Below are positions 1-64,000 of a stretch of DNA of 64,000 nt, piece by piece. The notes beneath the pieces are model-generated. The model worked only from the letters and a program-made list of their open reading frames with translations, made no database searches and was not told the origin of the DNA. This stretch comes from Ruficoccus amylovorans (GTDB lineage Bacteria > Verrucomicrobiota > Verrucomicrobiia > Opitutales > Cerasicoccaceae), in the NCBI RefSeq assembly GCF_014230085.1, contig NZ_JACHVB010000014.1:124001-188000 (forward strand). Direction: 5' to 3'. Each line of letters opens with the position of its first letter. The first letter of the stretch is position 1. A program made the position numbers and the translations under genes.

Positions 1-1
1 G

Positions 2-1711
<1,710 letters not shown>

Positions 1712-1782
1712 AGCGCAGGATAATGAGGGCTGGCGACCCTGCGCCGCCACAAGGACGGCTCTCCAGAGCGAATTACATTTCG

Positions 1783-1812
1783 ATGCCTCCGGTTTTTCCG
1801 GAGGCATTTTTT
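1783..1812 (+). terminator. Rho-independent terminator after clpB
   Basis: A perfect 10-bp stem (ATGCCTCCGG with CCGGAGGCAT) closes a TTTTT loop and runs into six T. It lies about 70 bp after the clpB stop and before the regulator gene, so it ends the clpB unit. Confidence 0.9.
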
Positions 1813-1913
1813 ATAGGGGTTGTCAGTCGCGTCGCCTGGCGCTGTGTCAAAAAGGCGCAATTTTACAATTTGATGCGTTACAAGTGTGAAATCATCCCTG
1901 TAGTGTACGCTGC

Positions 1914-3290
1914 ATGCCCGAGAGCATTCTGATCGTTGACGACGAGAAACATACCCGCGAGGGTCTGGCGGTGGCGCTGGAGGACGACTACGACGTGTAC
2001 CAGGCGCGTGACGCCGACGAGGCTTTTCGCCTGCTCGACGAGGAGCCCTTCGACGTGGTGCTGACAGACCTGCGCATGGCGGGTAAGTCCGGGCTCAAGG
2101 TCATCGACCACGCCCTGCAACTCCCGCAGCGCCCGGTGTGCATCATGATGACCGCCTACGGCAATGTGCAGACCGCGGTCGAGGCGATGAAGCACGGGGC
2201 CTTCGATTTCCTGACCAAGCCCCTGAATCTGGAAAAGCTTGAAATCCTGATCAAGCGTGCGATCCAGTCGCGCAAGCTGGAGAGCGAGAACAAGCAGCTC
2301 CACCAGCGCCTGGACCGCAAGTTCAGCTTCGAGGGGATCGTGGGCAACTCCGCCGCGCTCAACCACGTGCTTGAGCAGGTGCGGCAAGTCGCGCCTTCGC
2401 GGGCCACCGTCATGCTCTACGGCGAGACCGGCACTGGCAAGGAGCTGGTCGCGCAGATGGTCCACCAGAACAGCGGACGGGCGCGCGGGCCTTTCGTCCC
2501 GGTTCACTGCGCGGCCATTCCGGCGAATCTGCTGGAGAGCGAGCTGTTCGGGCACGAGAAGGGGGCCTTTACCGGGGCATCCGAGCGGCGCATCGGGCGC
2601 TTCGAGGCCGCCGATGGCGGCACGCTCTTCCTTGACGAGATCGGCGAGATCGATGCTCCCACCCAGGTCAAGCTTCTGCGCTTTCTGGAAACGCGCTCGC
2701 TGGAGCGCCTGGGCAGCCTCAAGTCTATCCAGGTCGATGTGCGCCTGGTCTGCGCCACCAACCGCGACCTCAAGGAGCAGGTGGACAAGGGCGAATTCCG
2801 CGAAGACCTTTACTATCGCCTGAACGTCGTCCCGATCCGTCTGCCCGCCCTGCGGGAGCGCCCGGACGACATCCCGCTGCTGCTGCACCACTTCATGGAG
2901 CAGTTCGCGCAGGAGAACGACACCCCGCCAGTGCGGCTGACCGCCGAGGCCCTCAACGTGCTCAAGCACTACAACTGGCCGGGCAACATCCGCGAACTGC
3001 GCAACTTCTGCGAAAACACTGTGGTCATGAAGCGGGGCGGGGAAGTGACCGAGTACGACCTGGAGCCGCGTTTCTACGAGTCGGGCAAGCCGGCTTCGCC
3101 CGCCGCGACGCGCAGTGAGCCGGTTCTGGCCAACCCCTTGTCCAAGGAGGAAAACGAGAAGCGCCTGCTGCGCAACGCGCTCATTGAGGCCCGGGGCAAC
3201 CGCACCCGCGCCGCCGAGCTGATGGGAATCAGCCGCCGCACGCTGCACCGGAAACTTGCCCAGTGGCCGGAACTGGACGTGCATCCGTGA
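1914..3290 (+). CDS. Sigma-54-dependent response regulator, NtrC family
   Basis: A phosphorylation-controlled activator of sigma-54 promoters. The receiver domain (about residues 3-115) has the acidic pair Asp9-Asp10, phosphoacceptor Asp52 in VVLTDLRM, the MMTAYG switch Thr and the LTKPLN lysine. The AAA+ domain (about 140-365) carries Walker A GETGTGKE, the sigma-54 contact loop GAFTGA, Walker [12 protein letters not shown] and the [20 protein letters not shown] block. A Fis-type helix-turn-helix ends the protein ([19 protein letters not shown]). All three modules are intact at the usual length of about 450 residues. No sensor histidine kinase is adjacent, so it is an orphan here and its input signal cannot be inferred. 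Start ATG 1914 fits the receiver-domain N-terminus ([10 protein letters not shown]). Confidence 0.93.
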
Positions 3291-3312
3291 TGTCGCCAGC
3301 GTTGTAAAAAGG

Positions 3313-3342
3313 TTGAAGCTCCTGAATTTACGTCTCTATACT
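3313..3342 (+). promoter_or_regulatory. Putative sigma-70-type promoter of the PstS-like gene
   Basis: TTGAAG (3313-3318) and TATACT (3337-3342) are separated by 18 bp. The predicted start point is only about 8 nt before the ATG at 3357, so the transcript would be nearly leaderless. Confidence 0.5.
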
Positions 3343-3356
3343 CCGCATCTATTCCC

Positions 3357-4235
3357 ATGAAATCCACGTTACTCTCACTGTTTGCCGCTTCCGTGCTGGT
3401 GCTGCCAGTCCACGCCGATGAAATCGATGTGGTCGGCTCCGACCTGCTTCAGGGGGCAGTGGCTGAGCCGCTGAAAGCCTTTGCCGAATCGAAAGACCTC
3501 GATATTGTCATCGACCTGTACGGCAGCATCCCGGCCATGTCGATGCTCCGTAATGACGAGGCGCAACTGGCGCTGATCGCCCGGCCCGACGACGGCACCA
3601 AGTTCAAGATCGACGGTTACGACGCCATCCCCTTTGCCTACCAGATCGCGGTCGTGGTGGTAAACACCGATAACCCGATAACCGAGCTCAGCCTGAAAGA
3701 GCTGGTCGGGATCTTCGGGACGTCTTCGGACCAGTACTACGGCCGTTGGGGCGACCTCGGCCTGACCGGCAACATCTCCAAACGCTCCATCCAGCCGATG
3801 ATCGTGGAGATTCCCGATTCTGTGGCCCGCGAGTTGTTCAAGTCCAAGGTCCTCGATCGGGGTGCTTTCAAGTCGAACACGCTCACGATTGAGAATTTCG
3901 AAAAAAGCCCCGAACTGATGGTCAGCGATACCGGCGCCATTGGCATTTTCCCCTATGTGCCACGTCAGAGTAGCTTGCGTGCGGTCTCGATTTCCAGTGG
4001 TGAGCCGGGCGCTTTTGCCTACGGTCCCAGCCGCGAAAATGTCTATGACGGCTCCTACGTGCTCCGCCTGCCGTTCTATCTTGTATTTAAAAAAGAAAAT
4101 AAGGCCGAATTGCGTGACATTCTGCGCTTTATGTTGAGTGAAGAGATGTCTAAGTCTTTGGTAGATAATGGGTTTGTGCCTCTTTCAGAAAATGTTAGAA
4201 AACGTACCAATCTGGAGCTTGACATAGGGTCCTGA
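3357..4235 (+). CDS. PstS-like periplasmic substrate-binding protein
   Basis: A 292-residue exported protein of the type II periplasmic-binding (PBP-like, phosphate-binding) group. A Sec signal peptide covers about residues 1-20 (SVLVLPVHA before DEIDV). The mature start, DEIDVVGSDLLQGAVAEPLK, resembles the beta1-alphaA ligand loop of PstS. The segment PITELSLKELVGIFG matches the hinge-region 'lt..ql..If.G' pattern of that family. No ABC permease, ATPase or PhoU lies next to it, so either the transporter is elsewhere or this is a stand-alone binding or sensor protein; phosphate as ligand is only a guess. The gene is monocistronic, with its own promoter and a tRNA downstream. Confidence 0.75.
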   Translation: MKSTLLSLFAASVLVLPVHADEIDVVGSDLLQGAVAEPLKAFAESKDLDIVIDLYGSIPAMSMLRNDEAQLALIARPDDGTKFKIDGYDAIPFAYQIAVVVVNTDNPITELSLKELVGIFGTSSDQYYGRWGDLGLTGNISKRSIQPMIVEIPDSVARELFKSKVLDRGAFKSNTLTIENFEKSPELMVSDTGAIGIFPYVPRQSSLRAVSISSGEPGAFAYGPSRENVYDGSYVLRLPFYLVFKKENKAELRDILRFMLSEEMSKSLVDNGFVPLSENVRKRTNLELDIGS

Positions 4236-4264
4236 AATCACCACATTACCGAACTTTCAATTAA

Positions 4265-4340
<76 letters not shown>

Positions 4341-4345
4341 CTTTT

Positions 4346-4371
4346 AAGGCCCTCTTCGGAGGGCCTTTTTT
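4346..4371 (+). terminator. Rho-independent terminator after tRNA-Gly
   Basis: A 9-bp stem AAGGCCCTC/GAGGGCCTT closed by a stable TTCG tetraloop runs into a T-tract, directly behind the tRNA. Confidence 0.9.
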
Positions 4372-4425
4372 GTGTCCGAATAGGGCGGGGTGATGCTGCT
4401 TTCAGGCAGTCTTTCACGAACCAGA

Positions 4426-4568
4426 GATTTAACAGGAAGGACGTGAAGAACGCGAAGGAAACGAAGAAAATGAGTAAAAGGGTTTCTTCGTGCCTTTGTG
4501 CCTCCGTGTGAGCCTCTCCATTTGATCAAACTTACTTAAAAAAGGTGTTACTTCCCGTCCTTTCTGTT
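4426..4568. repeat. Hairpin-forming intergenic element, family 2, copy 1
   Basis: The ends are inverted copies of each other (GATTTAACAGGAAGG on the left, reverse complement of CCGTCCTTTCTGTT on the right). The interior holds a second inverted repeat (GAAACGAAGAAA with TTTCTTCGTGCC) and a CTTTGTGCCTCCGTGTG stretch. It fills most of the space between tRNA-Gly and the antiporter gene. Bases 36399-36567 carry the same ends. No coding potential is seen. Confidence 0.6.
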
Positions 4569-4614
4569 CACTCTCTGATTTGCACGGCTGAGTGACTTCG
4601 GAGTTGATGCCCCG

Positions 4615-7089
4615 GTGTGCGCCCCTAGAGTGCCCGTATTGGATCAGGGAAGCATCATTCACGATTTGACACTGGTCGTCCTGTGCGCGGCGGCGGTGTC
4701 AGTTCTTTTCTATAAGCTGCGGCTGCCGGTCGTCCTCGGTTATCTGCTGGCGGGCGTCATTGTCGGCCCCTATACGCCGCTGCTGCCCTCGCTCAAGGAC
4801 ATGGGCTCGATCGAGCAGCTCAGCCAGCTCGGGGTGATCTTCCTGATGTTCTTCGTCGGGCTGGACTTCGATCTGGAGCGGTTGCGGCGGGTATTCTGGC
4901 CGGCCTTTATTGCGGCATTTTTCCAGACGATGCTGGTCATCATTATTGGCATCCTGTGCGCACCGCTGGTGGGCTACACGCCGCTGGAGGGGATTTTTCT
5001 CGGGGCGCTGCTGACCAACTCGGCCTCGGTCCTGTGTATCAAGATCCTGCGTGACAAGGGGCGGATCAAGCATGCCGATTCGCACATGGCCATCGGCATC
5101 CTCGTCTTTGAGGACATGGTGGCGATTATCCTGTTGGTCGTGCTTGGGGAGATCGGTCCCGCCGACAGCCTCCAGATCACCGCCGTGTACCGCATCTGTT
5201 TCCTCATCGGGGTGTTCGCGGTCGGGGTGTACTTTTTCGGGCGTGTGCTGGCCCCGTGGATCAGCCGCCAGCTCAAGGGCTCGAACTCGGGCGAAATTAT
5301 CACCCTGGTCTCGGTGGCGCTCGCGCTCGGGTTGTCCGAGCTGGCGCAGTTCGCGAACTTCTCCATCGCGCTGGGATCGTTCCTGGCCGGGACGGTGATG
5401 GCCCAGACGCAGATCGTGGGCGACATTCAGCGTATTACCGACCCCTTCCGTAATCTTTTTTGCGCGATCTTCTTCGTCACCATCGGGATGCTGGTCGATC
5501 CGGTCTGGCTGGCCTCTAATTGGCTGGCCGTGGTCTTTATCGCGGTGCTGGTGGTCGTGGGCAAGACGGTGACTTGCTGGCTGGGGCTGTTTGTGGGCGG
5601 TCAGAGCGCCGAGACGGGCTTCCGCGCTTCGATTTCGAAGGCCAGCGTCGGGGAGTTCGGCTTTATCATCGCGGCGGTAGGGGCGGCTTCCGGGGCGACC
5701 GGCCCGAGCCTGCCCAGTATGGCGGTGGGCCTGGCCCTTGTTACCTACATGATCGTCCCGGTGCTCAATGCCGATCCCGGCCGCCTCTTCGGCTGGATTT
5801 CGGAAAAAACACCAGATCAGGTCAAGGTCGCCGGGCGCATTTACGAAAAAATGCTTGATGCGGTCGCCCGGCGGGTTGGGCGGATCACACTGCTGCGGCT
5901 GGCGCGTCGTCCGCTGATCCAGATCGTGGGGAATTTCCTCCTGCTCAACGGCCTGCTCATCATCGCCTACATGGGGGCGAAGTACTTCGAGCGCGTCCCG
6001 CCGCTGGCCGGGTACACCGCGTGGGTCAACACCGGGGTCTGGCTGCTGGCCGCGCTGGTGAGCCTGCCGTTCCTTTCTTCGATCATCCGCAACCTCGACG
6101 TGCTCATCCAGCTCGTGACCTCGACCGTGTTTGTCAGCAGCCGTCACCCGCAACTGCTCAGCGGGCGCATGACCAACCTCGTGCACACGGTCATGCTTTC
6201 AGTTGTGATCGTGCTCTTCGGCGGGATTTTCCTCTCGGCGGCCTCGTCGTTCTTTCCCTCGGGGGTGACGCTGGCGATGTTTATCGTCGTCGGCTGCGTG
6301 GCGCTAATCATGTTCTGGAAGTCGATCATCAACATCAACAGTCGGATGGAGTACCTCTTTCTCCAGAGCTTTCAGGAACAGACCGCCGAGAACGAGGAGC
6401 AACTGCGTCAGGCCACGCTGCGGGAGCTTTCGCACGTGCACCGCTGGCACATCGAGGTCGAGACGGTGACCATCGCCGAGGACTCCATCGCCTGCGGCAT
6501 GTTGCTGCGCGAGATGCATCTGCGTAAAAAGACCGGAGCCTCCATCGTGGCGATCAGCCGCGGGGGCACGACCCACTACGACCCTTCGCCGGAGGTGCCG
6601 ATCTTCGCCGGGGACAACCTCGTGCTCATCGGCTCCCAGGAGCAGCTCGACAATGCCCGCCGCACCCTGGCCACGAAGATGCCCGGCAAGCGGGCTGAAG
6701 AAAAACCCTTCCGTATCGAACGGGTCTTCGTCCGTGCTGACGCCTTCCTGGCCGGGCAGACGCTGGCCGGGTGTGACGTGCGCCACCGCTACCGGATCAG
6801 CGTGCTCGGCATCCAGCGAGGCAAGAAGCGTATCGCCCCGCCGCCCCCCGACGAGATCATCCACGTCGGCGACATCCTGCTCATCGTCGGTAACGACGAG
6901 TCGATCCAGATTTTTAAGGACGCCATCGAAACCGATACCGAAATCCTTCCCGCCGAGCCGCCGCCCGAAGGGGACGAGTTGGAGGCTGCGGGGGAAGCGG
7001 TCCGCGAAGAAACTGCCGCCTCTGAAGAGTGTGGAGACGCGCCTGCGCCGGACCCGGAAGAAGATGGGCCGGACAAGCCGAGAGGCTAA
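4615..7089 (+). CDS. CPA2-family cation:proton antiporter with two RCK_C (TrkA-C) domains
   Basis: An inner-membrane monovalent cation/proton exchanger of the KefB/KefC/CPA2 type, expected to act in K+/Na+ and pH homeostasis. The N-terminal 400 or so residues form the multi-helix Na_H_exchanger core (LPVVLGYLLAGVIVGP, the ion-path region ALLTNSASVL, FEDMVAIILLVVLGE). A second hydrophobic block (about 440-570) is followed by two cytoplasmic RCK_C/TrkA-C domains (about 610-695 and 700-780), with no Rossmann TrkA-N domain between. The C-terminus is acidic and low in complexity. At 824 residues it is longer than KefC because of the extra helices and duplicated RCK_C. The start is uncertain: GTG 4615, GTG 4630 and TTG 4639 are all possible and none has a clear ribosome site. 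Confidence 0.9.
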   Translation: MCAPRVPVLDQGSIIHDLTLVVLCAAAVSVLFYKLRLPVVLGYLLAGVIVGPYTPLLPSLKDMGSIEQLSQLGVIFLMFFVGLDFDLERLRRVFWPAFIAAFFQTMLVIIIGILCAPLVGYTPLEGIFLGALLTNSASVLCIKILRDKGRIKHADSHMAIGILVFEDMVAIILLVVLGEIGPADSLQITAVYRICFLIGVFAVGVYFFGRVLAPWISRQLKGSNSGEIITLVSVALALGLSELAQFANFSIALGSFLAGTVMAQTQIVGDIQRITDPFRNLFCAIFFVTIGMLVDPVWLASNWLAVVFIAVLVVVGKTVTCWLGLFVGGQSAETGFRASISKASVGEFGFIIAAVGAASGATGPSLPSMAVGLALVTYMIVPVLNADPGRLFGWISEKTPDQVKVAGRIYEKMLDAVARRVGRITLLRLARRPLIQIVGNFLLLNGLLIIAYMGAKYFERVPPLAGYTAWVNTGVWLLAALVSLPFLSSIIRNLDVLIQLVTSTVFVSSRHPQLLSGRMTNLVHTVMLSVVIVLFGGIFLSAASSFFPSGVTLAMFIVVGCVALIMFWKSIININSRMEYLFLQSFQEQTAENEEQLRQATLRELSHVHRWHIEVETVTIAEDSIACGMLLREMHLRKKTGASIVAISRGGTTHYDPSPEVPIFAGDNLVLIGSQEQLDNARRTLATKMPGKRAEEKPFRIERVFVRADAFLAGQTLAGCDVRHRYRISVLGIQRGKKRIAPPPPDEIIHVGDILLIVGNDESIQIFKDAIETDTEILPAEPPPEGDELEAAGEAVREETAASEECGDAPAPDPEEDGPDKPRG

Positions 7090-7153
7090 ATATTTCGACG
7101 GATTTATAGATTAGCTAGTTGAATTATAGAACTTACAGATATTCTAAAAAATA

Positions 7154-7186
7154 ATTGTAAAGCCAGGCCTCTTTTGGCTTAACAAT
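7154..7186. promoter_or_regulatory. BirA-like biotin operator upstream of bioA
   Basis: Inverted repeat TTGTAAAGCC (7155-7164) and GGCTTAACAA (7176-7185), one mismatch between arms, inside the 127-bp gap before bioA. The arms resemble the published BirA box (TTGTAAACC/GGTTTACAA), though the spacing is slightly shorter than usual. Position and pattern suggest biotin-dependent repression of the operon. No birA gene lies in the window. Confidence 0.55.
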
Positions 7187-7216
7187 ACCCGCCGGGGCTG
7201 TCACATTGGGCGACTT

Positions 7217-8584
7217 ATGACGCCTGTTGACGAGAATCGGACTGAACGTGTGGACCGCCTGGACGGTGTGCACGCCTGGCATCCGTTCACGCAGATGAGC
7301 GAGCATAGGGCGCACCCGCGGCTCTTTATCGAGCGGGGCGAGGGCTGCTGGCTTTACGATACCGAGGGCAACCGCTACCTCGATGGTAACGCCTCCATCT
7401 GGACCAACGTCCACGGCCACAACGACCCCGACCTCAACGCCGCCCTCGTCGGCCAACTCGAACGCATTGCCCACAGCACGACGCTCGGGCTGGCGCACCC
7501 GACCGGCACCCGCTTGAGCGAAAAGCTCGCCTCCATCGCGCCTGAAGGGTTGCAACGGGTTTTTTACAGCGACAACGGTTCCAACGCGGTCGAGATCGCC
7601 CTAAAGCTTTCCTTCCAGTACTGGCAGCTCGCCGGTCAGCCGGAAAAGACCGGCGTCATCGCGCTCAACGGGGCCTACCACGGCGACACCTTCGGGACCA
7701 TGTCGGTGGGCGACAGCGGCGGCTTTCACGGGCGCTTCAGCCCGTGGTGCTTCCCGGCGGACCGCGTGCCCGCGCCCGTCTGCGACGAGGCCGGCGGGAT
7801 CGTTCACGCCTCCGACATGAGCGCCAGCCTGGCCCGGCTGGACGAACTTCTGGCTGAAAAAGCCGCCACCACCGCCTGCCTCATCATGGAGCCCTGGGTG
7901 CAGGGCTCGGCGGGAATGCGCTTGCAGCCGCGCGGTTTTCTCAAGGAAGTGGCCGCGCGTTGCCGCCGGGCGGGAGTCCACCTCATTCTCGACGAGGTCT
8001 TTGTCGGCTTTGGGCGGGTGGGGCCGATGCTGGTCTGCCGTGAGGAGGGCGTGGAGCCGGATTTCCTCTGCCTGGCCAAGGGCCTGACCGCCGGTTACCT
8101 GCCGCTGGCCGCGACCCTCACGACCGAGGCCGTTTTCGAGGCTTTCCTCGGGCGCTTCGAGGAGTACAAGGCCTTTTACCACGGCCACACCTTTACCGGC
8201 AATCCGCTCGGGGCCGCCGTCGCCCACAAGAGCATTGAAAAAATCGAGGCCCGCATGGCCGACGGCCGCCACGCCGAGACGCTGGCCGCCTTCGAGGCCG
8301 CCGTCCTCAACTACGGGCTCGGTTCGGGCTTGTTCCCGGTCGTGCGCCAGCGCGGCCTGCTCGCGGCGCTGGAGCTTCCGGCCCGGCCCGTGGCCGAGCG
8401 CACCGGGCTCAAGGTCGCCCTGGAGGCGCGCAAGCACGGGCTCATTGCCCGCGCCCTCGGCGACACCCTGCTGGTGGTCCCGCCGCTGGTGATTTCATCC
8501 GACGAGATCGAATTTCTTTTCCAACAACTGACCCGCGCGACGCAGATCGTGCTCAACGCCTCGCCCAGCCCCACCGGGGCCTAA
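7217..8584 (+). CDS. bioA: Adenosylmethionine-8-amino-7-oxononanoate aminotransferase BioA
   Basis: PLP enzyme converting KAPA to DAPA with S-adenosylmethionine as amino donor. The N-terminal HAWHPFTQMSEH block is typical of BioA and absent from ornithine or GABA aminotransferases. Further BioA features are the WLYDTEGNRYLDG segment, FYSDNGSNAVEIALKLSFQYW, the Asp of LILDEVFVGFGR that holds the PLP pyridine nitrogen, and the PLP lysine Lys288 in FLCLAKGLTAGYLP. HGHTFTGNPLG follows. 455 residues is a normal length. First gene of the biotin operon; its stop abuts the possible TTG start of bioB. Confidence 0.96.
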   Translation: MTPVDENRTERVDRLDGVHAWHPFTQMSEHRAHPRLFIERGEGCWLYDTEGNRYLDGNASIWTNVHGHNDPDLNAALVGQLERIAHSTTLGLAHPTGTRLSEKLASIAPEGLQRVFYSDNGSNAVEIALKLSFQYWQLAGQPEKTGVIALNGAYHGDTFGTMSVGDSGGFHGRFSPWCFPADRVPAPVCDEAGGIVHASDMSASLARLDELLAEKAATTACLIMEPWVQGSAGMRLQPRGFLKEVAARCRRAGVHLILDEVFVGFGRVGPMLVCREEGVEPDFLCLAKGLTAGYLPLAATLTTEAVFEAFLGRFEEYKAFYHGHTFTGNPLGAAVAHKSIEKIEARMADGRHAETLAAFEAAVLNYGLGSGLFPVVRQRGLLAALELPARPVAERTGLKVALEARKHGLIARALGDTLLVVPPLVISSDEIEFLFQQLTRATQIVLNASPSPTGA

Positions 8585-8596
8585 TTGACTGAGACT

Positions 8597-9655
8597 ATGA
8601 CGACACTCGACCAACTGAAGGAAATCTACAACCTGCCCCTGACGACGCTGATCCTGCGAGCCCAGGAGGTGCACCACCGCCATCAGGACCCGGCGGGCGT
8701 GCAGCTGTGCACGCTCAAGTCGATCAAAACCGGCAAGTGCTCCGAGGACTGCAAGTACTGCCCGCAGTCTGCGCACAATGACACCGGGCTGGAGCCGGAA
8801 AAGCTGCTCGATACCGAGCGGGTTATGTTCGACGCCCGCCGGGCCAAGGCCGACGGGGCCACGCGCTTCTGCATGGGCGCGGCCTGGCGCAAGGTTTACA
8901 CCAACAGCCAGTTCGAGAACATCCTCGAAACCGTCTCTTCGGTCAAGGCGCTCGACCTGGAGGTCTGCTGCACGTTGGGCATGCTCGATGTCAATCAGGC
9001 CCGCGCCCTCAAGGACGCCGGTTGCGACGTTTATAACCACAACATCGACAGCTCGCGCGAATTTTACAGCAAAATCATCACCACCCGCACCTACGACGAC
9101 CGCCTCAACACGATCAAGAACGTGCGCGAGGCCGGGATGGAAGTCTGCTGCGGCGGCATCCTCGGGATGGGAGAAAGCGTCGATGACCGGCTGAAAATGC
9201 TCCTTGAGCTGGCCAACATGGACCCGCAGCCCGACTCCGTGCCGATCAACGCCCTGGTCGCCGTCAAGGGCACGCCGCTGGAGGATCAGCCCTTTGTGGA
9301 CAGCATCGAGTTCGTGCGCACCATTGCCACGGCCCGCATCGCCATGCCGTACTCCATCGTCCGCCTCTCGGCCGGACGCAGCCAGATGTCCGAGGAAATG
9401 CACGCCCTGTGCTACCTCGCCGGGGCCAACAGCATCTTCTTGGGCGACCGCCTGCTGACCACGGAAAACCCGCGCCAGCACGAGGACCGCAAACTGCTGG
9501 ACAAGCTCGGCCTGCACGACATGCACCCGGATAAGGCCCGCGAGATCCACGCTCGCAGCAAGGCCCAGTCCGAGAGCTGCGGCTGCGAATCCGCCTCTGC
9601 GGAATCCGCTGTCGTCGTCGAGGCCGGGAAAGCCGCCGAGCCCGTCCTTTCCTGA
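8597..9655 (+). CDS. bioB: Biotin synthase BioB
   Basis: Radical-SAM enzyme inserting sulfur into dethiobiotin. The [4Fe-4S] cysteines are Cys48, Cys52 and Cys55 in KCSEDCKYC. Residues for the second cluster and substrate follow (RFCMGAAWR, CCTLGMLD, YNHNIDSSREFY, CCGGILGMGE). The C-terminus keeps LSAGR, where the [2Fe-2S] Arg ligand is expected, and the AGANSIFLGDRLLTT block. About 25 residues after the conserved core (ESCGCESASAESAVVVEAG) are non-conserved and contain a Cys pair. ATG 8597 gives the usual N-terminus; an in-frame TTG at 8585, four codons earlier and with GGGG upstream, is possible. Confidence 0.96.
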   Translation: MTTLDQLKEIYNLPLTTLILRAQEVHHRHQDPAGVQLCTLKSIKTGKCSEDCKYCPQSAHNDTGLEPEKLLDTERVMFDARRAKADGATRFCMGAAWRKVYTNSQFENILETVSSVKALDLEVCCTLGMLDVNQARALKDAGCDVYNHNIDSSREFYSKIITTRTYDDRLNTIKNVREAGMEVCCGGILGMGESVDDRLKMLLELANMDPQPDSVPINALVAVKGTPLEDQPFVDSIEFVRTIATARIAMPYSIVRLSAGRSQMSEEMHALCYLAGANSIFLGDRLLTTENPRQHEDRKLLDKLGLHDMHPDKAREIHARSKAQSESCGCESASAESAVVVEAGKAAEPVLS

Positions 9656-9664
9656 CGCATCGCC

Positions 9665-10318
9665 ATGCCCGTCTTCGTCATTACCGGCAACGACACCGGC
9701 GTGGGCAAGACCCGCGTCACTGCCGCGCTGGCGCGTGAACTCTCGCGCCTGGGCGGAGCCGTGCAGATCGTCAAGCCGGTCGAAACGGGCATTCTGCCCG
9801 GCGGCCACGGGGACGCCGAGACGGCCCTGCGTCACGCCTCCGGCAAGGCCGAGGCGCACACGCTGTTCCGTTTCGCCGAGCCGATGTCGCCGCCCGACGC
9901 GGCGAAGCGCGAGGGCTTTACCCTCACGTTGGAGTCGATGCTGGAGCGCTACCGCCGCCTTCCTCCCGCCGCCTGGCGGCTGGTCGAGGGCGCGGGCGGG
10001 ATCGCCTCGCCGCTCGACACCGAGGGGCGCGATGTGTGCGACTTTGCCGCCGCTATCGGGGCGGACGCGCTCATCCTCGTGGTGGAGCACCGGCTGGGAG
10101 CGATTTGCCAGGCCCGTCTGGCGCACGCCTACGCGGCGCGGGCGGGCGTCCCGGTCTGGCTCTGGCTGAACCAGATCCGGCCCGAGTCGGAAGCGGTTCT
10201 CCTGTCCAACCGCGAGGCTCTGACCGGTTACAACCTGCCCCTGTGCGCCGTGCTTGGTCCCGACGCGCAGGAGCCCGACTGGCTGGAGCGGCCATGGCAA
10301 GCGACGCCTTCCCGGTGA
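9665..10318 (+). CDS. bioD: ATP-dependent dethiobiotin synthetase BioD
   Basis: Forms the ureido ring of dethiobiotin from DAPA, CO2 and ATP. It shows the P-loop GNDTGVGKT at residues 8-16, the substrate segment VKPVETG, and the VEGAGGIASPLD block with its metal-binding acidic residue. 217 residues is normal for the family. It begins 9 bp after bioB and its 3' end overlaps the bioF start by 25 bp, which suggests translational coupling. Confidence 0.94.
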   Translation: MPVFVITGNDTGVGKTRVTAALARELSRLGGAVQIVKPVETGILPGGHGDAETALRHASGKAEAHTLFRFAEPMSPPDAAKREGFTLTLESMLERYRRLPPAAWRLVEGAGGIASPLDTEGRDVCDFAAAIGADALILVVEHRLGAICQARLAHAYAARAGVPVWLWLNQIRPESEAVLLSNREALTGYNLPLCAVLGPDAQEPDWLERPWQATPSR

Positions 10319-11532
10319 GTTCTCCCGCTGCCTTGTCTGCGCGTCTCGCGAAGGAGCTAAACCAGCGCCGGGTCGAGGGGCTGGAGCGCGTCCTGCGTGT
10401 GCGCCGGGCGGAGGAATCCTTGCTCGACCTGGCCAACAACGACTACCTGCGCCTCTCCCGGCACCCGGAGGTGAAGGCTGCCGCGCTCGCGGCGACCGAA
10501 CGCTGGGGTTGCTCCTCGGCGGCCTCGCCACTTATCACCGGCTACACCGAGGCACACGAGGGTTTGCTGGCGAAGTTACTGGCGTGGTGCGGCTTCCCGT
10601 GCGGGCTGGTCTGGAACACCGGTTTCGCCGCCAATTCGGCCGTCCTCAGCGGCCTGCCGAGACGGGGCGATCTCGTGCTGGCCGACCGGCTGATTCACAA
10701 CAGCATGGTCAACGGTCTGCTCGCCTCCGGGGCGCGGCTGCAACGCTACCGCCACCTTGATCTCGACCACCTGAGTGAGCTGTTGGAGAAAGCAGCCGGC
10801 CAGTACGAGACGGTCTTTGTCGTGTCGGAGACGGTTTACAGCATGGACGGTGATTACCCGGACCTGCGGGCGATGGCCGCGCTGAAGGCCCGTCACGGCT
10901 TTGTCTGGATACTGGACGAGGCGCACGCGCTCGGCTGGTACGGCGAGCGCGGCAGCGGCCTGATCGAAGCCGCCGGCGTGGCCGCCGAAGTCGATATAAT
11001 GGTCGGCACGCTTGGCAAGGGACTCGGCTCGATGGGGGCCTTTACGCTTTTCCGCGACGAGGTGCTGCGCCGCCACCTGGTCAACCACGCCGGGGAATTT
11101 ATTTATTCGACCTACTTGCCGCCGTCCTGCGCCGCTGCCGCCGAAAAGTCCATCGACCTGATCCGCTCCAAGCCCGCCGAGCGCGCACGCCTGCACGCGC
11201 TGTCGCGGGAGTTTAGGGCGTTGTTGGCCGGGGGAACTGACACCAGCCGGGAAACCGATGACGAGAGTCGGGACGTGACTGCCGGGCCGGGTGGGGGAGC
11301 TTTCGATGGCGGGAATGATTCCGCCTGCGCGGACGCGCCGATTGTGCCGGTGCGCGTGCCGGATCCGGTCGCTGCCGCCGCCACGCTGCTTGAGCAGGGC
11401 ATTCGTGTGGGGGCGATCCGCCCGCCGACCGTGCCCGCCGGGGAAGGACGCTTGCGCATTTCCCTCAACGCCGAACTCACCGCCGCCGACCTCCAGCGGG
11501 TCGCCGCCGCGGTCAACGCCGTCCGGGCATGA
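10294..11532 (+). CDS. bioF: 8-amino-7-oxononanoate synthase BioF
   Basis: PLP-dependent alpha-oxoamine synthase condensing pimeloyl thioester and alanine to KAPA. Family signs are LDLANNDYLRLSRHPEVK, the GCSSAASPLITGYT glycine-rich block, ILDEAHALGWYGERG, and the PLP lysine Lys242 in VGTLGKGLGSMGAF. ATG 10294 (MASDAFPV), with CTGGAG upstream, is the likely start; the same frame stays open further upstream only because it shadows bioD. One oddity is an insertion of roughly 35 Gly/Asp/Ser-rich residues near 310-345 (TDTSRETDDESRDV) before the conserved APIVPVRV strand, probably a surface loop. Confidence 0.94.
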   Translation: MASDAFPVSSPAALSARLAKELNQRRVEGLERVLRVRRAEESLLDLANNDYLRLSRHPEVKAAALAATERWGCSSAASPLITGYTEAHEGLLAKLLAWCGFPCGLVWNTGFAANSAVLSGLPRRGDLVLADRLIHNSMVNGLLASGARLQRYRHLDLDHLSELLEKAAGQYETVFVVSETVYSMDGDYPDLRAMAALKARHGFVWILDEAHALGWYGERGSGLIEAAGVAAEVDIMVGTLGKGLGSMGAFTLFRDEVLRRHLVNHAGEFIYSTYLPPSCAAAAEKSIDLIRSKPAERARLHALSREFRALLAGGTDTSRETDDESRDVTAGPGGGAFDGGNDSACADAPIVPVRVPDPVAAAATLLEQGIRVGAIRPPTVPAGEGRLRISLNAELTAADLQRVAAAVNAVRA

Positions 11533-12194
11533 GGCACGTGCTCTGGATAAGCGGTTGGGCCTGTCCGGCACAAGCGACGCTGGATTTCGCGCGCGAGATT
11601 TGTCCGCAGGCGGAGCATCGCGTAGCGCTGCCCGTACCGGGTTGTATCGAAAATTTGGATACCGCATGGGCGGACATCGTCGTCGCTTATTCGACGGGGG
11701 CTTTCCTGCTTCTTGGAGCGCCGGATAAAATGCGCGCCGCCGGGACTGTCGTGCTGGTTGCGCCGTTCGCGGACTTCCGGGCCGAGTCCGGGCGGGGTGG
11801 AAAAACGCCCGCCGCCAAGCTGCGCTTTCTGCTGCGCTGGCTGCGCCGCGACCCGCTGGCAGCTGTATCCGATTTTTATGACAGAAGCGGACTGGGCGTG
11901 CCGCCTTCGACGCTGCCTTACACGCCGGAGCATTTAATCTGGGGCATCGAGCAACTCGCCACTGTGGCGCAGTCTGCGCTTGATTTGCAGTCGGCGTCCG
12001 ACGGGGATCCGGCCCGCGCCCGCCCAACTGTGAGCGGGACAGCTCAGGCGAACGTGATAGCCCTGGCGGGCGATTGCGACGCGCTGCTCGATGCCGACGG
12101 GCTGCGTGGGGATTTTCCGGACTTGCAAGTCGTCGCTGGGGCCGGGCACGCGCTGGCTGATTTCAGAAAGGAGCTGGCCGATGCGCTTCGGTGA
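11529..12194 (+). CDS. Alpha/beta-hydrolase in biotin operon, probable pimeloyl-ACP methyl ester esterase (BioH role)
   Basis: A 221-residue cytoplasmic protein lying between bioF and bioC, overlapping bioF by 4 bp and bioC by 14 bp. A biotin operon with bioC needs an esterase that removes the methyl group from pimeloyl-ACP methyl ester; unrelated alpha/beta hydrolases (BioH, BioG, BioK, BioV, BioJ) do this in different lineages. Here the putative nucleophile Ser55 sits in A-Y-S-T-G, an elbow with Ala for the first Gly. A late His207 (AGAGHALADF) and an Asp near 180 (ALAGDCDALLD) could complete a triad. The short N-terminus VLWISGWACP resembles the oxyanion strand of BioG/BioH. Function is inferred from context; close identity to a named Bio esterase is not evident. 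Confidence 0.65.
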   Translation: MRHVLWISGWACPAQATLDFAREICPQAEHRVALPVPGCIENLDTAWADIVVAYSTGAFLLLGAPDKMRAAGTVVLVAPFADFRAESGRGGKTPAAKLRFLLRWLRRDPLAAVSDFYDRSGLGVPPSTLPYTPEHLIWGIEQLATVAQSALDLQSASDGDPARARPTVSGTAQANVIALAGDCDALLDADGLRGDFPDLQVVAGAGHALADFRKELADALR

Positions 12195-12915
12195 GCGGGC
12201 CCTGGAGTACGCCGAGCACGCCTTTGTGCAGCGGGACCTGATCGGGTGGGGGAGCCGTTGGCTGCCCGAGTCGTTGGATGGTCTCGATGTGCTGGAACTC
12301 GGAGCGGGGCCGGGGCTGCTGACCGGCGAACTGCTGAGCCGTGGCGCGGATCGCCTGCTGGCGACGGATCTGGCTCCGGGCATGGTTGAGGCCGGACGGG
12401 CGAACTATCCGCAGGCTCGCTGGGAGGTGATGAACGCGTGGAAGCCGCAGGGCGAGTACGACTATATTTGCTCCTCGGCGCTGCTCCAGTGGGCAGCAGA
12501 TCCGGCTGCTGCCGCGATCCGGCTGGCCGAAGTGCTCCGTCCGGGCGGGCGGATGCTGCATCTGTTTTTTATCGACCCGACGCTGACGGAGTTCCGTCGT
12601 CTAGCCCCGGAATGGAATCCCTTTCACTGGCGCACGGAAGCGGCCTGGGCTGGGGCCTTTGCCGGTGTCCCCGGACTCGAAATCCTGCGGCGCGAGGCGG
12701 TCACACGCGAAATTATCTTCCCCAATACCCGTGAGCTATTGCGGTTCTTCCAACGCACCGGCGCGGTGAGCCGCAAGCGCGCGGAACCGGGCAAGCTGCG
12801 GCATTTTTTGCGTGAGTACGACCGGCATTTCGCCGTAAACGGCGGGGTGGTCAGTACTTGGACCTTCTTCCGCATCGAGGTCCAAAAGTCCGCCTCCAGC
12901 ATCGTCGCCGTTTAG
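12181..12915 (+). CDS. bioC: Malonyl-ACP O-methyltransferase BioC
   Basis: SAM-dependent methyltransferase that methylates malonyl-ACP so that fatty-acid synthesis can build the pimeloyl chain. It has motif I VLELGAGPGLLTGEL, the acidic LATDLAPGMVEAGR, and the BioC-like CSSALLQWAADP segment matching 'N.alqW..D'. ATG 12181 has AAGGAG about 12 bases upstream and gives an N-terminal sequence (FGERALEYAEHAFVQRDL) with the BioC 'F...a..Y...a..Q' pattern; the longer in-frame extension shadows the upstream gene. 244 residues. Last gene of the operon, convergent with the LOG gene 35 bp further on. Confidence 0.9.
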   Translation: MRFGERALEYAEHAFVQRDLIGWGSRWLPESLDGLDVLELGAGPGLLTGELLSRGADRLLATDLAPGMVEAGRANYPQARWEVMNAWKPQGEYDYICSSALLQWAADPAAAAIRLAEVLRPGGRMLHLFFIDPTLTEFRRLAPEWNPFHWRTEAAWAGAFAGVPGLEILRREAVTREIIFPNTRELLRFFQRTGAVSRKRAEPGKLRHFLREYDRHFAVNGGVVSTWTFFRIEVQKSASSIVAV

Positions 12916-12949
12916 TTCTGTCGATGGAGTGAACCTGCCGCCGAGGCGA

Positions 12950-13756
12950 TCAGGAGCCGTTGCGTTCGTGATCGCGGAGGATTGCCCGGGTGATGAAGTC
13001 GTAAGCCTCGTCCACTTCGTCGCAGTAGCGGAAAAAGTCGAGCGAGCCGCGGTCGAGGGTACCGAAGCGCACCATGGTCTCGAAGTTGATCAACTCCTGC
13101 CAGTACTCGCGACCGAATAGCACGATGGGGATGTAGCGCTTGGCCTTGCGGGTCTTCATCAGCGTGTAGATCTCGAAAAATTCGTCGAGCGTGCCAATGC
13201 CGCCGGGGAAGATGACCAGCGCGCGGGCAAAGTACATGAGCCAGAACTTGCGCATGGGGAAGGTCTCGAAGTGGAGCGAAAGGCCGGGCGTGATATAGGG
13301 GTTGGGACGCTGCTCGGTGGGGATTTCAATGTTGATCCCGATGGTGGGCTGGCCGGCCTGGCTGGCTCCCTTGTTGGCGGCCTCCATGATGCCGGGGCCG
13401 CCGCCGGTGGTGACGAGGTGCTGCTCGTCCGAGGCAAAGGTCGCCCGCGACCAGTGGGCAAGCTCACCGGCCAGGGACTCGGCCCCGGCGTAAAAGCGCG
13501 ACATGTAGTGCTCGTGGCTGGCGCGGTCGAGTTCATCCCATTCCTCGCGGTCTTTCATGACCATGCCTCGGAACTCGCAGTGGAGGCGATCCATGACGGC
13601 CTGCGTCTCGGCGGGAGGCTTAATGCGGGCCGAGCCGAAGAAGACAATGGTATTGCGGACGCCTTTGCGGGCTAAATAGTCCGCCGGGTCGCGGAGTTCC
13701 TTTTGCAGTTGGGCGATCTGTTCGCGCAGTTCCTGTTCGATGGAGGCAGGGGTCAT
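12950..13756 (-). CDS. LOG-family protein (TIGR00730 type; possible nucleoside-5'-monophosphate phosphoribohydrolase)
   Basis: It has the two family signatures GGGPGIMEAANKGA and PGGIGTLDEFFE, the second containing the catalytic Glu of LOG enzymes that release cytokinin bases or free nucleobases from nucleoside monophosphates. FFGSAR near the N-terminus is the usual first strand. At 268 residues it belongs to the longer bacterial group with an N-terminal helical extension (about 1-35), for which the physiological role is uncertain. Convergent with bioC and apparently monocistronic. Confidence 0.88.
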   Translation of the reverse strand: MTPASIEQELREQIAQLQKELRDPADYLARKGVRNTIVFFGSARIKPPAETQAVMDRLHCEFRGMVMKDREEWDELDRASHEHYMSRFYAGAESLAGELAHWSRATFASDEQHLVTTGGGPGIMEAANKGASQAGQPTIGINIEIPTEQRPNPYITPGLSLHFETFPMRKFWLMYFARALVIFPGGIGTLDEFFEIYTLMKTRKAKRYIPIVLFGREYWQELINFETMVRFGTLDRGSLDFFRYCDEVDEAYDFITRAILRDHERNGS

Positions 13757-13882
13757 GGTTGGAATATCGTGTGAGGAAACAAAAGACGGGTAACGACGTG
13801 CAAGCCGTTGTCCGGCCCTTGGTTATGCGTGGTCTATACTTTCAGATCATTCTTGGCGCAGGGTGTTCCGCTGACGAATAAA

Positions 13883-13912
13883 AAAAGTCCCGGCCAGATG
13901 ACCGGGACTTTT
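13883..13912 (-). terminator. Terminator of the FecR-domain gene
   Basis: An 11-bp stem AAAAGTCCCGG/CCGGGACTTTT with an 8-base loop. Read on the minus strand it ends in a run of T, about 28 bp after the stop at 13940. The A-run on the other side could let it act in both directions. Confidence 0.85.
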
Positions 13913-13939
13913 GAGAAATGTGGTTGAAGACCTGAGGGC

Positions 13940-14740
13940 TTACTCGGCGGGCGAGACGTCCAGGATCGGGTCGGGCTCGGGAACCGGGACCGGTTCGGCC
14001 GAGACCGGAGCCGGCGAGGCATCGATCACCTGGTTTTCCAGATCATTCAGGGCTTCCGTCAGTTCCGGGCTGATCGCCTGCGGCGGGTTGACGTTGTTGA
14101 TCGTGACGGTGCCGTCTTCGTTGACGGTGCCGCTGAAGACCACTTCTTCACCCGGGGCGACTTCACCCGTGCTGAGGGTGTTGGAGTACAGGACGGTACC
14201 TTCGCTGTTGGCGACAGTCACGGTGTACACCATCTGGCCGTTGACCATTTCGGAGCTAACCTTGGTCACGAACTTGGTGCCGCGGATACCGGCGGAGCCG
14301 ATCGGGGTGCTGACGGTATACTCGGACTGCGAGCTGAGGTGCTTGGTTTCACCGGCAGCCGTGCCGTTCTTGAGCGTCAGGTTCGTGCGGGACATGCTCG
14401 GGTCCTCAGTCAAGGTGAGGTAGGAGCCCTTCTTGGCGTCGAAGGCTTCCTGCTCGAACTCGGTGACTTCGAACTCGGAGTTCGGCCCGATACGGACGGA
14501 AGAGCCGTTGGAGAGGATGATAACGGCCGTGGACGCGTCTCCGGTCGTGAGGGTGGTGCCGTCACGGAAGATGTCGCCACGCTTGAGGGGACCGGTCTCG
14601 CCGGTGCTGTTGTTGGTCAAGGTGACTTCACCTTTGACCATCAAAGCCTTGATGTTGCCCTTGTCGAGCGCTTGAGCGTGCATCGCCACAGGAAAGAGAG
14701 TTGCCGCAAAAGCGGTCAGGCAGATGAGTTTCTTAATCAT
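13940..14740 (-). CDS. Secreted FecR-domain protein
   Basis: A 266-residue exported protein. ATG 14740 begins a good signal peptide (IKKLICLTAFAATLFP, cleavage near MHAQA). The FecR-like beta domain spans about residues 25-130, recognised by RGDIFRDGTTLTTGDAS, AVIILSNGSSVRIGPNSEFEV and STPIGSAGIRGTKF. The C-terminus is rich in Pro, Glu and Val (PVSAEPVPVPEPDP). Stand-alone FecR-domain proteins without FecI or TonB partners are common in Verrucomicrobiota; their role is unknown and no iron link is visible here. A longer start (ATG 14776) is unlikely because it overlaps the predicted -10 box. Confidence 0.85.
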   Translation of the reverse strand: MIKKLICLTAFAATLFPVAMHAQALDKGNIKALMVKGEVTLTNNSTGETGPLKRGDIFRDGTTLTTGDASTAVIILSNGSSVRIGPNSEFEVTEFEQEAFDAKKGSYLTLTEDPSMSRTNLTLKNGTAAGETKHLSSQSEYTVSTPIGSAGIRGTKFVTKVSSEMVNGQMVYTVTVANSEGTVLYSNTLSTGEVAPGEEVVFSGTVNEDGTVTINNVNPPQAISPELTEALNDLENQVIDASPAPVSAEPVPVPEPDPILDVSPAE

Positions 14741-14767
14741 GGTGCAGGTAGATGATTGGTTTTTAGA

Positions 14768-14773
14768 ATTATA
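14768..14773 (-). promoter_or_regulatory. -10 box (TATAAT) upstream of the FecR-domain gene
   Basis: A perfect TATAAT on the minus strand, about 28 bp before ATG 14740, giving a leader of about 20 nt. No convincing -35 is seen 16-18 bp upstream. Confidence 0.4.
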
Positions 14774-14874
14774 CATAACCAAACTACCTTTGGGGCGCTG
14801 TGCTGGCAAGCAAAATAACGGACGCAGAAACCCCTAGGGAATTGGCTTCAGCGGCGGTTTGGGGGTAGGCCTAT

Positions 14875-15210
14875 TTAGCGTGGAGCGAGCGGGAGACCAT
14901 CGCCGTCCCGAAAGGTGCCCTTGTGCAGAAGCCAGAAGTCCACCAGCGGCCAGATGGCGATGGCGACCATCATGGCAAGAATGAAGCCCACCGCGACGAT
15001 GTAATGTTTTGTGGTAAAGGCCTGCCAGCCGTAGATAATTCCCGCTGCCAGACAGGCGAGGCTGCTCAGGAGTTGGAGGGTGCCGGTAACGAAGCGCCCT
15101 GCGTACAAGCGGTGGGCGCCGAAGCTGCCCAGTGTCACGCACAGGGCGAGGGTGGTGGCGTGGTCCCTGGGACTGTAGAGAAGGGGTGGGGGAGCTGCCT
15201 GATTTGTCAT
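14875..15210 (-). CDS. TM2-domain membrane protein
   Basis: A 111-residue protein with the TM2 pattern: a first helix with GSFGAHRLYAGRFVTGTLQLL, a second hydrophobic stretch (LACLAAGIIYGW) and a final IAIWPLVDFWLL segment whose Trp and Asp are characteristic. A further helix (IVAVGFILAMMVAI) makes three to four membrane segments. TM2 proteins have no settled bacterial function. It is divergent from the polyphosphate glucokinase gene, with 70 bp between starts. Confidence 0.75.
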   Translation of the reverse strand: MTNQAAPPPLLYSPRDHATTLALCVTLGSFGAHRLYAGRFVTGTLQLLSSLACLAAGIIYGWQAFTTKHYIVAVGFILAMMVAIAIWPLVDFWLLHKGTFRDGDGLPLAPR

Positions 15211-15280
15211 CTTTTATGAAAATCTCTTTTTTTAGACTCGTTTTAGCGGAGAAAGTTTTCAAACTTAATAACACTCAGCT

Positions 15281-16039
15281 ATGCAGGTTCTTGGTATTGA
15301 TATTGGCGGGTCGGGTATTAAAGGCAGCCCGGTTGACACGAACACGGGCGAAATGCTGGGCGAGCGTTTCCGTATCCCCACGCCGCAACCGGCGACGAAG
15401 GACGCAGTCCTCAAGACGATCGGGAAAATCGCGAAGAACTTTGACTGGAAAGGCCCGGTGGGCTGCGGTTTCCCGGGCGTCATCCATAAGGGAGTGATTG
15501 CCACGGCGGCCAATCTCGACGACTCGCTGAAAGGCGTCAATCTGGCCGAAGAGGTCGGAAAAACGGTCGGTCGTCCGGCTGTGGTCGTCAATGATGCCGA
15601 TGCCGCCGGGCTGGCTATCATGCGTTTTGGCATCGGACGTGATGAAGAAGGCCTCGTCATGGTCATCACCATCGGCACAGGCATCGGCACGGCTATTTTC
15701 TATAACGGCGCGCTCATCCCGAACAGCGAATTGGGGCACGCCTACCTCAAGCTGAAAAAGGAATCCAAGATTCAGGATGCCGAAACCCTGGTCTCCGACT
15801 CGGCCCGCAAGCGGGACGATATTTCCTGGAAGCACTGGGGCGGGCGCTTCAACGAGTACCTCAAGCTGATGGAGCGGCTGGTCAACCCGCAGCTCTTCAT
15901 CCTTGGGGGCGGCGCGGCCAGCAAGGGGGACAAGTTCCTCAAGTATCTCAAGGTGGATACGCCAGTGAAGACCGCTGCCCTGGAGAACCGGGCCGGCATT
16001 ATCGGCGCGGCTATGGCTTCGCGCGAATTCGGTCAGTAG
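15281..16039 (+). CDS. ppgK: Polyphosphate glucokinase, ROK family
   Basis: Cytoplasmic ROK-fold kinase, likely polyphosphate:glucose phosphotransferase, making glucose 6-phosphate. The phosphate loop is GIDIGGSGIKGSPVD at the N-terminus. The PpgK-like block GPVGCGFPGVIHKG follows, then the catalytic Asp in VVNDADAAGLA. TIGTGIGTAIFYNG and the short NSELGHAYLK segment stand where classical ROK kinases have the zinc-binding loop; that loop's cysteines are missing, as expected for PpgK. 252 residues is normal. It could supply phosphorylated sugar, given that no PTS permease is seen in the window. GGAGAAAG lies upstream of the start, though with rather long spacing. Confidence 0.87.
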   Translation: MQVLGIDIGGSGIKGSPVDTNTGEMLGERFRIPTPQPATKDAVLKTIGKIAKNFDWKGPVGCGFPGVIHKGVIATAANLDDSLKGVNLAEEVGKTVGRPAVVVNDADAAGLAIMRFGIGRDEEGLVMVITIGTGIGTAIFYNGALIPNSELGHAYLKLKKESKIQDAETLVSDSARKRDDISWKHWGGRFNEYLKLMERLVNPQLFILGGGAASKGDKFLKYLKVDTPVKTAALENRAGIIGAAMASREFGQ

Positions 16040-16157
16040 GGCCGGTGGGCGACATAGCCTCTGTTTAGGCAAGGAGGCTGCCGCCAAGAGGCAAAGGGAA
16101 CCCGGACTGGATGGGAAAACCAGCCTACGCGGACTCGCTCCGTATCTGAACAGGCCC

Positions 16158-16317
16158 TAAAGCGTTTCAAATAAAGTCGTAGCCATCAAAAAAGGGCCGA
16201 ATGGCTAAATGATTAAATGGTTAATTGTTATTTCCTACGTTCGGAATCCAACAATTAACAATTAGCCATTTAGCTATTCAAATCTTGTGGCTACAGTATT
16301 TTTTGAAACGCTCTAAA
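16158..16317 (+). repeat. MITE-like element, family 1, copy 1 (160 bp, terminal inverted repeats)
   Basis: The element is almost identical to the reverse complement of 45259-45420. Ends are inverted: AGCGTTTCAAA on the left (first bases slightly decayed) and TTTGAAACGCTCTAAA on the right. The interior is AT-rich, with repeated ATGGCTAAATG and TTAACAATTAGCCATTTAG motifs that pair to form a long hairpin. There is no ORF. The right end contains the stop codon (TAG on the minus strand, 16313-16315) of the neighbouring AP2-like gene. Confidence 0.8.
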
Positions 16318-16816
16318 GCATCGACTGCTCGCCCTTGTTCTTGGCGCGCTGGTTGATCTTGCGGATGACGGAGGGGCCGTAGATTTCGCGCAGCTTCTGC
16401 TTGCGCAGGGAGACGGCCAGCTCGAAAGCCTTTTTTTCGCCGTACTTGCGGATGGAAAAGGAGGTGCATTTCTGCTGGCCGGGCCGGGGACGCCAACTCA
16501 CCGAGTAGCATTCGCTGATGCGACCCTGGGAGTCCTTCTTCTTGGTCCGGCTGACACCGAGCACGCCCGTCGTGTTGCGGCTGTCGCGGTAGACCATGCG
16601 GCGTTCGCGCGGCTTGGAGGGGATTTTTTCCAGGTCAGAGTAGAGTTCGTCCCGGTAGGCCAGAGCGGCTTTCCAGGCTTCCTCGCGCCCCCCGGACTTG
16701 CGGTCACTGAAGAGGCGGGAGTAGGTCTTGCCATTGCGGTAGCCGCGCACGAACCACCCGTGCGTGGAGCCGGAGTCAATCCGGCTGATTCCTTTGGCGT
16801 TGCGCTCGTCAGTCAT
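16313..16816 (-). CDS. AP2-like DNA-binding protein
   Basis: A 167-residue, strongly basic protein with two similar modules. Module 1 (about 8-60) contains GWFVRGYRNGKTYSRLFSD and then EEAWKAALAYRDEL; module 2 (about 83-150) contains GVLGVSRTKKKDSQGR, YSVSWRPRPG and KKAFELAVSLRKQKL. Each is a small beta sheet with Trp, Arg and Tyr followed by a helix, as in AP2/ERF-like domains found in bacterial and phage proteins and homing endonucleases. No nuclease motif (HNH, GIY-YIG) is visible. Regulator or mobile-element relic are both possible. The stop codon lies in the terminal repeat of an adjoining element, so the original C-terminus may have been altered. No ribosome site is obvious. Confidence 0.55.
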   Translation of the reverse strand: MTDERNAKGISRIDSGSTHGWFVRGYRNGKTYSRLFSDRKSGGREEAWKAALAYRDELYSDLEKIPSKPRERRMVYRDSRNTTGVLGVSRTKKKDSQGRISECYSVSWRPRPGQQKCTSFSIRKYGEKKAFELAVSLRKQKLREIYGPSVIRKINQRAKNKGEQSML

Positions 16817-17189
16817 CTTGTGCGGTGGACACGTAATTGCGTTGATCCGTAGATAACTCTGTCTGGAGTCAGGATTAGAAAAAGATTATCTAATTCAAAC
16901 AGAAAATCAACTGATAGTTTGGAAAAACGGCGTAATACGGACGGATACCCATCCAGATGGCTGTTTGCTGTCTGTCATTTTCACGTGAGAAAGTAAGAAG
17001 GCTGCCCGTGCGGTTGCTCCTGCAACAAGATGTTCCATCACCCGCATCTGCTTCTGGGAACTAAGGCGACTCTTCTGGTATATCTTTGCGCCAGCTTTCG
17101 CCGCTTTTACGCCGCTTAGCTACTACAGCCCCAAGCGACAGATTAAAGCGAAGATGCTCTATTGTGCTGTGAGCTAAGTTCCTCGCATA
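16817..17189. other. Gene-free stretch between AP2-like gene and repeat element
   Basis: About 370 bases with no credible ORF, RNA gene or promoter that I can support. It includes an AT-rich piece (16870-16920) and mixed sequence after it. Confidence 0.5.
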
Positions 17190-17367
17190 AGTTTTGGGGT
17201 GCAACCCAGTTTGGATGTTCCTCAGGGATTGTTGCTTTTAGCCAAGCTAAAAGCAACAACCCCAGACGCGATGCGGCAGCATCGAAAGTGCAGACTATGC
17301 CTGCTGCGGGGTTTGGGGGCGCATAGCCCCCAAAAATTATGCAGCAAACTTCGGTAACCGCACACTA
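17190..17367. repeat. Hairpin-rich intergenic element, family 3, copy 1
   Basis: It contains a 14-bp perfect hairpin (17229-17242 with 17246-17259, loop CAA), a 9-bp hairpin (17312-17320 with 17326-17334) and a GATGC-GGCA-GCATC palindrome next to GAAAGTGCA. The same core, and an AATTATGC block further on, recur in inverted orientation at 30994-31162. The element ends in ACACTAG, where CTA is the stop codon of the chemoreceptor gene on the minus strand. Confidence 0.5.
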
Positions 17368-19659
17368 GGTCTTAAAGCGGGAGATTTCGCTTTGGAGGAT
17401 GTCGGCGCTGCGTCGGAGGTTGTCGAGCATGCGGTGGGTTTCGCGGACGGAGGCGGCGGTCTGCTGGGCGGATTCGCTGAGCGCGGCCATCGCCTCGTTG
17501 ATTTGGCTGGCCCCGGCGGACTGGGACTGCATACCCTCCAGTATCTGGTCGAAGCGCGGGGGCAGGCCCTGCACCTGCTGGATGACTTCGGTCAGGCGCT
17601 GGCCGATGCCGATGATTTCCTCCACGCTTGACTCCACCTTGCGGGAAAAGGCGCTCATGCTGCTGACCCCGGTGCTGACCGCCCCGAGCATGTCCTTGAC
17701 GCTGGACTCGATCTCCAGTGTGGAGACGGCGGCCTGATCGGCCAGGCGGCGGATCTCCGTCGCGACCACGGAAAAGCCGCGCCCGGCTTCGCCCGCCTTG
17801 CGGGCCTCGATGGAGGCGTTGAGCGAGAGCAGGTTCGTCTGGTCGGCCACCTTGGTCATGGTCAGGACGATGCTGCTGATGGCGGTGGCTTTGGCCTGAA
17901 TGAGGTTGAGCTGGTCGGAGACCTCGGAGTTCGAGGACTGCAACTCGCCCATCGAGTGCTGGAGTTGCTGGAGAATATCGAGGTCGGCCTCGGCATCGAC
18001 TGCGACTTGCTGGGTGATCTCGTTGACCTTGCGCATGGTGCTGGTCAGCTCCTGCGCGGTGGTGGAAATCTCGCGGGCGGTGGCGTTGACCTCGACGGAG
18101 GAGACGCCGGTCTGCTCGGCGGTGGTGACCTGCTGCCGGGTCGAGGAGGAGATGTGCTGCGCGGTTTTGGAAATCTCGCCCCCGGCGATTTTGACCTTGC
18201 CGATGAGGGACTTGAGACTCGCGGCCATGGTGCGGGTGGAGTTAGCGAGCTGGCCGATCTCGTTGTGGGCGCGACAGTCGATGCTGGTGGTCAGGTCGCC
18301 CTTGGCCATGCGGTTGGCGGCGAGCGTGAGATTGAGAATCGGCCGGGTGATAGTGCGGGAGAGCAGGAAGGCCACGATAAACACGATGATAGCGGTAGCG
18401 ATCCCCATCCACAGGGAAATACGGGCCAGCCGGATGACGGGCTTGAAGACCTCGTCCTTGTCGATTTTGATAACAAGGCCCATGCGCAGGTTGGGCAGGT
18501 AGTTCCAGCCGGCGAGGACTTCATTGCCGCGATAGTCAGTCGTGAGGGCGCCGCCGCTCTCGCCACGCACGGCCCGCTGGACGGGCATGAGCGGCTGCCC
18601 CGGCTCGGGCGCATAGGGGACGGTGAACTTGAAGGCCGCGTTCGAGCTGTAACGCGGATCGTTGAGGAAGAGAATTTTATCGCCTTCGCGGGAAGCGAGG
18701 ATGATGTCGCCGCTTTCGCTGATGCCGCCGTAGTTGTTGACGGCGGCGTAGATGTCCTCGTTTTTGGGAGCGAGGATGACGATGCCCAGGAAACGCCCTT
18801 CGTGCAGGACGGGAGAGCTCAGGTAGAGGGCGGGCTGGCCGGTGGCCGGGTCGAGCCGGAAATCCCCGGCCTGGTTGCTCATCATGCGCTCGGTGCGCTT
18901 GAAAAGGTCGCTCAACTCGCTGTTGAGGTTGTTCTCGGCCAGCAGGTCGAGCCGGTCTTCGGGCAGTTGCGGGATGGAGAAAACGATACGCCCCTGCGGG
19001 TTGACGAGGTAGAGGCGGTTAAAGCCGAGCTTGCTGACGAGTTTTTGCATCTCGGCCTGATGTTCCTGCTTGAACGCCTGGACGCCGGGGTGATGCGGGG
19101 GCGGGGCAGTTAGAAGCGGCGGTGCCTGAGGCACTTGGGCCGAGTCGTCCGGGGCGGGGGACTCGCTCGCGGAGCTTCCCGTCGGGGCGGCGGGAGAGGC
19201 GCTTTCGGCGGTGGCGCTGGCGGTCGAAGCGTTAACGGGTGCGGGTTGGGCGGCTTCCGTTGCAGTGGCCGTGTCTGGAGCGGCTTGGGAAGAGAGGCGG
19301 GCATCGTGCTCCAGGGTCAGCCAGACGCCTGGGCTCATGGCCACGAGCGAGGCGATGTTCTGCATCTCATACAGGTAGGTGCGGATGCTGTCGAGCTGGC
19401 GGGCGGCGATGGCTTCGAGGTACTGGGTCTCGGTCTTGAGCAGGGTTTTCTGGGAAAGCAGAAAGGTGACGGTGGCCACCACGGCCAGCGGAATGAGCGA
19501 AATGAGCAGGAAGTACGCGACCATGCGGCGGCCGATGCGGCTGCGTTCGGGGCGTGTCTCGTCCACCTGGGGGGAGGTGCGCGCGCCGCCCGGGGGCGTG
19601 GGCCGGGCCGAACGGGAACCGGAAGTGCCGAGTGGGAATGGATTGTCCGCTTGGGCCAT
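17365..19659 (-). CDS. Methyl-accepting chemotaxis-type transducer, WspA-like signalling domain
   Basis: A 764-residue inner-membrane receptor. TM1 is near residues 45-68 ([19 protein letters not shown]). A periplasmic sensor follows with a PAS/Cache-like core ([38 protein letters not shown]), interrupted by an Ala/Pro/Ser/Thr-rich stretch of about 75 residues. TM2 is near 413-435, then HAMP ([21 protein letters not shown]) and a long coiled-coil signalling domain. The hairpin tip [20 protein letters not shown] with [17 protein letters not shown] matches WspA-type receptors, which drive diguanylate cyclase or other non-flagellar outputs, more than motility MCPs. No che or wsp genes adjoin. 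It is the last gene of a three-gene unit; the start (MAQADNPF) is chosen because the upstream gene ends at 19692. Confidence 0.88.
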
Positions 19660-19691
19660 GAGCGTGGGTGCGTCGGTGAGAGTGGTTTGAC

Positions 19692-20672
19692 TTAGGGAGC
19701 GGGAACAGGCGCGGCGGATTTGCCGTCGCCGTCGCCGCATGAACAATCGCTGCACGCGCAACTGGGACACGCGCAACCGGAGGGGGAAGGAACGTCCGCT
19801 TTGGCGGCAGAGGCGTCCGCCGGGCAGCAATTTGGCGTCGCGAAAAGCGTGGCCTTGTCGCCTTGAGGGGCGTGTTGGGGGCGGAGGAGAGTGGCGAGGT
19901 CCTGCTGGTAGCGGTCGGTTTCGATCAGCGCGATGAAATCGCCGGTGTTGAGGGGGGCACTTTCCCCGTCGGTAAAGACTATAAACGTCGTGGTGTCATC
20001 CGCGTAGCGGGTCTTGAGCGGTTGGTAAAGCTCCGGCGCCAGGTAGTAAAGCCCGAGGAGGCCGTAGGCGCGCTGGACGGGTGAGCCGCCGGTGGCCCAG
20101 ATGGAGAGGCCGTCGATGGGGTCGTCCGAAGCGAGGATTTGGCGGAAAGCCGTTTCGTCGGTCGAAAGCTCGATTTGGGCAGCGGACGTGTTGGCCGGGT
20201 GGAGGGCGAATGCGCCCTCGGCGGGGGCGGGGAAATGCTCCTCCCGGACGTGCTCGGGCAGGAAGCGCTTCAAGGTGCTGTCGTAGCGGCCCGCCTCGAT
20301 GTTCTCGGTCAACTGCTCGTAATTGAGCGTGCTGACGCTACAACCCTCCATGGTGGGAACCTGGAGGTGCTGGTCGGCGAAGCGCGCCTTGCTCATCTCG
20401 TAGCGCTCGGGGTCGAGGTAGTAGAGGGCGACGAGGGCGTAGGCCTTGCCGACGTTGCCGCCGTCCCTGAACCACGCGCGGAAGCCCGCCTCCGGGTCGT
20501 CCGAGGTCATTATTTCGCGGAACTTCAGCTCTCCCGGCGACGTGGCCCCGGAGAAGCCGATTCCGCCGAAGGCGAAGACGCCGGGCTGGTTGCCGCTGAT
20601 GGCGCGGGCCGGGGCTGCCGCTGTTGCGAGTAGCAGGAGGGTGAGGAGGAGCGGTTGGAGTCGGGCGCGCAT
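19692..20672 (-). CDS. Secreted protein with internal duplication and Cys-rich tail
   Basis: No named family recognised. A signal peptide ([17 protein letters not shown]) is followed by two homologous modules of about 90 residues (roughly 50-138 and 171-262). Both contain a DDP...G...W motif, then [15 protein letters not shown] or [15 protein letters not shown], an RFAD/RYAD step and an acidic end. The tail has eight cysteines: NCCP, then [13 protein letters not shown] within [15 protein letters not shown], which could bind metal or form disulfides at the cell surface. It lies between the UrtA-like lipoprotein gene (45 bp upstream) and the chemoreceptor gene (32 bp downstream), so it probably acts with them. 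Confidence 0.75.
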
Positions 20673-20717
20673 GGGGGAGTCGTTGGCGGGTGTAAAACGG
20701 AAGCGGCGGGCAGGCCA

Positions 20718-22013
20718 TCAGCGTGGCGCGTCCCAGGCGCCGCCCCACTGGCGGTTGAGGTTGGTGATGACGGCTTCCCACTCCTCCTTGCTGCGGAAGA
20801 CCGGGTAGGGCTCGGGCCGGATGGGCACATCGCTTTGCCAGACGATTTCAAAGTTACCGTCGGCCTGGATACGACCGATGCGGACGGTCTTGTAGAGGTG
20901 CTGGTTTTGCGCGTCGACGAAGACCATGCCTTCGGGGGCCTGAAGACTTTGCGAGCCAAGGAATTGCAGGACAGCGTCGGTGTCGTAAAAGTTGCTGTAG
21001 GTCTTGATCTCGGCCTGGCGGGCGTCGGCCAGGCTTTTGGCCCAGAGCATGACGCCGTCGTAGGCAGCTTCCATCGGGTCGGACGCACTGGCCGTTTCGC
21101 CATACTGGGCACGGAGTGCCTCGATAAAGGCGCGGTTGGTGGGACTTTCGATGCTCTGGAAGTAGTTCCAGGCGGCGTAGTCGCCGACCATGTCGCGCAC
21201 ACCGGCCTCGCGCAGTTCGTTCTCGCCGATGCTGAAGGAAAGGGAGGGAATGTCCTTGGAGGTGATCCCGGCTTCGCGCAGCTTGCGGAACAGGAGGGTG
21301 TTGAGGCTGCCGTTGAGCGTGTTCAGGATGACGGAAGGACGGGTATCCTTGATTTGCTCCACGATCGCGTCCAGCTCGCCTTCGCGCAGGGCCTGCGTGC
21401 TCATGGGCAGGTAAACCTCCCCGGCGACTTCGGCTCCGAAGGCTTTTAGCTGGTCCTTGATAATGGTGTTGGCGGCGTGCGGGAAGAGGGTATCCGACCC
21501 GACGAGGAAGAACTTACTGCCCAGCGTTTCCATCGCCCAGTGTACGGCGGGGATGATCTGCTGGTTGGGCGCGGCCCCGAGATAAACGACGTTTGGGGAG
21601 CTTTCAATGCCCTCGTACTGCACCGGGTAAAAGAGCAGGCTGTCGTACTGCTCGACCACCGTCTTGACGGCCTTGCGGCTGGCGGAGGTCCAGCAGCCGA
21701 AGATCGCCACCACGTCCTCCTCGGTGATGAGGCGCTCGGCCTCGCGGGCAAAGGTGGCCGGATCGGAACGCCCGTCGGCGATGACCCACTCGACGCGCAC
21801 GCCAGGGATCAGGCGCTGTTGGTTGACCTGCTCCAGCGCGAGCACGGTGGCGTCGATGACGGGCTTTTCCGAGGCGGCCATCGGCCCGCTCTGCGAGTGC
21901 AGGATCCCGACTTTGACCACCTGGCGGTGGTGGTCGGCCTTACCGCAGCCCGCCGCCAGGAGGACGAGCATGCCCGTTACGATCACTGCCAGCGCTTGAC
22001 GGAAGCCATTCAT
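20718..22013 (-). CDS. UrtA-like (urea/short-chain amide type) substrate-binding lipoprotein
   Basis: A 431-residue periplasmic binding protein of the Leu/Ile/Val type I fold. ATG 22013 gives a lipoprotein signal with lipobox LLAAGC (Cys23). The mature part starts VVKVGILHSQSGPMA and continues with VWVIADG-type and IFGCWTSASRKAVKTVVE blocks, YPVQYEGIESSPNVVYLGA, SDTLFPHAAN and NTLNGSLN. These are close to the UrtA/AmiC/FmdD subgroup that binds urea or short amides. The urtBCDE permease and ATPase genes are absent; a duplicated secreted protein and a chemoreceptor follow on the same strand instead. It may therefore deliver a signal to the receptor rather than feed a transporter. Confidence 0.85.
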   Translation of the reverse strand: MNGFRQALAVIVTGMLVLLAAGCGKADHHRQVVKVGILHSQSGPMAASEKPVIDATVLALEQVNQQRLIPGVRVEWVIADGRSDPATFAREAERLITEEDVVAIFGCWTSASRKAVKTVVEQYDSLLFYPVQYEGIESSPNVVYLGAAPNQQIIPAVHWAMETLGSKFFLVGSDTLFPHAANTIIKDQLKAFGAEVAGEVYLPMSTQALREGELDAIVEQIKDTRPSVILNTLNGSLNTLLFRKLREAGITSKDIPSLSFSIGENELREAGVRDMVGDYAAWNYFQSIESPTNRAFIEALRAQYGETASASDPMEAAYDGVMLWAKSLADARQAEIKTYSNFYDTDAVLQFLGSQSLQAPEGMVFVDAQNQHLYKTVRIGRIQADGNFEIVWQSDVPIRPEPYPVFRSKEEWEAVITNLNRQWGGAWDAPR

Positions 22014-22237
22014 CTGCCTGAGGATTGTTGGCAAAACCCGCTCAGTATCAACCTTTTTCGCGGGGGCGGAGAACGGTGCAGGCCACCCGGGCGGGAACAA
22101 CGGCCGGTTTTCTCTTTCTACTTCAGGGGCTTTTGCTAATGTTGCGCGCTGGCCAGGTAAAATAGCTTTTACTTGTCCGCGCCGAAGCTGTGTTCTTCAC
22201 TGTTTCGCGTATCTGCTGATTTGTCCGTACCGGTTAT

Positions 22238-23905
22238 ATGAAAATCCTCGCCTTCGTCTCGCTGATCCTCGCCCTTGTCCTGGCGGTGGCGGGACTGCTT
22301 GTGCCGGTGCAGTTTGGCTCCGTCCCGGCGGTATGGCTGGAGGCAGCCGGGCGCGTGCCCGGCGGGCAGTCGCTGGAGGACGAGGCGCAGGCTTACCTCG
22401 ACTTGGGGAAGACAGGCCCGGCCCGCGTCCTCATGGAGGCGGACCGTCAGGCCCGCGAATTGAACGCCCTGCCGCCGTCGGGTTCGCCCCTGCCGCTGGA
22501 AATCGCGGCCTACCGGCAGGAACATCCGCAACTGGCCTATGTGGGCGGGCCGGATCCGTTTTTCGAGCAGTTTCTGGAACTGATCAAGCGCCCGAAAGAA
22601 GAGGGGCCGGTTTCCGTCAACGCCTTGCTCATCCCCGCCCGCAACCGGGCCGAGTTGCTGGCCTTTCTCAAAAACTCCAGCAACGCCACCGTGCTCAAGC
22701 TGCTCGAAACCCGAGACCTGACCACGGTGACGCGGTTCATGCCGGTGGCCACGCCGACGGGCGTCCCACTGGAAAGCGCTATTCTGACCTCGGCCCTCCT
22801 TGCGCAGGGGGACGATTTCCAGGCCGAGACGCTGCGCGCCATTCGGCGGCTGGCGGCGGCTGCGGTGGGCGGTGACTTACCCTCGGTGGACAAGCTGGAG
22901 GCCTTTTACCTTTCCGTGCTCGGCTCGGCCGCACGGATGGACTGGGTGACGCTGGCCGAGTGGACCACCCACGCCGGAACCTGGACCGACCTGGTCGCGC
23001 TGACCACGATCTTACGCCAGAACAGCGATTACCTGCCGCTGGTCTATGCCGCCGTGCTGCTCTCGGATGACCCGCAGGGCGTCGCCAACTACCTCAATCA
23101 GCCGGACGAAACCACCTGGCGCGACCTCGGCCTGGCCCTGGCCAACGGCAGGACCGCGCTCAATGCCGTGCTGGAGTCGGGGCGTCCCGTTTACCGGGCC
23201 CCGGCCTGGCTGGCCCCGCTGGTCGAACGTGTGCCCGAGTCCTGTGTGGACCTGGCCTGCCGCTACCCGCGGGCGGCCCTTGCGGTCAAGTTGGGGCTGT
23301 TTTTTCTGGCCGGGTTCTTTCTGGCCATGTTCCTCAAGCGCATGCTGGCCGGGCAGGCCATGCGGGAAGCCCGACGCCGGGGCCTGCTGGCAGTGCTGGT
23401 GGACGCCGGGCTGGGCGGCATGCTGGTGCTCATCCTCGTACTCGTGTCCGAGCCCAATCTCATGGCCCAGCCGGTTTCCGAGCCGGGCAAGAATTTTTTG
23501 GAGTTTGAATTCGCCAACCCTGTCGACATTATCAACGAACAAGCCATGGACATCACTCAATTCGACCAGGTCACCATGCTGGTGCTGCTGATTTTCTTCG
23601 TCATGCAGTTGCTGATCTACTCGGTCTGCCTGATCAAGCTCGCCCAGGTCCGCAATGCGCCGGTCCCTGCGGCGATGAAGCTCAAGCTGCTCGAAAACGA
23701 GGAAAACCTCTTCGATACCGGCCTTTATCTCGGTCTGACGGGCACCATCGTCTCGCTGCTCATGCTGGCGATGGGCATCGTGCAGGCGAGCCTTGTGGCG
23801 GCCTACGCTTCCACGCTCTTTGGGATTATCTTCGTCGCGATGCTGAAGATTTTCAACGTCCGCCCCCTGCGCCGCAAACTCATCCTTGAGGCCGGTGTCC
23901 GCTGA
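22238..23905 (+). CDS. MotA/TolQ/ExbB-like polytopic membrane protein with large extra domain
   Basis: 555 residues. TM1 is 1-22; a largely helical soluble domain (about 23-340) follows. TM2-TM6 lie near 347-368, 381-403, 446-466, 494-516 and 517-537. The last two helices, GLYLGLTGTIVSLLMLAMG and VAAYASTLFGIIFVAMLKI, resemble the pore-lining pair of MotA/TolQ/ExbB proteins (lGLlGTv..., then a small-residue helix with A..T..G). The preceding cytoplasmic stretch KLLENEENLFDTG fits the inter-helix domain. The 320-residue N-terminal domain has no recognised family and is not found in standard stators. The partner gene follows 49 bp later. Flagellar, Tol-Pal or TonB genes are not nearby, so the machine it belongs to is unknown. 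Confidence 0.6.
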   Translation: MKILAFVSLILALVLAVAGLLVPVQFGSVPAVWLEAAGRVPGGQSLEDEAQAYLDLGKTGPARVLMEADRQARELNALPPSGSPLPLEIAAYRQEHPQLAYVGGPDPFFEQFLELIKRPKEEGPVSVNALLIPARNRAELLAFLKNSSNATVLKLLETRDLTTVTRFMPVATPTGVPLESAILTSALLAQGDDFQAETLRAIRRLAAAAVGGDLPSVDKLEAFYLSVLGSAARMDWVTLAEWTTHAGTWTDLVALTTILRQNSDYLPLVYAAVLLSDDPQGVANYLNQPDETTWRDLGLALANGRTALNAVLESGRPVYRAPAWLAPLVERVPESCVDLACRYPRAALAVKLGLFFLAGFFLAMFLKRMLAGQAMREARRRGLLAVLVDAGLGGMLVLILVLVSEPNLMAQPVSEPGKNFLEFEFANPVDIINEQAMDITQFDQVTMLVLLIFFVMQLLIYSVCLIKLAQVRNAPVPAAMKLKLLENEENLFDTGLYLGLTGTIVSLLMLAMGIVQASLVAAYASTLFGIIFVAMLKIFNVRPLRRKLILEAGVR

Positions 23906-23954
23906 CCATGCCCGTGATCGAGCCGCTGATTGACCGTTTTCCGATTCTTTTGCC

Positions 23955-25484
23955 ATGAACCGCTCCCTGCTACTGGTGATCTGTGACTTCCTGCTGCTGA
24001 GCATGCTCGCGCTGGCGAAGTTCGACGAACCCGAGGAGGTGCAGCAGGAGCAGGTCACCGAGGCTGTCCAGCACGACACACTGGCCGACCAGGACCTGAT
24101 CGAAGTGTTGCGTATGTCGCTGGAGAGCGAGCGCGACGATCGCGTGGAGCTGGCCACCGACCTGGAGCAGACTCGCAAGGAGCTCGACGAGCGCGAGCAG
24201 ACGCTCAAGCAGAAGGAAGACAGCCTGAACAAGACCCAGGCCAATCTCGACGAGACCCAGCGCCGGGCCAAGGAACTGGAAGAGCAGCGGCAGAAACTGG
24301 CCAAGGAAGCCGCCCGCCTGGAAGACGAGCGCAAGCTCTTTGCCCAGCAGTTCGACGAGTCGCAGGACCGGCTGAAAAAGGCCGAGGCTGACCGCGTTGA
24401 GCTGGCCAAGAACCTCGGGCAGCTCAAGGAGGACTCCGCCTCCTCCAAGGAAAAACTCCGCCACCTGCAAGAGCAGATGCAGGAGAAAGAGGCCGCGCTG
24501 GCCGCCGCCAAGGCCGAGCGTGAAAGGCTGGCCGAGCAGGCCCGGCAGGCTGAGGAGGCCAAGCAGCAACTCTCGACGCGGCTGGAAGTCGCCCAGGCCC
24601 AGAGCCGCGTGCTGGAGGAGAGCCTCCAGACGGCCCGCGCCGACGTGCAGGTCACGCGGCAGGAGAAAGAGGTCGTCATGCAGCACGCCGACAAGCTGGC
24701 CGAGGGCGTGACCGTGCTGGCCCAGTCCACGGACCGCATTGCCGAGTCCACCGACCGTCTCAGCGAAGAGGTCAAAAAGAGCAACCCGCTCTCCCTCAAC
24801 ACGATTTACCAGAGCTACCTCAAAAACCGCGTCTCGGTGCGCTTCTCGACCGAGGAGAACGCTCTCATCGGCACCAGCAAGGGCGAGTACACCATCGGAA
24901 CCAACCTTATCAAGGTAGACGACAAGGCCTTCGCTGTCATCCATCTGGAGGACACCCCCTTCAAGCTCGGCTCAGCGGGGCGGGGGCTGATCAACGTCGA
25001 TGGGCGTATCCAGATCGGGGCCAAGGCCTACCGCTTCAAGCGCCTCTATTTCCTCTCCGCCGACCCGCGCCTGGCCGCCGTGCCCCTGCCGCTGACCACC
25101 GCCGAGGAGAACGGCGTGGAAACCTTTGTGCTGGCCGAGGACCCGCTGCGCTACCCCGAGGCCGTCCTGATTGACAGCGGCAACGGCGGCTACGGGGAAA
25201 TTCCTTTCAAGCTCGACCCGCAGGACCAGCATTATCTCTCGATGCAGACTGACCTGTTTAACCGTATTTTCGGGGATTTCTCGCCCGGAACGGGGGATGC
25301 GGTCTTTGCCAAAACCGGCGACTGGATCGGGCTCATGGTCAACTCCGACACGGCCCCGGCCATTCTCAGCCTCGCCGTCAACGGCAGTATCGACCTGGGG
25401 GACCAATTCAACGCCGAAGCGACCCAGCAGGCGCTGGCCGCGCGTAAGGCCGCGCTCGCCCGCCTGCCTTCAAGTGTGCGCTGA
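23955..25484 (+). CDS. Coiled-coil partner with single membrane helix bearing an Asp and a beta-rich C-terminal domain
   Basis: 509 residues. One N-terminal helix (about 4-22) holds Asp11 in LLLVICDFLLLSMLALA, resembling the proton-carrying Asp of MotB/TolR/ExbD helices. Residues about 35-270 are a long charged coiled coil (many Glu/Gln/Lys/Arg/Leu heptads). The C-terminal 220 residues are beta-rich; a late segment, GDAVFAKTGDWIGLMV, is reminiscent of the GDSG..V...G.viGl turn of chymotrypsin-fold proteases but lacks a serine at that place, so any peptidase-like fold would be inactive. Together with the upstream MotA/TolQ-like gene it looks like an A/B ion-channel pair with an unusual working end. 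The C-terminal assignment is speculative. Confidence 0.6.
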   Translation: MNRSLLLVICDFLLLSMLALAKFDEPEEVQQEQVTEAVQHDTLADQDLIEVLRMSLESERDDRVELATDLEQTRKELDEREQTLKQKEDSLNKTQANLDETQRRAKELEEQRQKLAKEAARLEDERKLFAQQFDESQDRLKKAEADRVELAKNLGQLKEDSASSKEKLRHLQEQMQEKEAALAAAKAERERLAEQARQAEEAKQQLSTRLEVAQAQSRVLEESLQTARADVQVTRQEKEVVMQHADKLAEGVTVLAQSTDRIAESTDRLSEEVKKSNPLSLNTIYQSYLKNRVSVRFSTEENALIGTSKGEYTIGTNLIKVDDKAFAVIHLEDTPFKLGSAGRGLINVDGRIQIGAKAYRFKRLYFLSADPRLAAVPLPLTTAEENGVETFVLAEDPLRYPEAVLIDSGNGGYGEIPFKLDPQDQHYLSMQTDLFNRIFGDFSPGTGDAVFAKTGDWIGLMVNSDTAPAILSLAVNGSIDLGDQFNAEATQQALAARKAALARLPSSVR

Positions 25485-25516
25485 GGGCGGTTTCATTCAG
25501 GCCAGTTTGTATTTTT

Positions 25517-25696
25517 GACCGCAAAGACGCAAAGAGGGAGAAACGACAGCTCCTTAAATCAACACGTAGTCGCCTGCTGGAAGGCCGAATGGCTAAATGG
25601 CATGAGGGGTACCCCTTTGATACATGCGCACCGCTGATCGTGGTTTTCCGTCAACCAGCGATAGCGCTTTGTGCCCTCTGTGTCTTTGTGGTTTTA
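25517..25696. repeat. Palindromic intergenic element with CAAAGACGCAAAG-type ends
   Basis: The left end ACCGCAAAGACGCAAAGAG is an imperfect inverted copy of the right end CTCTGTGTCTTTGTGGT. Inside (25584-25600) lies GCCGAATGGCTAAATGG, a fragment of the family 1 element. There is no ORF in the 270-bp gap apart from this element and the terminator. Confidence 0.45.
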
Positions 25697-25697
25697 T

Positions 25698-25734
25698 AAA
25701 AAAAGCCGCCCGTGGTGTACGAGCGGCTTTTTTT
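25698..25734. terminator. Bidirectional terminator between convergent genes
   Basis: A 12-bp stem AAAAAAAGCCGC/GCGGCTTTTTTT around a 13-base loop. It has T-runs on both strands, between the coiled-coil gene (+) and the glutaredoxin gene (-). Confidence 0.9.
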
Positions 25735-25755
25735 CGCTGCGGGAGCGGTAAATAT

Positions 25756-26091
25756 CTAGAAGAAACGGATGGTCTTGGAGGCCATACGCTCGTGTTCTTC
25801 GTCGGTGCAGGGGGCATCGATCGGCACATCGACGGCCTTTTCGCTGGGTTGCACGAGTTGGTTGCTGAGCATGTAGTTTTCCACTTCCTCGCCGCTGACA
25901 TCGGCCAGCATCACCCCGTCGATCTCGACGCAGGGGGAAAGGGTCTGACCTGATTTTTCCACCATTTCGGCATAGTTTTCGGGGAAATTGATGATGTCGA
26001 TATCCTCGTAGTCGATGCCGTACTTGCTGAAAATAGCGCGGACGCCGTTGCTCCATCCGCAGTGTGGCTTCAGGTATGCTTTTACTTTCAT
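25756..26091 (-). CDS. Glutaredoxin-like protein with CGWS active site
   Basis: 111 residues with the thioredoxin-fold start MKVKAYLKPHCGWSNG (Cys11, Ser14: a CxxS rather than CxxC site) and cis-Pro region LSPCVEIDG, followed by a GEEV helix. Monothiol glutaredoxins usually have CGFS; CGWS with a C-terminal extension of about 30 residues containing another Cys (APCTDEEHERM) is a variant. It may act in glutathione- or other thiol-linked reduction or Fe-S handling. Single gene convergent with the upstream unit. Confidence 0.85.
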   Translation of the reverse strand: MKVKAYLKPHCGWSNGVRAIFSKYGIDYEDIDIINFPENYAEMVEKSGQTLSPCVEIDGVMLADVSGEEVENYMLSNQLVQPSEKAVDVPIDAPCTDEEHERMASKTIRFF

Positions 26092-26358
26092 TGAGACTTT
26101 TTTGATTAGGTTATTGCTGTTGTTGGAGTGGAAACACTGTAGTATTAATGGGGCAGGACTACCAAAAGATCAACTGGTGCAACAACAAAAAGTTAACACT
26201 GCTGTCACAGATAAGTCCAGCTTTCATCTTGGCTCCCGGATATAACCGGCCTTGGCTGCCGTCTGATCGAGGGATGAGGGGGCGTGTCAGGGCCTGTCCG
26301 GTAAACGGAGTAATCTACGCTTGGAGCGGCGGCGGGTTTTGCCCATGCTGCGGCGATC

Positions 26359-27183
26359 ATGGGCAGTGCGTGCGCAGGTGAAAAGGGGTCCGGGGGGCAG
26401 CTGTGCTGGTGGCAGTGGCCGAATGTCCTCGCTGTGGACGCGGCGCTCATCGCGGTCATCTGGCAGCAGTGGCTGGGGCGTCCGGGCATGGCGGCGGGCG
26501 CGGTCCTCGGGCTGTCCGTCTGGCTGATGTATACGGGTGATCGCTGGCTGGATGTGCGCGGCCTGCCACCGGAGCGCATCCTGACCGCCCGCCACCGCTT
26601 CGCCCGCCGTTGGGCAATGGAACTGCTCGTGGTCTGGGGCGCAGTGCTGGTAGCTGCCGCCGTGCTCTCGGTCGTCGGGTTGACGGTGGCGCAGTTCTCG
26701 GCGGGCGTGGCCCTGCTGGGGGTGTGCGTCCTTTATTCGGTGGCGGTCCACCGGCATCTGCGTGTGCCCAAGGAATTGCTGGTGGCGTTGATTTTCGCCG
26801 CCGGGACGGGGATTTTTCCGCTGACGTGGGATCACCTGGCTTTTCGGCTGGACGGGCTGGCGGCACTCTTTCTGCTGGCCTTTGCCAACTGCTCGCTGAT
26901 CGCGTTTCGGGAGCTGTCCATCGACCGCGAAATGGGCCGCACCTCGCTGGCCCGGCAACACCCGGCGAGCCGCGTCTGGGCCTTTCGGGGGCTGGTGGTG
27001 GCGTTCGCGCTGGGGGTGGTTATGGCTGTTGGAGCTTCTCCGCAATACCTGATGGTCAGTGTGTGCGCGGCGGGGATGTTTGCGCTCGGGATGGGGGGGC
27101 GGCGGCTTTCCCCCGAACTTTTCCGCGTGCTGGCGGATTTGATTTTGCTGCTGCCGGGGCTGTGCCTGTTGTTCAACGCCTGA
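26359..27183 (+). CDS. UbiA-like prenyltransferase-superfamily membrane protein
   Basis: A 274-residue protein with about seven to eight hydrophobic helices. The segment YTGDRWLDVRGLP stands where UbiA enzymes carry the first Asp-rich motif (NDxxDxxxD), and FRELSIDREMGRTSLA resembles the second. Both are weaker than in canonical members, so prenyl transfer is not certain. A methyltransferase gene begins 16 bp downstream, the UbiA/UbiE-like pairing seen in lipoquinone and related lipid pathways. The start is uncertain: ATG 26359 is the first good one and no ribosome site is seen. Confidence 0.6.
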   Translation: MGSACAGEKGSGGQLCWWQWPNVLAVDAALIAVIWQQWLGRPGMAAGAVLGLSVWLMYTGDRWLDVRGLPPERILTARHRFARRWAMELLVVWGAVLVAAAVLSVVGLTVAQFSAGVALLGVCVLYSVAVHRHLRVPKELLVALIFAAGTGIFPLTWDHLAFRLDGLAALFLLAFANCSLIAFRELSIDREMGRTSLARQHPASRVWAFRGLVVAFALGVVMAVGASPQYLMVSVCAAGMFALGMGGRRLSPELFRVLADLILLLPGLCLLFNA

Positions 27184-27198
27184 TCCGAAGCCTGTCCG

Positions 27199-27885
27199 AT
27201 GAAAAAGCGCGCCTCCACCGCCCCCCGCCTCGAAAACCGGCACCCTGGTTTTGACCGGGTGGCACGGGCCTATCCGGGGCTGGAATTCATCGGCTACGGG
27301 CGACGGCTGGAGGCGGGGCGGCTGGCGTTTCTGGACAAGCTGCGCCCATGCCGGAATCTCTTGCTGCTGGGGGAGGGGAACGGGCGGTTTTTGAAAAATC
27401 TCCTCCTGGCCAATCCCGACTGCGCGGCCACGGTGGTGGAAATCAGTCCGCGCATGATCGCCTGCGCTCGGGCCGCGCTCGGGCCGGAACTCTCCTCCCG
27501 CGTGCAGTGGATCGAGGCCAGCGTGCTCGATGTGAAATTACCGCGGGCCGCCTTCGACGCGGTGGTCACGCATTACCTCTTCGACTTGTTCGAGCCGCAG
27601 GGGCAGGCGCGGCTGGTGGCAACGGGGTTGCAGGCGCTCGCCCCCGGCGGCTGGTGGCAGGATACGGAATTTCTCGCAGACGGTCCGACCCGGCTGATTC
27701 GGCTGCGCAACCGGCTGCGGCTTGCGCTCAGCTACCGCTTGCTGGGGGCGTTGTGCGATTTTCCCGCCCGGCGGCTTACCGACCACACCCCGCTGATGCG
27801 TGCGGCGGGGTTACGGCTGGCGGACGAGAAAGACTTTGGACATCATTTCGCCGCCCGCCTTTGGCAGCGCCCGGACGCGGGCTGA
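27199..27885 (+). CDS. Class I SAM-dependent methyltransferase
   Basis: 228 residues, Rossmann-like. Motif I is LLLLGEGNGRFLKNLL (usual GxGxG as GEGNG). The acidic strand end VVEISPRMIACAR, then VQWIEASVLDVKLP and FDAVVTHYLFDLFEPQGQARLV (motif IV-V), and LAPGGWWQDTEF complete the fold. The closest general type is UbiE/type-11 methyltransferases; the substrate is unknown. The gene is very probably co-transcribed with the UbiA-like gene, so a prenyl-lipid substrate is a reasonable inference only. Confidence 0.8.
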   Translation: MKKRASTAPRLENRHPGFDRVARAYPGLEFIGYGRRLEAGRLAFLDKLRPCRNLLLLGEGNGRFLKNLLLANPDCAATVVEISPRMIACARAALGPELSSRVQWIEASVLDVKLPRAAFDAVVTHYLFDLFEPQGQARLVATGLQALAPGGWWQDTEFLADGPTRLIRLRNRLRLALSYRLLGALCDFPARRLTDHTPLMRAAGLRLADEKDFGHHFAARLWQRPDAG

Positions 27886-27974
27886 CCCGACACGGGGGGG
27901 CAGCGGGGAGATTTCCCTCCCGACGCGGTTGAAAGATCTGGAACTTGGGGCGTTTCAGCTTTTATAATCATAGT

Positions 27975-28913
27975 ATGATTTTGCTTCGCCGCCTCATCTG
28001 CCTGCTGCTTTTTTCGCCGATTACGACCTTTGCCTTTAGTGACCTGCCGCTTTTCCCCAGCAAGTCCGAGCTTGTCGCGCTGAGCAACACCGATGGCGTC
28101 GTGCTCAATGCCGTTATTCACGATGTCTGGCCGGACCGGCAGAGTGTGCGTATTTTTGTGCGCGACAAGGGCGACTCTTTTGACCTGCCGTTGTCCGCCT
28201 TTGACGAGCCCTCGCAGCAGTTGCTGAAAGACTGGTACTTCAAGCGCCTGATCAGCGAGCGGCTCAACCTGAAAAGCGAACGCGAAACGCTGCGCGACAC
28301 CCATCTGCGTGGACCGCGGGACAACCTGCCGACACCCGAAAGTGGCGCGCGGGATGTCAAGGTCAACGAGAGCACCCGGGCACAGCAGGTAAAGACGAAG
28401 GCATACAACAGCTCGACCTTTCCGCTGACGGGGCTGGAGGTGCGCTACGGCGTGCAGGTGGTCCGCACCATTTCCGGGGACAGGAAAGGCGAGTACGCGC
28501 AGATGTACCTGACCGAAATCCACGAACTCGATATCCCGGGCCGGAACGAAATCGTCATCAGCAGCGAGGCGCTGCCTCTGATCGATTACCGGCTGCGCTA
28601 CGAGACCGTTTCCAGTGGTTTCGATGCTTATGGACGTCCGATGGAGTACACGACCCGCAAGACGATCAAGTCGGACGACCGGATTGCGGCCTATTACGTG
28701 CTGGTTTATTACAAAGGCGAACTCGTGGCCGGGGATACCAACCAGCCCCGCCTGATCGAAGACAGCATGAAATACCTGGCGAAAACACCGGGGCCCTCGT
28801 CGGGCTCCCGGTTGGAGAGGGGGGATGGAGCCACCGTTGCTGAACCGACCTTCCCAAGGCGCGGGGGGGAGGAAGTTCCGCCATCGCCCGGCAGGCTCGA
28901 TTTCCTGCGGTGA
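27975..28913 (+). CDS. Secreted SHD1-like domain protein
   Basis: 312 residues from ATG 27975 (MILLRRLICLLLFSPITTFA signal peptide). Residues about 30-80 (NTDGVVLNAVIHDVW, VRIFVRDKGDSFDLPLSAF, then QQLLKDWYFKR) match the pattern of the SLA1-homology-1-like domain ('W.d.dGr.l.A.lv......v.l...dG....l....Ls..D...l'), frequent in exported proteins of Planctomycetes and Verrucomicrobia. The rest is a beta-rich region (150-280) of unknown fold and a low-complexity Pro/Gly/Arg C-terminus (GPSSGSRLERGDG). No partner gene is evident. Confidence 0.6.
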   Translation: MILLRRLICLLLFSPITTFAFSDLPLFPSKSELVALSNTDGVVLNAVIHDVWPDRQSVRIFVRDKGDSFDLPLSAFDEPSQQLLKDWYFKRLISERLNLKSERETLRDTHLRGPRDNLPTPESGARDVKVNESTRAQQVKTKAYNSSTFPLTGLEVRYGVQVVRTISGDRKGEYAQMYLTEIHELDIPGRNEIVISSEALPLIDYRLRYETVSSGFDAYGRPMEYTTRKTIKSDDRIAAYYVLVYYKGELVAGDTNQPRLIEDSMKYLAKTPGPSSGSRLERGDGATVAEPTFPRRGGEEVPPSPGRLDFLR

Positions 28914-29054
28914 GCATTCCGGGGTCCGACTCTTGCCCGCTGCCGGTCCATTGGAGCCCTTGTGCCTCGTGGCTGGAGGCCGAACGAGAGATAATTTATA
29001 GACGTGACCTAAAGCCTTGACTGTGGCGGGGACTCCCGGGAGCATCCGCGGTCT

Positions 29055-29654
29055 ATGAAATTGGTCTGTCTCGACCTTGAGGGGGTCTTGATCCCGGAAA
29101 TCTGGCTGGCGGTTGCGGAAAAAACCGGCGTGGACGGCTTGCGCCGCACCACCCGCGACGAGCCCGACTACGACGTGCTCATGAACTACCGTCTCGGGCT
29201 GCTCGCCGAGCACGATATCCGGCTGCCCTTCATCCAGGAAGTCATCGGTACGCTCCGGCCCCTGCCGGGCGCGAAGGACTTCATCGACTGGCTCAAGAGC
29301 GTGACGCAGGTCATCATCCTTTCAGACACTTTTAGTCAGTTCGCGACTCCGCTGATGCGTCAGCTCGATTTCCCGACGCTGTTTTGCCATGAGCTGGTGG
29401 TGGACGCCGAGGGCCGGATCACCGGCTACGCCCTGCGCCAGGACGACCAGAAGCGCAAAGCGGTCGAGGCGTTTCGCTCGCTCAACTTCGAGATCATCGC
29501 CTCGGGCGACTCCTACAACGATCTGAGCATGCTTCAGAGTGCCGATGCGGGCATCCTTTTCCGCCCCTCAGACGCCTTCGCCGCCGAGTACCCGGACTTC
29601 CCCGTCACCCGCGAGCACGCCGAACTGCGAGCCGAGATCGAGAAACGCCTCTGA
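29055..29654 (+). CDS. thrH: Bifunctional phosphoserine phosphatase/homoserine phosphotransferase ThrH
   Basis: 199 residues, HAD superfamily. Motif [14 protein letters not shown] has Glu between the usual Asp pair positions (DLEGVL), a ThrH feature that differs from SerB DxDxT. Further family signs are [16 protein letters not shown], motif [15 protein letters not shown], the conserved Lys region and motif [14 protein letters not shown]. ThrH removes phosphate from phosphoserine and can transfer it to homoserine. purM lies 136 bp downstream on the same strand. Confidence 0.92.
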
Positions 29655-29790
29655 CTCCGGCCATCACGGTTCGCCCTTTGTCCTCACGGCCAAGGGCTTT
29701 CCCGAACCGGGGTTCCGTCCGAGAACGACACACCTTCGAAAAAAAACGGCCTTTCCGTGCCGCCCAGATTTCCCTAAAAACACCTTTACC

Positions 29791-30993
29791 GTGGCAGATT
29801 CCAAACCAGATACCGGCCGTTACGCCGCCCGTGGCGTTTCCGCAACCAAGGGCGAAGTTCACGCCGCCGTGGACAAGCTCGATCAGGGGCTTTTCCCCGG
29901 GGCCTTCTGCAAGATCGTCCCTGACGTGCTCACCGGCGACCCCGCCAAGTGCAACCTCATCCACGCCGACGGCTCAGGCACGAAGTCGCTCATCGCCTAC
30001 CTGCATTTCCGCGAAACGGGCGAGGCGGGCATTTTCCGTGGCATCGCCCAGGACAGCATCGTCATGAACATCGACGACCTGCTCTGCGTCGGCGCGACCG
30101 GCCCGATCCTCATTAACAGCACCGTCAACCGCAACGCCCGGGCCTTCCCTGGCAATGCGCTGGCCGAGTTGATCAACGGGACGGAGGAATTTCTGGCCAC
30201 GCTGCGCGAGTACGGCGTGAACATCGTCAGCGGCGGTGGCGAAACCGCCGATGTGGGCGACGTGACCGACACCGTGACGGTGGACAGCTGCGCGGTGGCA
30301 GTGATGGACCGCGACAAGGTGATCACGGGCGAGAACATCGTCCCCGGCCTCTCCATCATCGGCATCAGTTCCGCCGGACAGGCCAGTTACGAGTCCTTTG
30401 TCAACAGTGGCATCGGCAGCAACGGCCTGACCAGTGCCCGCCATGAGTTGCTCAGCCCCTACTACCGGGAAAAGTATCCCGAGACGTACGATAAGGCGAC
30501 GCCCGCCGACCTCGTTTATTGCGGCCCCTACAAGCTGGAAGACCTCCTTCCCGACGGTGACGGCATGACCGTGGGCCAGGCCCTTCTCAGCCCGACCCGC
30601 ACCTACGCCCCCATCGTGGCGAAGCTCCTTGGCGACCATCGCGAAAGCGTGCGCGGGCTCGTCCACTGCTCCGGCGGCGGGCAGGGCAAGTGCCTGCGCT
30701 TCGGGCGCAACGTCCACTTTATCAAAAACCAGTTGCTGCCGATCCCGCCCGTTTTCAAGGCGATCCAGCACGCCAGCCAGACCCCGTGGAAGGAGATGTA
30801 CCAGGTCTTCAACATGGGGCATCGCCTGGAGGTTTACTGCTCGCCGCAGGACACCGACACCCTGCTCGAAGTCATCCGCTCCTTCGGCGTGGAGGCCGCC
30901 GTCGTCGGTCGCACGGAAAAAAGCGAACAGCCCGACGCCCGCAACCACCTGACGATTTTCCACGGCGAGGAGATGCTCACGTACTCCCTCTAG
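29791..30993 (+). CDS. purM: Phosphoribosylformylglycinamidine cyclo-ligase (AIR synthase) or PurM-related protein
   Basis: A 400-residue member of the PurM/AIR synthase fold, the ATP-dependent enzyme closing the imidazole ring in purine synthesis. Visible are [16 protein letters not shown], the metal/ATP block [48 protein letters not shown], and the late [17 protein letters not shown], where PurM has GhiTGGGl.eN. GTG 29791 ([15 protein letters not shown]) is the likely start, without a strong ribosome site. The sequence diverges from E. coli PurM in the C-terminal half (about 50 residues longer), so an AIR-synthase-related paralog remains possible. Confidence 0.85.
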
Positions 30994-31162
30994 GTCGTGT
31001 CTTAAGTTCCCGGCATAATTATTGCGGGCCTGCGCAGCCCGCACCCGCGGCAGGCAGATTGCTGGTCCAGCCGGACCTTGCACTTTCGATGCTTGCAGCA
31101 TCGTCTCTGGGCTGCATCCAAGATGGACCACCAACTACGCCGCAAACTGTAAACTCACCACA
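30994..31162. repeat. Hairpin-rich intergenic element, family 3, copy 2
   Basis: It exactly fills the gap between the stop codons of convergent purM and ispF. Hairpins are TGCGGGC/GCCCGCA, GGTCC/GGACC and CGATGCT/AGCATCG. Its CATCGAAAGTGCA core (minus strand) and AATTATGC block match 17190-17367 in the opposite orientation, and it ends in the same ACACTAG, where CTA is the ispF stop. Confidence 0.5.
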
Positions 31163-31645
31163 CTAGATTTTTTCCAGCAGGACAGTGGCGTGGGCGGCGA
31201 TGCCCAAGGCGCGTCCCAGATCGCCGATTTTTTCATTGGTGGTGGCTTTGAGGCCGATCTCGGTCGTTTCGACGCGGAGGTTTTGGGCCAGGACTCGCTT
31301 CATGGCGTCGAGGTGAGGGGCGATTTTCGGCTCCTCGGCGATGAGGGCGATGTCGCAGTTGCCCACGCGGTAGCCGCGGTTGTGGGCCTCCTCGACGGCG
31401 CGGCGCAGGATGTCCTGCGAGTCCATGCCCTTGCAGCGCGGGTCGTCGTTGGGGAAGAAGTGGCCGATGTCGGGCAGGCCGAGCGCGCCGAGCACGGCGT
31501 CGGCGAGGGCATGGGTCAGGCAATCGGCGTCCGAGTGGCCGTCGAGCCCCTTGCTGTGCGGGATTTCAACGCCGCCCAGGATCAGCTTGCGCCCTTCGGC
31601 GAAGCGGTGGATATCATAGCCCAGTCCGATACGAAATTGACTCAT
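31163..31645 (-). CDS. ispF: 2-C-methyl-D-erythritol 2,4-cyclodiphosphate synthase IspF
   Basis: MEP-pathway zinc enzyme. The 160-residue protein from ATG 31645 (MSQFRIGLGYDIHRF) carries the metal ligands of GYDIHRF, the GLDGHSDADCLTHALADAVLGA block and the C-terminal NEKIGDLGRALGIAAHATVLL. Earlier in-frame Met residues add a non-conserved leader. It lies 131 bp after ispD on the same strand, although the two are often fused or overlapping in other bacteria. Confidence 0.96.
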   Translation of the reverse strand: MSQFRIGLGYDIHRFAEGRKLILGGVEIPHSKGLDGHSDADCLTHALADAVLGALGLPDIGHFFPNDDPRCKGMDSQDILRRAVEEAHNRGYRVGNCDIALIAEEPKIAPHLDAMKRVLAQNLRVETTEIGLKATTNEKIGDLGRALGIAAHATVLLEKI

Positions 31646-31775
31646 GCCGGCCATTGAGGGGATGGTCGCGCCGACTGGCAACCTTATACCCGCTTTTGCT
31701 GCGAATGATCAAAGGCAAGGCGTTGCCGGTGAAGCCCTTCTTGTCCTCACTTGACTCCTTTGAAGGCAGTGGGGC

Positions 31776-32486
31776 TCAGCCCAGCCGCCGGGATATGAGA
31801 AACTCCAGGTAATCGAGGTCGCCGGGGACGGTCAGCTTGGGGTTGGGCCAATCGTTCTCGACCAGGGTGACGCCGATGTGCTGGTGGGCGAGGGCGGCGG
31901 TGTCGTCCGTCACGCTGAGGTTTTCGAGGCGCAGGCGGCGGTAGGCTTCGACGATCATCTCGCGCTCGAAAGCCTGCGGCGTTTCCATCGCCCAGAGTCC
32001 GGCGCGGGGCACGTCGCGCAGCTTGCGCTTGCTCAGGGTGCGGCGGGTGGAGGCTTTTTTGATCGTGTCGGTCACGCGGTGGGCGAGCACGGCGGCGCGG
32101 TCCTTTTTCACGGCAGCTGACAAGGCCCGCAGGGCCTCCGGGTGGACCAGCGGCCGGGCGCAGTCGTGGATAAAGACGTACTCGACCAGCAGGGACAGCT
32201 CGTTGAGCGCGTTGAAAACCGAGTCCTGACGCTCGCGGCCGCCCTCGACCCAGTTGATGGGATACCCGGCATCGTTGTGCTGAGCGAAGGCTTTTTCAAT
32301 GTCCAGACGCTGCTCCTCGTCGCGGTAAACGACGGTGATCTGGTCAATGATGCCGGCGGTCTGGAACGCCTTGAGCGAGTGCACCAGCACGGGAAGGCCG
32401 AGCAAGGGTGTGAGCACCTTGTCGTGGACGGCTCCGCGCATGCGGGTGCCGCTTCCGGCGCAAAGGAAAATGGCTGCTTGTGACAT
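31776..32486 (-). CDS. ispD: 2-C-methyl-D-erythritol 4-phosphate cytidylyltransferase IspD
   Basis: MEP-pathway CTP transferase, 236 residues. The nucleotide loop is FLCAGSGTRM with the basic residue of VHDKVL, which corresponds to KQ/KAf.pL in the family. GGRERQDSVFNAL, FIHDCARPLVHPEAL, VTDTIK, RAGLWAMETPQAF and VTDDTAALAHQHIGVTLVEND are all recognisable, including the Arg/Asp/Thr active-site positions. The product feeds IspE and IspF, both encoded within 2 kb. Confidence 0.94.
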   Translation of the reverse strand: MSQAAIFLCAGSGTRMRGAVHDKVLTPLLGLPVLVHSLKAFQTAGIIDQITVVYRDEEQRLDIEKAFAQHNDAGYPINWVEGGRERQDSVFNALNELSLLVEYVFIHDCARPLVHPEALRALSAAVKKDRAAVLAHRVTDTIKKASTRRTLSKRKLRDVPRAGLWAMETPQAFEREMIVEAYRRLRLENLSVTDDTAALAHQHIGVTLVENDWPNPKLTVPGDLDYLEFLISRRLG

Positions 32487-32686
32487 GGGAAAGGTTCAGG
32501 TTGCTCCCCGGTACGCGGACCGGACGGGGTGAAGGCTCATCGCTCACGGCTCCGGGGAAGGGAGCAGGGATGGCGATAAAGCGAAGATTTGTCTACCTTT
32601 GAGCCGGGCAGAGGGTGAGGTTTTACACAACTGACACGGTTAGCAGGGCGAGAGGCATGGGCCGGGGCCGGGAGCTTGTTTGCCGC

Positions 32687-33391
32687 TCAGCGCAGCTCGG
32701 CGAGGATGCGGCGGATGGCCTGGCTGGGGTCCTCGGCCTTGAGGATCGGGCGTCCCACGACGATGAACGACGAACCCTTCTCGCGGGCACCGGCGGGCGT
32801 GAGGGTGCGCTTCTGGTCGTCGGCGCTGGCACCTTCGGGGCGCACGCCGGGGGTGATGATGGCCAGCTTGGGGCCGAGTTCCTTGCGGACCAGCGGCAGC
32901 TCCAGCGGCGAGCAGACCAGCCCGCCCAGGCCGGACTCGGCGGTCAGCCGGGCCAGTCGCAGGACCATGGCCTCGGGGTCGTCGTCAAAGCCGATGGTGG
33001 CTAGGTTGGTGCGGTTCATGGAGGTGAGCACGGTGACGCCGAGCAGGGTCAGCTCCGGGTTAATCTCGGCGGCGGCTTCGGCGGCGCGGGTCATCATCTC
33101 CTGTCCGCCCATGGAGTGGAGCGTGAGCATGCCGATGGGCAGGCCCTTGAGGCTGCGCACGGCGGAGGCCACGGTGTTGGGGATGTCGTGCAGCTTGAGG
33201 TCGAGGAAGACCGCGTAGCCCTTGTCGGCGATCTCCTTGACGAAGTCCGGGCCGTACTTGACGAACAGTTGCAGGCCGACTTTGACCCAGCGCAGCTCGC
33301 TGCCGCAGCGTTCCAGCATGGCAAAGGCTTCCTCGCGCGTGGGCACGTCGAGGGCCAGTATCAGTTTACAATCCTCTCTGGGCTGACTCAT
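32687..33391 (-). CDS. pyrF: Orotidine 5'-phosphate decarboxylase PyrF
   Basis: Last step of UMP synthesis; TIM-barrel enzyme of 234 residues. The N-terminus LILALDVPTREEA, the catalytic DxKxxD loop in [13 protein letters not shown], the HSMGGQEMM strand and the late phosphate-gripper region (ITPGVRPEGA, FIVVGRPILKAEDP) are complete. It is isolated between ispD and the divergent ispE, so expression need not be linked to either. Confidence 0.96.
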   Translation of the reverse strand: MSQPREDCKLILALDVPTREEAFAMLERCGSELRWVKVGLQLFVKYGPDFVKEIADKGYAVFLDLKLHDIPNTVASAVRSLKGLPIGMLTLHSMGGQEMMTRAAEAAAEINPELTLLGVTVLTSMNRTNLATIGFDDDPEAMVLRLARLTAESGLGGLVCSPLELPLVRKELGPKLAIITPGVRPEGASADDQKRTLTPAGAREKGSSFIVVGRPILKAEDPSQAIRRILAELR

Positions 33392-33400
33392 GGTGTGAAA

Positions 33401-33422
33401 AAGGTTAAATGGCTAAATGGTT
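33401..33422 (+). repeat. Fragment of the family 1 intergenic element
   Basis: GGTTAAATGGCTAAATGG matches the inner motif of the elements at 16158-16317 and 45259-45420. It lies between the divergent pyrF and ispE genes; the terminal repeats are not present. Confidence 0.4.
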
Positions 33423-33598
33423 GGAAAGTCGCGAGCGGCTCGCCAGGCCGGGGAGGGCTGGCGGGGTCCGGGTTTTCGAGGCGGCGGGCCGGGTTTTTGA
33501 CTGACGCCCCGGCGCGGCTCCTGTAGAACCCTGGGCTCATAAATGGCTTTTCATCCCAACGCATAGCCGACAGTGTGCCAACTTCTTTTGACTGAAAA

Positions 33599-34495
33599 AT
33601 GAGTGCTGAAAAACTGACCCTCTCCGCCCCGGCCAAAGTCAACCTGCTGCTCGCCATCACCGGCATGCGCGCGGACGGCTTTCACGACCTGGTCAGCGTG
33701 GTCGCGCCCCTGGCCTTTGGCGACACGCTGGAAACCGCCTACGACCCGGCGGGCGAGGCCGATTCCCTGCGCTGCGACATGCCCGGCGTGCCCCTGGACG
33801 AGAGCAACCTCGTGTTGAAGGCGGCGCAGCTCTTTCGCGGCAAGACCGGGGTTAAGGGGGCGTTTTCCTTCGACCTGGACAAGCGCATTCCGCACGGCGC
33901 GGGGTTGGGCGGGGGAAGCAGTGATGGGGCCTCGGCCCTGCGCGCCATGAACCGCCTGACCGGTGAGCCGCTGAAGGAGTCCGAACTGGCCGCGCTGGCG
34001 GCGGAACTGGGCTCGGACTGCCCGCTGTTTTTGCAGGAAGGGCCGGTCGTGATGCGCGGGCGAGGTGAGCACATCGAGCCGCTGACGGGCAAGGCTGCCG
34101 AGGCGCTTCGCGGGGTGGGGCTGCTGGTGTTCAAGCCGCCCTTCGGGGTCGCCACCGGCTGGGCTTACGGACGGATGAAGGCCCGGGGCGATGTCTATGC
34201 CGAGACGGCCCGGATCGAGGCCGGGCTGGCCGAGTGGCAGGCCGCGCCGGAGTTGGACAAGTTCCCGTTTTACAACAACATGCAGACGGTCGCCTTCGAG
34301 AAGTACCGGGCCCTGCCGGTTCTGCTGGAGCAGTTGCGGGCGGACTTCGGGCTGACCTGCCTGATGAGCGGCAGCGGGAGCGCCTGTTTTGCCCTCATTG
34401 ACGGGCTGGAGCCGGAAAAACTAAGCACCGTGCGGGGGGCAATTTCCGCCGCCTGGGGGCCGCAGGCCTTTATTCAGGCGACCTCCACGCTGTAG
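33599..34495 (+). CDS. ispE: 4-diphosphocytidyl-2-C-methyl-D-erythritol kinase IspE
   Basis: GHMP kinase of the MEP pathway, 298 residues. It opens with the substrate-binding SAPAKVNLLLAITGMRADGFHDL and has the GHMP ATP loop PHGAGLGGGSSDGASAL. ELGSDCPLFL provides the catalytic Asp; MSGSGSACFAL is the third GHMP motif. Start ATG 33599 follows an AT-rich leader. Divergent from pyrF. Confidence 0.95.
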   Translation: MSAEKLTLSAPAKVNLLLAITGMRADGFHDLVSVVAPLAFGDTLETAYDPAGEADSLRCDMPGVPLDESNLVLKAAQLFRGKTGVKGAFSFDLDKRIPHGAGLGGGSSDGASALRAMNRLTGEPLKESELAALAAELGSDCPLFLQEGPVVMRGRGEHIEPLTGKAAEALRGVGLLVFKPPFGVATGWAYGRMKARGDVYAETARIEAGLAEWQAAPELDKFPFYNNMQTVAFEKYRALPVLLEQLRADFGLTCLMSGSGSACFALIDGLEPEKLSTVRGAISAAWGPQAFIQATSTL

Positions 34496-34594
34496 GGGCA
34501 TGGAAGCGGGCTTGGACCGGGGTGCAGAAATTCCTTGCCTTCATGGTTTTCTCGCACGGAAATAGCTATACAACTATGCCGCTGGTTATCGGGT

Positions 34595-36379
34595 ATGTTA
34601 GACCGTACTAATAAAAAAGAAGAAGTTCTACAAGGGGTTGCCGCTTCGCCCGGCGTCGCCCATGGGGAAGTCTTCGTCATTCACCAGCGGGATCTCGAAA
34701 TTCCCGTCCTCGAACTGGAACCGGCCTACATCCCCCGCGAGATTGAACGTTTCGAGCGAACGCTGTTCGAGACGCGCAAGGAGATCCTCCGCGTGCGCAA
34801 CGAAGTGGCCGAACGCCTCGGCGAGGGCGAGGCCAAGATTTTTGACGCTCACCTGCTGGTGCTCGAAGATACCGCGCTGATCGACGAGACGATCCGCCAG
34901 ATCGAGGAGACGCACCACAATGTCGAGCATTGCTACGCCCAGGTGGCGCAGCACTACATCGAGGTCTTCGCCGCGCTCGACGACGAGTACATCAAGGAGC
35001 GGATGACGGACATCCGCGACGTGACCCGGCGCGTGCTCCAGAATCTTCTCGGGCAGACCGCACAGAACCTTTACGAACTGACCTCGGAGCGCATCGTCGC
35101 CTCCGAGGATGTCTCGCCCTCCGATGCCGCCCAGTTGGAGGGCAGCAAGGTGATCGGCGTCGTCACCGACGCCGGCAGCCGCACCAGCCACGCGGTCATC
35201 ATGGCCCGCTCGCTCAAAATCCCTGCCGTGGTCGGCCTGCACGATGTCACCAAGCGCCTGAACAGCGGTGACTATGTGCTGGTCGATGGTTATGACGGGA
35301 CGGTGATTATCAACCCCGGCGAGGAGACGCTGTTCCGCTATGGCAAGCTCAAGCAGGAGCGCCAGAACATCCAAAAGGCTTTCGAGAAAAGCAGCCTGCT
35401 GCCCGCCACCACGCTCGATGGGAAAACTCTGAAAGTTTACGGTAACATCGGCGGGCCCGAAGAGTGCCCCGGTGTGCTGGGTAACGGGGGCGCGGGCGTC
35501 GGGCTTTACCGGACCGAGTCGCTCTTCATCAGCCGGGACAAGTTCCCCACAGAGGAGGAGCAGTTTCAGGTTTACCGGCGGGCGGTGGAGGCCATGCAGC
35601 CCAACCCGATGATCATCCGCACACTCGACCTCGGCGGCGATAAGATGGTCAGCAGCTATCAGTACGCGCAGGAGGAGGAGAACCCCTTCATGGGCTTCCG
35701 GGCGATCCGTTTCTGCCTGGAGCATACCGATGTTTTCAAGGACCAGCTCAGGGCCATCCTGCGGGCGAGTGCATTCGGCGAGGTGCAGATCATGTATCCC
35801 ATGATCAGCAGCGTGGAAGAGCTTCTGCGCGCCAACCAGGTGCTGGAAGAGGCCCGCGAGGAACTGCGCAACCGCCATGCCGCCTTCGACGAGAACATCA
35901 AGGTCGGCAGCATGATCGAAATCCCCGGCGCGGCCCTGGTGGCCGACTTGCTGGCCGAGCATTGCGACTTTTTCAGTATCGGTACGAACGACTTGATCCA
36001 GTACCTGCTGGCGGTTGACCGGGTTAACGACCGGATCGCGCACCTTTACCAGCCAAACCACCCGGCGGTGGTGCGGACACTGGAGCGGATCATGGACGTG
36101 GCCCGTGAGCACAAGGTGCCGGTCGGAGTCTGCGGCGAGATGGCGGCGGACCCGATTTATGTGCCCTTGCTCTACGGGCTGGGGGCCGAGTCCATCAGCG
36201 TGACACCCGCCTCGCTGCCCGAGATCAAGTACCTGCTGCGGCGTATGAAGCTCAAAGAGGCCCAGGCGCTGGCCAAAAAGGTCGCCCGCCTGTCCGATCC
36301 GGAGAGCATCTATATGACCCTGTCCGCGTTTTACGCCAAGGTCATGGGCGATCTTTTCAAGGAAGAGTCAGAGTCCTGA
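34595..36379 (+). CDS. ptsI: Phosphoenolpyruvate-protein phosphotransferase, PTS enzyme I
   Basis: Transfers phosphate from PEP to HPr. From ATG 34595 the protein has 594 residues. The HPr-binding helical domain is N-terminal (GVAASPGVAHGEVF, then IFDAHLLVLED). The phospho-His is His199 in GSRTSHAVIMARSLKIPAVVG. The TIM-barrel C-terminus has GLYRTESLF, the PEP-binding RTLDLGGDK, FSIGTNDLIQY, the Asp-rich metal loop and Cys/Gly in VGVCGEMA. HPr is encoded about 2 kb downstream on the other strand. No EIIA/B/C gene is visible, so a regulatory use is possible. Confidence 0.95.
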   Translation: MLDRTNKKEEVLQGVAASPGVAHGEVFVIHQRDLEIPVLELEPAYIPREIERFERTLFETRKEILRVRNEVAERLGEGEAKIFDAHLLVLEDTALIDETIRQIEETHHNVEHCYAQVAQHYIEVFAALDDEYIKERMTDIRDVTRRVLQNLLGQTAQNLYELTSERIVASEDVSPSDAAQLEGSKVIGVVTDAGSRTSHAVIMARSLKIPAVVGLHDVTKRLNSGDYVLVDGYDGTVIINPGEETLFRYGKLKQERQNIQKAFEKSSLLPATTLDGKTLKVYGNIGGPEECPGVLGNGGAGVGLYRTESLFISRDKFPTEEEQFQVYRRAVEAMQPNPMIIRTLDLGGDKMVSSYQYAQEEENPFMGFRAIRFCLEHTDVFKDQLRAILRASAFGEVQIMYPMISSVEELLRANQVLEEAREELRNRHAAFDENIKVGSMIEIPGAALVADLLAEHCDFFSIGTNDLIQYLLAVDRVNDRIAHLYQPNHPAVVRTLERIMDVAREHKVPVGVCGEMAADPIYVPLLYGLGAESISVTPASLPEIKYLLRRMKLKEAQALAKKVARLSDPESIYMTLSAFYAKVMGDLFKEESES

Positions 36380-36398
36380 GGCCGATTCTTACCGAAGG

Positions 36399-36567
36399 GA
36401 TTTAACAGGAAGGTCGGAAAGGGCGAAAAGATGCGCGTCCAGCCCTGCCATTGTTGCCTCCACGGGGGACGGATTATCAGGTCTTGGGCATCTCTATGGC
36501 TGAAAATAGAAATCGCCGCGGGGGGCTGGTATTCCTTTCTGATCTTCCCGTCCTTTCTGTTAAATTC
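36399..36567. repeat. Hairpin-forming intergenic element, family 2, copy 2
   Basis: The left end GGATTTAACAGGAAGGTCGG and the right end (reverse complement of CCCGTCCTTTCTGTTAAATT) are imperfect inverted repeats, the same ends as at 4426-4568. It occupies the gap between convergent ptsI and queE and has no ORF. Confidence 0.6.
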
Positions 36568-36576
36568 CTTGTTTTA

Positions 36577-37329
36577 TCAGACGCCGCGCTTGCTGCCGTA
36601 GAGGTGGACGTGCAGGCGGTCGCCGAAGCGGTAGCCGTGTTGCAGGCAGAGGGGGGCGAGCCAGCGGCTTTTTTCCCGCAGTTCGTCGGGACTGGTTCCT
36701 TCGGGCATGAGAAGGATGCGGCTCTGCGGAATGTCGTAGCGGTTTTGTAGCGTGCGGACTTCCTCCAGGTCGGCGGCATTGGCGACGACGAACTTGAACC
36801 ACGCCCGCTCACACCGGGCGAAGAAGGCGATGGCATCCGGCTTTTCGCGTTCGGTGGGGGAGTTGCCGGAGTTCGAGAGCTTGGGGGAGACGTTGTACTG
36901 CGCTATGTGCGCATCGAGAGCCGGGGGCGGGCGCAGCGTGCCGTTGGTCTCGACCTCGAAACGGCAGGCCGGATCAAGCCTGAGCAGATGCGCGGCCAGG
37001 CGGGCGAGTTCCCGCCCCTGGAGTAGCGGCTCCCCGCCGGTGAAGATCAGGTTGCGCGCCCGAAACTTGAGGATAAGTTCAGCCACGCTTTCGCAGTCCA
37101 GTTCGATGATTTCCTCCTCGCGGCGGTACTTGCGGGGGGCGTCGGGGGTGTCGTTAACGTGCCTGTACTGGGTATTGGTCCAGTTCCAGGTGTAGGCAGT
37201 GTCGCACCAGGTGCAGTGGAGGTTGCACAGGGAGAGGCGGACGAAGACGCTGGGCACGCCCATGCTGAGACCTTCGCCTTGCAGGCTTTCGAAGATTTCG
37301 GGGCCGGTGCCGTGTCTGGCCAGTTTCAT
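36577..37329 (-). CDS. queE: 7-carboxy-7-deazaguanine synthase QueE
   Basis: Radical-SAM enzyme of queuosine/deazapurine synthesis. From ATG 37329 the 250-residue protein opens with GPEIFESLQGEGLSMGVPSVFVRL and binds its cluster through CNLHCTWCDT, the C-x3-C-x2-C of the family. It continues with FTGGEPLLQG and VETNGT, then YNVSPKLSNSG, where QueE has vSPK. The longer frame upstream (37330-37440) is non-conserved. No queC or queD lies nearby. Confidence 0.93.
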   Translation of the reverse strand: MKLARHGTGPEIFESLQGEGLSMGVPSVFVRLSLCNLHCTWCDTAYTWNWTNTQYRHVNDTPDAPRKYRREEEIIELDCESVAELILKFRARNLIFTGGEPLLQGRELARLAAHLLRLDPACRFEVETNGTLRPPPALDAHIAQYNVSPKLSNSGNSPTEREKPDAIAFFARCERAWFKFVVANAADLEEVRTLQNRYDIPQSRILLMPEGTSPDELREKSRWLAPLCLQHGYRFGDRLHVHLYGSKRGV

Positions 37330-37495
37330 ACCCCTAAGCGTGTGAGGATGCGCGCCGGACAAGGCAACCCCAAAGCGGAGACATTGCTGCGTTACGGGCA
37401 GGTGGTGAGGCGGCGTCAGAGATAAGCTGGGAGATGGCATGCTGTTGACTCCAGCTTTTGATAAACCAGACGATCCCCGCCGCAGGCGGCGCGGC

Positions 37496-38038
37496 TCACT
37501 CCTCCATCAGGACAAGCGTGTAGGCATCGCTGTCCACGACGCGGAAGCTGCCCTGGGCCAGGTTGCCGTCGTCGAGGCTTTGGTCCACCATTTGCATCTG
37601 CTCATCGTCCACTCTGGCGGCTCGCAGGGAAACGCCTGCCGCTATGCCAAAGACCCCACACTCCCAATCCCAGTTACCGCCCATCGGAGTGGTGTTTTCA
37701 AAATCGTGACGCGGGATATAGCCCTCCATCTCCGGCGGGAGGATCCCCTCATTGGTGTCCTCGGGCCAGAAGCCGTTCTCCATCTCGTACATGGTAAAAG
37801 CCCCTTTGAACTGCCGGAATGCGTTAAGTATGATCGTATTCTGGGAACGAAGCCGCACCTGATGAAACGATGATACGGCCAGCACCGCCAGTATGCCTAC
37901 AACAATGACAACAACCATGATCTCGACCAGGGTGAATCCGGGCCGATTCTGAAGCGAGAGAGGACTGAGCTCACGCTTCCCGGGGCAGGGCGCAGAGCGA
38001 CAGGTGCGAGCTTCGCACATGGGTCGGGAGGGAGTCAT
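37496..38038 (-). CDS. Type IV prepilin-like protein (pseudopilin)
   Basis: A 180-residue protein with a class-III signal: a basic leader ending in NRPG, then FTLVEIMVVVIVVGILAVLA, the typical +1 Phe and +5 Glu for prepilin peptidase. The leader (about 34 residues) is longer than usual, so a later internal start is possible. The rest has a long helix (LRSQNTIILNAFRQFKGAF) and a small beta domain (MEGYIPRHDFENTTPMGGNWDW), as in GspG/GspH-like or Verrucomicrobial prepilins. Single gene with no secretion genes alongside. Confidence 0.85.
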   Translation of the reverse strand: MTPSRPMCEARTCRSAPCPGKRELSPLSLQNRPGFTLVEIMVVVIVVGILAVLAVSSFHQVRLRSQNTIILNAFRQFKGAFTMYEMENGFWPEDTNEGILPPEMEGYIPRHDFENTTPMGGNWDWECGVFGIAAGVSLRAARVDDEQMQMVDQSLDDGNLAQGSFRVVDSDAYTLVLMEE

Positions 38039-38336
38039 ACTGGCGCATGATTAAACGGATTCAGGCGGGGATTTATGTGCGGCAGAGTGAATCAGGAGGG
38101 AAGATTGGGCTGTTTGAAATTATCCCACTGGGTGGTATCCCTTAACTATGCGCTACAGGAGACAATAGACAAGCCGATAAGGTGTTGACCTGCATAAATA
38201 ACAGTCCGTGAGGATACTACCTCTCTCAACATGCTTAATACCAACTATTAGCGCCACGTTAAAAGTTCGCTAATCTTGCGCAGAGGATATGGATGGGGCC
38301 GGTATTTCGGCCCGAATCATCCGCTGGGGCCGATTT
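38039..38336. other. Gene-free stretch
   Basis: About 300 bases between the prepilin start and the HPr stop. I see no ORF, RNA or convincing promoter. A promoter for the prepilin gene is expected at the left end but none stands out. Confidence 0.5.
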
Positions 38337-38639
38337 TCAGGCTTCCTCGAACTTGCGGGAGAAGAGTTCTTCCAGCTCGTTGAGGAGGTCGGGGGCCTTG
38401 TCGCCGGTGGCGATGAACTTGAGTTCGGAGCCCTGCCCGGCGGCCAGCATCATCAGTCCCATGATACTTTTGCCGTTGATCTGGTCGCTGTCTTTTTCGA
38501 CCCAGACTTCTACGCTTTCGTATTTGTTGGCAATCCGCACGATCATCGCAGCGGGCCGCGCATGGATGCCCATCTTGTTCTGTACTTTGAGAACACGGGT
38601 GACTTCGTTGCCATTGTCGGCTCTGTCTTTCAAATCCAT
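38337..38639 (-). CDS. HPr family phosphocarrier protein
   Basis: 100 residues from ATG 38639. The active-site His lies in KMGIHARPAAMIVRIANKY and the regulatory serine in INGKSIMGLMMLAAGQGSEL, the HPr-kinase recognition region of Ser-46 type. It carries about 13 extra N-terminal residues (DLKDRADNGNEVT) relative to E. coli HPr. With enzyme I encoded 2 kb away and no EII proteins in the window, it may serve regulation rather than sugar uptake. The predicted promoter places transcription start after the alternative TTG at 38651, which supports this ATG. Confidence 0.92.
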   Translation of the reverse strand: MDLKDRADNGNEVTRVLKVQNKMGIHARPAAMIVRIANKYESVEVWVEKDSDQINGKSIMGLMMLAAGQGSELKFIATGDKAPDLLNELEELFSRKFEEA

Positions 38640-38652
38640 ATCAAAGGCCAAG

Positions 38653-38681
38653 TTTTAGAGACGCGGGGGCTACCTTGTCAA
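38653..38681 (-). promoter_or_regulatory. Putative promoter of the HPr gene
   Basis: On the minus strand a perfect -35 TTGACA (38676-38681) is 17 bp from CTAAAA (38653-38658). The leader would be only about 7 nt. Confidence 0.45.
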
Positions 38682-38822
38682 GGAGAGGTGACAAGTAAAG
38701 CGAATTCGTCTCTGGTAAACGGGGCAAAGTCTCTGCTGATCTGTGAAAATAGCATTGCCCTGTGCCGGAGTATGTCAAATGATCGCCGACCAGAAGCTTT
38801 AACACCCAACCCGTTGATCCTT

Positions 38823-39668
38823 ATGTTCATAAAAGCGTCTTTCTGCTCACTTCTCGTTATTTCCTCACTGGGCTTGTATGCCGACGACCACTTTGAAGCG
38901 GCTCAGGTCTGCACCATGCAGGGGCAGAGCGAAGCGGCCGACCGCTACGCGCAGATGGACTTCACGCGCTTTGTCGCGGGTAATGCCACGCTGTTCAACG
39001 ACAATAATACCGACACGACGGTGAAGGGCTTCGCCTACTTCGACCTGGAAGACGACGATCTGCGCGAGGAACTGAAGGAAAAGACCAAGGAAGGCTACTC
39101 CGTGCTGCTGAGCTTCGTGCTCCAGCAGGTCGTGGGCAAGCCGCGCCCGCTGCGTATCGAGTACATCGGTACGGTCAACGACAAGGACTCCGACAAGAGC
39201 CGCGCCCAGCAGTTTCAGGCCAATCAGATTTCCCGGGCCAACAACGTGCTGGAGCAGACCTCCGAGCCGGGCCTCAAGGTAGTGGACGTGACCAGCCTGG
39301 TCAAGCACACGCTCAAGGGCCGCTGGCTGGTCCTGCGCTTTGAGCAGGACGGGCTGCGCATCGAGGACGGCGGTAACGACCTTTACCAGTTCAACCCGAA
39401 CAACAGCACCGTCCGCCTGACCTTCACCAAGGACAAGAAGAAGCTCAAGGGCGTCATCGATGGCTACCATGAAGACGGTCTTGGCGGCCTCCTGCCCGAC
39501 ATGCAGACGAATATCCTGCCCGATATGCAGAGCGACATCGTTCCGGACATGAGCAGCGATTTGGTCCCCGATATGCACAAGAATATCCTGCCGGATATGG
39601 ATACCCAAAACATCCTGCCGGATATGCCGCAGGGCAGCATCATTCAGGACCAGAACAACCAGCAGTAG
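38823..39668 (+). CDS. Secreted protein with C-terminal PDM octapeptide repeats
   Basis: No family recognised. 281 residues from ATG 38823, which begins a signal peptide (FIKASFCSLLVISSLGLYA). The middle (about 45-200) is a mixed alpha/beta region with FVAGNATLFNDNN and VVDVTSLVKHTLKGRWLVLRF, faintly like DNRLRE-type surface modules. Residues about 223-270 are six near-perfect 8-residue repeats of the form [IL][LV]PDMxx[ND]. The next gene starts immediately after the stop (TAG then GTG), so the two are coupled. Confidence 0.7.
   Translation: MFIKASFCSLLVISSLGLYADDHFEAAQVCTMQGQSEAADRYAQMDFTRFVAGNATLFNDNNTDTTVKGFAYFDLEDDDLREELKEKTKEGYSVLLSFVLQQVVGKPRPLRIEYIGTVNDKDSDKSRAQQFQANQISRANNVLEQTSEPGLKVVDVTSLVKHTLKGRWLVLRFEQDGLRIEDGGNDLYQFNPNNSTVRLTFTKDKKKLKGVIDGYHEDGLGGLLPDMQTNILPDMQSDIVPDMSSDLVPDMHKNILPDMDTQNILPDMPQGSIIQDQNNQQ
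39489..39633 (+). repeat. Tandem 24-bp repeat encoding PDM octapeptides
   Basis: Six units encoding LLPDMQTN, ILPDMQSD, IVPDMSSD, LVPDMHKN, ILPDMDTQN and ILPDMPQG. Codon-level variation (GAC/GAT, CCC/CCG) shows the protein repeat is kept more strictly than the DNA. Confidence 0.85.
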
Positions 39669-40601
39669 GTGAGTACCCGACCGACCGCTCCGGCACCGGA
39701 GCCTTTGAGCGACGCGCAGATAGTCGAGGCGGTGCACCAGCGCCAGCAACAGCGCCCCGAAGGTCTGCGCAAGGGCGTGTTGGTCCTGCTCGGGTTCGTG
39801 CTATTCGCAGTGGTCGGGCTGATTCCGTTCAGCCTGGATTATTTCTGCCTGCTGGCGGTGGCGGTGATCGTTCATGACCTCGGACATCTGCTGGCCATGA
39901 AGCGCTCCGGCTGCGCGGATAGCGGGCTGTTTGTACTGCGGTTTTTCAATCGCTGGGTCAATGATATGCCTTCGGCCAAAGATCCGGCGGTGTGCCTGCG
40001 CCTGGCATTGGCCGGGCCCTTGGTCGGCACGCTTGGGATCTATCTCGCCATGTGCCTGGCGCCGTGGATCGGCTACGCCGGTGCGCTGTGGTTTGTGTGG
40101 GCGAGCTGCCTGTTTAATCTTTATAATGTGCTCCCGGTGAAACCCCTCGACGGGGGCCGCGTGCTTCAATACACGCTGGTGGGCAGGCACCCGTTGCTGG
40201 ACCTTTCGGGAAAGTACCTGGTCGTTGCAGCACTGCTTTATGCGTCGGTGGCGAGCGGGTACTGGTTTATCGCGCTGATCGGGTTTTTCCTTTTTCTGTC
40301 CTCGGTCTTTACCCAGCCGGTGGTGAATATCTCCCATCGGCTGCGTGGTGAGCCGGGGTTCGGGGAAGGCGAGCTGACTGCTGAGAAAGTTGCCCGCATC
40401 CGGAAGGAAATCCGCACGCTGAGTCCCGCGCTGGAAAAGGGCCGCAACGCGGGTGACCAGGCGGGTACGATCATTAAGGTCTGGGAGGGCGCGAAGCAGC
40501 GCTACGCTCCGGCGGGCTTATCGGCGGCCGCGCTGGCGATTTATCTCCTGCTGATCGGACTGCTGGGACATGCCTACTACCGAATCATTCTCGGTGGATA
40601 G
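39669..40601 (+). CDS. M50-like membrane metalloprotease with HDLGH in place of HExxH
   Basis: A 310-residue polytopic protein resembling site-2-protease/M50 family members. A transmembrane segment carries His69-Asp-Leu-Gly-His73 (VIVHDLGHLLAMKRSG), where active M50 enzymes have HExxH. The second family motif NVLPVKPLDGGRVL supplies the third metal ligand Asp161. ALAGPLVGTLG is the usual A.AGP segment. The general base Glu is thus Asp; whether it still cleaves is open. Six or so helices, a soluble loop near 230-275 and a final helix. It uses GTG directly after the stop of the repeat protein, suggesting a functional pair. Confidence 0.75.
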   Translation: MSTRPTAPAPEPLSDAQIVEAVHQRQQQRPEGLRKGVLVLLGFVLFAVVGLIPFSLDYFCLLAVAVIVHDLGHLLAMKRSGCADSGLFVLRFFNRWVNDMPSAKDPAVCLRLALAGPLVGTLGIYLAMCLAPWIGYAGALWFVWASCLFNLYNVLPVKPLDGGRVLQYTLVGRHPLLDLSGKYLVVAALLYASVASGYWFIALIGFFLFLSSVFTQPVVNISHRLRGEPGFGEGELTAEKVARIRKEIRTLSPALEKGRNAGDQAGTIIKVWEGAKQRYAPAGLSAAALAIYLLLIGLLGHAYYRIILGG

Positions 40602-40688
40602 GGGGTCGGAGGCAGCCCGCAATGGGTTGACAGTATCGCGGACGCCATGAACGGGGCGATCTGCTGCTGAGGCGGGAAAGGGGGAGGT

Positions 40689-40734
40689 GTCCCTGATATA
40701 CGTGACTGTGAGCCGGGCGAGCATCTGTTATAAT
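40689..40734 (+). promoter_or_regulatory. Regulon promoter A: palindrome plus -10 box upstream of GH78 gene
   Basis: Palindrome GTCCCT-GATATA-CGTGAC (40689-40706), a perfect TATAAT at 40729-40734, 22 bp apart. The position of a -35 (CTGTGA) does not match consensus. Same architecture as the other four sites. Confidence 0.7.
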
Positions 40735-40772
40735 GGCCGTCACCGTTAACCCAGACAACCATTCTGCCCCGC

Positions 40773-40961
40773 ATGATTTTTCTCGCCCGTAGATTTTTCG
40801 TGTTCCTGCTCGTCGGCTGTTTCCACTTTTGTGCACGCCGAGGCCCTGGTCGAGCGAACGTGACCCAAAAAAGGCATCTGCGCTGTACACGTGTTGGCCG
40901 GGGATCGTTTGAAGCAACGCCGTCATTCCCCGGTCAGTGTGACCAGTTAATGGGAGAATAA
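40773..40961 (+). CDS. Possible small leader ORF (62 codons) in the GH78 transcript
   Basis: It lies wholly inside the predicted 250-nt leader, starting about 32 nt after the expected transcription start and ending 28 nt before the GH78 ATG. The N-terminus (IFLARRFFVFLLVGCFHFC) is hydrophobic with a lipobox-like LVGC; the rest is basic and unremarkable. There is no ribosome site, so it may be chance, a decayed gene or a regulatory leader peptide. Confidence 0.25.
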   Translation: MIFLARRFFVFLLVGCFHFCARRGPGRANVTQKRHLRCTRVGRGSFEATPSFPGQCDQLMGE

Positions 40962-40989
40962 CAGACAAACATTTAAATCGCATAACCTA

Positions 40990-43683
40990 ATGATCATCTG
41001 GAAATCTTCCCTCCTGGCAGGGATCACAGGAGTCGTCTTGTGGGTAAACGCGGCCTGCCTGGCCCCTTCCTTGCACGCTGGCGTCGATGCTCCGGTGCAT
41101 TTGCGCTGTGAGGGTCAGGAGGGGCCGCTGGGGATTTATCCTCGTTCCCCGCGCCTGAGCTGGCAACTGGCCGATACCGGAAGCGATGTGCGCCAGAGCG
41201 CCTACCAGGTGGTGGTCGCCTATTCGAGAGAAAACCTCGACAAGGGGCATTTCTGGTGGGACAGCGGAAAAGTCATTTCGGACCAATCGGTCGGCGTCGT
41301 CTATGGTGGTCCCGAGCCCGAGGCGCGGCAGCTGTATTTCTGGAAAGTGCGGGTCTGGGACCGGAGCGGAAACGTCTCCGACTGGAGCGAGGTGGCCACT
41401 TGGGAGACCGGGTTGCTAGGGCGTGGTGACTGGAGCGCGCGCTGGATCACTGGCCACGAGCGCGACACCGCGCAGAGCATGCCAGCCGTTTATTACCGTA
41501 CGCAGTTCAATATCCCCCCCGCCGGCCAGGAGGGCGACAAGGTCGAGTCGGCCCGGCTTTACGTGAGCGCCCGAGGGGTTTTTGAAGGCTGGATCAACGG
41601 CCAGCGCGTGGGCGAGGACTACTTCGCGCCCGGCTGGACGGACTATAACATCCGCAACCAGTACCTGACCTACGACGTGACTGACGCCCTGCGCAAGGGC
41701 GAGAATGTGCTCGGTTTCATCGTCGGCGATGGCTGGCACAACGGCTATCTCATGTGGGGCAAGCATCACCGGAAAAACTGGTATGGCGAAGATACGGCTC
41801 TGCTCGCGCAGTTGGTGATCCGCTACCAGGACGGCAACGAACACATCGTCGCCACGGATGAAAACTGGCTCAACCGCACTGGCCCGATTGTGTCCTCTGA
41901 TTTCTATGACGGCGAAACCTATGATGCCCGCCTCGAACTTGGGAACTGGAGCGAGCCCGGCTACGATGCCGAAGGCTGGTGGCCGTGTCGCCTGCTGCAG
42001 GCTCCGCAAGTCCCGATGGAGGCCAAGCGCTTCGGGACCGTGCGCCAGCACGAGACGCTCAAACCGGTTGCGGTGACGCGCGGGGAGAAGGGCGAATGGA
42101 TTTACGACTTCGGGCAGAACATGGTCGGATGGGTGAAGCTTCGCGTCTCCGGCGAGGAGGGGGACTCGGTGATCCTGCGTTTCGCCGAGACGCTCCACCC
42201 GGACGGAAGCCTGTACACGGACAACTTGCGCAAGGCCAAAGTGACCGATACCTACCACTTCGCGCGCGCAGGCACGGTCGAGTGGGAGCCGCATTTCACC
42301 TTTCACGGTTTTCGCTATGCCAGCGTTTGGGCCGCCCACGAGCCGGAGTCGGTCGAGGCGGTTGTCATGCACACACAACTACAACCGGCGGGCTCGATTG
42401 AGACCTCCAATCCGCTGGTCAACCGCCTTCAGCAGAACATCGTCTGGAGCCTGCGCAGTAATTTTCTCGAAATCCCCACCGACTGCCCGCAGCGCGATGA
42501 GCGGCTCGGCTGGACCGGGGATGCCCAGGTCTTTATCCGCACCGCGATCTATAACCGTGACGTGAAAAACTTCTTCGAAAAGTGGCTGACGGACCTGCGT
42601 GACGCGCAGGGCAAGGACGGCCAGTTCCCGAACATCGCTCCGCGGCTGAACCAGAAAAGCAGCGCCGCCGGATGGGGGGACGCCGGGGTGATCTGCCCGT
42701 GGGCGATCTACCAGTTTTACGGCGACCGGCGGGTGCTGGAGGAGAACTACGAGGCCATGAAGGCGTGGGTGGATTTTCAGGAACGTTCGAGCGACAACCT
42801 GATCCGCCCCGAGTCCGGATTTGGCGATTGGCTGGCGCTGGACAAGGAGGATTCTCGCGGCCCCGGCGACACCGCCACGCCCCGCGCCCTGGTGGCGACG
42901 GCTTTCTTCGCGCACGCGGCGGACCTCGTGGCACGCACAGCCGAGGTGCTTGAAAATGAGCGCGACAAGCAGCACTACTCCGATCTGCACGAGCGTGTGC
43001 GCACGGCGTTCCAGAAGGAATTCATCAGCCAGGGCGGGCGCGTCAGCGGCGATACGCAGACCGCGTATGTGCTCGCGCTCGGGTTCGGCCTGGTGCCCGA
43101 GCGGCTGCGCGAGACGGCCTCCGGTTATCTGGTCGATGATATCCGTGCGCGGGACTGGCACCTCTCCACCGGATTCATCGGGACCGGCCTGCTCATGCCC
43201 GTGCTCAACGAAATCGGCCGCAACGACGTGGCCTACCGCCTGCTGTTGCAGGAAACTTATCCGGGCTGGCTCTACTCCGTGCGCCAGGGGGCGACCACGA
43301 TGTGGGAGCGCTGGAACAGCTACTCGCATGAGAATGGTTTCGCTCGCGGCGGCATGAACTCCTTTAACCACTACGCCTACGGCGCGGTCGGGCAGTGGCT
43401 GTATGCGGTAGTCGGCGGTATCTCGCCGCTGGACCCCGGTTTTAAGTCGATCCTGATCCGCCCCGTGCCCGGCGGCGACTTGACCTGGGCTAAAACCCAC
43501 TACGACTGCCCCTACGGGCGGATCGAGACGGACTGGAAAGTCGAGGGCGACACCTTCACGCTGAAGGCGATTGTTCCTCCGAACACAAGCGCGGTGGTCG
43601 AGCTGCCCGATGGCCGCCGTGAGACGGTCGGCTCGGGCGTCCACAACTACACTTGCACCTTGCCCGCCGCTTCCCGGGGCTGA
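40990..43683 (+). CDS. Secreted GH78 alpha-L-rhamnosidase
   Basis: An 897-residue exported glycoside hydrolase releasing alpha-L-rhamnose. A signal peptide (about 1-30) precedes an Fn3/Ig-like N-terminal domain (RSPRLSWQLADTGSDVRQSAYQVVV, then WDSGKV), the rhamnosidase N domain (ARLYVSARGVFEGWINGQRVGEDYFAPGWTDY split over strands) and the CBM67-like GEMIYDFGQN type segment (WIYDFGQNMVGWVKL). The (alpha/alpha)6 catalytic part starts near 470, with DCPQRDERLGWTGDAQVF containing the acidic catalytic region. The C-terminal sandwich includes GGDLTWAKTHYDCPYG. All modules of the family are present. First structural gene after regulon promoter A. Confidence 0.95.
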   Translation: MIIWKSSLLAGITGVVLWVNAACLAPSLHAGVDAPVHLRCEGQEGPLGIYPRSPRLSWQLADTGSDVRQSAYQVVVAYSRENLDKGHFWWDSGKVISDQSVGVVYGGPEPEARQLYFWKVRVWDRSGNVSDWSEVATWETGLLGRGDWSARWITGHERDTAQSMPAVYYRTQFNIPPAGQEGDKVESARLYVSARGVFEGWINGQRVGEDYFAPGWTDYNIRNQYLTYDVTDALRKGENVLGFIVGDGWHNGYLMWGKHHRKNWYGEDTALLAQLVIRYQDGNEHIVATDENWLNRTGPIVSSDFYDGETYDARLELGNWSEPGYDAEGWWPCRLLQAPQVPMEAKRFGTVRQHETLKPVAVTRGEKGEWIYDFGQNMVGWVKLRVSGEEGDSVILRFAETLHPDGSLYTDNLRKAKVTDTYHFARAGTVEWEPHFTFHGFRYASVWAAHEPESVEAVVMHTQLQPAGSIETSNPLVNRLQQNIVWSLRSNFLEIPTDCPQRDERLGWTGDAQVFIRTAIYNRDVKNFFEKWLTDLRDAQGKDGQFPNIAPRLNQKSSAAGWGDAGVICPWAIYQFYGDRRVLEENYEAMKAWVDFQERSSDNLIRPESGFGDWLALDKEDSRGPGDTATPRALVATAFFAHAADLVARTAEVLENERDKQHYSDLHERVRTAFQKEFISQGGRVSGDTQTAYVLALGFGLVPERLRETASGYLVDDIRARDWHLSTGFIGTGLLMPVLNEIGRNDVAYRLLLQETYPGWLYSVRQGATTMWERWNSYSHENGFARGGMNSFNHYAYGAVGQWLYAVVGGISPLDPGFKSILIRPVPGGDLTWAKTHYDCPYGRIETDWKVEGDTFTLKAIVPPNTSAVVELPDGRRETVGSGVHNYTCTLPAASRG

Positions 43684-43737
43684 GCTTTGGCAGCTATTGT
43701 TTTTTTCGTTGTTAATCTTTATCCTGAAAGAACCAGT

Positions 43738-44406
43738 ATGAATGCACTCAAGCCTTTTGTTGTCAGCGTGCTGGGGCTGTTTGCCGCCTTATCGACGTTG
43801 CAGGCCGCCCAAATCGTCCACTACGCGATCGATGTCGGCAAGGCCCGGACGGTTTCGCCGCAGCCTGCCACCTTCGCGAGCGAGTATGTGAAGGCGGGTG
43901 ACTTGTCGCCCTTCTGTAATGGCGAACCTAGCACCAACCCGGCGATCGGGCGCGGGCCGGGTTTCTTCTTCAACTTCGGCTTTCTGGGGAACCTGGGGTT
44001 TACGCCCGGCATGGGGGAGAATTACTTTGCCTTCGCGCTGGAGATCAAGAAGGGGTACCAGATTGATTTCAACTCGTTCAGCTTCTACTATCGCGCTCCC
44101 AATCTCAATGGAAAGAAAGTCTATTGGGATGTCCGCAGTAGCGCGGATGACTACCGGAACTCCCTTGCCACGGTGACCACGCGGGTCAGCGGCGGGAGCA
44201 AGGGCAGTCCCGGTGAAAGCGGCTACAACAGCGGCGATCTTCCCATCCTGCCCTTGAAGGGAATCAGTGGTCAAATCACATTCCGCGTCTATCTCTACGA
44301 GGAGGAAGAAGGGACCGTGACCGGCGGCATCGGCCAGATCGGAAACATCTCGGTGACGGGCACGGTCTCGCCCGTCTCTACGACTGGAGCCGGACCTAAG
44401 CCCTGA
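43738..44406 (+). CDS. Secreted beta-rich protein, paralog of the 49.4-kb gene
   Basis: No named family. 222 residues with a signal peptide (PFVVSVLGLFAALSTLQAA). The mature part shares a layout with the protein encoded at 49360-49995: HYAIDVGKARTVSPQPATFAS, FSFYYRAPNLNGKKVYWDVR, LPLKGISGQITFRVYLYEEEEGTVTGG and GNISVTGTV all have counterparts there. A jelly-roll carbohydrate-binding or surface protein is possible; both copies lie in rhamnosidase units, which hints at a role in handling the same polysaccharide. Start ATG 43738 is supported by the signal peptide and an upstream GAAAG. Confidence 0.7.
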   Translation: MNALKPFVVSVLGLFAALSTLQAAQIVHYAIDVGKARTVSPQPATFASEYVKAGDLSPFCNGEPSTNPAIGRGPGFFFNFGFLGNLGFTPGMGENYFAFALEIKKGYQIDFNSFSFYYRAPNLNGKKVYWDVRSSADDYRNSLATVTTRVSGGSKGSPGESGYNSGDLPILPLKGISGQITFRVYLYEEEEGTVTGGIGQIGNISVTGTVSPVSTTGAGPKP

Positions 44407-44472
44407 GCCCTGCAGTGAAGCCCTGACTTTGATTTCTAACCTACTCCAAGCAATCCCAACATCCATGACAAC

Positions 44473-45192
44473 ATGAGTTATCCTGTATCGCATTCGTCCA
44501 TACGGTCGCTTCTGGCCGGTGGTGCTGTCTTTATCGCGCTGAGCGGGGCCGCCGCGGCTGCCAACATGTCCTTCCAACAAGGCATGCTGCCGTCCGAATC
44601 CTACGAGGGATCGGCCAGCGCCTATATCCAGAGCGGAAACAGCTCCGGCAAGGTTGTTTTCCTCAGTTTGAAGGGCCAGTTCAAGGGCTCGCTCTCGCTG
44701 GGGTCAAATGGCAAGGACAGCAACCGTCGGCGCGTGCTGCTGAGCTTCGACCTGTCGGACCTCCCCCAGGGGGCGGTCGTTGATACCGCCACGCTCACGC
44801 TGTATGCCAGCAACACGGACAAGAACAGCGCGGATGCGTCGGTGAAAATCGACCTGGTGGAAATGACGACCGGCTTCGACCCGCAGGTGGCAACCTGGGA
44901 TACTTATGCCGATAGCGGTAATGCGGCTGTGCTCTCCAGCACCACCGCCAATCCCGGAACGATCAGCAAGGAGGACGGCACCATCGTTTTCTCCAGTTCC
45001 GAGGCACTCGTCGCAGCTCTTAACAAGGCCCTCGCCAGCGAATCCGATACGGTGAACCTGATGATCAAGCTGCCTGATTCTGTGGAGGAAGGCGGCGTGC
45101 AGGTGCTCTTCAATCTGTGGTCAACCTACAGCGCAGGAAACGTTTCGGAGTGGCGTCCCAAGTTAGATATCGACTACTCGGTCGCTAAGTAG
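44473..45192 (+). CDS. Secreted DNRLRE-domain-like protein
   Basis: 239 residues with a signal peptide (SLLAGGAVFIALSGAAAAA). The core RRVLLSFDLSDLPQGAVVDTATLTLYAS with later NLMIKLPDSVEEGG and WRPKLDIDY is the pattern of DNRLRE-type beta-sandwich modules ('a.l.Fdls.lp...i.sA.L.ly...'). Such modules are found in exported carbohydrate-active or surface-attached proteins. It lies 66 bp after the preceding secreted gene and may belong to the GH78 unit. Confidence 0.7.
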   Translation: MSYPVSHSSIRSLLAGGAVFIALSGAAAAANMSFQQGMLPSESYEGSASAYIQSGNSSGKVVFLSLKGQFKGSLSLGSNGKDSNRRRVLLSFDLSDLPQGAVVDTATLTLYASNTDKNSADASVKIDLVEMTTGFDPQVATWDTYADSGNAAVLSSTTANPGTISKEDGTIVFSSSEALVAALNKALASESDTVNLMIKLPDSVEEGGVQVLFNLWSTYSAGNVSEWRPKLDIDYSVAK

Positions 45193-45258
45193 CGAAGTAA
45201 CGCCCGGCATCGAGCCTGCGGTGTTATCCGTCAGGCCTGTCATGGAAAACGGATACGA

Positions 45259-45420
45259 TTTAGAGCGTTTCAAAAAATACTGTAGCCACAAACTTTGAAT
45301 AGCTAAATGGCTAATTGTTAATTGTTGGATTCCGAACGTAGGAAATAACAATTAACCATTTAATCATTTAGCCATTCGGCCCTTTTTTGACGGCTACGAC
45401 TTTATTTGAAACGCTCTAAA
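45259..45420 (-). repeat. MITE-like element, family 1, copy 2 (162 bp, intact terminal inverted repeats)
   Basis: It is flanked by TTTAGAGCGTTTCAAA and TTTGAAACGCTCTAAA, perfect 16-bp terminal inverted repeats. The interior matches the reverse complement of 16158-16317 with only a few differences. It sits between the end of the DNRLRE gene and its terminator. Confidence 0.85.
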
Positions 45421-45423
45421 ATC

Positions 45424-45455
45424 AAGGCCCCGGAATTTTTCCGGGGCTTTTTCTT
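45424..45455 (+). terminator. Terminator after the GH78 unit
   Basis: Stem GCCCCGG/CCGGGGC, extended by AAG/TTT, with loop AATTTTT region, followed by TTTTTC. Confidence 0.8.
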
Positions 45456-45646
45456 GTGTGGATTCTCCATGACAACAAAGAGGCGGCTGGTTGGTCCGCG
45501 AAGTCGTGCGAACAGGTGGCCGAGAAGATGCTGTCCGTCGCGCGAAATACGAGCAACTGCGCGGAGGCGCAGTCATCCTCCAGAGCCTCAGCCCTCTGTG
45601 CTGTCGCAGCTCATCCATTTTATTTACAGGGTCGATTGGGTGTCGG
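45456..45646. other. Gene-free stretch between two terminators
   Basis: About 190 bases of GC-rich sequence with no ORF that I can support and no RNA or repeat recognised. Confidence 0.4.
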
Positions 45647-45699
45647 AAAAAAGAAACTCCCGCGTCCTTCGTCCGCAGTAGCGGACCCGAACGCGGGAG
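45647..45699 (-). terminator. Terminator of the GH106 gene
   Basis: On the minus strand a 9-bp stem CTCCCGCGT/ACGCGGGAG encloses a second hairpin GTCCGC-TACT-GCGGAC and is followed by TTTCTTTTTTCC. Confidence 0.8.
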
Positions 45700-45749
45700 C
45701 TGTTAGCCCTGTCTTGTGTTCCTTTGCTTACCCCTATCGGGATAAAGAC

Positions 45750-48700
45750 TTAGTGTGTGCCGTCGCGGGTTTCCTTGACGAAGGAGACCGGGCCGATGAG
45801 ACCGGCGGGGATCGGCTTGTCCTTGCCGGGCTTGAACCAGCCTTCCTTTTCGCGGAAGAGGGTCCAGGTCACGCGTTCATCGGGGGCGAGTGCGGCGTCG
45901 GCGATGAGGCGGTTTTTCCAGGTGTTGGCCACCTTGATCTCGACGGTGTTCTCACCAGGCTGGATGACATTCGTGACATCGACGCGGAAGGGAGGCTTCC
46001 AGACAGCGGGCAGTGCTTTGCCGTTGAGCGTGACTTCGGCCACATTTTGCACCTCGCCGAGGTCGAGCAGGATACGCTCGCCGTGCTTGGACTTGAGGGC
46101 AGCGTCGGGCGCGGTGATCTGGCGACTGTAGGTAGCGACACCGGAGAAGTATTTCACGCCCTCGTCGCTGTTCTCCGAGAGGGAGGCCAGTGCGGGCAAC
46201 TCGATTTGGTCGGGCGCACCGCGTCCGGGTTGGAAATCGACGGTCCAGGCCCCCTCGACCGTGCCGAGAGTCTGGTAGTCACCGAAGTTGGCCACGGTTT
46301 TGGCGGGCGGCTCACCGGCCTCGCGGAAGACGATGAAGTAGCTCTCCGCCGGGGTGAAGGTGAGCGGGATGATGGTGCGACCGTCCTCGACGCGCCAGTC
46401 GGTCAGCGGGCGCATTTCGCCGGTCTCTGGGTGCCAAAGCTCGGGCTGGCGGCCTGTGACGCGGAAAGCCACTTCGATGTCGCGGTCTTCAAGCTCCTGG
46501 TTCGACACGAAGTAGAAGTCCGCGTCCTCCGTGCGTCGGTGGATGGAGGCGAAGGTGGGCGAGGAATATTCCATTTCCAACTCGGGCTTGTGCTCGGGGT
46601 CGGAACCTCCGTTCCAGGACGCGTTGTTTTTTTTCACCTTCTTGCCGCGGTGGACCCAGGACATGTCCGCGCCGATGAATTCCACATCGAAGGGAGTGTT
46701 GTTGGCCTGAAGCACTTCGGTCGGGGTCACGCCCTGCACGACGTTACCCCAGGTCTTCGAGACGATGCTCTGGAGCTTGCGATCCGACTCGGGGTAGTCC
46801 GTGAGACTGTAAGTGACGTTGGGGCGGGGGCCGATGACGGGAACACCAGCCGTGGCCAGCTCGCCGATTTTGGCGGCGACTTCCGGGCTCATGCGCATGC
46901 TGTTGGGCAGTACGAGTACGCCGTAGGAAACGCCGTCGGGCAGGACCATGCGACCGTTCTTGGCGGAGGCGCGGGTGAGGAGGGCGTCGCGGTTGATGCA
47001 GTCGTAGTCGTAGCCGAAGGGGAGGGCAGGGTTCAGGTCCTGACGCTGAATGGCGTCATTGGGAAGCTCTTCACCGATGAAGTAGCAGGCATCCGCCACG
47101 GGGATACCCTGCTGGAGCATGGCCTGGCTGCGCCGCAGGTAGTCGTACCAGGGGCGGGCGAGGTCGTGCCAGGGTTGGTTCCCGCTGAAGGCGGTGCCGT
47201 AAACATTGAAGAGGGTGACGCCGGGAACGCGGTCCGGGAAAGCCTGGTGGGCCCAGACGTGAAGAGCGAAGCGATTGATGCCGTTGGCGAAGCTGAAATC
47301 GCCCAATGCCTTCAGGAAGTACGGATCTTCGGTCCACTTGATGACGCGCTCGGTGAAGGCTTCGGCCTGGACGAAGCGCTTGCCGTAAATGTGCGCGCCG
47401 GAGGAACCGCGGGGGTACATGGCCGAGCCCTGCCCGTGCGAGGCGATCCAGAACTCGTTCATGGGCACATCAACCTCGCGGTAGAATTCGAGCGAATCGG
47501 TCAGGATGCCAGCCATCGTTTCGGAACTGTAGGTGCCGCCCGTTTCGTTGGTCAGCTCGACGGAGGTGCGGAAGAAGGAATCCAGAATGAGATCATAGAC
47601 CGTGCGGCGGAAGTCCCACAGGAAGCGCTCGGACTCCTCGGCGGAGCCGATCGGGATGCCGGTCATGGCGGGAAGGTATTTCACCGGGTCGTAGCCGCGG
47701 CGGCGGATGAACTCGTCCCGCAGCACGGGTGACCAGTTCTGGCTGCCGCACTCCCAGCTGTCGCTGTGGTTCATGGAGAGAACCTTGCCGGCGAGTTCGG
47801 GGCCGACCTTTTCCACGGCCTGGCCGTACCAGTTCTCGAACTGCACGCGGATGGCTTCGGGGTTGAGCTTGTCGGCTTCCAGTCCCATCCCGATAAGGCT
47901 GGTGGGGCGGTTGGTCTCGCCGGTGGTGACGGAGCCGAAACGCTGGATGATCCATCTGCCGGGCGGGGGCGTCCACTGGAGATCACCGTTTTCGTCCATC
48001 TGCCCGGACAGGTCGATGACCTTGTCCAGCGGCACGGTTTTGTCCGGTGTGACGCGCACGCCGGGGGTCCAGTTGGCGGCTTGGGCGGTGCCGAAGCGTG
48101 GGGACTTCATGCCGTTTTTAATATCAACATCAGTGATGAGCTGCGCGGGCTTCAGATTGTCCTCGGAGATATCTCCCCAGCCGGGGGCGACGGGGTAGGC
48201 GAGGACGGCGACATCGCGGTAGTAGTCCTTGTACTGGTCGAGCTTCCACATCCCGGCCTTGAGGTCGTTTTCTGGCTGCTTCAGGCGCAGGTTGAGCGGC
48301 TTGCCACCCTCGACGATGGTGGTGCTGGAGATCAGGTTCTGCATGGACAGCTCGGGGGTGATCCACGGCCCGCCCGCCAGTGCCCAGCCATCACAGGCAT
48401 TCAGGGCGATGCGCATGCCGAGCCGGTCGGCCTCCTGCACGGCGAACTTCACCATGTCCCAGAAACGTTCCGAGTTGGCCGTGGCGGGCTGATCGACCTT
48501 GACGTATTGCTCGTAGCCGGGGCGGTCGATAGCGAAGATGTAGGCACCGCCCAGCCCGGCGCGTGACATGGCTTCGAGGTCGTAGGTGATGCCTTCGGGC
48601 GTGACGTTACCGCTCAGCCAATACCAGAAGGCCCAGGGGCGGGCTTCCTCGTCCGGGTTCCTGAAATGGCTTTCAATATCCGACTGAAGCGAAGTCTGCG

Positions 48701-48830
48701 TGATGGCGGCATGGTCTGATGCCGCCGGTAAAGGAGTACCCAGCGCAAAGGAGGCGGCCAGGCCGAGGACGGCGAGCGGTTTCAGGCGTTCTTTGGCCGT
48801 AGAGTGGCCGGGAAGGAGGGGAGTAGGCAT
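45750..48830 (-). CDS. Secreted GH106-type alpha-L-rhamnosidase
   Basis: A 1026-residue exported protein. A signal peptide (about 15-37) precedes a TIM-barrel N-terminal region with RPWAFWYWLSGNVTPEGITYDLEAM, MRIALNACDGWALAGGPWITPE and SMNHSDSWECGSQNW, the segments holding the conserved acidic residues of GH106. The middle part includes TYSSETMAGILT, VQAEAFTERV and GINRFALHVWAHQ. A C-terminal beta-sandwich (ERILLDLGEVQNVAEVTLNGKALP and VDVTNVIQPGENTVEIKVANTW) is the usual lectin-like module. GH106 releases L-rhamnose from pectic rhamnogalacturonans or ulvan-type glycans. It is transcribed from promoter B, divergent from the 49.4-kb gene. Confidence 0.9.
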   Translation of the reverse strand: MPTPLLPGHSTAKERLKPLAVLGLAASFALGTPLPAASDHAAITQTSLQSDIESHFRNPDEEARPWAFWYWLSGNVTPEGITYDLEAMSRAGLGGAYIFAIDRPGYEQYVKVDQPATANSERFWDMVKFAVQEADRLGMRIALNACDGWALAGGPWITPELSMQNLISSTTIVEGGKPLNLRLKQPENDLKAGMWKLDQYKDYYRDVAVLAYPVAPGWGDISEDNLKPAQLITDVDIKNGMKSPRFGTAQAANWTPGVRVTPDKTVPLDKVIDLSGQMDENGDLQWTPPPGRWIIQRFGSVTTGETNRPTSLIGMGLEADKLNPEAIRVQFENWYGQAVEKVGPELAGKVLSMNHSDSWECGSQNWSPVLRDEFIRRRGYDPVKYLPAMTGIPIGSAEESERFLWDFRRTVYDLILDSFFRTSVELTNETGGTYSSETMAGILTDSLEFYREVDVPMNEFWIASHGQGSAMYPRGSSGAHIYGKRFVQAEAFTERVIKWTEDPYFLKALGDFSFANGINRFALHVWAHQAFPDRVPGVTLFNVYGTAFSGNQPWHDLARPWYDYLRRSQAMLQQGIPVADACYFIGEELPNDAIQRQDLNPALPFGYDYDCINRDALLTRASAKNGRMVLPDGVSYGVLVLPNSMRMSPEVAAKIGELATAGVPVIGPRPNVTYSLTDYPESDRKLQSIVSKTWGNVVQGVTPTEVLQANNTPFDVEFIGADMSWVHRGKKVKKNNASWNGGSDPEHKPELEMEYSSPTFASIHRRTEDADFYFVSNQELEDRDIEVAFRVTGRQPELWHPETGEMRPLTDWRVEDGRTIIPLTFTPAESYFIVFREAGEPPAKTVANFGDYQTLGTVEGAWTVDFQPGRGAPDQIELPALASLSENSDEGVKYFSGVATYSRQITAPDAALKSKHGERILLDLGEVQNVAEVTLNGKALPAVWKPPFRVDVTNVIQPGENTVEIKVANTWKNRLIADAALAPDERVTWTLFREKEGWFKPGKDKPIPAGLIGPVSFVKETRDGTH

Positions 48831-48977
48831 GATTACAGTTGTATTTTATCTTAAGGTTTCAGCACCCGATGAATAAAAATAACAGGATAAACTGGATAAG
48901 AGGAGGCGTTCCGCAGCACGGTTGGGAAGAGGGAGTTTTGCTGGACGGGGTTGCCCTGGGGTATTGGGTATTGGGGG

Positions 48978-49025
48978 ATTATATCGTAAAAGACTCCCTG
49001 CGTCCTAGTCACGAATATCTGGGAC
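48978..49025 (-). promoter_or_regulatory. Regulon promoter B upstream of the GH106 gene
   Basis: On the minus strand GTCCCA-GATATT-CGTGAC (49008-49025) is followed 24 bp later by TATAAT (48978-48983). Predicted leader is about 140 nt. The -35 position lacks TTGACA character. Confidence 0.7.
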
Positions 49026-49092
49026 ATCGTGGAGGTCTTTCGTTGGACGGGAGGGATGGATAATGGATTTGCGCGCAAAGACAAAAGGACGT

Positions 49093-49139
49093 GTCACGCA
49101 CATACGTGACTATATAGATGAATGGCAGTGCGGTATGAT
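49093..49139 (+). promoter_or_regulatory. Regulon promoter C upstream of the 49.4-kb secreted protein
   Basis: A perfect palindrome GTCACG-CACATA-CGTGAC (49093-49110), then TATGAT (49134-49139) 23 bp later. It drives rightward, back to back with promoter B. Confidence 0.7.
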
Positions 49140-49359
49140 TGGTTCATGTCCGATACGTCCTGCTAATTGACCGGCGTGAGCTTGACCAAGTGCCATGCTG
49201 TCAAATGGATAACACATAACCCCTCCCGTCCCCCCTATAGCTACCGACACACTCGTGGATAGATTGGCGGATCGGAGGCCGTTGCAGCATCGAACCGTTA
49301 ACACATTCACCGATGGCAAAAGGCTGTTCGAACATCCACTAACCCCAATGATAATGATT

Positions 49360-49995
49360 ATGAATAAACGAAAATTTTTCACCGCCGTGTGTTTTGGGCT
49401 ACTGACCAGTTGCTCGTGGGCGAATGCTGAAACGATTGTCGACTATGGCTTTAGTGTGGGAACGGGCCGCGACGGCAGAACGACGACACCGCAACCGGCG
49501 TCTCTCGTGGCCGGGCATGTCACCGCGGGTAAGTTGACCCCGGTACTGATGGGCGCCCCCAGCTCGGATAACACCGCGAACGGGATGGGTTTCGAGGGCA
49601 CCTGGGGCTTTCTCGGACCGAGAAAGTACCCGCGCGGCATCGACAATATTTATTTTTCATTCAGTCTGAATATCGCTGACGGTTTTCAGGCCGATTTCCA
49701 GGCACTTAGCTTCACCTACCGCGCTCCCAAGCTCGACGGTGAGCACAGTGTGTACTGGGATGTGCGCTGCAGCGTGGACAACTTTCAGCAACCCCTGAAA
49801 GTCGTCAGCACCAAGGAAACGGGGCAGGGCAAGCCCACGCCTTCCGGAGATATTTCTCTGGAGTCGCTCAAGGGCGTGAAGGGGAATATCGAGTTCCGCA
49901 TCTATATCTATGAGGAAACCGAGGAAACGGTCACCGGCGGCCAGTGCCGCCTGGGTGACATCAAGGTCACAGGCACGGTCGTTCCTGCCGCCTGA
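49360..49995 (+). CDS. Secreted beta-rich protein, paralog of the 43.7-kb gene
   Basis: 211 residues. The N-terminus NKRKFFTAVCFGLLTSCSWANA reads as a signal peptide, and TSC could be a lipobox. The mature part (VDYGFSVGTGRDGRTTTPQP, LSFTYRAPKLDGEHSVYWDV, LKGVKGNIEFRIYIYEETEETVTGG, GDIKVTGTV) parallels the 43738-44406 product along its whole length. ATG 49360 is one of three closely spaced in-frame starts (49348, 49354, 49360). Own promoter (C) and own terminator, so a single-gene unit. Function unknown; co-regulation with rhamnosidases suggests glycan binding or processing. Confidence 0.7.
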   Translation: MNKRKFFTAVCFGLLTSCSWANAETIVDYGFSVGTGRDGRTTTPQPASLVAGHVTAGKLTPVLMGAPSSDNTANGMGFEGTWGFLGPRKYPRGIDNIYFSFSLNIADGFQADFQALSFTYRAPKLDGEHSVYWDVRCSVDNFQQPLKVVSTKETGQGKPTPSGDISLESLKGVKGNIEFRIYIYEETEETVTGGQCRLGDIKVTGTVVPAA

Positions 49996-50046
49996 CCGGA
50001 ATACCTCTCGAACTCCTCGGGATATTCCGCTGATGCCCGCTTTACG

Positions 50047-50072
50047 GCGCCCTCAAGAGGGGGCGCTTTTTT
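50047..50072 (+). terminator. Terminator after the 49.4-kb secreted protein gene
   Basis: Stem GCGCCC/GGGCGC with loop TCAAGAGG and six following T. Confidence 0.8.
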
Positions 50073-50232
50073 GTGCCGGGATGCGGGGGCGTCTGCCAGA
50101 CGGGGTTTGTACGGGATTATATACGCCGGCACGAGAGCGCTTGAGACCTCTGTTCCGGTCTGTATAATCATGAAAAAAACAGGTCAAAATAAATGGCGAT
50201 GATGGTATGTTAGGTCGGAGGCAGGCGAAAGT

Positions 50233-50279
50233 GTCACGGATATTCGCGACTAGGCCTTTTTGAATAATCAGGCTATACT
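50233..50279 (+). promoter_or_regulatory. Regulon promoter D upstream of the SASA-type esterase gene
   Basis: GTCACG-GATATT-CGCGAC (50233-50250), then TATACT (50274-50279) 23 bp later. The transcription start would fall near 50286, which makes ATG 50302 or 50308 the translation start. Confidence 0.7.
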
Positions 50280-50301
50280 GTGCTCATACTACTACCCCTT
50301 T

Positions 50302-51327
50302 ATGACTATGCCCCGATTGCGTAAGATTGTTACGTGTTCCATTGCCATTGCTGTGTGCTGCCTGAGCGCACACGCGCAGACCTCGTCCAGAAATACGGAG
50401 CAGGTTCAGGTCTATATCCTCTCCGGCCAGTCCAACATGCAGGGCATTGGCAAACTGGATGAAATGCCCCCTGCCTTTTCGGAGCCGCTGGACAATGTTT
50501 ACTACTGGCACAAGGGGGCGTTTGTCCCGCTGGTGCCCGGTGAGACGCGCACCAGCAACCGCCCGGACGAGTTCGGTCCGGAAATCGGCTTTACCCACAT
50601 GCTTCACCAGATGGATCCGCAGACGCCGGTTTTCGTCATCAAGTCGTATTCCCAGGGCAAGGCTCTGCATTGTGGCTGGGACGGCCCCCAATGGAAAGGC
50701 GAAGAGCCCGGCCCCAACCGCAGAAATTTCTATCCGGGCGAAACCCGTGAGGACCCGAACGTAGGCGTCCACTACCGGGACTTGCGCAAGACCTGCGAAG
50801 ACGCCATCGGCTATCTGGAGGAATCCGGACTGGACTACCGGTTCGCGGGGATCGTCTGGGTGCAGGGCGAGCAGGACGCCAAGAGCGAAGTCTCCGCCCG
50901 CGAGTATGCCAGGAACCTCGGCCAGTTCAAGCAACGGCTACAGGAGGATCTCGGACTAGGGGATTTGCCGATGGTTTACCAGCAGGCGCTTCCATTCCCG
51001 ATCGAGACCCCGCGCTTCGCCTACCGCGACGAGGTCCGTGACCAGATGCGCCGCGCGGATTGCCGCTCGGGTGAGGATGTCGCCGTCTCGCAGGCCTACA
51101 TGGTCTCGACGGACGGCCTTCCGCTCATCTCCGACCTTGTCCATTACGATGCCGCCGGACAGCTCATGCTCGGCCAGCAGATGGCCCTGGCCATGAGCGA
51201 GGCCCGGCAGATGGCCCAGTGGCAGGCACAGCACGAGGACATGGTAAGAGCCGCGGACGAGATTTTTGCCGAGCGCGCCCGCCTGCGTGCCGAACGACAG
51301 AGGCAGCAAGCCCAGAAAAACCAATAG
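50302..51327 (+). CDS. Secreted sialate O-acetylesterase-like SGNH hydrolase
   Basis: 341 residues from ATG 50302 (a TTG further upstream would precede the predicted transcription start). After the signal peptide (VTCSIAIAVCCLSAHAQ) the catalytic serine Ser44 lies in VYILSGQSNMQGIGKLDEM, the family's hallmark. The oxyanion block GPEIGFTHML and IVWVQGEQDAKSEVSAREY follow; DLVHYDAAGQLMLGQQMA provides the Asp/His pair near the end. The C-terminus is a charged helix (FAERARLRAERQRQQAQ). It likely removes O-acetyl groups from the polysaccharide before glycosidases act. Confidence 0.88.
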   Translation: MTMPRLRKIVTCSIAIAVCCLSAHAQTSSRNTEQVQVYILSGQSNMQGIGKLDEMPPAFSEPLDNVYYWHKGAFVPLVPGETRTSNRPDEFGPEIGFTHMLHQMDPQTPVFVIKSYSQGKALHCGWDGPQWKGEEPGPNRRNFYPGETREDPNVGVHYRDLRKTCEDAIGYLEESGLDYRFAGIVWVQGEQDAKSEVSAREYARNLGQFKQRLQEDLGLGDLPMVYQQALPFPIETPRFAYRDEVRDQMRRADCRSGEDVAVSQAYMVSTDGLPLISDLVHYDAAGQLMLGQQMALAMSEARQMAQWQAQHEDMVRAADEIFAERARLRAERQRQQAQKNQ

Positions 51328-51434
51328 CTCACTCTGACAGCAACCGGCGCGCATTCTATATATTGTTTTCGGACAAAGCAAACGAACGGTCGAAAGGCTC
51401 AGCTTAGCGACAACACTTTTAAACCATCCGGCAT

Positions 51435-54400
51435 ATGAACTTGAAACGCAGAGACGAGGCAGGATTCGCGCTGGTGGTGGCATTGACCTTGATGGGTTTT
51501 GTGCTGCTGCTGTCGATTACGCTTGTTTCGCTCGTTCGGATGGAGACTGCCTCGGCGGGGTTGGCCCGGGAGAGTGTGATCGCTCGTCAGAATGCGCTCT
51601 TCGGCCTGCGGCAGGCTTTGGGAGAGCTTCAGGTCGTGCTCGGCCCCGACCAACGCGTTTCGGCCACCGCGGGGCTTTTACCCAACACCGCTCCCAATAA
51701 AGCCAACACGACCGGTGTCTGGGTGAGCGACCCGAACGGCAGCAGTGTGCACGGAACCAATTACGGCGAAGGCGATCTTGTGCGCTGGCTTGCTTCGGAC
51801 GCAGTGACTGCGACCGGCGCCGCCAGCCTGAATTATAACCAGGTGCCCGCCCCGGCTATCGGTGCGAATAATTCGGTCGTGCTGCTGGGGGCCGGAAGCC
51901 TTGAGGACGCCGACTCCAATGGCCGCCCAGATGACCTTGCGCAGGCCGTGGTGGTTGATCTTTCGCGCAGTACCGTGGAGGAGAACGACACGACCACCGG
52001 CTACTATGCCTGGTGGATTGGTGATGAGGGTGTGAAGGCCAGGGTCAACCTGTCCACGAAAAACCTGAGTGCCTACGAGGACGCAAAGGCGAAGAAGCAG
52101 GCCTCAATCCTCGCACTCAACCAATCCGATCACGGAGATATTCGCGGGGTCAGCGAGGGGGACTTCAGTCATTTAGATATCTACTCCACGGGCCTCGCAG
52201 ACCGTATTCATGGCGAGGGACAACTCAAGATCGCCGCCTCCAGGCAGGGTATCACGGGGGCTGAGGACAAGATCGACAAGCGTTTTCACGACCTGACTTA
52301 CTGGAGCCGGGGAGTGCTGGCCGATGCCCGTAACGGCGGCCTCAAGGACGACCTTTCGTTGGCTTTTGAAATGTCCGACAGCGACTTCAACAGCTCGGAA
52401 TTCGGCGCGGGCGGGGACTACCCGATCAGCGTGTATGGCTTCGGCAACAACAGCCTGATGACTCAGCCGCTCTTTGTGAAGGGTGGGGCGCTCGGCCCAT
52501 CCTGGAGCCTGCTGCGGGATTATTACCGCCTCTACCACCGGGTCCAGACCCCGATGAACAACCCGACCCTCACGGCCCAGGACGCTTTTCCGAGTCTGCT
52601 GGATATACTTGGTGCTGGTGTTTCGCTCATCCCCACAACAGTGGATAACTGGGTTCCTACGGTGCATCCGGTCGGTCTATGGGGGCGAGGAAGTGGTGCG
52701 GGGGGGACGCTCAACGGGTACTCGGTCAACCTTGCGACGCAAGGTAACGAAGGCGATACGCTGAGCCAGAACCGTGTCACTCCTACTATGACACGTGGTT
52801 CCTATTGGCCTTACCTGAATCGTTATATCGAGGACATCTCTCTGTATTTCGTCAAGCATAAGGATAGTACCAATACATACCCCTACGTCTTGTACATTCA
52901 GGATGCAACGACAGCGGTATTTCATAACCCGTATAACGTTCGTCTTGTTATGCCCGAGACATGGATGTCAACGGGGCAGATCATGCGCATTGGCGCGGAG
53001 GTGGAAGTCACGGATGGGGACGGCAATGTAACCACCCCGAGCGAACACCGCGTGCTGGTGGATTCTGTCTTGGCCATTTCCGACACCTTCGAGCCCGGTG
53101 AGTTGAAATACCGAAGCGGGAGGAAAAACATGAACGGGGTTACGACATGGAATACCCCGTCCAATACGCATCCCGACTGGTCCAACTCCAGGCAGAAGGA
53201 GGTAGGCCTTATTCATGTTCCTGATGGTGCTGCAGCCTACAGTGTGACTTTTACACCTCTTGTCGCTGACAGTGGTTCGTCGATTCAATACTCGATTTTC
53301 GGGAACGGAATGAGCTCCACCGGCCTGCCTGTGATTACGGATAAAAAGGATATTCAGCAAAAGATGGCCCTGCTGGACTACGTTCAGATGGGGGCGTTTA
53401 CGCTTCCGAGTGGGTGGGGAAGCACCACGGATGGCGTCGATTTTGGAGCGAATGACTTGGCGAATTACACTGCGGCGAGTCCTTGGAACCTTTACCGCAC
53501 GGAGCTATTTATTAAACCGAGTGGGACGGACTATCCCTATCCGCCCTTTGTCCTTACAAACCCGACAGGCGCGATGAATTACGGGCCAAATATGATGCCC
53601 GAAACCGGGACCGGGTTTCCTATCTTCACTCCTGATCGGCAGATCCGTGTCGAGTCGCTACAGGGGAACATGTCTTCGACCAATCCAGGCCGTTGGGGAA
53701 CCTCAAACGAAGCGAGTGGCCAGGACAATGTCGTTTTAATCGACCTTCCCACTTCGCCCCCGCTGTCGCTGGGCAAGTTCCAGAACGCCAACATCACCAC
53801 TGTCGGCTACATGCCCGCGATGGCGATTGGTAATTCCTTTGCCTCGCCTTACATCCCCTGGGATCAGACGGTGACGACTTTCAATAATTGGAACAATCGA
53901 AGCCGTCTATTCTATGACCTGAGCTACCTCTCCAATGAGGCCCTCTGGGACCGCTACTTTTTCTCTTCGTATTCGGTGCCCTATAACGCCTCGGCGGACG
54001 ACTACGATGCCAGTTCGGATACGCCAGGTGATTCCTTTGACGCGGCTTTCAACCCTGACTATAGTGGGAATTTCGCCACGGGCAGCTTGCCCAATCGCCG
54101 GATGTCTCTGTTGGTGGATCGGCAGGAGGACTTGGCCGACGTGCGCGACAAGCTCTTCGACGCGAACGGCGCGCCGCGCTCCGGCGGTTACCGTCGATCC
54201 GCGGAAAACCTCATGGTTGAAGGCGCTTTCAACGTGAACTCGGCTTCGGTCGAGGCGTGGGTTGCGGTGCTTTCGTCGGCACGCGGGATGTCCGTGTACG
54301 GCAGGACGACGAACAGCCCGACCACTGATGACGAACGCACGCCGATCTCGCGTCTTTCCCAGCCGCTGGAGTCGGCCTACACGGGGGGTAATGACGAGAG

Positions 54401-55034
54401 CGACGAAGCCTGGGCCGGTTTCCGTCACCTGACCGACGCTCAGATACGCACGCTGGCCGAGTGCATCGTCGAAGAGCTCAAGCTGCGCGCCGACGAGGTC
54501 AACGGAGGGCGGCCGTACCTGTCGTTGGCGGATTTCGTCAACCGTTCCCTGACGAACGAGGATTACCACTCCTGCGGCCTTTTGCAGGCGGCCATCGACA
54601 AGTCCGGTCTGAACGATTCTTTTAACAACGCCATCACCCGTGTCAGTCGCAGTGATTTGAGCAGCGCGAATTTTCCCAACCCCGATGCCATAAAATCGGG
54701 CGATGCCGACTCGCGTTCGGCTTCGGCCATGGCCCCCGGTTACATCCTGCAAGGCGACCTGCTGACCAGCCTGGGGTCGGCGATGAGCGTGCGCAGTGAT
54801 ACCTTCCGCATTCGTGCTTACGGAAACTTTGTTGACCCGTTGACAAACCGGGTCAAGGCGCAGGCCTGGTGTGAAGCGATTGTCCAGCGCGTGCCCGCTC
54901 CGGCGGCTTCGGTGACCGGTTCCGGACCCGATGATGCCGACTATTGGGAGCCGCAGAACGGGCCGGTATCCGGAAGGCTCGGGCGCCGTTTCGAGATCGT
55001 CGAGTTTCGCTGGTTGAACAAGGAAGATGTCTGA
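51435..55034 (+). CDS. Large PilX-type pseudopilin, Verru_Chthon cassette protein A-like
   Basis: 1199 residues. The N-terminus DEAGFALVVALTLMGFVLLL with SITLVSLVRMETASAGL is a pilin-like segment of PilX/GspK type (residues about 8-40). The very large remainder is typical of Verru_Chthon cassette protein A: AWWIGDEGVKARVNL, later RSAENLMVEGAFNVNSASVEAWVAVLSSARG and FRIRAYGNFVDPLTNRVKAQAWCEAIVQR. Cassette partners B, C and D are not found next to it; one exported protein of unknown type overlaps its 3' end. It probably belongs to a pilus-like or secretion apparatus linked to glycan use. Confidence 0.8.
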   Translation: MNLKRRDEAGFALVVALTLMGFVLLLSITLVSLVRMETASAGLARESVIARQNALFGLRQALGELQVVLGPDQRVSATAGLLPNTAPNKANTTGVWVSDPNGSSVHGTNYGEGDLVRWLASDAVTATGAASLNYNQVPAPAIGANNSVVLLGAGSLEDADSNGRPDDLAQAVVVDLSRSTVEENDTTTGYYAWWIGDEGVKARVNLSTKNLSAYEDAKAKKQASILALNQSDHGDIRGVSEGDFSHLDIYSTGLADRIHGEGQLKIAASRQGITGAEDKIDKRFHDLTYWSRGVLADARNGGLKDDLSLAFEMSDSDFNSSEFGAGGDYPISVYGFGNNSLMTQPLFVKGGALGPSWSLLRDYYRLYHRVQTPMNNPTLTAQDAFPSLLDILGAGVSLIPTTVDNWVPTVHPVGLWGRGSGAGGTLNGYSVNLATQGNEGDTLSQNRVTPTMTRGSYWPYLNRYIEDISLYFVKHKDSTNTYPYVLYIQDATTAVFHNPYNVRLVMPETWMSTGQIMRIGAEVEVTDGDGNVTTPSEHRVLVDSVLAISDTFEPGELKYRSGRKNMNGVTTWNTPSNTHPDWSNSRQKEVGLIHVPDGAAAYSVTFTPLVADSGSSIQYSIFGNGMSSTGLPVITDKKDIQQKMALLDYVQMGAFTLPSGWGSTTDGVDFGANDLANYTAASPWNLYRTELFIKPSGTDYPYPPFVLTNPTGAMNYGPNMMPETGTGFPIFTPDRQIRVESLQGNMSSTNPGRWGTSNEASGQDNVVLIDLPTSPPLSLGKFQNANITTVGYMPAMAIGNSFASPYIPWDQTVTTFNNWNNRSRLFYDLSYLSNEALWDRYFFSSYSVPYNASADDYDASSDTPGDSFDAAFNPDYSGNFATGSLPNRRMSLLVDRQEDLADVRDKLFDANGAPRSGGYRRSAENLMVEGAFNVNSASVEAWVAVLSSARGMSVYGRTTNSPTTDDERTPISRLSQPLESAYTGGNDESDEAWAGFRHLTDAQIRTLAECIVEELKLRADEVNGGRPYLSLADFVNRSLTNEDYHSCGLLQAAIDKSGLNDSFNNAITRVSRSDLSSANFPNPDAIKSGDADSRSASAMAPGYILQGDLLTSLGSAMSVRSDTFRIRAYGNFVDPLTNRVKAQAWCEAIVQRVPAPAASVTGSGPDDADYWEPQNGPVSGRLGRRFEIVEFRWLNKEDV

Positions 55035-55749
55035 CTACATACCCTCCATGAGAATCTCCAGCCTGCTATTTATTCTGTTTCTGCTCAGCTTCGCGCATGT
55101 CGTTACCGCGCAAGAGCCCGCGGTAAAGACCAGGTTTACCGTCCTGTCTATCGGTGGCTCCGTGCCCGATATTTCGGTTGTCACGGGCGGGGACACGGTC
55201 GAGACATTTGGCGCGTACACGACGGGGCGTGGAAGGGTTATTTCCTACGCCGGGCCGGAGAAGATTGTGTTATTCCGCCAGTTGGCCGGTGTGGATGCCG
55301 AGGGGAACCCTTTGCGCGAAGAAATCTCCAGTGTGCATGTACGGCCGGGAGTTCAGCGTTGGCTTTTCATTTTTCAGCGGGATGAGGGGGGTAAGTACAA
55401 GGTCTCGCCGATCCCTGATGATTTGAAGGGCTTTGGTCCGGGCCAATGCCGCTTTATCAATTTCAGCCCTTATCAAGTCGCGGTAAAAATGTCGAAAGAG
55501 ACGCTGAACATCCCCGCGCACGGTTTTTCCGATTTCAGCCCGAGCCAGCGGGAGGAGGGGTATCAAGAGACGTTCATGGTCTCTGTGACCAAAGAAGGAA
55601 AAGCGCGCCGGGTCTTCGAGGGGAAGCTCTACTATTCCCCGCAACTCAGGTTCCTCTACCTGCTTCTTCCGGATCTGCGCGGTCGGGAGGGCAGTATACG
55701 CTTTGTGGGAATTCCGGAGCGTATCGGCTCGGATAATCCGTTGCCGTAG
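55027..55749 (+). CDS. Exported protein of unknown function coupled to the pseudopilin
   Basis: 240 residues, overlapping the pseudopilin gene by 8 bp. A signal peptide covers about residues 8-28 (SSLLFILFLLSFAHVVTAQ). The mature part is beta-rich (RFTVLSIGGSVPDISVV, KIVLFRQLAG, RRVFEGKLYYSPQLRFLYLLLPDLRG); no catalytic motif or family is recognised. AGGA lies very close to the ATG at 55027; an inner ATG at 55048 is an alternative. The overlap implies that it functions with the pseudopilin. Confidence 0.65.
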   Translation: MSDYIPSMRISSLLFILFLLSFAHVVTAQEPAVKTRFTVLSIGGSVPDISVVTGGDTVETFGAYTTGRGRVISYAGPEKIVLFRQLAGVDAEGNPLREEISSVHVRPGVQRWLFIFQRDEGGKYKVSPIPDDLKGFGPGQCRFINFSPYQVAVKMSKETLNIPAHGFSDFSPSQREEGYQETFMVSVTKEGKARRVFEGKLYYSPQLRFLYLLLPDLRGREGSIRFVGIPERIGSDNPLP

Positions 55750-55817
55750 CCTGTCCGTCGATCATGCCAGTGTTTTTAGCTATTTAATTAGTCCTTGAAA
55801 TATCAAAAATAATTATA

Positions 55818-58415
55818 ATGACGAAGAAAATTAAGATGTATAATGCTCAGCACATGCGCTCGCCCGGTGCGTCATGGCGATGGAAAATCTGCGGTGCGGT
55901 CACTGGCGCGATGATGCTGGGAAGTGCCTTGGTTGCGGCGCCGCTGGAGGTCAAGGTCAAGGCCTCGTCAGAGTTGCCGCAGACACCTGCTTTTCTTGCT
56001 GCCGACGGGGATGCGGCTCTGCCGTGGAGCCCTGCGGATTATTCGCAGGAGAACTGGATCCAGTTTGATCTGTCCGAGCCGCAGTTAGTCGAGACGGTCG
56101 AGCTGATGTGGCAAAGCGGTCTCAATAACTGCGATTACAAGCTGGAGCTTTCCGCTGACGGTCAGGAGTGGGTGGAAGTCTGGAAGGGCAAGGGCAACAA
56201 GTCCCTCACTGGAGAGACGGCCAAGATAAAAAAGCCGATGAAGGCCGCGCACCTGCGCGTAAAGACGAAGGGCAACCGCCAGGGGCTTTCTGAGCTGAAG
56301 GTAAACGGGCGTGATTTACGCGATCCGGCGGTGGCTGCCATTCCCGCCATCCCGCAGGATGCGCCGTACCGCGACACCGGTCTGTCGCCCGAAGAACGCG
56401 CCGCCAACGTCGTCTCCATGATGACGGACTACGAGAAATTCCAGATGGCCGGCGGCTATAACAACCGCTACGTGCGCGAACTGAAACGCTTTGGCCTGCG
56501 GGAAGTTTTCATGGCCGACGCTTCAGCGGGGATTCACCTGCTGTCGAAGTTCATCGATGCGCCGGAGCCGGGCAGCATCTCGTATCCCTGCTCAGTCGCA
56601 CTCGCGGCCACCTGGAACACCGATCTGGCGCGCGATTACGGCCAGGCCCTCGGCCTGGAATGCCGCCAGTTGGGCGTGGACATCCTGCTCGGACCGGGCT
56701 TCAACCTGTACCGCACCTCCAGTAATGGCCGCAACTTTGAGTACATGGGCGAAGACCCGGTGCTCGCCGGTGCGATGGCCACTTCCTACATCCAGGGTAT
56801 GCAGGAGGAAGGTGTCATGGCCGTGGCCAAACACTTTATCTGCAACAATAACGAGTGGCGCCGCCACGACACGGACGTCATCATCGACGACCGCACGCTG
56901 CACGAGCTCTACATGCTGCCCTGGTACGACGTGGTTCATAACGGCGATGTCGATTCCATCATGGGCTCCTACAACTGGCTCAACGGCGAGAAAGTCAGCT
57001 GCGGCCCGATCGCGCTGAACGGACTCCTGCGCGGCGACATCGGTTTTGAAGGGCTGATTATGTCCGACTGGGGCGCTTCGTGGTTCAGTGACCAGGCGCT
57101 TGTCAGCGGCCTGGACATGTCGATGCCGGTCATGCGCGACATGACAGTCTTCTCCGAGGCTATTACACCAGAGACACAGGGTGACCTCGACGCCATTTCA
57201 CAGCGTATCCTGACGACTCTCTTCCGCCGTGGCATCTACGACCGTGCCCAGAAGTCCCCCGAGTTAGCCGCCGACCGCTCCGAGTGGGAAGCGGTCTCGC
57301 TCGCAACCGCCCGCCAGGCGGTGACCCTGCTCAAGAACGACGGCGTGCTCCCGCTCAAGTCCGATGGTGACGTGCTCGTGCTCGGCCCCTCGGCTGGCAA
57401 CACCTGCTACAGCGGTGGCGGCTCCGGCTGGGTCAAGGGCTACGACCATGCCAACATCGCTCCCGAGCTTCAGCGCCTGCTGGGTAAGGACAAGGTCGAG
57501 TATGTCGAGAACTGGAAGAAAGTCACCGACGCCCAGCTCAAGGATGCCGAGTCCATCGTCGTTTGCGTGGACCTTCAGACCAAGGAGGGCATTGATTATT
57601 ATCCGAAACTTGAAGAGGAACAGGAAGCGCTGGTCCAGCGTTGCGTGGATCTGAATCCGCGCACGGTTGTCGTGGTCAACTCTGGCTCGGGACTGGAGAT
57701 GGAATGGGACAGCAAGGCCGCCGCCGTCGTCTGGGCGTACTACCCGGGCCAATACGGTGGCACCGCCATCGCGGAAGTCATCACCGGCGAGCTTAATCCC
57801 TCCGGCCGCCTGCCTTACTCGATCGAGCTTAAATTCGAGGATTCCCCCGCCTACGGCTACATTCCCGAGGGGGCGACGTGGACCCAACGCAAGGAGAACG
57901 ACGTGGACCGCTCGCTGCCGGAGTGCCCGCCCGTCGAGTACAAGGAGGGCGTTTTCATCGGCTACCGATGGTACGATGAAAAGGGCCTGGACGTGCGCTA
58001 TCCCTTCGGCCACGGCCTGAGCTACACGACCTTCGCCTATGAGGATCTGAAGGTGAAAACCGAGGGCGACGAGATCGTCGTGACCGCTAAGATTCGCAAC
58101 TCCGGCGATCGCGCCGGGGCCGAAGTCGTCCAGCTTTACGTGGGCGACCGTGACGCCTCAGTTGAGCGGCCCATCCGCGAACTGAAAGCTTTCGCGCGGA
58201 TTGAGTTGAAGCCCGGCCAGAGCGAGGAAGTCGAGTTCCGGCTCAATCCGGTGGCGCTGGCCTACTACGATGTGGACGGCAAGAACTGGCTCGTCGAACC
58301 GGGCAAGTTCACCATCGACATCGGGGCCTCCAGCCGCGACATCCGCCTGTCGGAAGAGCTTAACTGGTCGAAGCAGCTTCGCTACCAGCGTCCGAGCGAC
58401 AAACAGTCCATTTAA
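55818..58415 (+). CDS. Secreted GH3 beta-glycosidase with N-terminal F5/8C-like module
   Basis: 865 residues. A signal peptide (about 20-40) is followed by an F5/8 type C-like carbohydrate-binding module (about 45-165: WIQFDLSEPQLVETVELMW, YKLELSADGQEWVEVW). The GH3 barrel follows with DASAGIHLL, LGPGFNLYRTSSNGRNFEYMGEDP and VAKHFICNN; the nucleophile is Asp417 in FEGLIMSDWGAS. The alpha/beta sandwich (LGPSAGNTCYSGGGSGWV) and the fibronectin-like C-terminus (VGDRDASVERPIRELKAF) are intact. It likely acts as beta-glucosidase or beta-xylosidase on oligosaccharides; substrate cannot be fixed from sequence. Confidence 0.93.
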   Translation: MTKKIKMYNAQHMRSPGASWRWKICGAVTGAMMLGSALVAAPLEVKVKASSELPQTPAFLAADGDAALPWSPADYSQENWIQFDLSEPQLVETVELMWQSGLNNCDYKLELSADGQEWVEVWKGKGNKSLTGETAKIKKPMKAAHLRVKTKGNRQGLSELKVNGRDLRDPAVAAIPAIPQDAPYRDTGLSPEERAANVVSMMTDYEKFQMAGGYNNRYVRELKRFGLREVFMADASAGIHLLSKFIDAPEPGSISYPCSVALAATWNTDLARDYGQALGLECRQLGVDILLGPGFNLYRTSSNGRNFEYMGEDPVLAGAMATSYIQGMQEEGVMAVAKHFICNNNEWRRHDTDVIIDDRTLHELYMLPWYDVVHNGDVDSIMGSYNWLNGEKVSCGPIALNGLLRGDIGFEGLIMSDWGASWFSDQALVSGLDMSMPVMRDMTVFSEAITPETQGDLDAISQRILTTLFRRGIYDRAQKSPELAADRSEWEAVSLATARQAVTLLKNDGVLPLKSDGDVLVLGPSAGNTCYSGGGSGWVKGYDHANIAPELQRLLGKDKVEYVENWKKVTDAQLKDAESIVVCVDLQTKEGIDYYPKLEEEQEALVQRCVDLNPRTVVVVNSGSGLEMEWDSKAAAVVWAYYPGQYGGTAIAEVITGELNPSGRLPYSIELKFEDSPAYGYIPEGATWTQRKENDVDRSLPECPPVEYKEGVFIGYRWYDEKGLDVRYPFGHGLSYTTFAYEDLKVKTEGDEIVVTAKIRNSGDRAGAEVVQLYVGDRDASVERPIRELKAFARIELKPGQSEEVEFRLNPVALAYYDVDGKNWLVEPGKFTIDIGASSRDIRLSEELNWSKQLRYQRPSDKQSI

Positions 58416-58421
58416 CCCGCG

Positions 58422-58455
58422 GCGCCGGGAGACGGAACGCTCTGTCTCCCGGCGC
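58422..58455 (+). terminator. Hairpin after the GH3 gene (possible terminator)
   Basis: A perfect 12-bp stem GCGCCGGGAGAC/GTCTCCCGGCGC around a 10-base loop. Only a weak T-rich tail (TTGCTTCT) follows, so it may be an attenuator or RNA-stabilising hairpin instead. Confidence 0.55.
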
Positions 58456-58542
58456 TTGCTTCTCCCATCCGTCAAGCCCGGCTGCTACTGGCTCCATCAA
58501 CCACAGCGCAGAACATTCGCGAGTCACACCCCTGACCTCAAA

Positions 58543-61035
58543 ATGAACGTTGCTATATTTCGTCCGCGTCTTTCAGCCCCATTGTCCCTGGGACTAGCCA
58601 TTGCGTGCCTGTCGGGCGCATTGCCAAGCTCCGCCGCCCCCAAGCCTTCGAAAGCGCCCGTGACCGTCTGTGAACCGGTGCCGGAAGGGACGGTTTTTAC
58701 AGAACCGGCGTCGGCCCCCGGGAGTCTGAATGTGCTCTGGTACCGCCAGCCTGCGAGCAAGTGGATCGAGGCCCTGCCCATCGGAAACGGGAGCTTCGGC
58801 GGCATGGTGTTTGGCGGCATTACGCGTGATGTCTTGCAGTTTAACCACGACACGATCTGGTCGAAGCCCAAGTACCCGGAGGGTATGACTTACGAGGACC
58901 GGTTGCCCGACCGCACGGCGGCGATTGAGGAAGTGCGCCGCCTGATCTTTGCCGGGAAGTACGCCGAGGCCGACGAGCTTATCAAAAACGACGTGCTCAT
59001 CAAAGGCTATCAATGGGGATCGTATCAACCTTTCGCTACACTGGAGAGCACTTATGATGTCGATGTCAGCGGCGGGGTGGGGCAGTACCGCAATCAGCTA
59101 GACATGGGTACGGGCGTGGTCAGCACACAGTACCGGGTGGCGGGCACGCTGTACCACCGGGAGGTTTTCGCCGCGAGTGGGAAGAACATCCTCGTGATTC
59201 GCATGAGCGCGGAAGGCGAGGGCGATATTACCGGGAGCTTCACGCTCTCTCGCGATGCCAACCGGGACAACTACTCGCCGGTCAGCGTGAGCAACGACAC
59301 TATTTCGATTATCGGCCAGGCCGAGAATATGAACGAGTACGGGGTTCGCTTTCAGTCGATGGTGCAGGCGGTCGGGACCGGTGGGGAGATCACGTCCGCC
59401 GACGGAGTTATCCATGTGCGCGGCCTCCGCGAGCTGACGCTTTTTATCGTAGGAGCGACCGATTACAATCAGACCGAGCCGTATCAGCCGCTTGATATTG
59501 ATTTGGCTGCGGCCTGCGAAAAACTGCTCGCCGACGTGCACGACGAAGGGGCGGAGTCGCTCCAGGCGCAGGCGCGCAAGGATCACGGAGAACTTTTCGG
59601 GCGGGTGGACTTGCGTCTCGGGCATGATCTCAATAACGATGTCCCTACGGATGAACTGATCGCCGCCGCGAAGAAGTCCGACCCCTCGCCGCTGCTGGCC
59701 AGTCAGGTCTATCAGTTTGGCCGCTACCTGCTCATTTGCTCGTCGCGGCCCGGCAGCATGCCGGCCAACCTGCAAGGGCTCTGGAACGACCGGATTTCGC
59801 CACCCTGGTATTCGGATTACCACTACAATATCAATGTCCAGATGAACTACTGGATGGCCGAGACGGCCAACCTCTCCGAGTGCCATCTGCCGTACTTTGA
59901 CCTGCTGGAGGGGCTGGTGCCGCACGGCAAGCGGGTCGCCTCGGAGATGTTCGGGGTGCGTGGCTTCTGCGTGCCGCACGCCACAGGCGGATACTTCACG
60001 GTCGTTCCGACCGGGAGTGCGCCCTACGCACTGTGGACGATGGGCGGAGCCTGGGGAACGCAGCATGTGATGGAGCATTACCGCTTCACTGAGGACAAGA
60101 CCTTCCTGCGTGAGCGCGGACTACCGCTTTTGCGAGAGGCAGCGCTGTTTTGTCTGGACTGGCTGGTGGAAAACCCGCAGACGGGCAAGCTGGTCAGCGG
60201 GCCGGATGTTTCGCCGGAAAACTTTTTCCTTCTCGATGACGGGGAGCGTGCCGCCATCGACATGGGCTGCGCGATGAATCAGCAGATCACCTGGCAGGTT
60301 TTTACGGACTATCTGGAGGCACTGAAAATATTGACTGTCACCGAGCAGCCACTGGAGGACGAAGTCCGCGACGCGCTCACGCGTCTGGCCGATCCGGTGC
60401 AGATCGGCGAGGATGGGCGCGTGATGGAGTGGTCCGCCGAGCTCGAGGAGCGCGTGCCCGGGCACCGTCACCTCTCGCAGCTTTTCGCGTTTTGCCCCGG
60501 CAACCAGTACCACCGCCTGAACGCGCCCGAATTGGTTGAGGCTGCCGTACGCAGTGTGGACTACCGGGTGAGCAAGCCCGGCGGCGCTGGTAAGACCGGC
60601 TGGAGCGCGGGCTGGGTGAATGCGCTCTATGCGCGCTTCGGCATGGGCGACAAAGCTTACGGGGCGTTGGTGCGATTTTTGCAAAACAATCTCTTCCCCG
60701 ACATGTTGGCGATTTACCCGCCCGACTTGTTCCAGATCGACGGCAACTTCGGCTATACACTCGCGCTGACGGAGATGCTGCTGCAGAGCCACACTGGCGA
60801 GATCGACCTGCTGCCCGCCTTACCGGAAGCCTGGGGCGATGGACGCGTGAGCGGACTGGTCGCGCGGGGCGGCTTCGAGGTCAGGATGGAGTGGCAAGGG
60901 GGAAAACTGACGGGCGGGAGTATCCGTTCACGGTTGGGCAATCCCGGCGTGGTTAACTACGCTGGCCAACGGATTGAGATCGCTTTGGGTGCCGGTGAAT
61001 CCGCGGATTTGGGAACGCTCTTCGATCTAAAGTAG
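58543..61035 (+). CDS. Secreted GH95-family glycosidase (alpha-L-fucosidase/alpha-L-galactosidase type)
   Basis: 830 residues from ATG 58543, which starts a signal peptide (RLSAPLSLGLAIACLSGALP). GH95 signs: LWYRQPASKWIEALPIGNGSFGGMVFGG split by turns, VLQFNHDTIWS, the (alpha/alpha)6 segment SRPGSMPANLQGLWND with YHYNINVQMNYWMAE, and the catalytic Asp/Asn region DGNFGYTLALTEMLLQSH. The longer in-frame extension upstream shadows the GH3 gene. Removal of terminal fucose or L-galactose fits a fucose/rhamnose-containing, possibly sulfated glycan. Confidence 0.93.
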   Translation: MNVAIFRPRLSAPLSLGLAIACLSGALPSSAAPKPSKAPVTVCEPVPEGTVFTEPASAPGSLNVLWYRQPASKWIEALPIGNGSFGGMVFGGITRDVLQFNHDTIWSKPKYPEGMTYEDRLPDRTAAIEEVRRLIFAGKYAEADELIKNDVLIKGYQWGSYQPFATLESTYDVDVSGGVGQYRNQLDMGTGVVSTQYRVAGTLYHREVFAASGKNILVIRMSAEGEGDITGSFTLSRDANRDNYSPVSVSNDTISIIGQAENMNEYGVRFQSMVQAVGTGGEITSADGVIHVRGLRELTLFIVGATDYNQTEPYQPLDIDLAAACEKLLADVHDEGAESLQAQARKDHGELFGRVDLRLGHDLNNDVPTDELIAAAKKSDPSPLLASQVYQFGRYLLICSSRPGSMPANLQGLWNDRISPPWYSDYHYNINVQMNYWMAETANLSECHLPYFDLLEGLVPHGKRVASEMFGVRGFCVPHATGGYFTVVPTGSAPYALWTMGGAWGTQHVMEHYRFTEDKTFLRERGLPLLREAALFCLDWLVENPQTGKLVSGPDVSPENFFLLDDGERAAIDMGCAMNQQITWQVFTDYLEALKILTVTEQPLEDEVRDALTRLADPVQIGEDGRVMEWSAELEERVPGHRHLSQLFAFCPGNQYHRLNAPELVEAAVRSVDYRVSKPGGAGKTGWSAGWVNALYARFGMGDKAYGALVRFLQNNLFPDMLAIYPPDLFQIDGNFGYTLALTEMLLQSHTGEIDLLPALPEAWGDGRVSGLVARGGFEVRMEWQGGKLTGGSIRSRLGNPGVVNYAGQRIEIALGAGESADLGTLFDLK

Positions 61036-61069
61036 TAACTTCTACCGGAAACAGTTTTTTTATAAAAAC

Positions 61070-62365
61070 ATGAATCGTCAGATACTATCCTTGGCCGCAC
61101 TGCTGTGCGCGGTTGCGACAACCGCGCCTGGTGCGGAGACCCCGACCAGCTCTGTATTGATTATGCACTACGGGCAGTCCAACGCCGGTATCACTCCCGC
61201 CGGGGGGAGCCTGATCGGAGGCGATCAACTCAGTCCGGGCGTGCCGGTCTTCATGCCTGAGGACGGGAAGGGCACGCGGGGCTTGATGGGGAAGGCGCCC
61301 AGTGCCCCGATGGCGGCCCTGGTCCCCGCGGTGGACGATAAATCCAGCTTCTACGTGCAGAGCGTAGTACTCCCGGCAGGCTTGACCTTCATTGAACTGT
61401 GGCAGGGCGAGGGCGCCCCGGCTGTGCTTGTGCGTTCGGAGGCCAAGGGTGGGCAGCCGTTTCTCGGCGAGGTCGGACGGGACAATTCCTACGGCCTGCA
61501 CACCAAGGATGGGGTCAAAACTCAGTCCTACCTGAATCTGGTCAATTCGATCAAGGAAATGGTTGCTCTGGCGCAGGCCGACGGGATGCCGGTGCAGGTC
61601 ATTTATATCCCGTTCACGCACCAGGAGGCGGATAGGGGGCTGCCGGGCGAGGTCTATCTGGCGCAGATGCGGGCCTTTATGGCCGATGTGGAGGCCGACC
61701 TGGCTCCGCTCAATATCCCGGTGGTGTGGCTGCTCGACCAGGCGGGCGGGACGACGGGCGGCGGCTCCGGCGGGAATTGGCCGAACCGCCTCGTGCTCCA
61801 GCAGGCCGCGGATGAGTCGGACAATATTTACCTGATCGGACCGCGCTACCCGTACCCGATTTTTGACAACATTCACTGGACGAATCAGGGCAAGGCCATG
61901 TATGGCGAACTGCTGGGCTACGCGATTTCGCAGATTTACCAGGGCAAGGCCTTTGAACCGGCCCGGCTGGAAAATGCCGTGCTGGACGGCGCAACGATCC
62001 GCCTGTCCTTCAAGAGCCAAAACCCGCTCGTCTTCGACGAGTCGGAATTTCCGATCAAGGCTTCGGTCAAAGGTTTTACGCTAAACGGTGTCACCAATGG
62101 CGCGAAGATCGAGTCGGCGGACATCTCCGGGCCGCGCGAGGTGACGGTTACACTCGACAAGGCTCCCGAAGGCAAGGACATGACCCTGCGTTACGCCTAT
62201 CGCCCCCGGGAGCGTGGGATCGACGAGGACATCAAGGAAGTGCCGGACTGGGCGATCTCGAACGGAGCCCTGCGCGAAGACTGGTCGCGCCCGTCACGCT
62301 TCGTTCCCGGCAAGAACATTTACAAATGGGTACCGGCTTTCGAGTGCAGCCTTGGCCAGGGTTGA
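61070..62365 (+). CDS. Secreted SGNH-type esterase
   Basis: 431 residues with a signal peptide (ILSLAALLCAVATTAPGA). The nucleophile Ser37 lies in LIMHYGQSNAGITPAGG. The later pair Asp266/His269 in YPIFDNIHWTNQGKAMYGE has the SGNH D-x-x-H spacing and is followed by WTNQG, as in sialate O-acetylesterase-like and carbohydrate esterases. A C-terminal beta domain (about 295-420: VLDGATIRLSFKSQNPLVFD, VKGFTLNGVTNGAKIESADI) resembles an Ig-like or carbohydrate-binding module. It probably acts on acyl groups of the same glycan. It begins 34 bp after the GH95 gene. Confidence 0.8.
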   Translation: MNRQILSLAALLCAVATTAPGAETPTSSVLIMHYGQSNAGITPAGGSLIGGDQLSPGVPVFMPEDGKGTRGLMGKAPSAPMAALVPAVDDKSSFYVQSVVLPAGLTFIELWQGEGAPAVLVRSEAKGGQPFLGEVGRDNSYGLHTKDGVKTQSYLNLVNSIKEMVALAQADGMPVQVIYIPFTHQEADRGLPGEVYLAQMRAFMADVEADLAPLNIPVVWLLDQAGGTTGGGSGGNWPNRLVLQQAADESDNIYLIGPRYPYPIFDNIHWTNQGKAMYGELLGYAISQIYQGKAFEPARLENAVLDGATIRLSFKSQNPLVFDESEFPIKASVKGFTLNGVTNGAKIESADISGPREVTVTLDKAPEGKDMTLRYAYRPRERGIDEDIKEVPDWAISNGALREDWSRPSRFVPGKNIYKWVPAFECSLGQG

Positions 62366-62480
62366 GCAAGTAGCTCGATAACGCTAAATTTCCATCCTGA
62401 TTATAAATGGTGAAAGCTGTTGGCAGTGAATGTCCTGCATGGGGTGTTGCGCCCCCCGCTACCGGGGCAAATCGGTGGGC

Positions 62481-62527
62481 GTCACGTTATCGCGTGACTA
62501 GACCCGTCAGGGATTTGCTGTTATACC
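62481..62527 (+). promoter_or_regulatory. Regulon promoter E upstream of the sulfatase gene
   Basis: A perfect palindrome GTCACG-TTATCG-CGTGAC (62481-62498), then TATACC (62522-62527) 23 bp later. Predicted leader is about 138 nt. Confidence 0.65.
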
Positions 62528-62671
62528 TATCTTCAGAACTTCGCCTGACTTTTGGCTCGATGCTTTTCTCGCGTTATCCAAGTAGATTTCTCTTACCGCC
62601 TGCGGCTGAAACGGCTGCGGCGAATACGCGAGGATGCTTCGTTCCCATTCAGGCATAATCCACTTTATTCT

Positions 62672-64000
62672 GTGAAAACTTTACGACTGTTAACGGGACT
62701 ACTGGCGAGTCAGGTACTTTTTCTGCCCTTTGCCCAAGCCGGAAAGGCGGAAACAACGGGCGCGGCAAAGGCACCGCCAAACATCCTGATGATCCTGGTC
62801 GATGACCTGGGCTACGCCGACCTGACCTGCTACGGGAGCGACCTGTATCAGACGCCCAACGTCGATGCCTTCGCCCAGGAGAGCATCCGCTTCACCAACG
62901 CCTACACTGCGGCTCCGATCTGCTCGCCGACCCGGGCCTCCATCGTGACCGGCAAGCACCCGGCCCGGCTTCACCTGACGGACTGGATTCCCGGCCACAA
63001 GCACGAGAACACCAAGCTGCTCGTCCCCGACTGGCAAAAGTCCCTTCCCAAGACGGAGAAGACCATCGGCAACCTGCTGCGCGAGCAGGGCTACGCCACC
63101 GCGTGGTTCGGGAAGTGGCACCTGCACGGGGCCACGCAGGACTTCGGGTTCGATGCGGGTGAGCAGGACTGGGCCCTGAACGAAGGCAAGAGCCAGAACG
63201 ACCCCAAGGGCGTTTTCCAGCTCACCGAACAGGCACTCGACTTCATTAACCACACCGGCGACAAGCCGTTCTTTGTCTGCGTTTCCCACTACACCGTGCA
63301 CACGCCGGTGCGTTTTAACAACGATGTCAAAAAGAAATACGACGCGCTTGTTACTCCGGAGAACAAGCAGCAGAACACCCGCTACGCGGCTATGGTTGAG
63401 GCGATGGACGACAGCATCGGCCTGCTGCTGGAAGGTCTGGAAAAGTCGGGCAAGGCCGGCAACACCATCGTGATTTTCTACTCCGACAACGGCGGACTGG
63501 AAAAGCTGACCAGCAACGCCCCCATGCGCGCCGGTAAGGCCACTCTCTACGAGGGCGGCATTCGCGTGCCGATGATCGTGCGCATGCCCGATGGTGCGGG
63601 CGCTGGCACCGTCAGCGACGAGATCGTTACCAGCACGGACCTGTTGCCGACTTTTTTGGACATTGCAGGAGCCCCGGAAAAATCGCCCGCCGATGTCGAT
63701 GGAGTCAGCCTGCTTTCGATGTGGAGCAAGGGTGAGGAACTGGACCGTGAGGAGATTTACTGGCACTACCCGCATTACCACATCACCAATCCGGCCGGTG
63801 CCGTCCGCAAGGACAACTACAAGCTGATCGAGTACTTCGAGGACGGAAAGCTTGAGCTGTACGACCTGGAGATAGACCCGTCCGAGACGAAAAATCTCGC
63901 CGACAAGATGCCTGAAAAAACTCAGGAGCTGCTAAACGACTTGCGCGTGTGGCGCGAGGAAGTCGGCGCTCAGATGATGTCGGCCAATCCGAATTACGTA
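62672..64000 (+). CDS. Secreted sulfatase (3' end outside window)
   Basis: 443 codons are visible and the frame is open at the window end. GTG 62672 begins a signal peptide (TLRLLTGLLASQVLFLPFAQA). The metal site is NILMILVDDLGYADLTCYG; the formylglycine signature is Cys84 in CSPTRASIVTGKHPARLH, so this is a Cys-type S1 sulfatase needing an anaerobic or aerobic maturase. Further family blocks are WFGKWHLHG, the YSDNGGLEKL metal-ligand segment and LDIAGAPE. It is controlled by regulon promoter E, which ties desulfation to the rhamnosidases. Confidence 0.93.
   Translation, partial: MKTLRLLTGLLASQVLFLPFAQAGKAETTGAAKAPPNILMILVDDLGYADLTCYGSDLYQTPNVDAFAQESIRFTNAYTAAPICSPTRASIVTGKHPARLHLTDWIPGHKHENTKLLVPDWQKSLPKTEKTIGNLLREQGYATAWFGKWHLHGATQDFGFDAGEQDWALNEGKSQNDPKGVFQLTEQALDFINHTGDKPFFVCVSHYTVHTPVRFNNDVKKKYDALVTPENKQQNTRYAAMVEAMDDSIGLLLEGLEKSGKAGNTIVIFYSDNGGLEKLTSNAPMRAGKATLYEGGIRVPMIVRMPDGAGAGTVSDEIVTSTDLLPTFLDIAGAPEKSPADVDGVSLLSMWSKGEELDREEIYWHYPHYHITNPAGAVRKDNYKLIEYFEDGKLELYDLEIDPSETKNLADKMPEKTQELLNDLRVWREEVGAQMMSANPNYV

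Follow-up and report, generated by a model that had tools for sequence, protein, structure and literature searches.

The 64-kb stretch of Ruficoccus amylovorans DNA that was analysed (the window) contains two ATG-initiated ORFs in the ORF list that share the + strand and are separated by 49 bases: gene A (22238–23905, 555 aa) and gene B (23955–25484, 509 aa). An initial annotation had placed a two-gene unit at exactly these positions, and this unit is real and a conserved pair. Based on the ORFs, alignments and predicted structural models, A spans the membrane with six helices, bears a helical domain of 320 residues and ends in a hairpin like that of ExbB/TolQ, while B combines a membrane helix carrying an Asp residue (Asp-helix), a coiled coil and a head with a predicted trypsin fold; all features described below are on the + strand. 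Pfam scans of ten window neighbours, three of which gave no match at all, revealed no Tol, Ton, flagellar or zorCDE genes, in agreement with the annotation's view that no gene of a known machine lies nearby. For comparison with relatives, 72 A and 57 B ORFs from 80 named loci survived the length and start filters; 65 A and 52 B ORFs were aligned together with the window sequences, and seven A and five B ORFs that were near-duplicates or end-cut were left out.

The model of A (pLDDT 89.8, pTM 0.83) contains six predicted membrane helices in total. Membrane helix 1 (residues 2–20; 22241–22297), which is supported by the model and by hydropathy over the A alignment, is followed by an all-helical domain (residues 26–343; 22313–23266), by membrane helices 2 and 3 (residues 344–404; 23267–23449; modeled as helices 344–370 and 375–404 and supported by hydropathy) and by a C-terminal membrane core (residues 444–553; 23567–23896) in which the helices span residues 444–473, 494–511 and 519–553. 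The initial annotation had described the 320-residue domain as novel; this description can be refined to an all-helical module that, from the model and the charge of the flanking loops, is probably periplasmic. Five long A proteins from other classes have a homologous domain. Because the structure search hardly probed residues 26–343, we describe their fold only as all-helical.

The helix pair at the C-terminus of A, which had been likened to the pore helices of MotA, TolQ and ExbB, forms a hairpin in the predicted model. This last hairpin contains both the GxxGT motif (with Thr503) and the [S/T]T..G motif (with Thr526) of ExbB/TolQ, and Gly502, Thr503, Ser525 and Gly529 are invariant in all 66 aligned sequences. 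Of 116 unique A ORFs, 93 carry the two-motif pattern (86 of 108 once copies of one gene are removed); among 1548 other ORFs it turned up twice, each time in one that is ExbB/TolQ-like by eye. Among PF01618 proteins pre-selected by the first motif it occurs in 34 of 36, a fraction that is biased upwards because two of the 38 PF01618 loci (L177 and L178) were dropped for want of this motif. The spacing from Thr to Thr is 22–24 in A versus 32–34 in PF01618 proteins, i.e. ten residues shorter. Of the 23 unique A ORFs lacking the two-motif pattern, 17 have Asn in place of the second pore-type Thr, and the Gly before the first Thr is absent from at least three long A proteins of other classes.

Structure and profile comparisons of A gave results of intermediate strength. 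In a VIA search of 1000 chains, ExbB (9ddp_D) aligned with A residues 442–555 and ranked third among the entries listed with a Z-score of 8.8, which is under the tool's own safety level for helical bundles; this fold match is only suggestive. Two sterol O-acyltransferase entries scored higher (Z 9.6 and 9.2), a likeness that we take as a common helical arrangement. Foldseek returned no match for A at E ≤ 0.001, and a PDB sequence search with the A alignment gave nothing below E 0.09. Moreover, PF01618 at E ≤ 10 matched neither window A, nor its last 121 residues, nor eight A proteins of other classes. An hhalign comparison of 42 short A sequences with PF01618-type sequences reached a score of 28.96, with just 12 columns aligned and a probability of 23%, versus a maximum of 27.7 in 100 block shuffles; 12 short A sequences scored 28.6, the long A set alone 22.1, and the mixed A set 24.9 versus at most 24.3 in 30 block shuffles. 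Because the profile was not matched and the hhalign result was marginal, we did not assign A to PF01618, and its homology to MotA/ExbB is not proven. The suggestion that A has pore helices of the MotA/TolQ type is, nevertheless, not contradicted by the predicted structure, in that ExbB is among the best alignments, if with a middling score.

In the model of B (pLDDT 82.8, pTM 0.51), a membrane helix (residues 3–20; 23961–24014) is followed by a helix of 168 residues, another helix and an end rich in beta structure, which is the layout of Asp helix, coiled coil and beta-rich end that the initial annotation had proposed. Asp11 (23985–23987) lies in the middle of the membrane helix and is invariant in all 53 aligned B proteins, so that the conservation on which the annotation had staked its reading is borne out. 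The coiled coil (residues 46–276; 24090–24782) is predicted by the model, which breaks at residues 213–240 with low confidence, and has a hydrophobic period of 3.5. Its length varies mostly by whole heptads: 47 of 53 lengths, and 12 of 16 distinct lengths (p ≈ 5e-7), fall in one class modulo 7. When lengths were counted from Asp11 onwards, with the linker included, there was no quantisation (p 1.0); therefore, the data do not support a coil that is rigidly coupled to the membrane helix. A PDB sequence search with the B alignment matched only coiled coils at E ≤ 0.01, tropomyosin among them, and no ExbD, OmpA-like or plug domain was identified by Pfam in whole B, in its first 40 residues or in the head.

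The beta-rich end of B (residues 280–502; 24792–25460) can be described more precisely as a head with a predicted trypsin/HtrA fold and a degenerate active site, based on Foldseek, VIA and the columns of the catalytic triad. Specifically, the head model matched DegP (3mh4) in Foldseek with E 8.7e-6 and a probability of 1.00, and VIA gave Z-scores of 11–12 to HtrA, DegS, HtrA1 and further trypsin-fold chains. At position 446, the site of the catalytic Ser as placed by a weak local alignment, 34 of 53 B proteins have Arg, five Thr and three Ser. The claim of a trypsin/HtrA fold rests on the predicted model because the sequence proof failed: hhalign of the head against 23 HtrA sequences (from 23 of 25 trypsin loci) gave a probability of 0.13 over 22 columns, all of which fall on the Ser motif. 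Pfam found no match to Trypsin_2, PDZ or vWA in B. The head seems to have a protease fold that has lost the ability to cut.

Of 387 sampled genomes of Verrucomicrobiota, 126 contain A, yet no Pfam, NCBIfam or PADLOC family matches window A, an example of how proteins of this kind can escape profile libraries. Among 88 relatives, 52 have A as a single copy per genome. All 52 also have B, including nine in which A and B are unlinked; in genome G372, A is broken by stops and a B match is absent. A is present in all ten genomes of the family, with an identity that drops with kinship, and, of the 36 relatives that lack A, 29 have genomes of ≤2.3 Mb, compared with 4 of the 52 with A. In other classes, where A is mostly short and adjoins B, A was directly followed by B in all 20 fetched loci, which were our choice out of 79 matching genomes and of which L166 was read from the gene list. 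We conclude that the pair is conserved far beyond chance; it is kept across much of Verrucomicrobiota, together even where it is unlinked, and a verrucomicrobial origin is supported.

This distribution bears on the possibility, raised in the initial annotation, that the pair is a defence system. A Zorya-like defence motor would have the A/B design in common with A and B, including a B protein with a single helix and an Asp; ZorA-ZorB, as described in PMC11890865, likewise have a critical Asp in B and a Ser/Thr ring in A. However, ZorA has a long cytoplasmic tail and ZorB a peptidoglycan-binding domain (PMC11890865), neither of which was found in A/B: the model of A has no long cytoplasmic tail and B has no OmpA-like match. 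A also occurs once per genome and in the whole family, with absences mainly in small genomes, and no match was found for A or B in 72,556 plasmid records or for A, the only one of the two searched there, in 50,697 phage records. In PADLOC, A was unmatched and the ZorA matches of B (E 0.0021 and 5.9) were confined to the coiled-coil stretch. Based on distribution, PADLOC, neighbours and the plasmid and phage searches, we reject the defence reading as very improbable.

Two further alternatives were considered. Of the 17 named loci in which no B lies close to A, 10 have an lpxA-like gene (named by eye) that starts within 16 bases of the end of A. Together with the envelope architecture, this would fit a divergent paralogue that does Tol/Ton work, i.e. 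stabilisation of the outer membrane or nutrient uptake. On the other hand, the source genome already holds nine ordinary PF01618 and nine PF02472 matches, and no tolA, tolB, pal, tonB or receptor gene is among the ten scanned window neighbours; we consider this explanation improbable, if less so than a defence motor. In 7 of the 20 loci of other classes, the third gene looks like one for a Ser/Thr kinase, and the single one that was scanned was confirmed by Pfam and also carries an FGE-sulfatase domain. Such kinases would suit a non-motor scaffold or sensor of the envelope in which A and B form a static transmembrane complex, the HtrA-like head senses periplasmic ligands, A relays the signal, and the Asp and Thr residues merely hold helices together. 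DegS, which is anchored by an N-terminal membrane helix, has a similar outline, and the predicted fold of the B head is common to DegS/HtrA proteins; unlike these, the B head has no conserved Ser and no PDZ match and shares its chain with an Asp-helix and a long coiled coil. A scaffold or sensor would also accommodate a head without a conserved Ser, the unproven homology of A to PF01618 and the Asn at the second pore-type Thr in one group. It leaves needless, however, a buried charge that is kept in 53 of 53 B proteins and faces a hairpin with both motor pore motifs, and no kinase gene is among the ten scanned window neighbours. We regard it as unlikely, albeit the most credible of the alternatives.

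The features of A and B are best compared with known ion-driven motors. TolQ-TolR, ExbB-ExbD and MotA-MotB are described in PMC9389320 and PMC12505986 as 5:2 ion-driven motors and, like A/B, combine a polytopic A protein that has the GxxGT, [S/T]T..G hairpin with a single-helix B protein that has an invariant Asp, encoded by genes that are usually adjacent. Unlike them, A/B match neither PF01618 nor PF02472, the Thr spacing is ten residues shorter, A has a small predicted cytoplasmic part and, in its long form, the 320-residue helical domain, and the head of B has a predicted trypsin/HtrA fold whereas that of the classical motors is TolR- or OmpA-like. These comparisons support the earlier proposal of an A/B design with different working domains. 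According to PMC12204202, TolQ-like proteins together with transpore-helix vWA proteins are present in Verrucomicrobia among others; their B-type subunit, which may rotate in the A ring, resembles B in that an Asp, there proton-binding, comes with an unrelated periplasmic domain. That domain is a vWA domain, in contrast to the coiled coil and trypsin fold of B, and its A partner, unlike A, is recognised as a homologue of TolQ (PMC12204202); the words trypsin, HtrA and protease are absent from the main text of this paper. GldL-GldM, which serves gliding and T9SS and is set beside A/B by description only, is likewise, according to PMC9389320, a 5:2 motor without conclusive sequence homology to other motors.

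We suggest that the two proteins work in the cell envelope as an ion-driven force generator built like ExbB-ExbD, TolQ-TolR and MotA-MotB, and assign to this a probability of roughly 0.6; a 5:2-type complex acting in the envelope, rather than in defence, is the best reading of the data. The pentamer of A, the ion flow and the function are what we infer. Specifically, several A subunits, probably five, would ring two B helices; ions would cross at Asp11 along a path lined by the Thr residues of the A hairpin, and their passage would drive a relative movement of B and A. The coiled-coil dimer of B would transmit this movement outward across the periplasm, running beside or through a crown formed by the helical domains of A, and the non-catalytic HtrA-like heads would hold a periplasmic, peptidoglycan or outer-membrane partner. 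In some loci of other classes, the gene of a transmembrane Ser/Thr kinase appears to share an operon with the pair, which suggests that the state of the machine could be reported to the cell. More tentatively, and at somewhat less than even odds, the pair might define a family of ion-driven trans-periplasmic motors, seen to date in Verrucomicrobiota, in which a ring of A with a shortened hairpin turns or pulls a B dimer whose heptad-phased coiled-coil axle brings dead HtrA-like heads towards the outer membrane, the motor in some classes being wired to a transmembrane Ser/Thr kinase. The motor idea is directly testable because the one invariant Asp can be altered.

Among the matches listed in the literature searched, as far as these sources were available, no description of the A/B pair was found. 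Few kinds of ion-driven envelope motors are known, each marking a different job, and a conserved pair that shares their design but belongs to no recognised family, with a dead-protease head on a phased coiled-coil rod, would extend this type of motor to a load of a new kind. If true, the pair would act as an energised pseudo-protease that grips its partner, a device of which the searches run returned no description, and it would give fresh access to the question of how the envelope of Verrucomicrobiota, which is poorly studied, is energised.

Read from the window, the two open reading frames lie exactly where the initial annotation had placed them, with A at 22238-23905 (+; 555 aa) and B at 23955-25484 (+; 509 aa). 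A had no Pfam, NCBIfam or PADLOC match at E ≤ 10, and B had none above the curated cut-offs of these databases, its better sub-threshold matches being located on the coiled-coil stretch. Of ten window neighbours scanned, three lacked a Pfam match and the others matched TM2, ROK, AP2 (weakly), chemotaxis receptor, periplasmic binding protein, glutaredoxin and methyltransferase families. The AP2-like match, in a small protein at 16313-16816 (-), falls under the family cut-off (30.4 vs 33.3 bits). The binding protein, encoded at 20718-22100 (-), is of the urea type (Peripla_BP_5, E 2.9e-137), and its gene is divergently transcribed from A across a short gap.

A is present as a single copy in 52 of 88 relatives, split in three of these into two pieces of one frame, and in all ten genomes of the family. 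Its identity is 64-83% within the genus, 41-47% within the family and, for matches spanning most of the query, ~30-42% in the order (28 to 46% for partial ones). Genomes of ≤ 2.3 Mb account for 29 of the 36 relatives without A vs 4 of the 52 with it. B is present in 56 of the 88 relatives, including all 52 with A; of the four B-only cases, G017 has a C-terminal fragment, in G068 the match lies where a contig begins, and G032 and G049 give weak coiled-coil matches. The genes are adjacent in 43 of the 52 relatives having both; in the other nine (G005-G009, G025, G044, G058, G073) they are distant or on separate contigs, yet both are retained. Because these nine represent three genera in two families, they are not nine independent events. 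Among 387 genomes sampled across the phylum, A was found in 126 and B in 135, and many of the B hits are to the coiled coil alone. In one genome of the same order (G372), the A homologue at G372:C12:288481-289243 is in pieces with several stop codons and there is no B match; here the pair has decayed jointly. A scan of 84,980 species, whose patterns miss most short A proteins (neither occurs in 11 of 12 aligned short A), gave 173 encoding loci. Of the 80 shown, all but two carry Verrucomicrobiota names, the exceptions being an unnamed "bacterium" and a "Rhodospirillaceae" metagenome bin (SP3966, L063) that is probably mislabelled; its A shares 99% and its B 96% identity with the corresponding proteins of a verrucomicrobial bin (L070). 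Neither protein was found in plasmid records, nor A, searched alone, in phage records. We conclude that A and B are a genuine, conserved, nameless pair.

The structural model of A (pLDDT 89.8, pTM 0.83) runs from a membrane helix through a helical domain, two membrane helices and a low-confidence loop to a three-helix core. Averaged over 66 proteins, the loop at 367-385 and the region past 537 are positively charged, 405-444 and 512-518 negatively, and 467-494 is almost neutral (+0.2); under the positive-inside rule, these signs place both the helical domain and the loop at 405-444 on the outer side. Core residues Gly502, Thr503, Tyr523, Ser525 and Gly529 are invariant in all 66. The pattern GxxGT...A..[S/T]T..G occurs in 93 of 116 unique A frames (86 of 108 once copies of one gene are removed), in 34 of 36 PF01618 (MotA/TolQ/ExbB) proteins of these genomes, which were pre-selected by the first motif, and in 2 of 1548 other frames, both of which read as ExbB/TolQ. 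The second Thr is Asn in 17 of the 23 unique A frames missing the pattern, and the Gly of GT is missing from three long A proteins from outside the window's class. The two Thr lie 22-24 residues apart in A vs 32-34 in PF01618. In the VIA structure comparison ExbB ranks third among the entries listed (Z 8.8, 112 residues), below two sterol O-acyltransferase entries, and profile-profile comparison with PF01618 is marginal. A thus resembles ExbB/TolQ in looks and may do so in working, a likeness to which we attach no family membership.

Outside the window's class, A matches in 79 genomes of the phylum sample are mostly frames of ~170-290 residues holding the C-terminal core only. Long and short forms detect each other as profiles (short-form profile vs window A, E 4.9e-25). 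In the 20 loci fetched from these other classes, A is short in 15 (171-210 residues) and long in five (542-601), and in every locus, L166 among them, a gene for a B with the Asp-helix comes directly after. The five long proteins match window A in their N-terminal domain (E 4.6e-10 to 1.8e-4 among 105 sequences, against 0.49 for the best of 100 shuffles), so the long form is old and common to at least two classes.

The central Asp proposed for the membrane helix of B proved invariant (Asp11, 53 of 53 aligned proteins), and residues 1-24 read MN[K/R]..L..ICDFLL... in most rows. B begins nearly inside the membrane, unlike ExbD-like proteins of the same genome, in which the Asp lies at residues 19-33 (five of nine compared by script). 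The following helix has a period of 3.5. For residues 45-248, 47 of 53 lengths, and 12 of 16 distinct lengths, share one class modulo 7; shared ancestry makes all heptad p values too small, these being about 5e-7 for 45-248 (including a sevenfold correction for picking the class), between 4e-6 and 1e-5 for four intervals that extend to 276 or 291, and 0.007 for 248-291. Phasing was absent over 11-291 (p 1.0), the linker 11-45 being unphased, and over 56-291 the nine other moduli tried between 3 and 13 all gave p ≥ 0.19. That so many lengths occur points to whole heptads having been added and lost, as in a coiled coil without breaks. A helix rises 0.15 nm per residue, giving ~25 nm for a 168-residue B helix and ~35 nm for residues 45-276; the modelled rod would in principle be long enough to cross a periplasm. 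Its range across the family, 166-356 residues, argues against an exact ruler.

The beta-rich end noted initially is borne out as a predicted head (280-502) matching HtrA, DegS, DegP and other trypsin-fold chains (best Foldseek E 8.7e-6, probability 1.00; VIA Z 11-12). His330 is retained in 39 and Asp370 in 52 of 53 proteins, both placed by eye; the Ser position, placed via a weak alignment, is Arg in 34, Thr in five and Ser in three of the 53. The natural reading is a pseudo-protease.

Short A, B and a third gene reading as a Ser/Thr kinase appear to form an operon at seven of the 20 loci from other classes (L150-L154, L159, L167), with an ABC-type ATPase next in six; in the one kinase scanned (L150), Pfam confirmed a Pkinase domain (E 4.8e-32) and, at the C-terminus, an FGE-sulfatase domain (E 4.4e-14). 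Among named loci, B adjoins A in 60 of the 77 where A was picked, and at least two of the other 17 are truncated by a short contig. In ten of the 17 (L052, L081, L084, L087, L088, L090, L091, L095, L109, L111), an lpxA-like gene starts -16 to +10 bases from the end of A, followed in the loci printed (L052, L081, L087) by a pdxA-like gene, both names being assigned by eye. This adjacency where B lies elsewhere hints at a tie to the synthesis of the outer membrane.

Among known systems, the 5:2 motors are described in parts of PMC9389320 and PMC12505986, together with a non-flagellar group that is heterogeneous, and we compared A/B with Zorya as presented in sections of PMC11890865. The closest idea found is the pairing of TolQ-like proteins with Asp-helix vWA proteins (PMC12204202), a source whose main text contains none of the words trypsin, HtrA and protease. 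The initial annotation had raised an energy-coupled envelope or defence unit; A/B is most likely a putative ion-driven envelope motor, a new variant among such motors.
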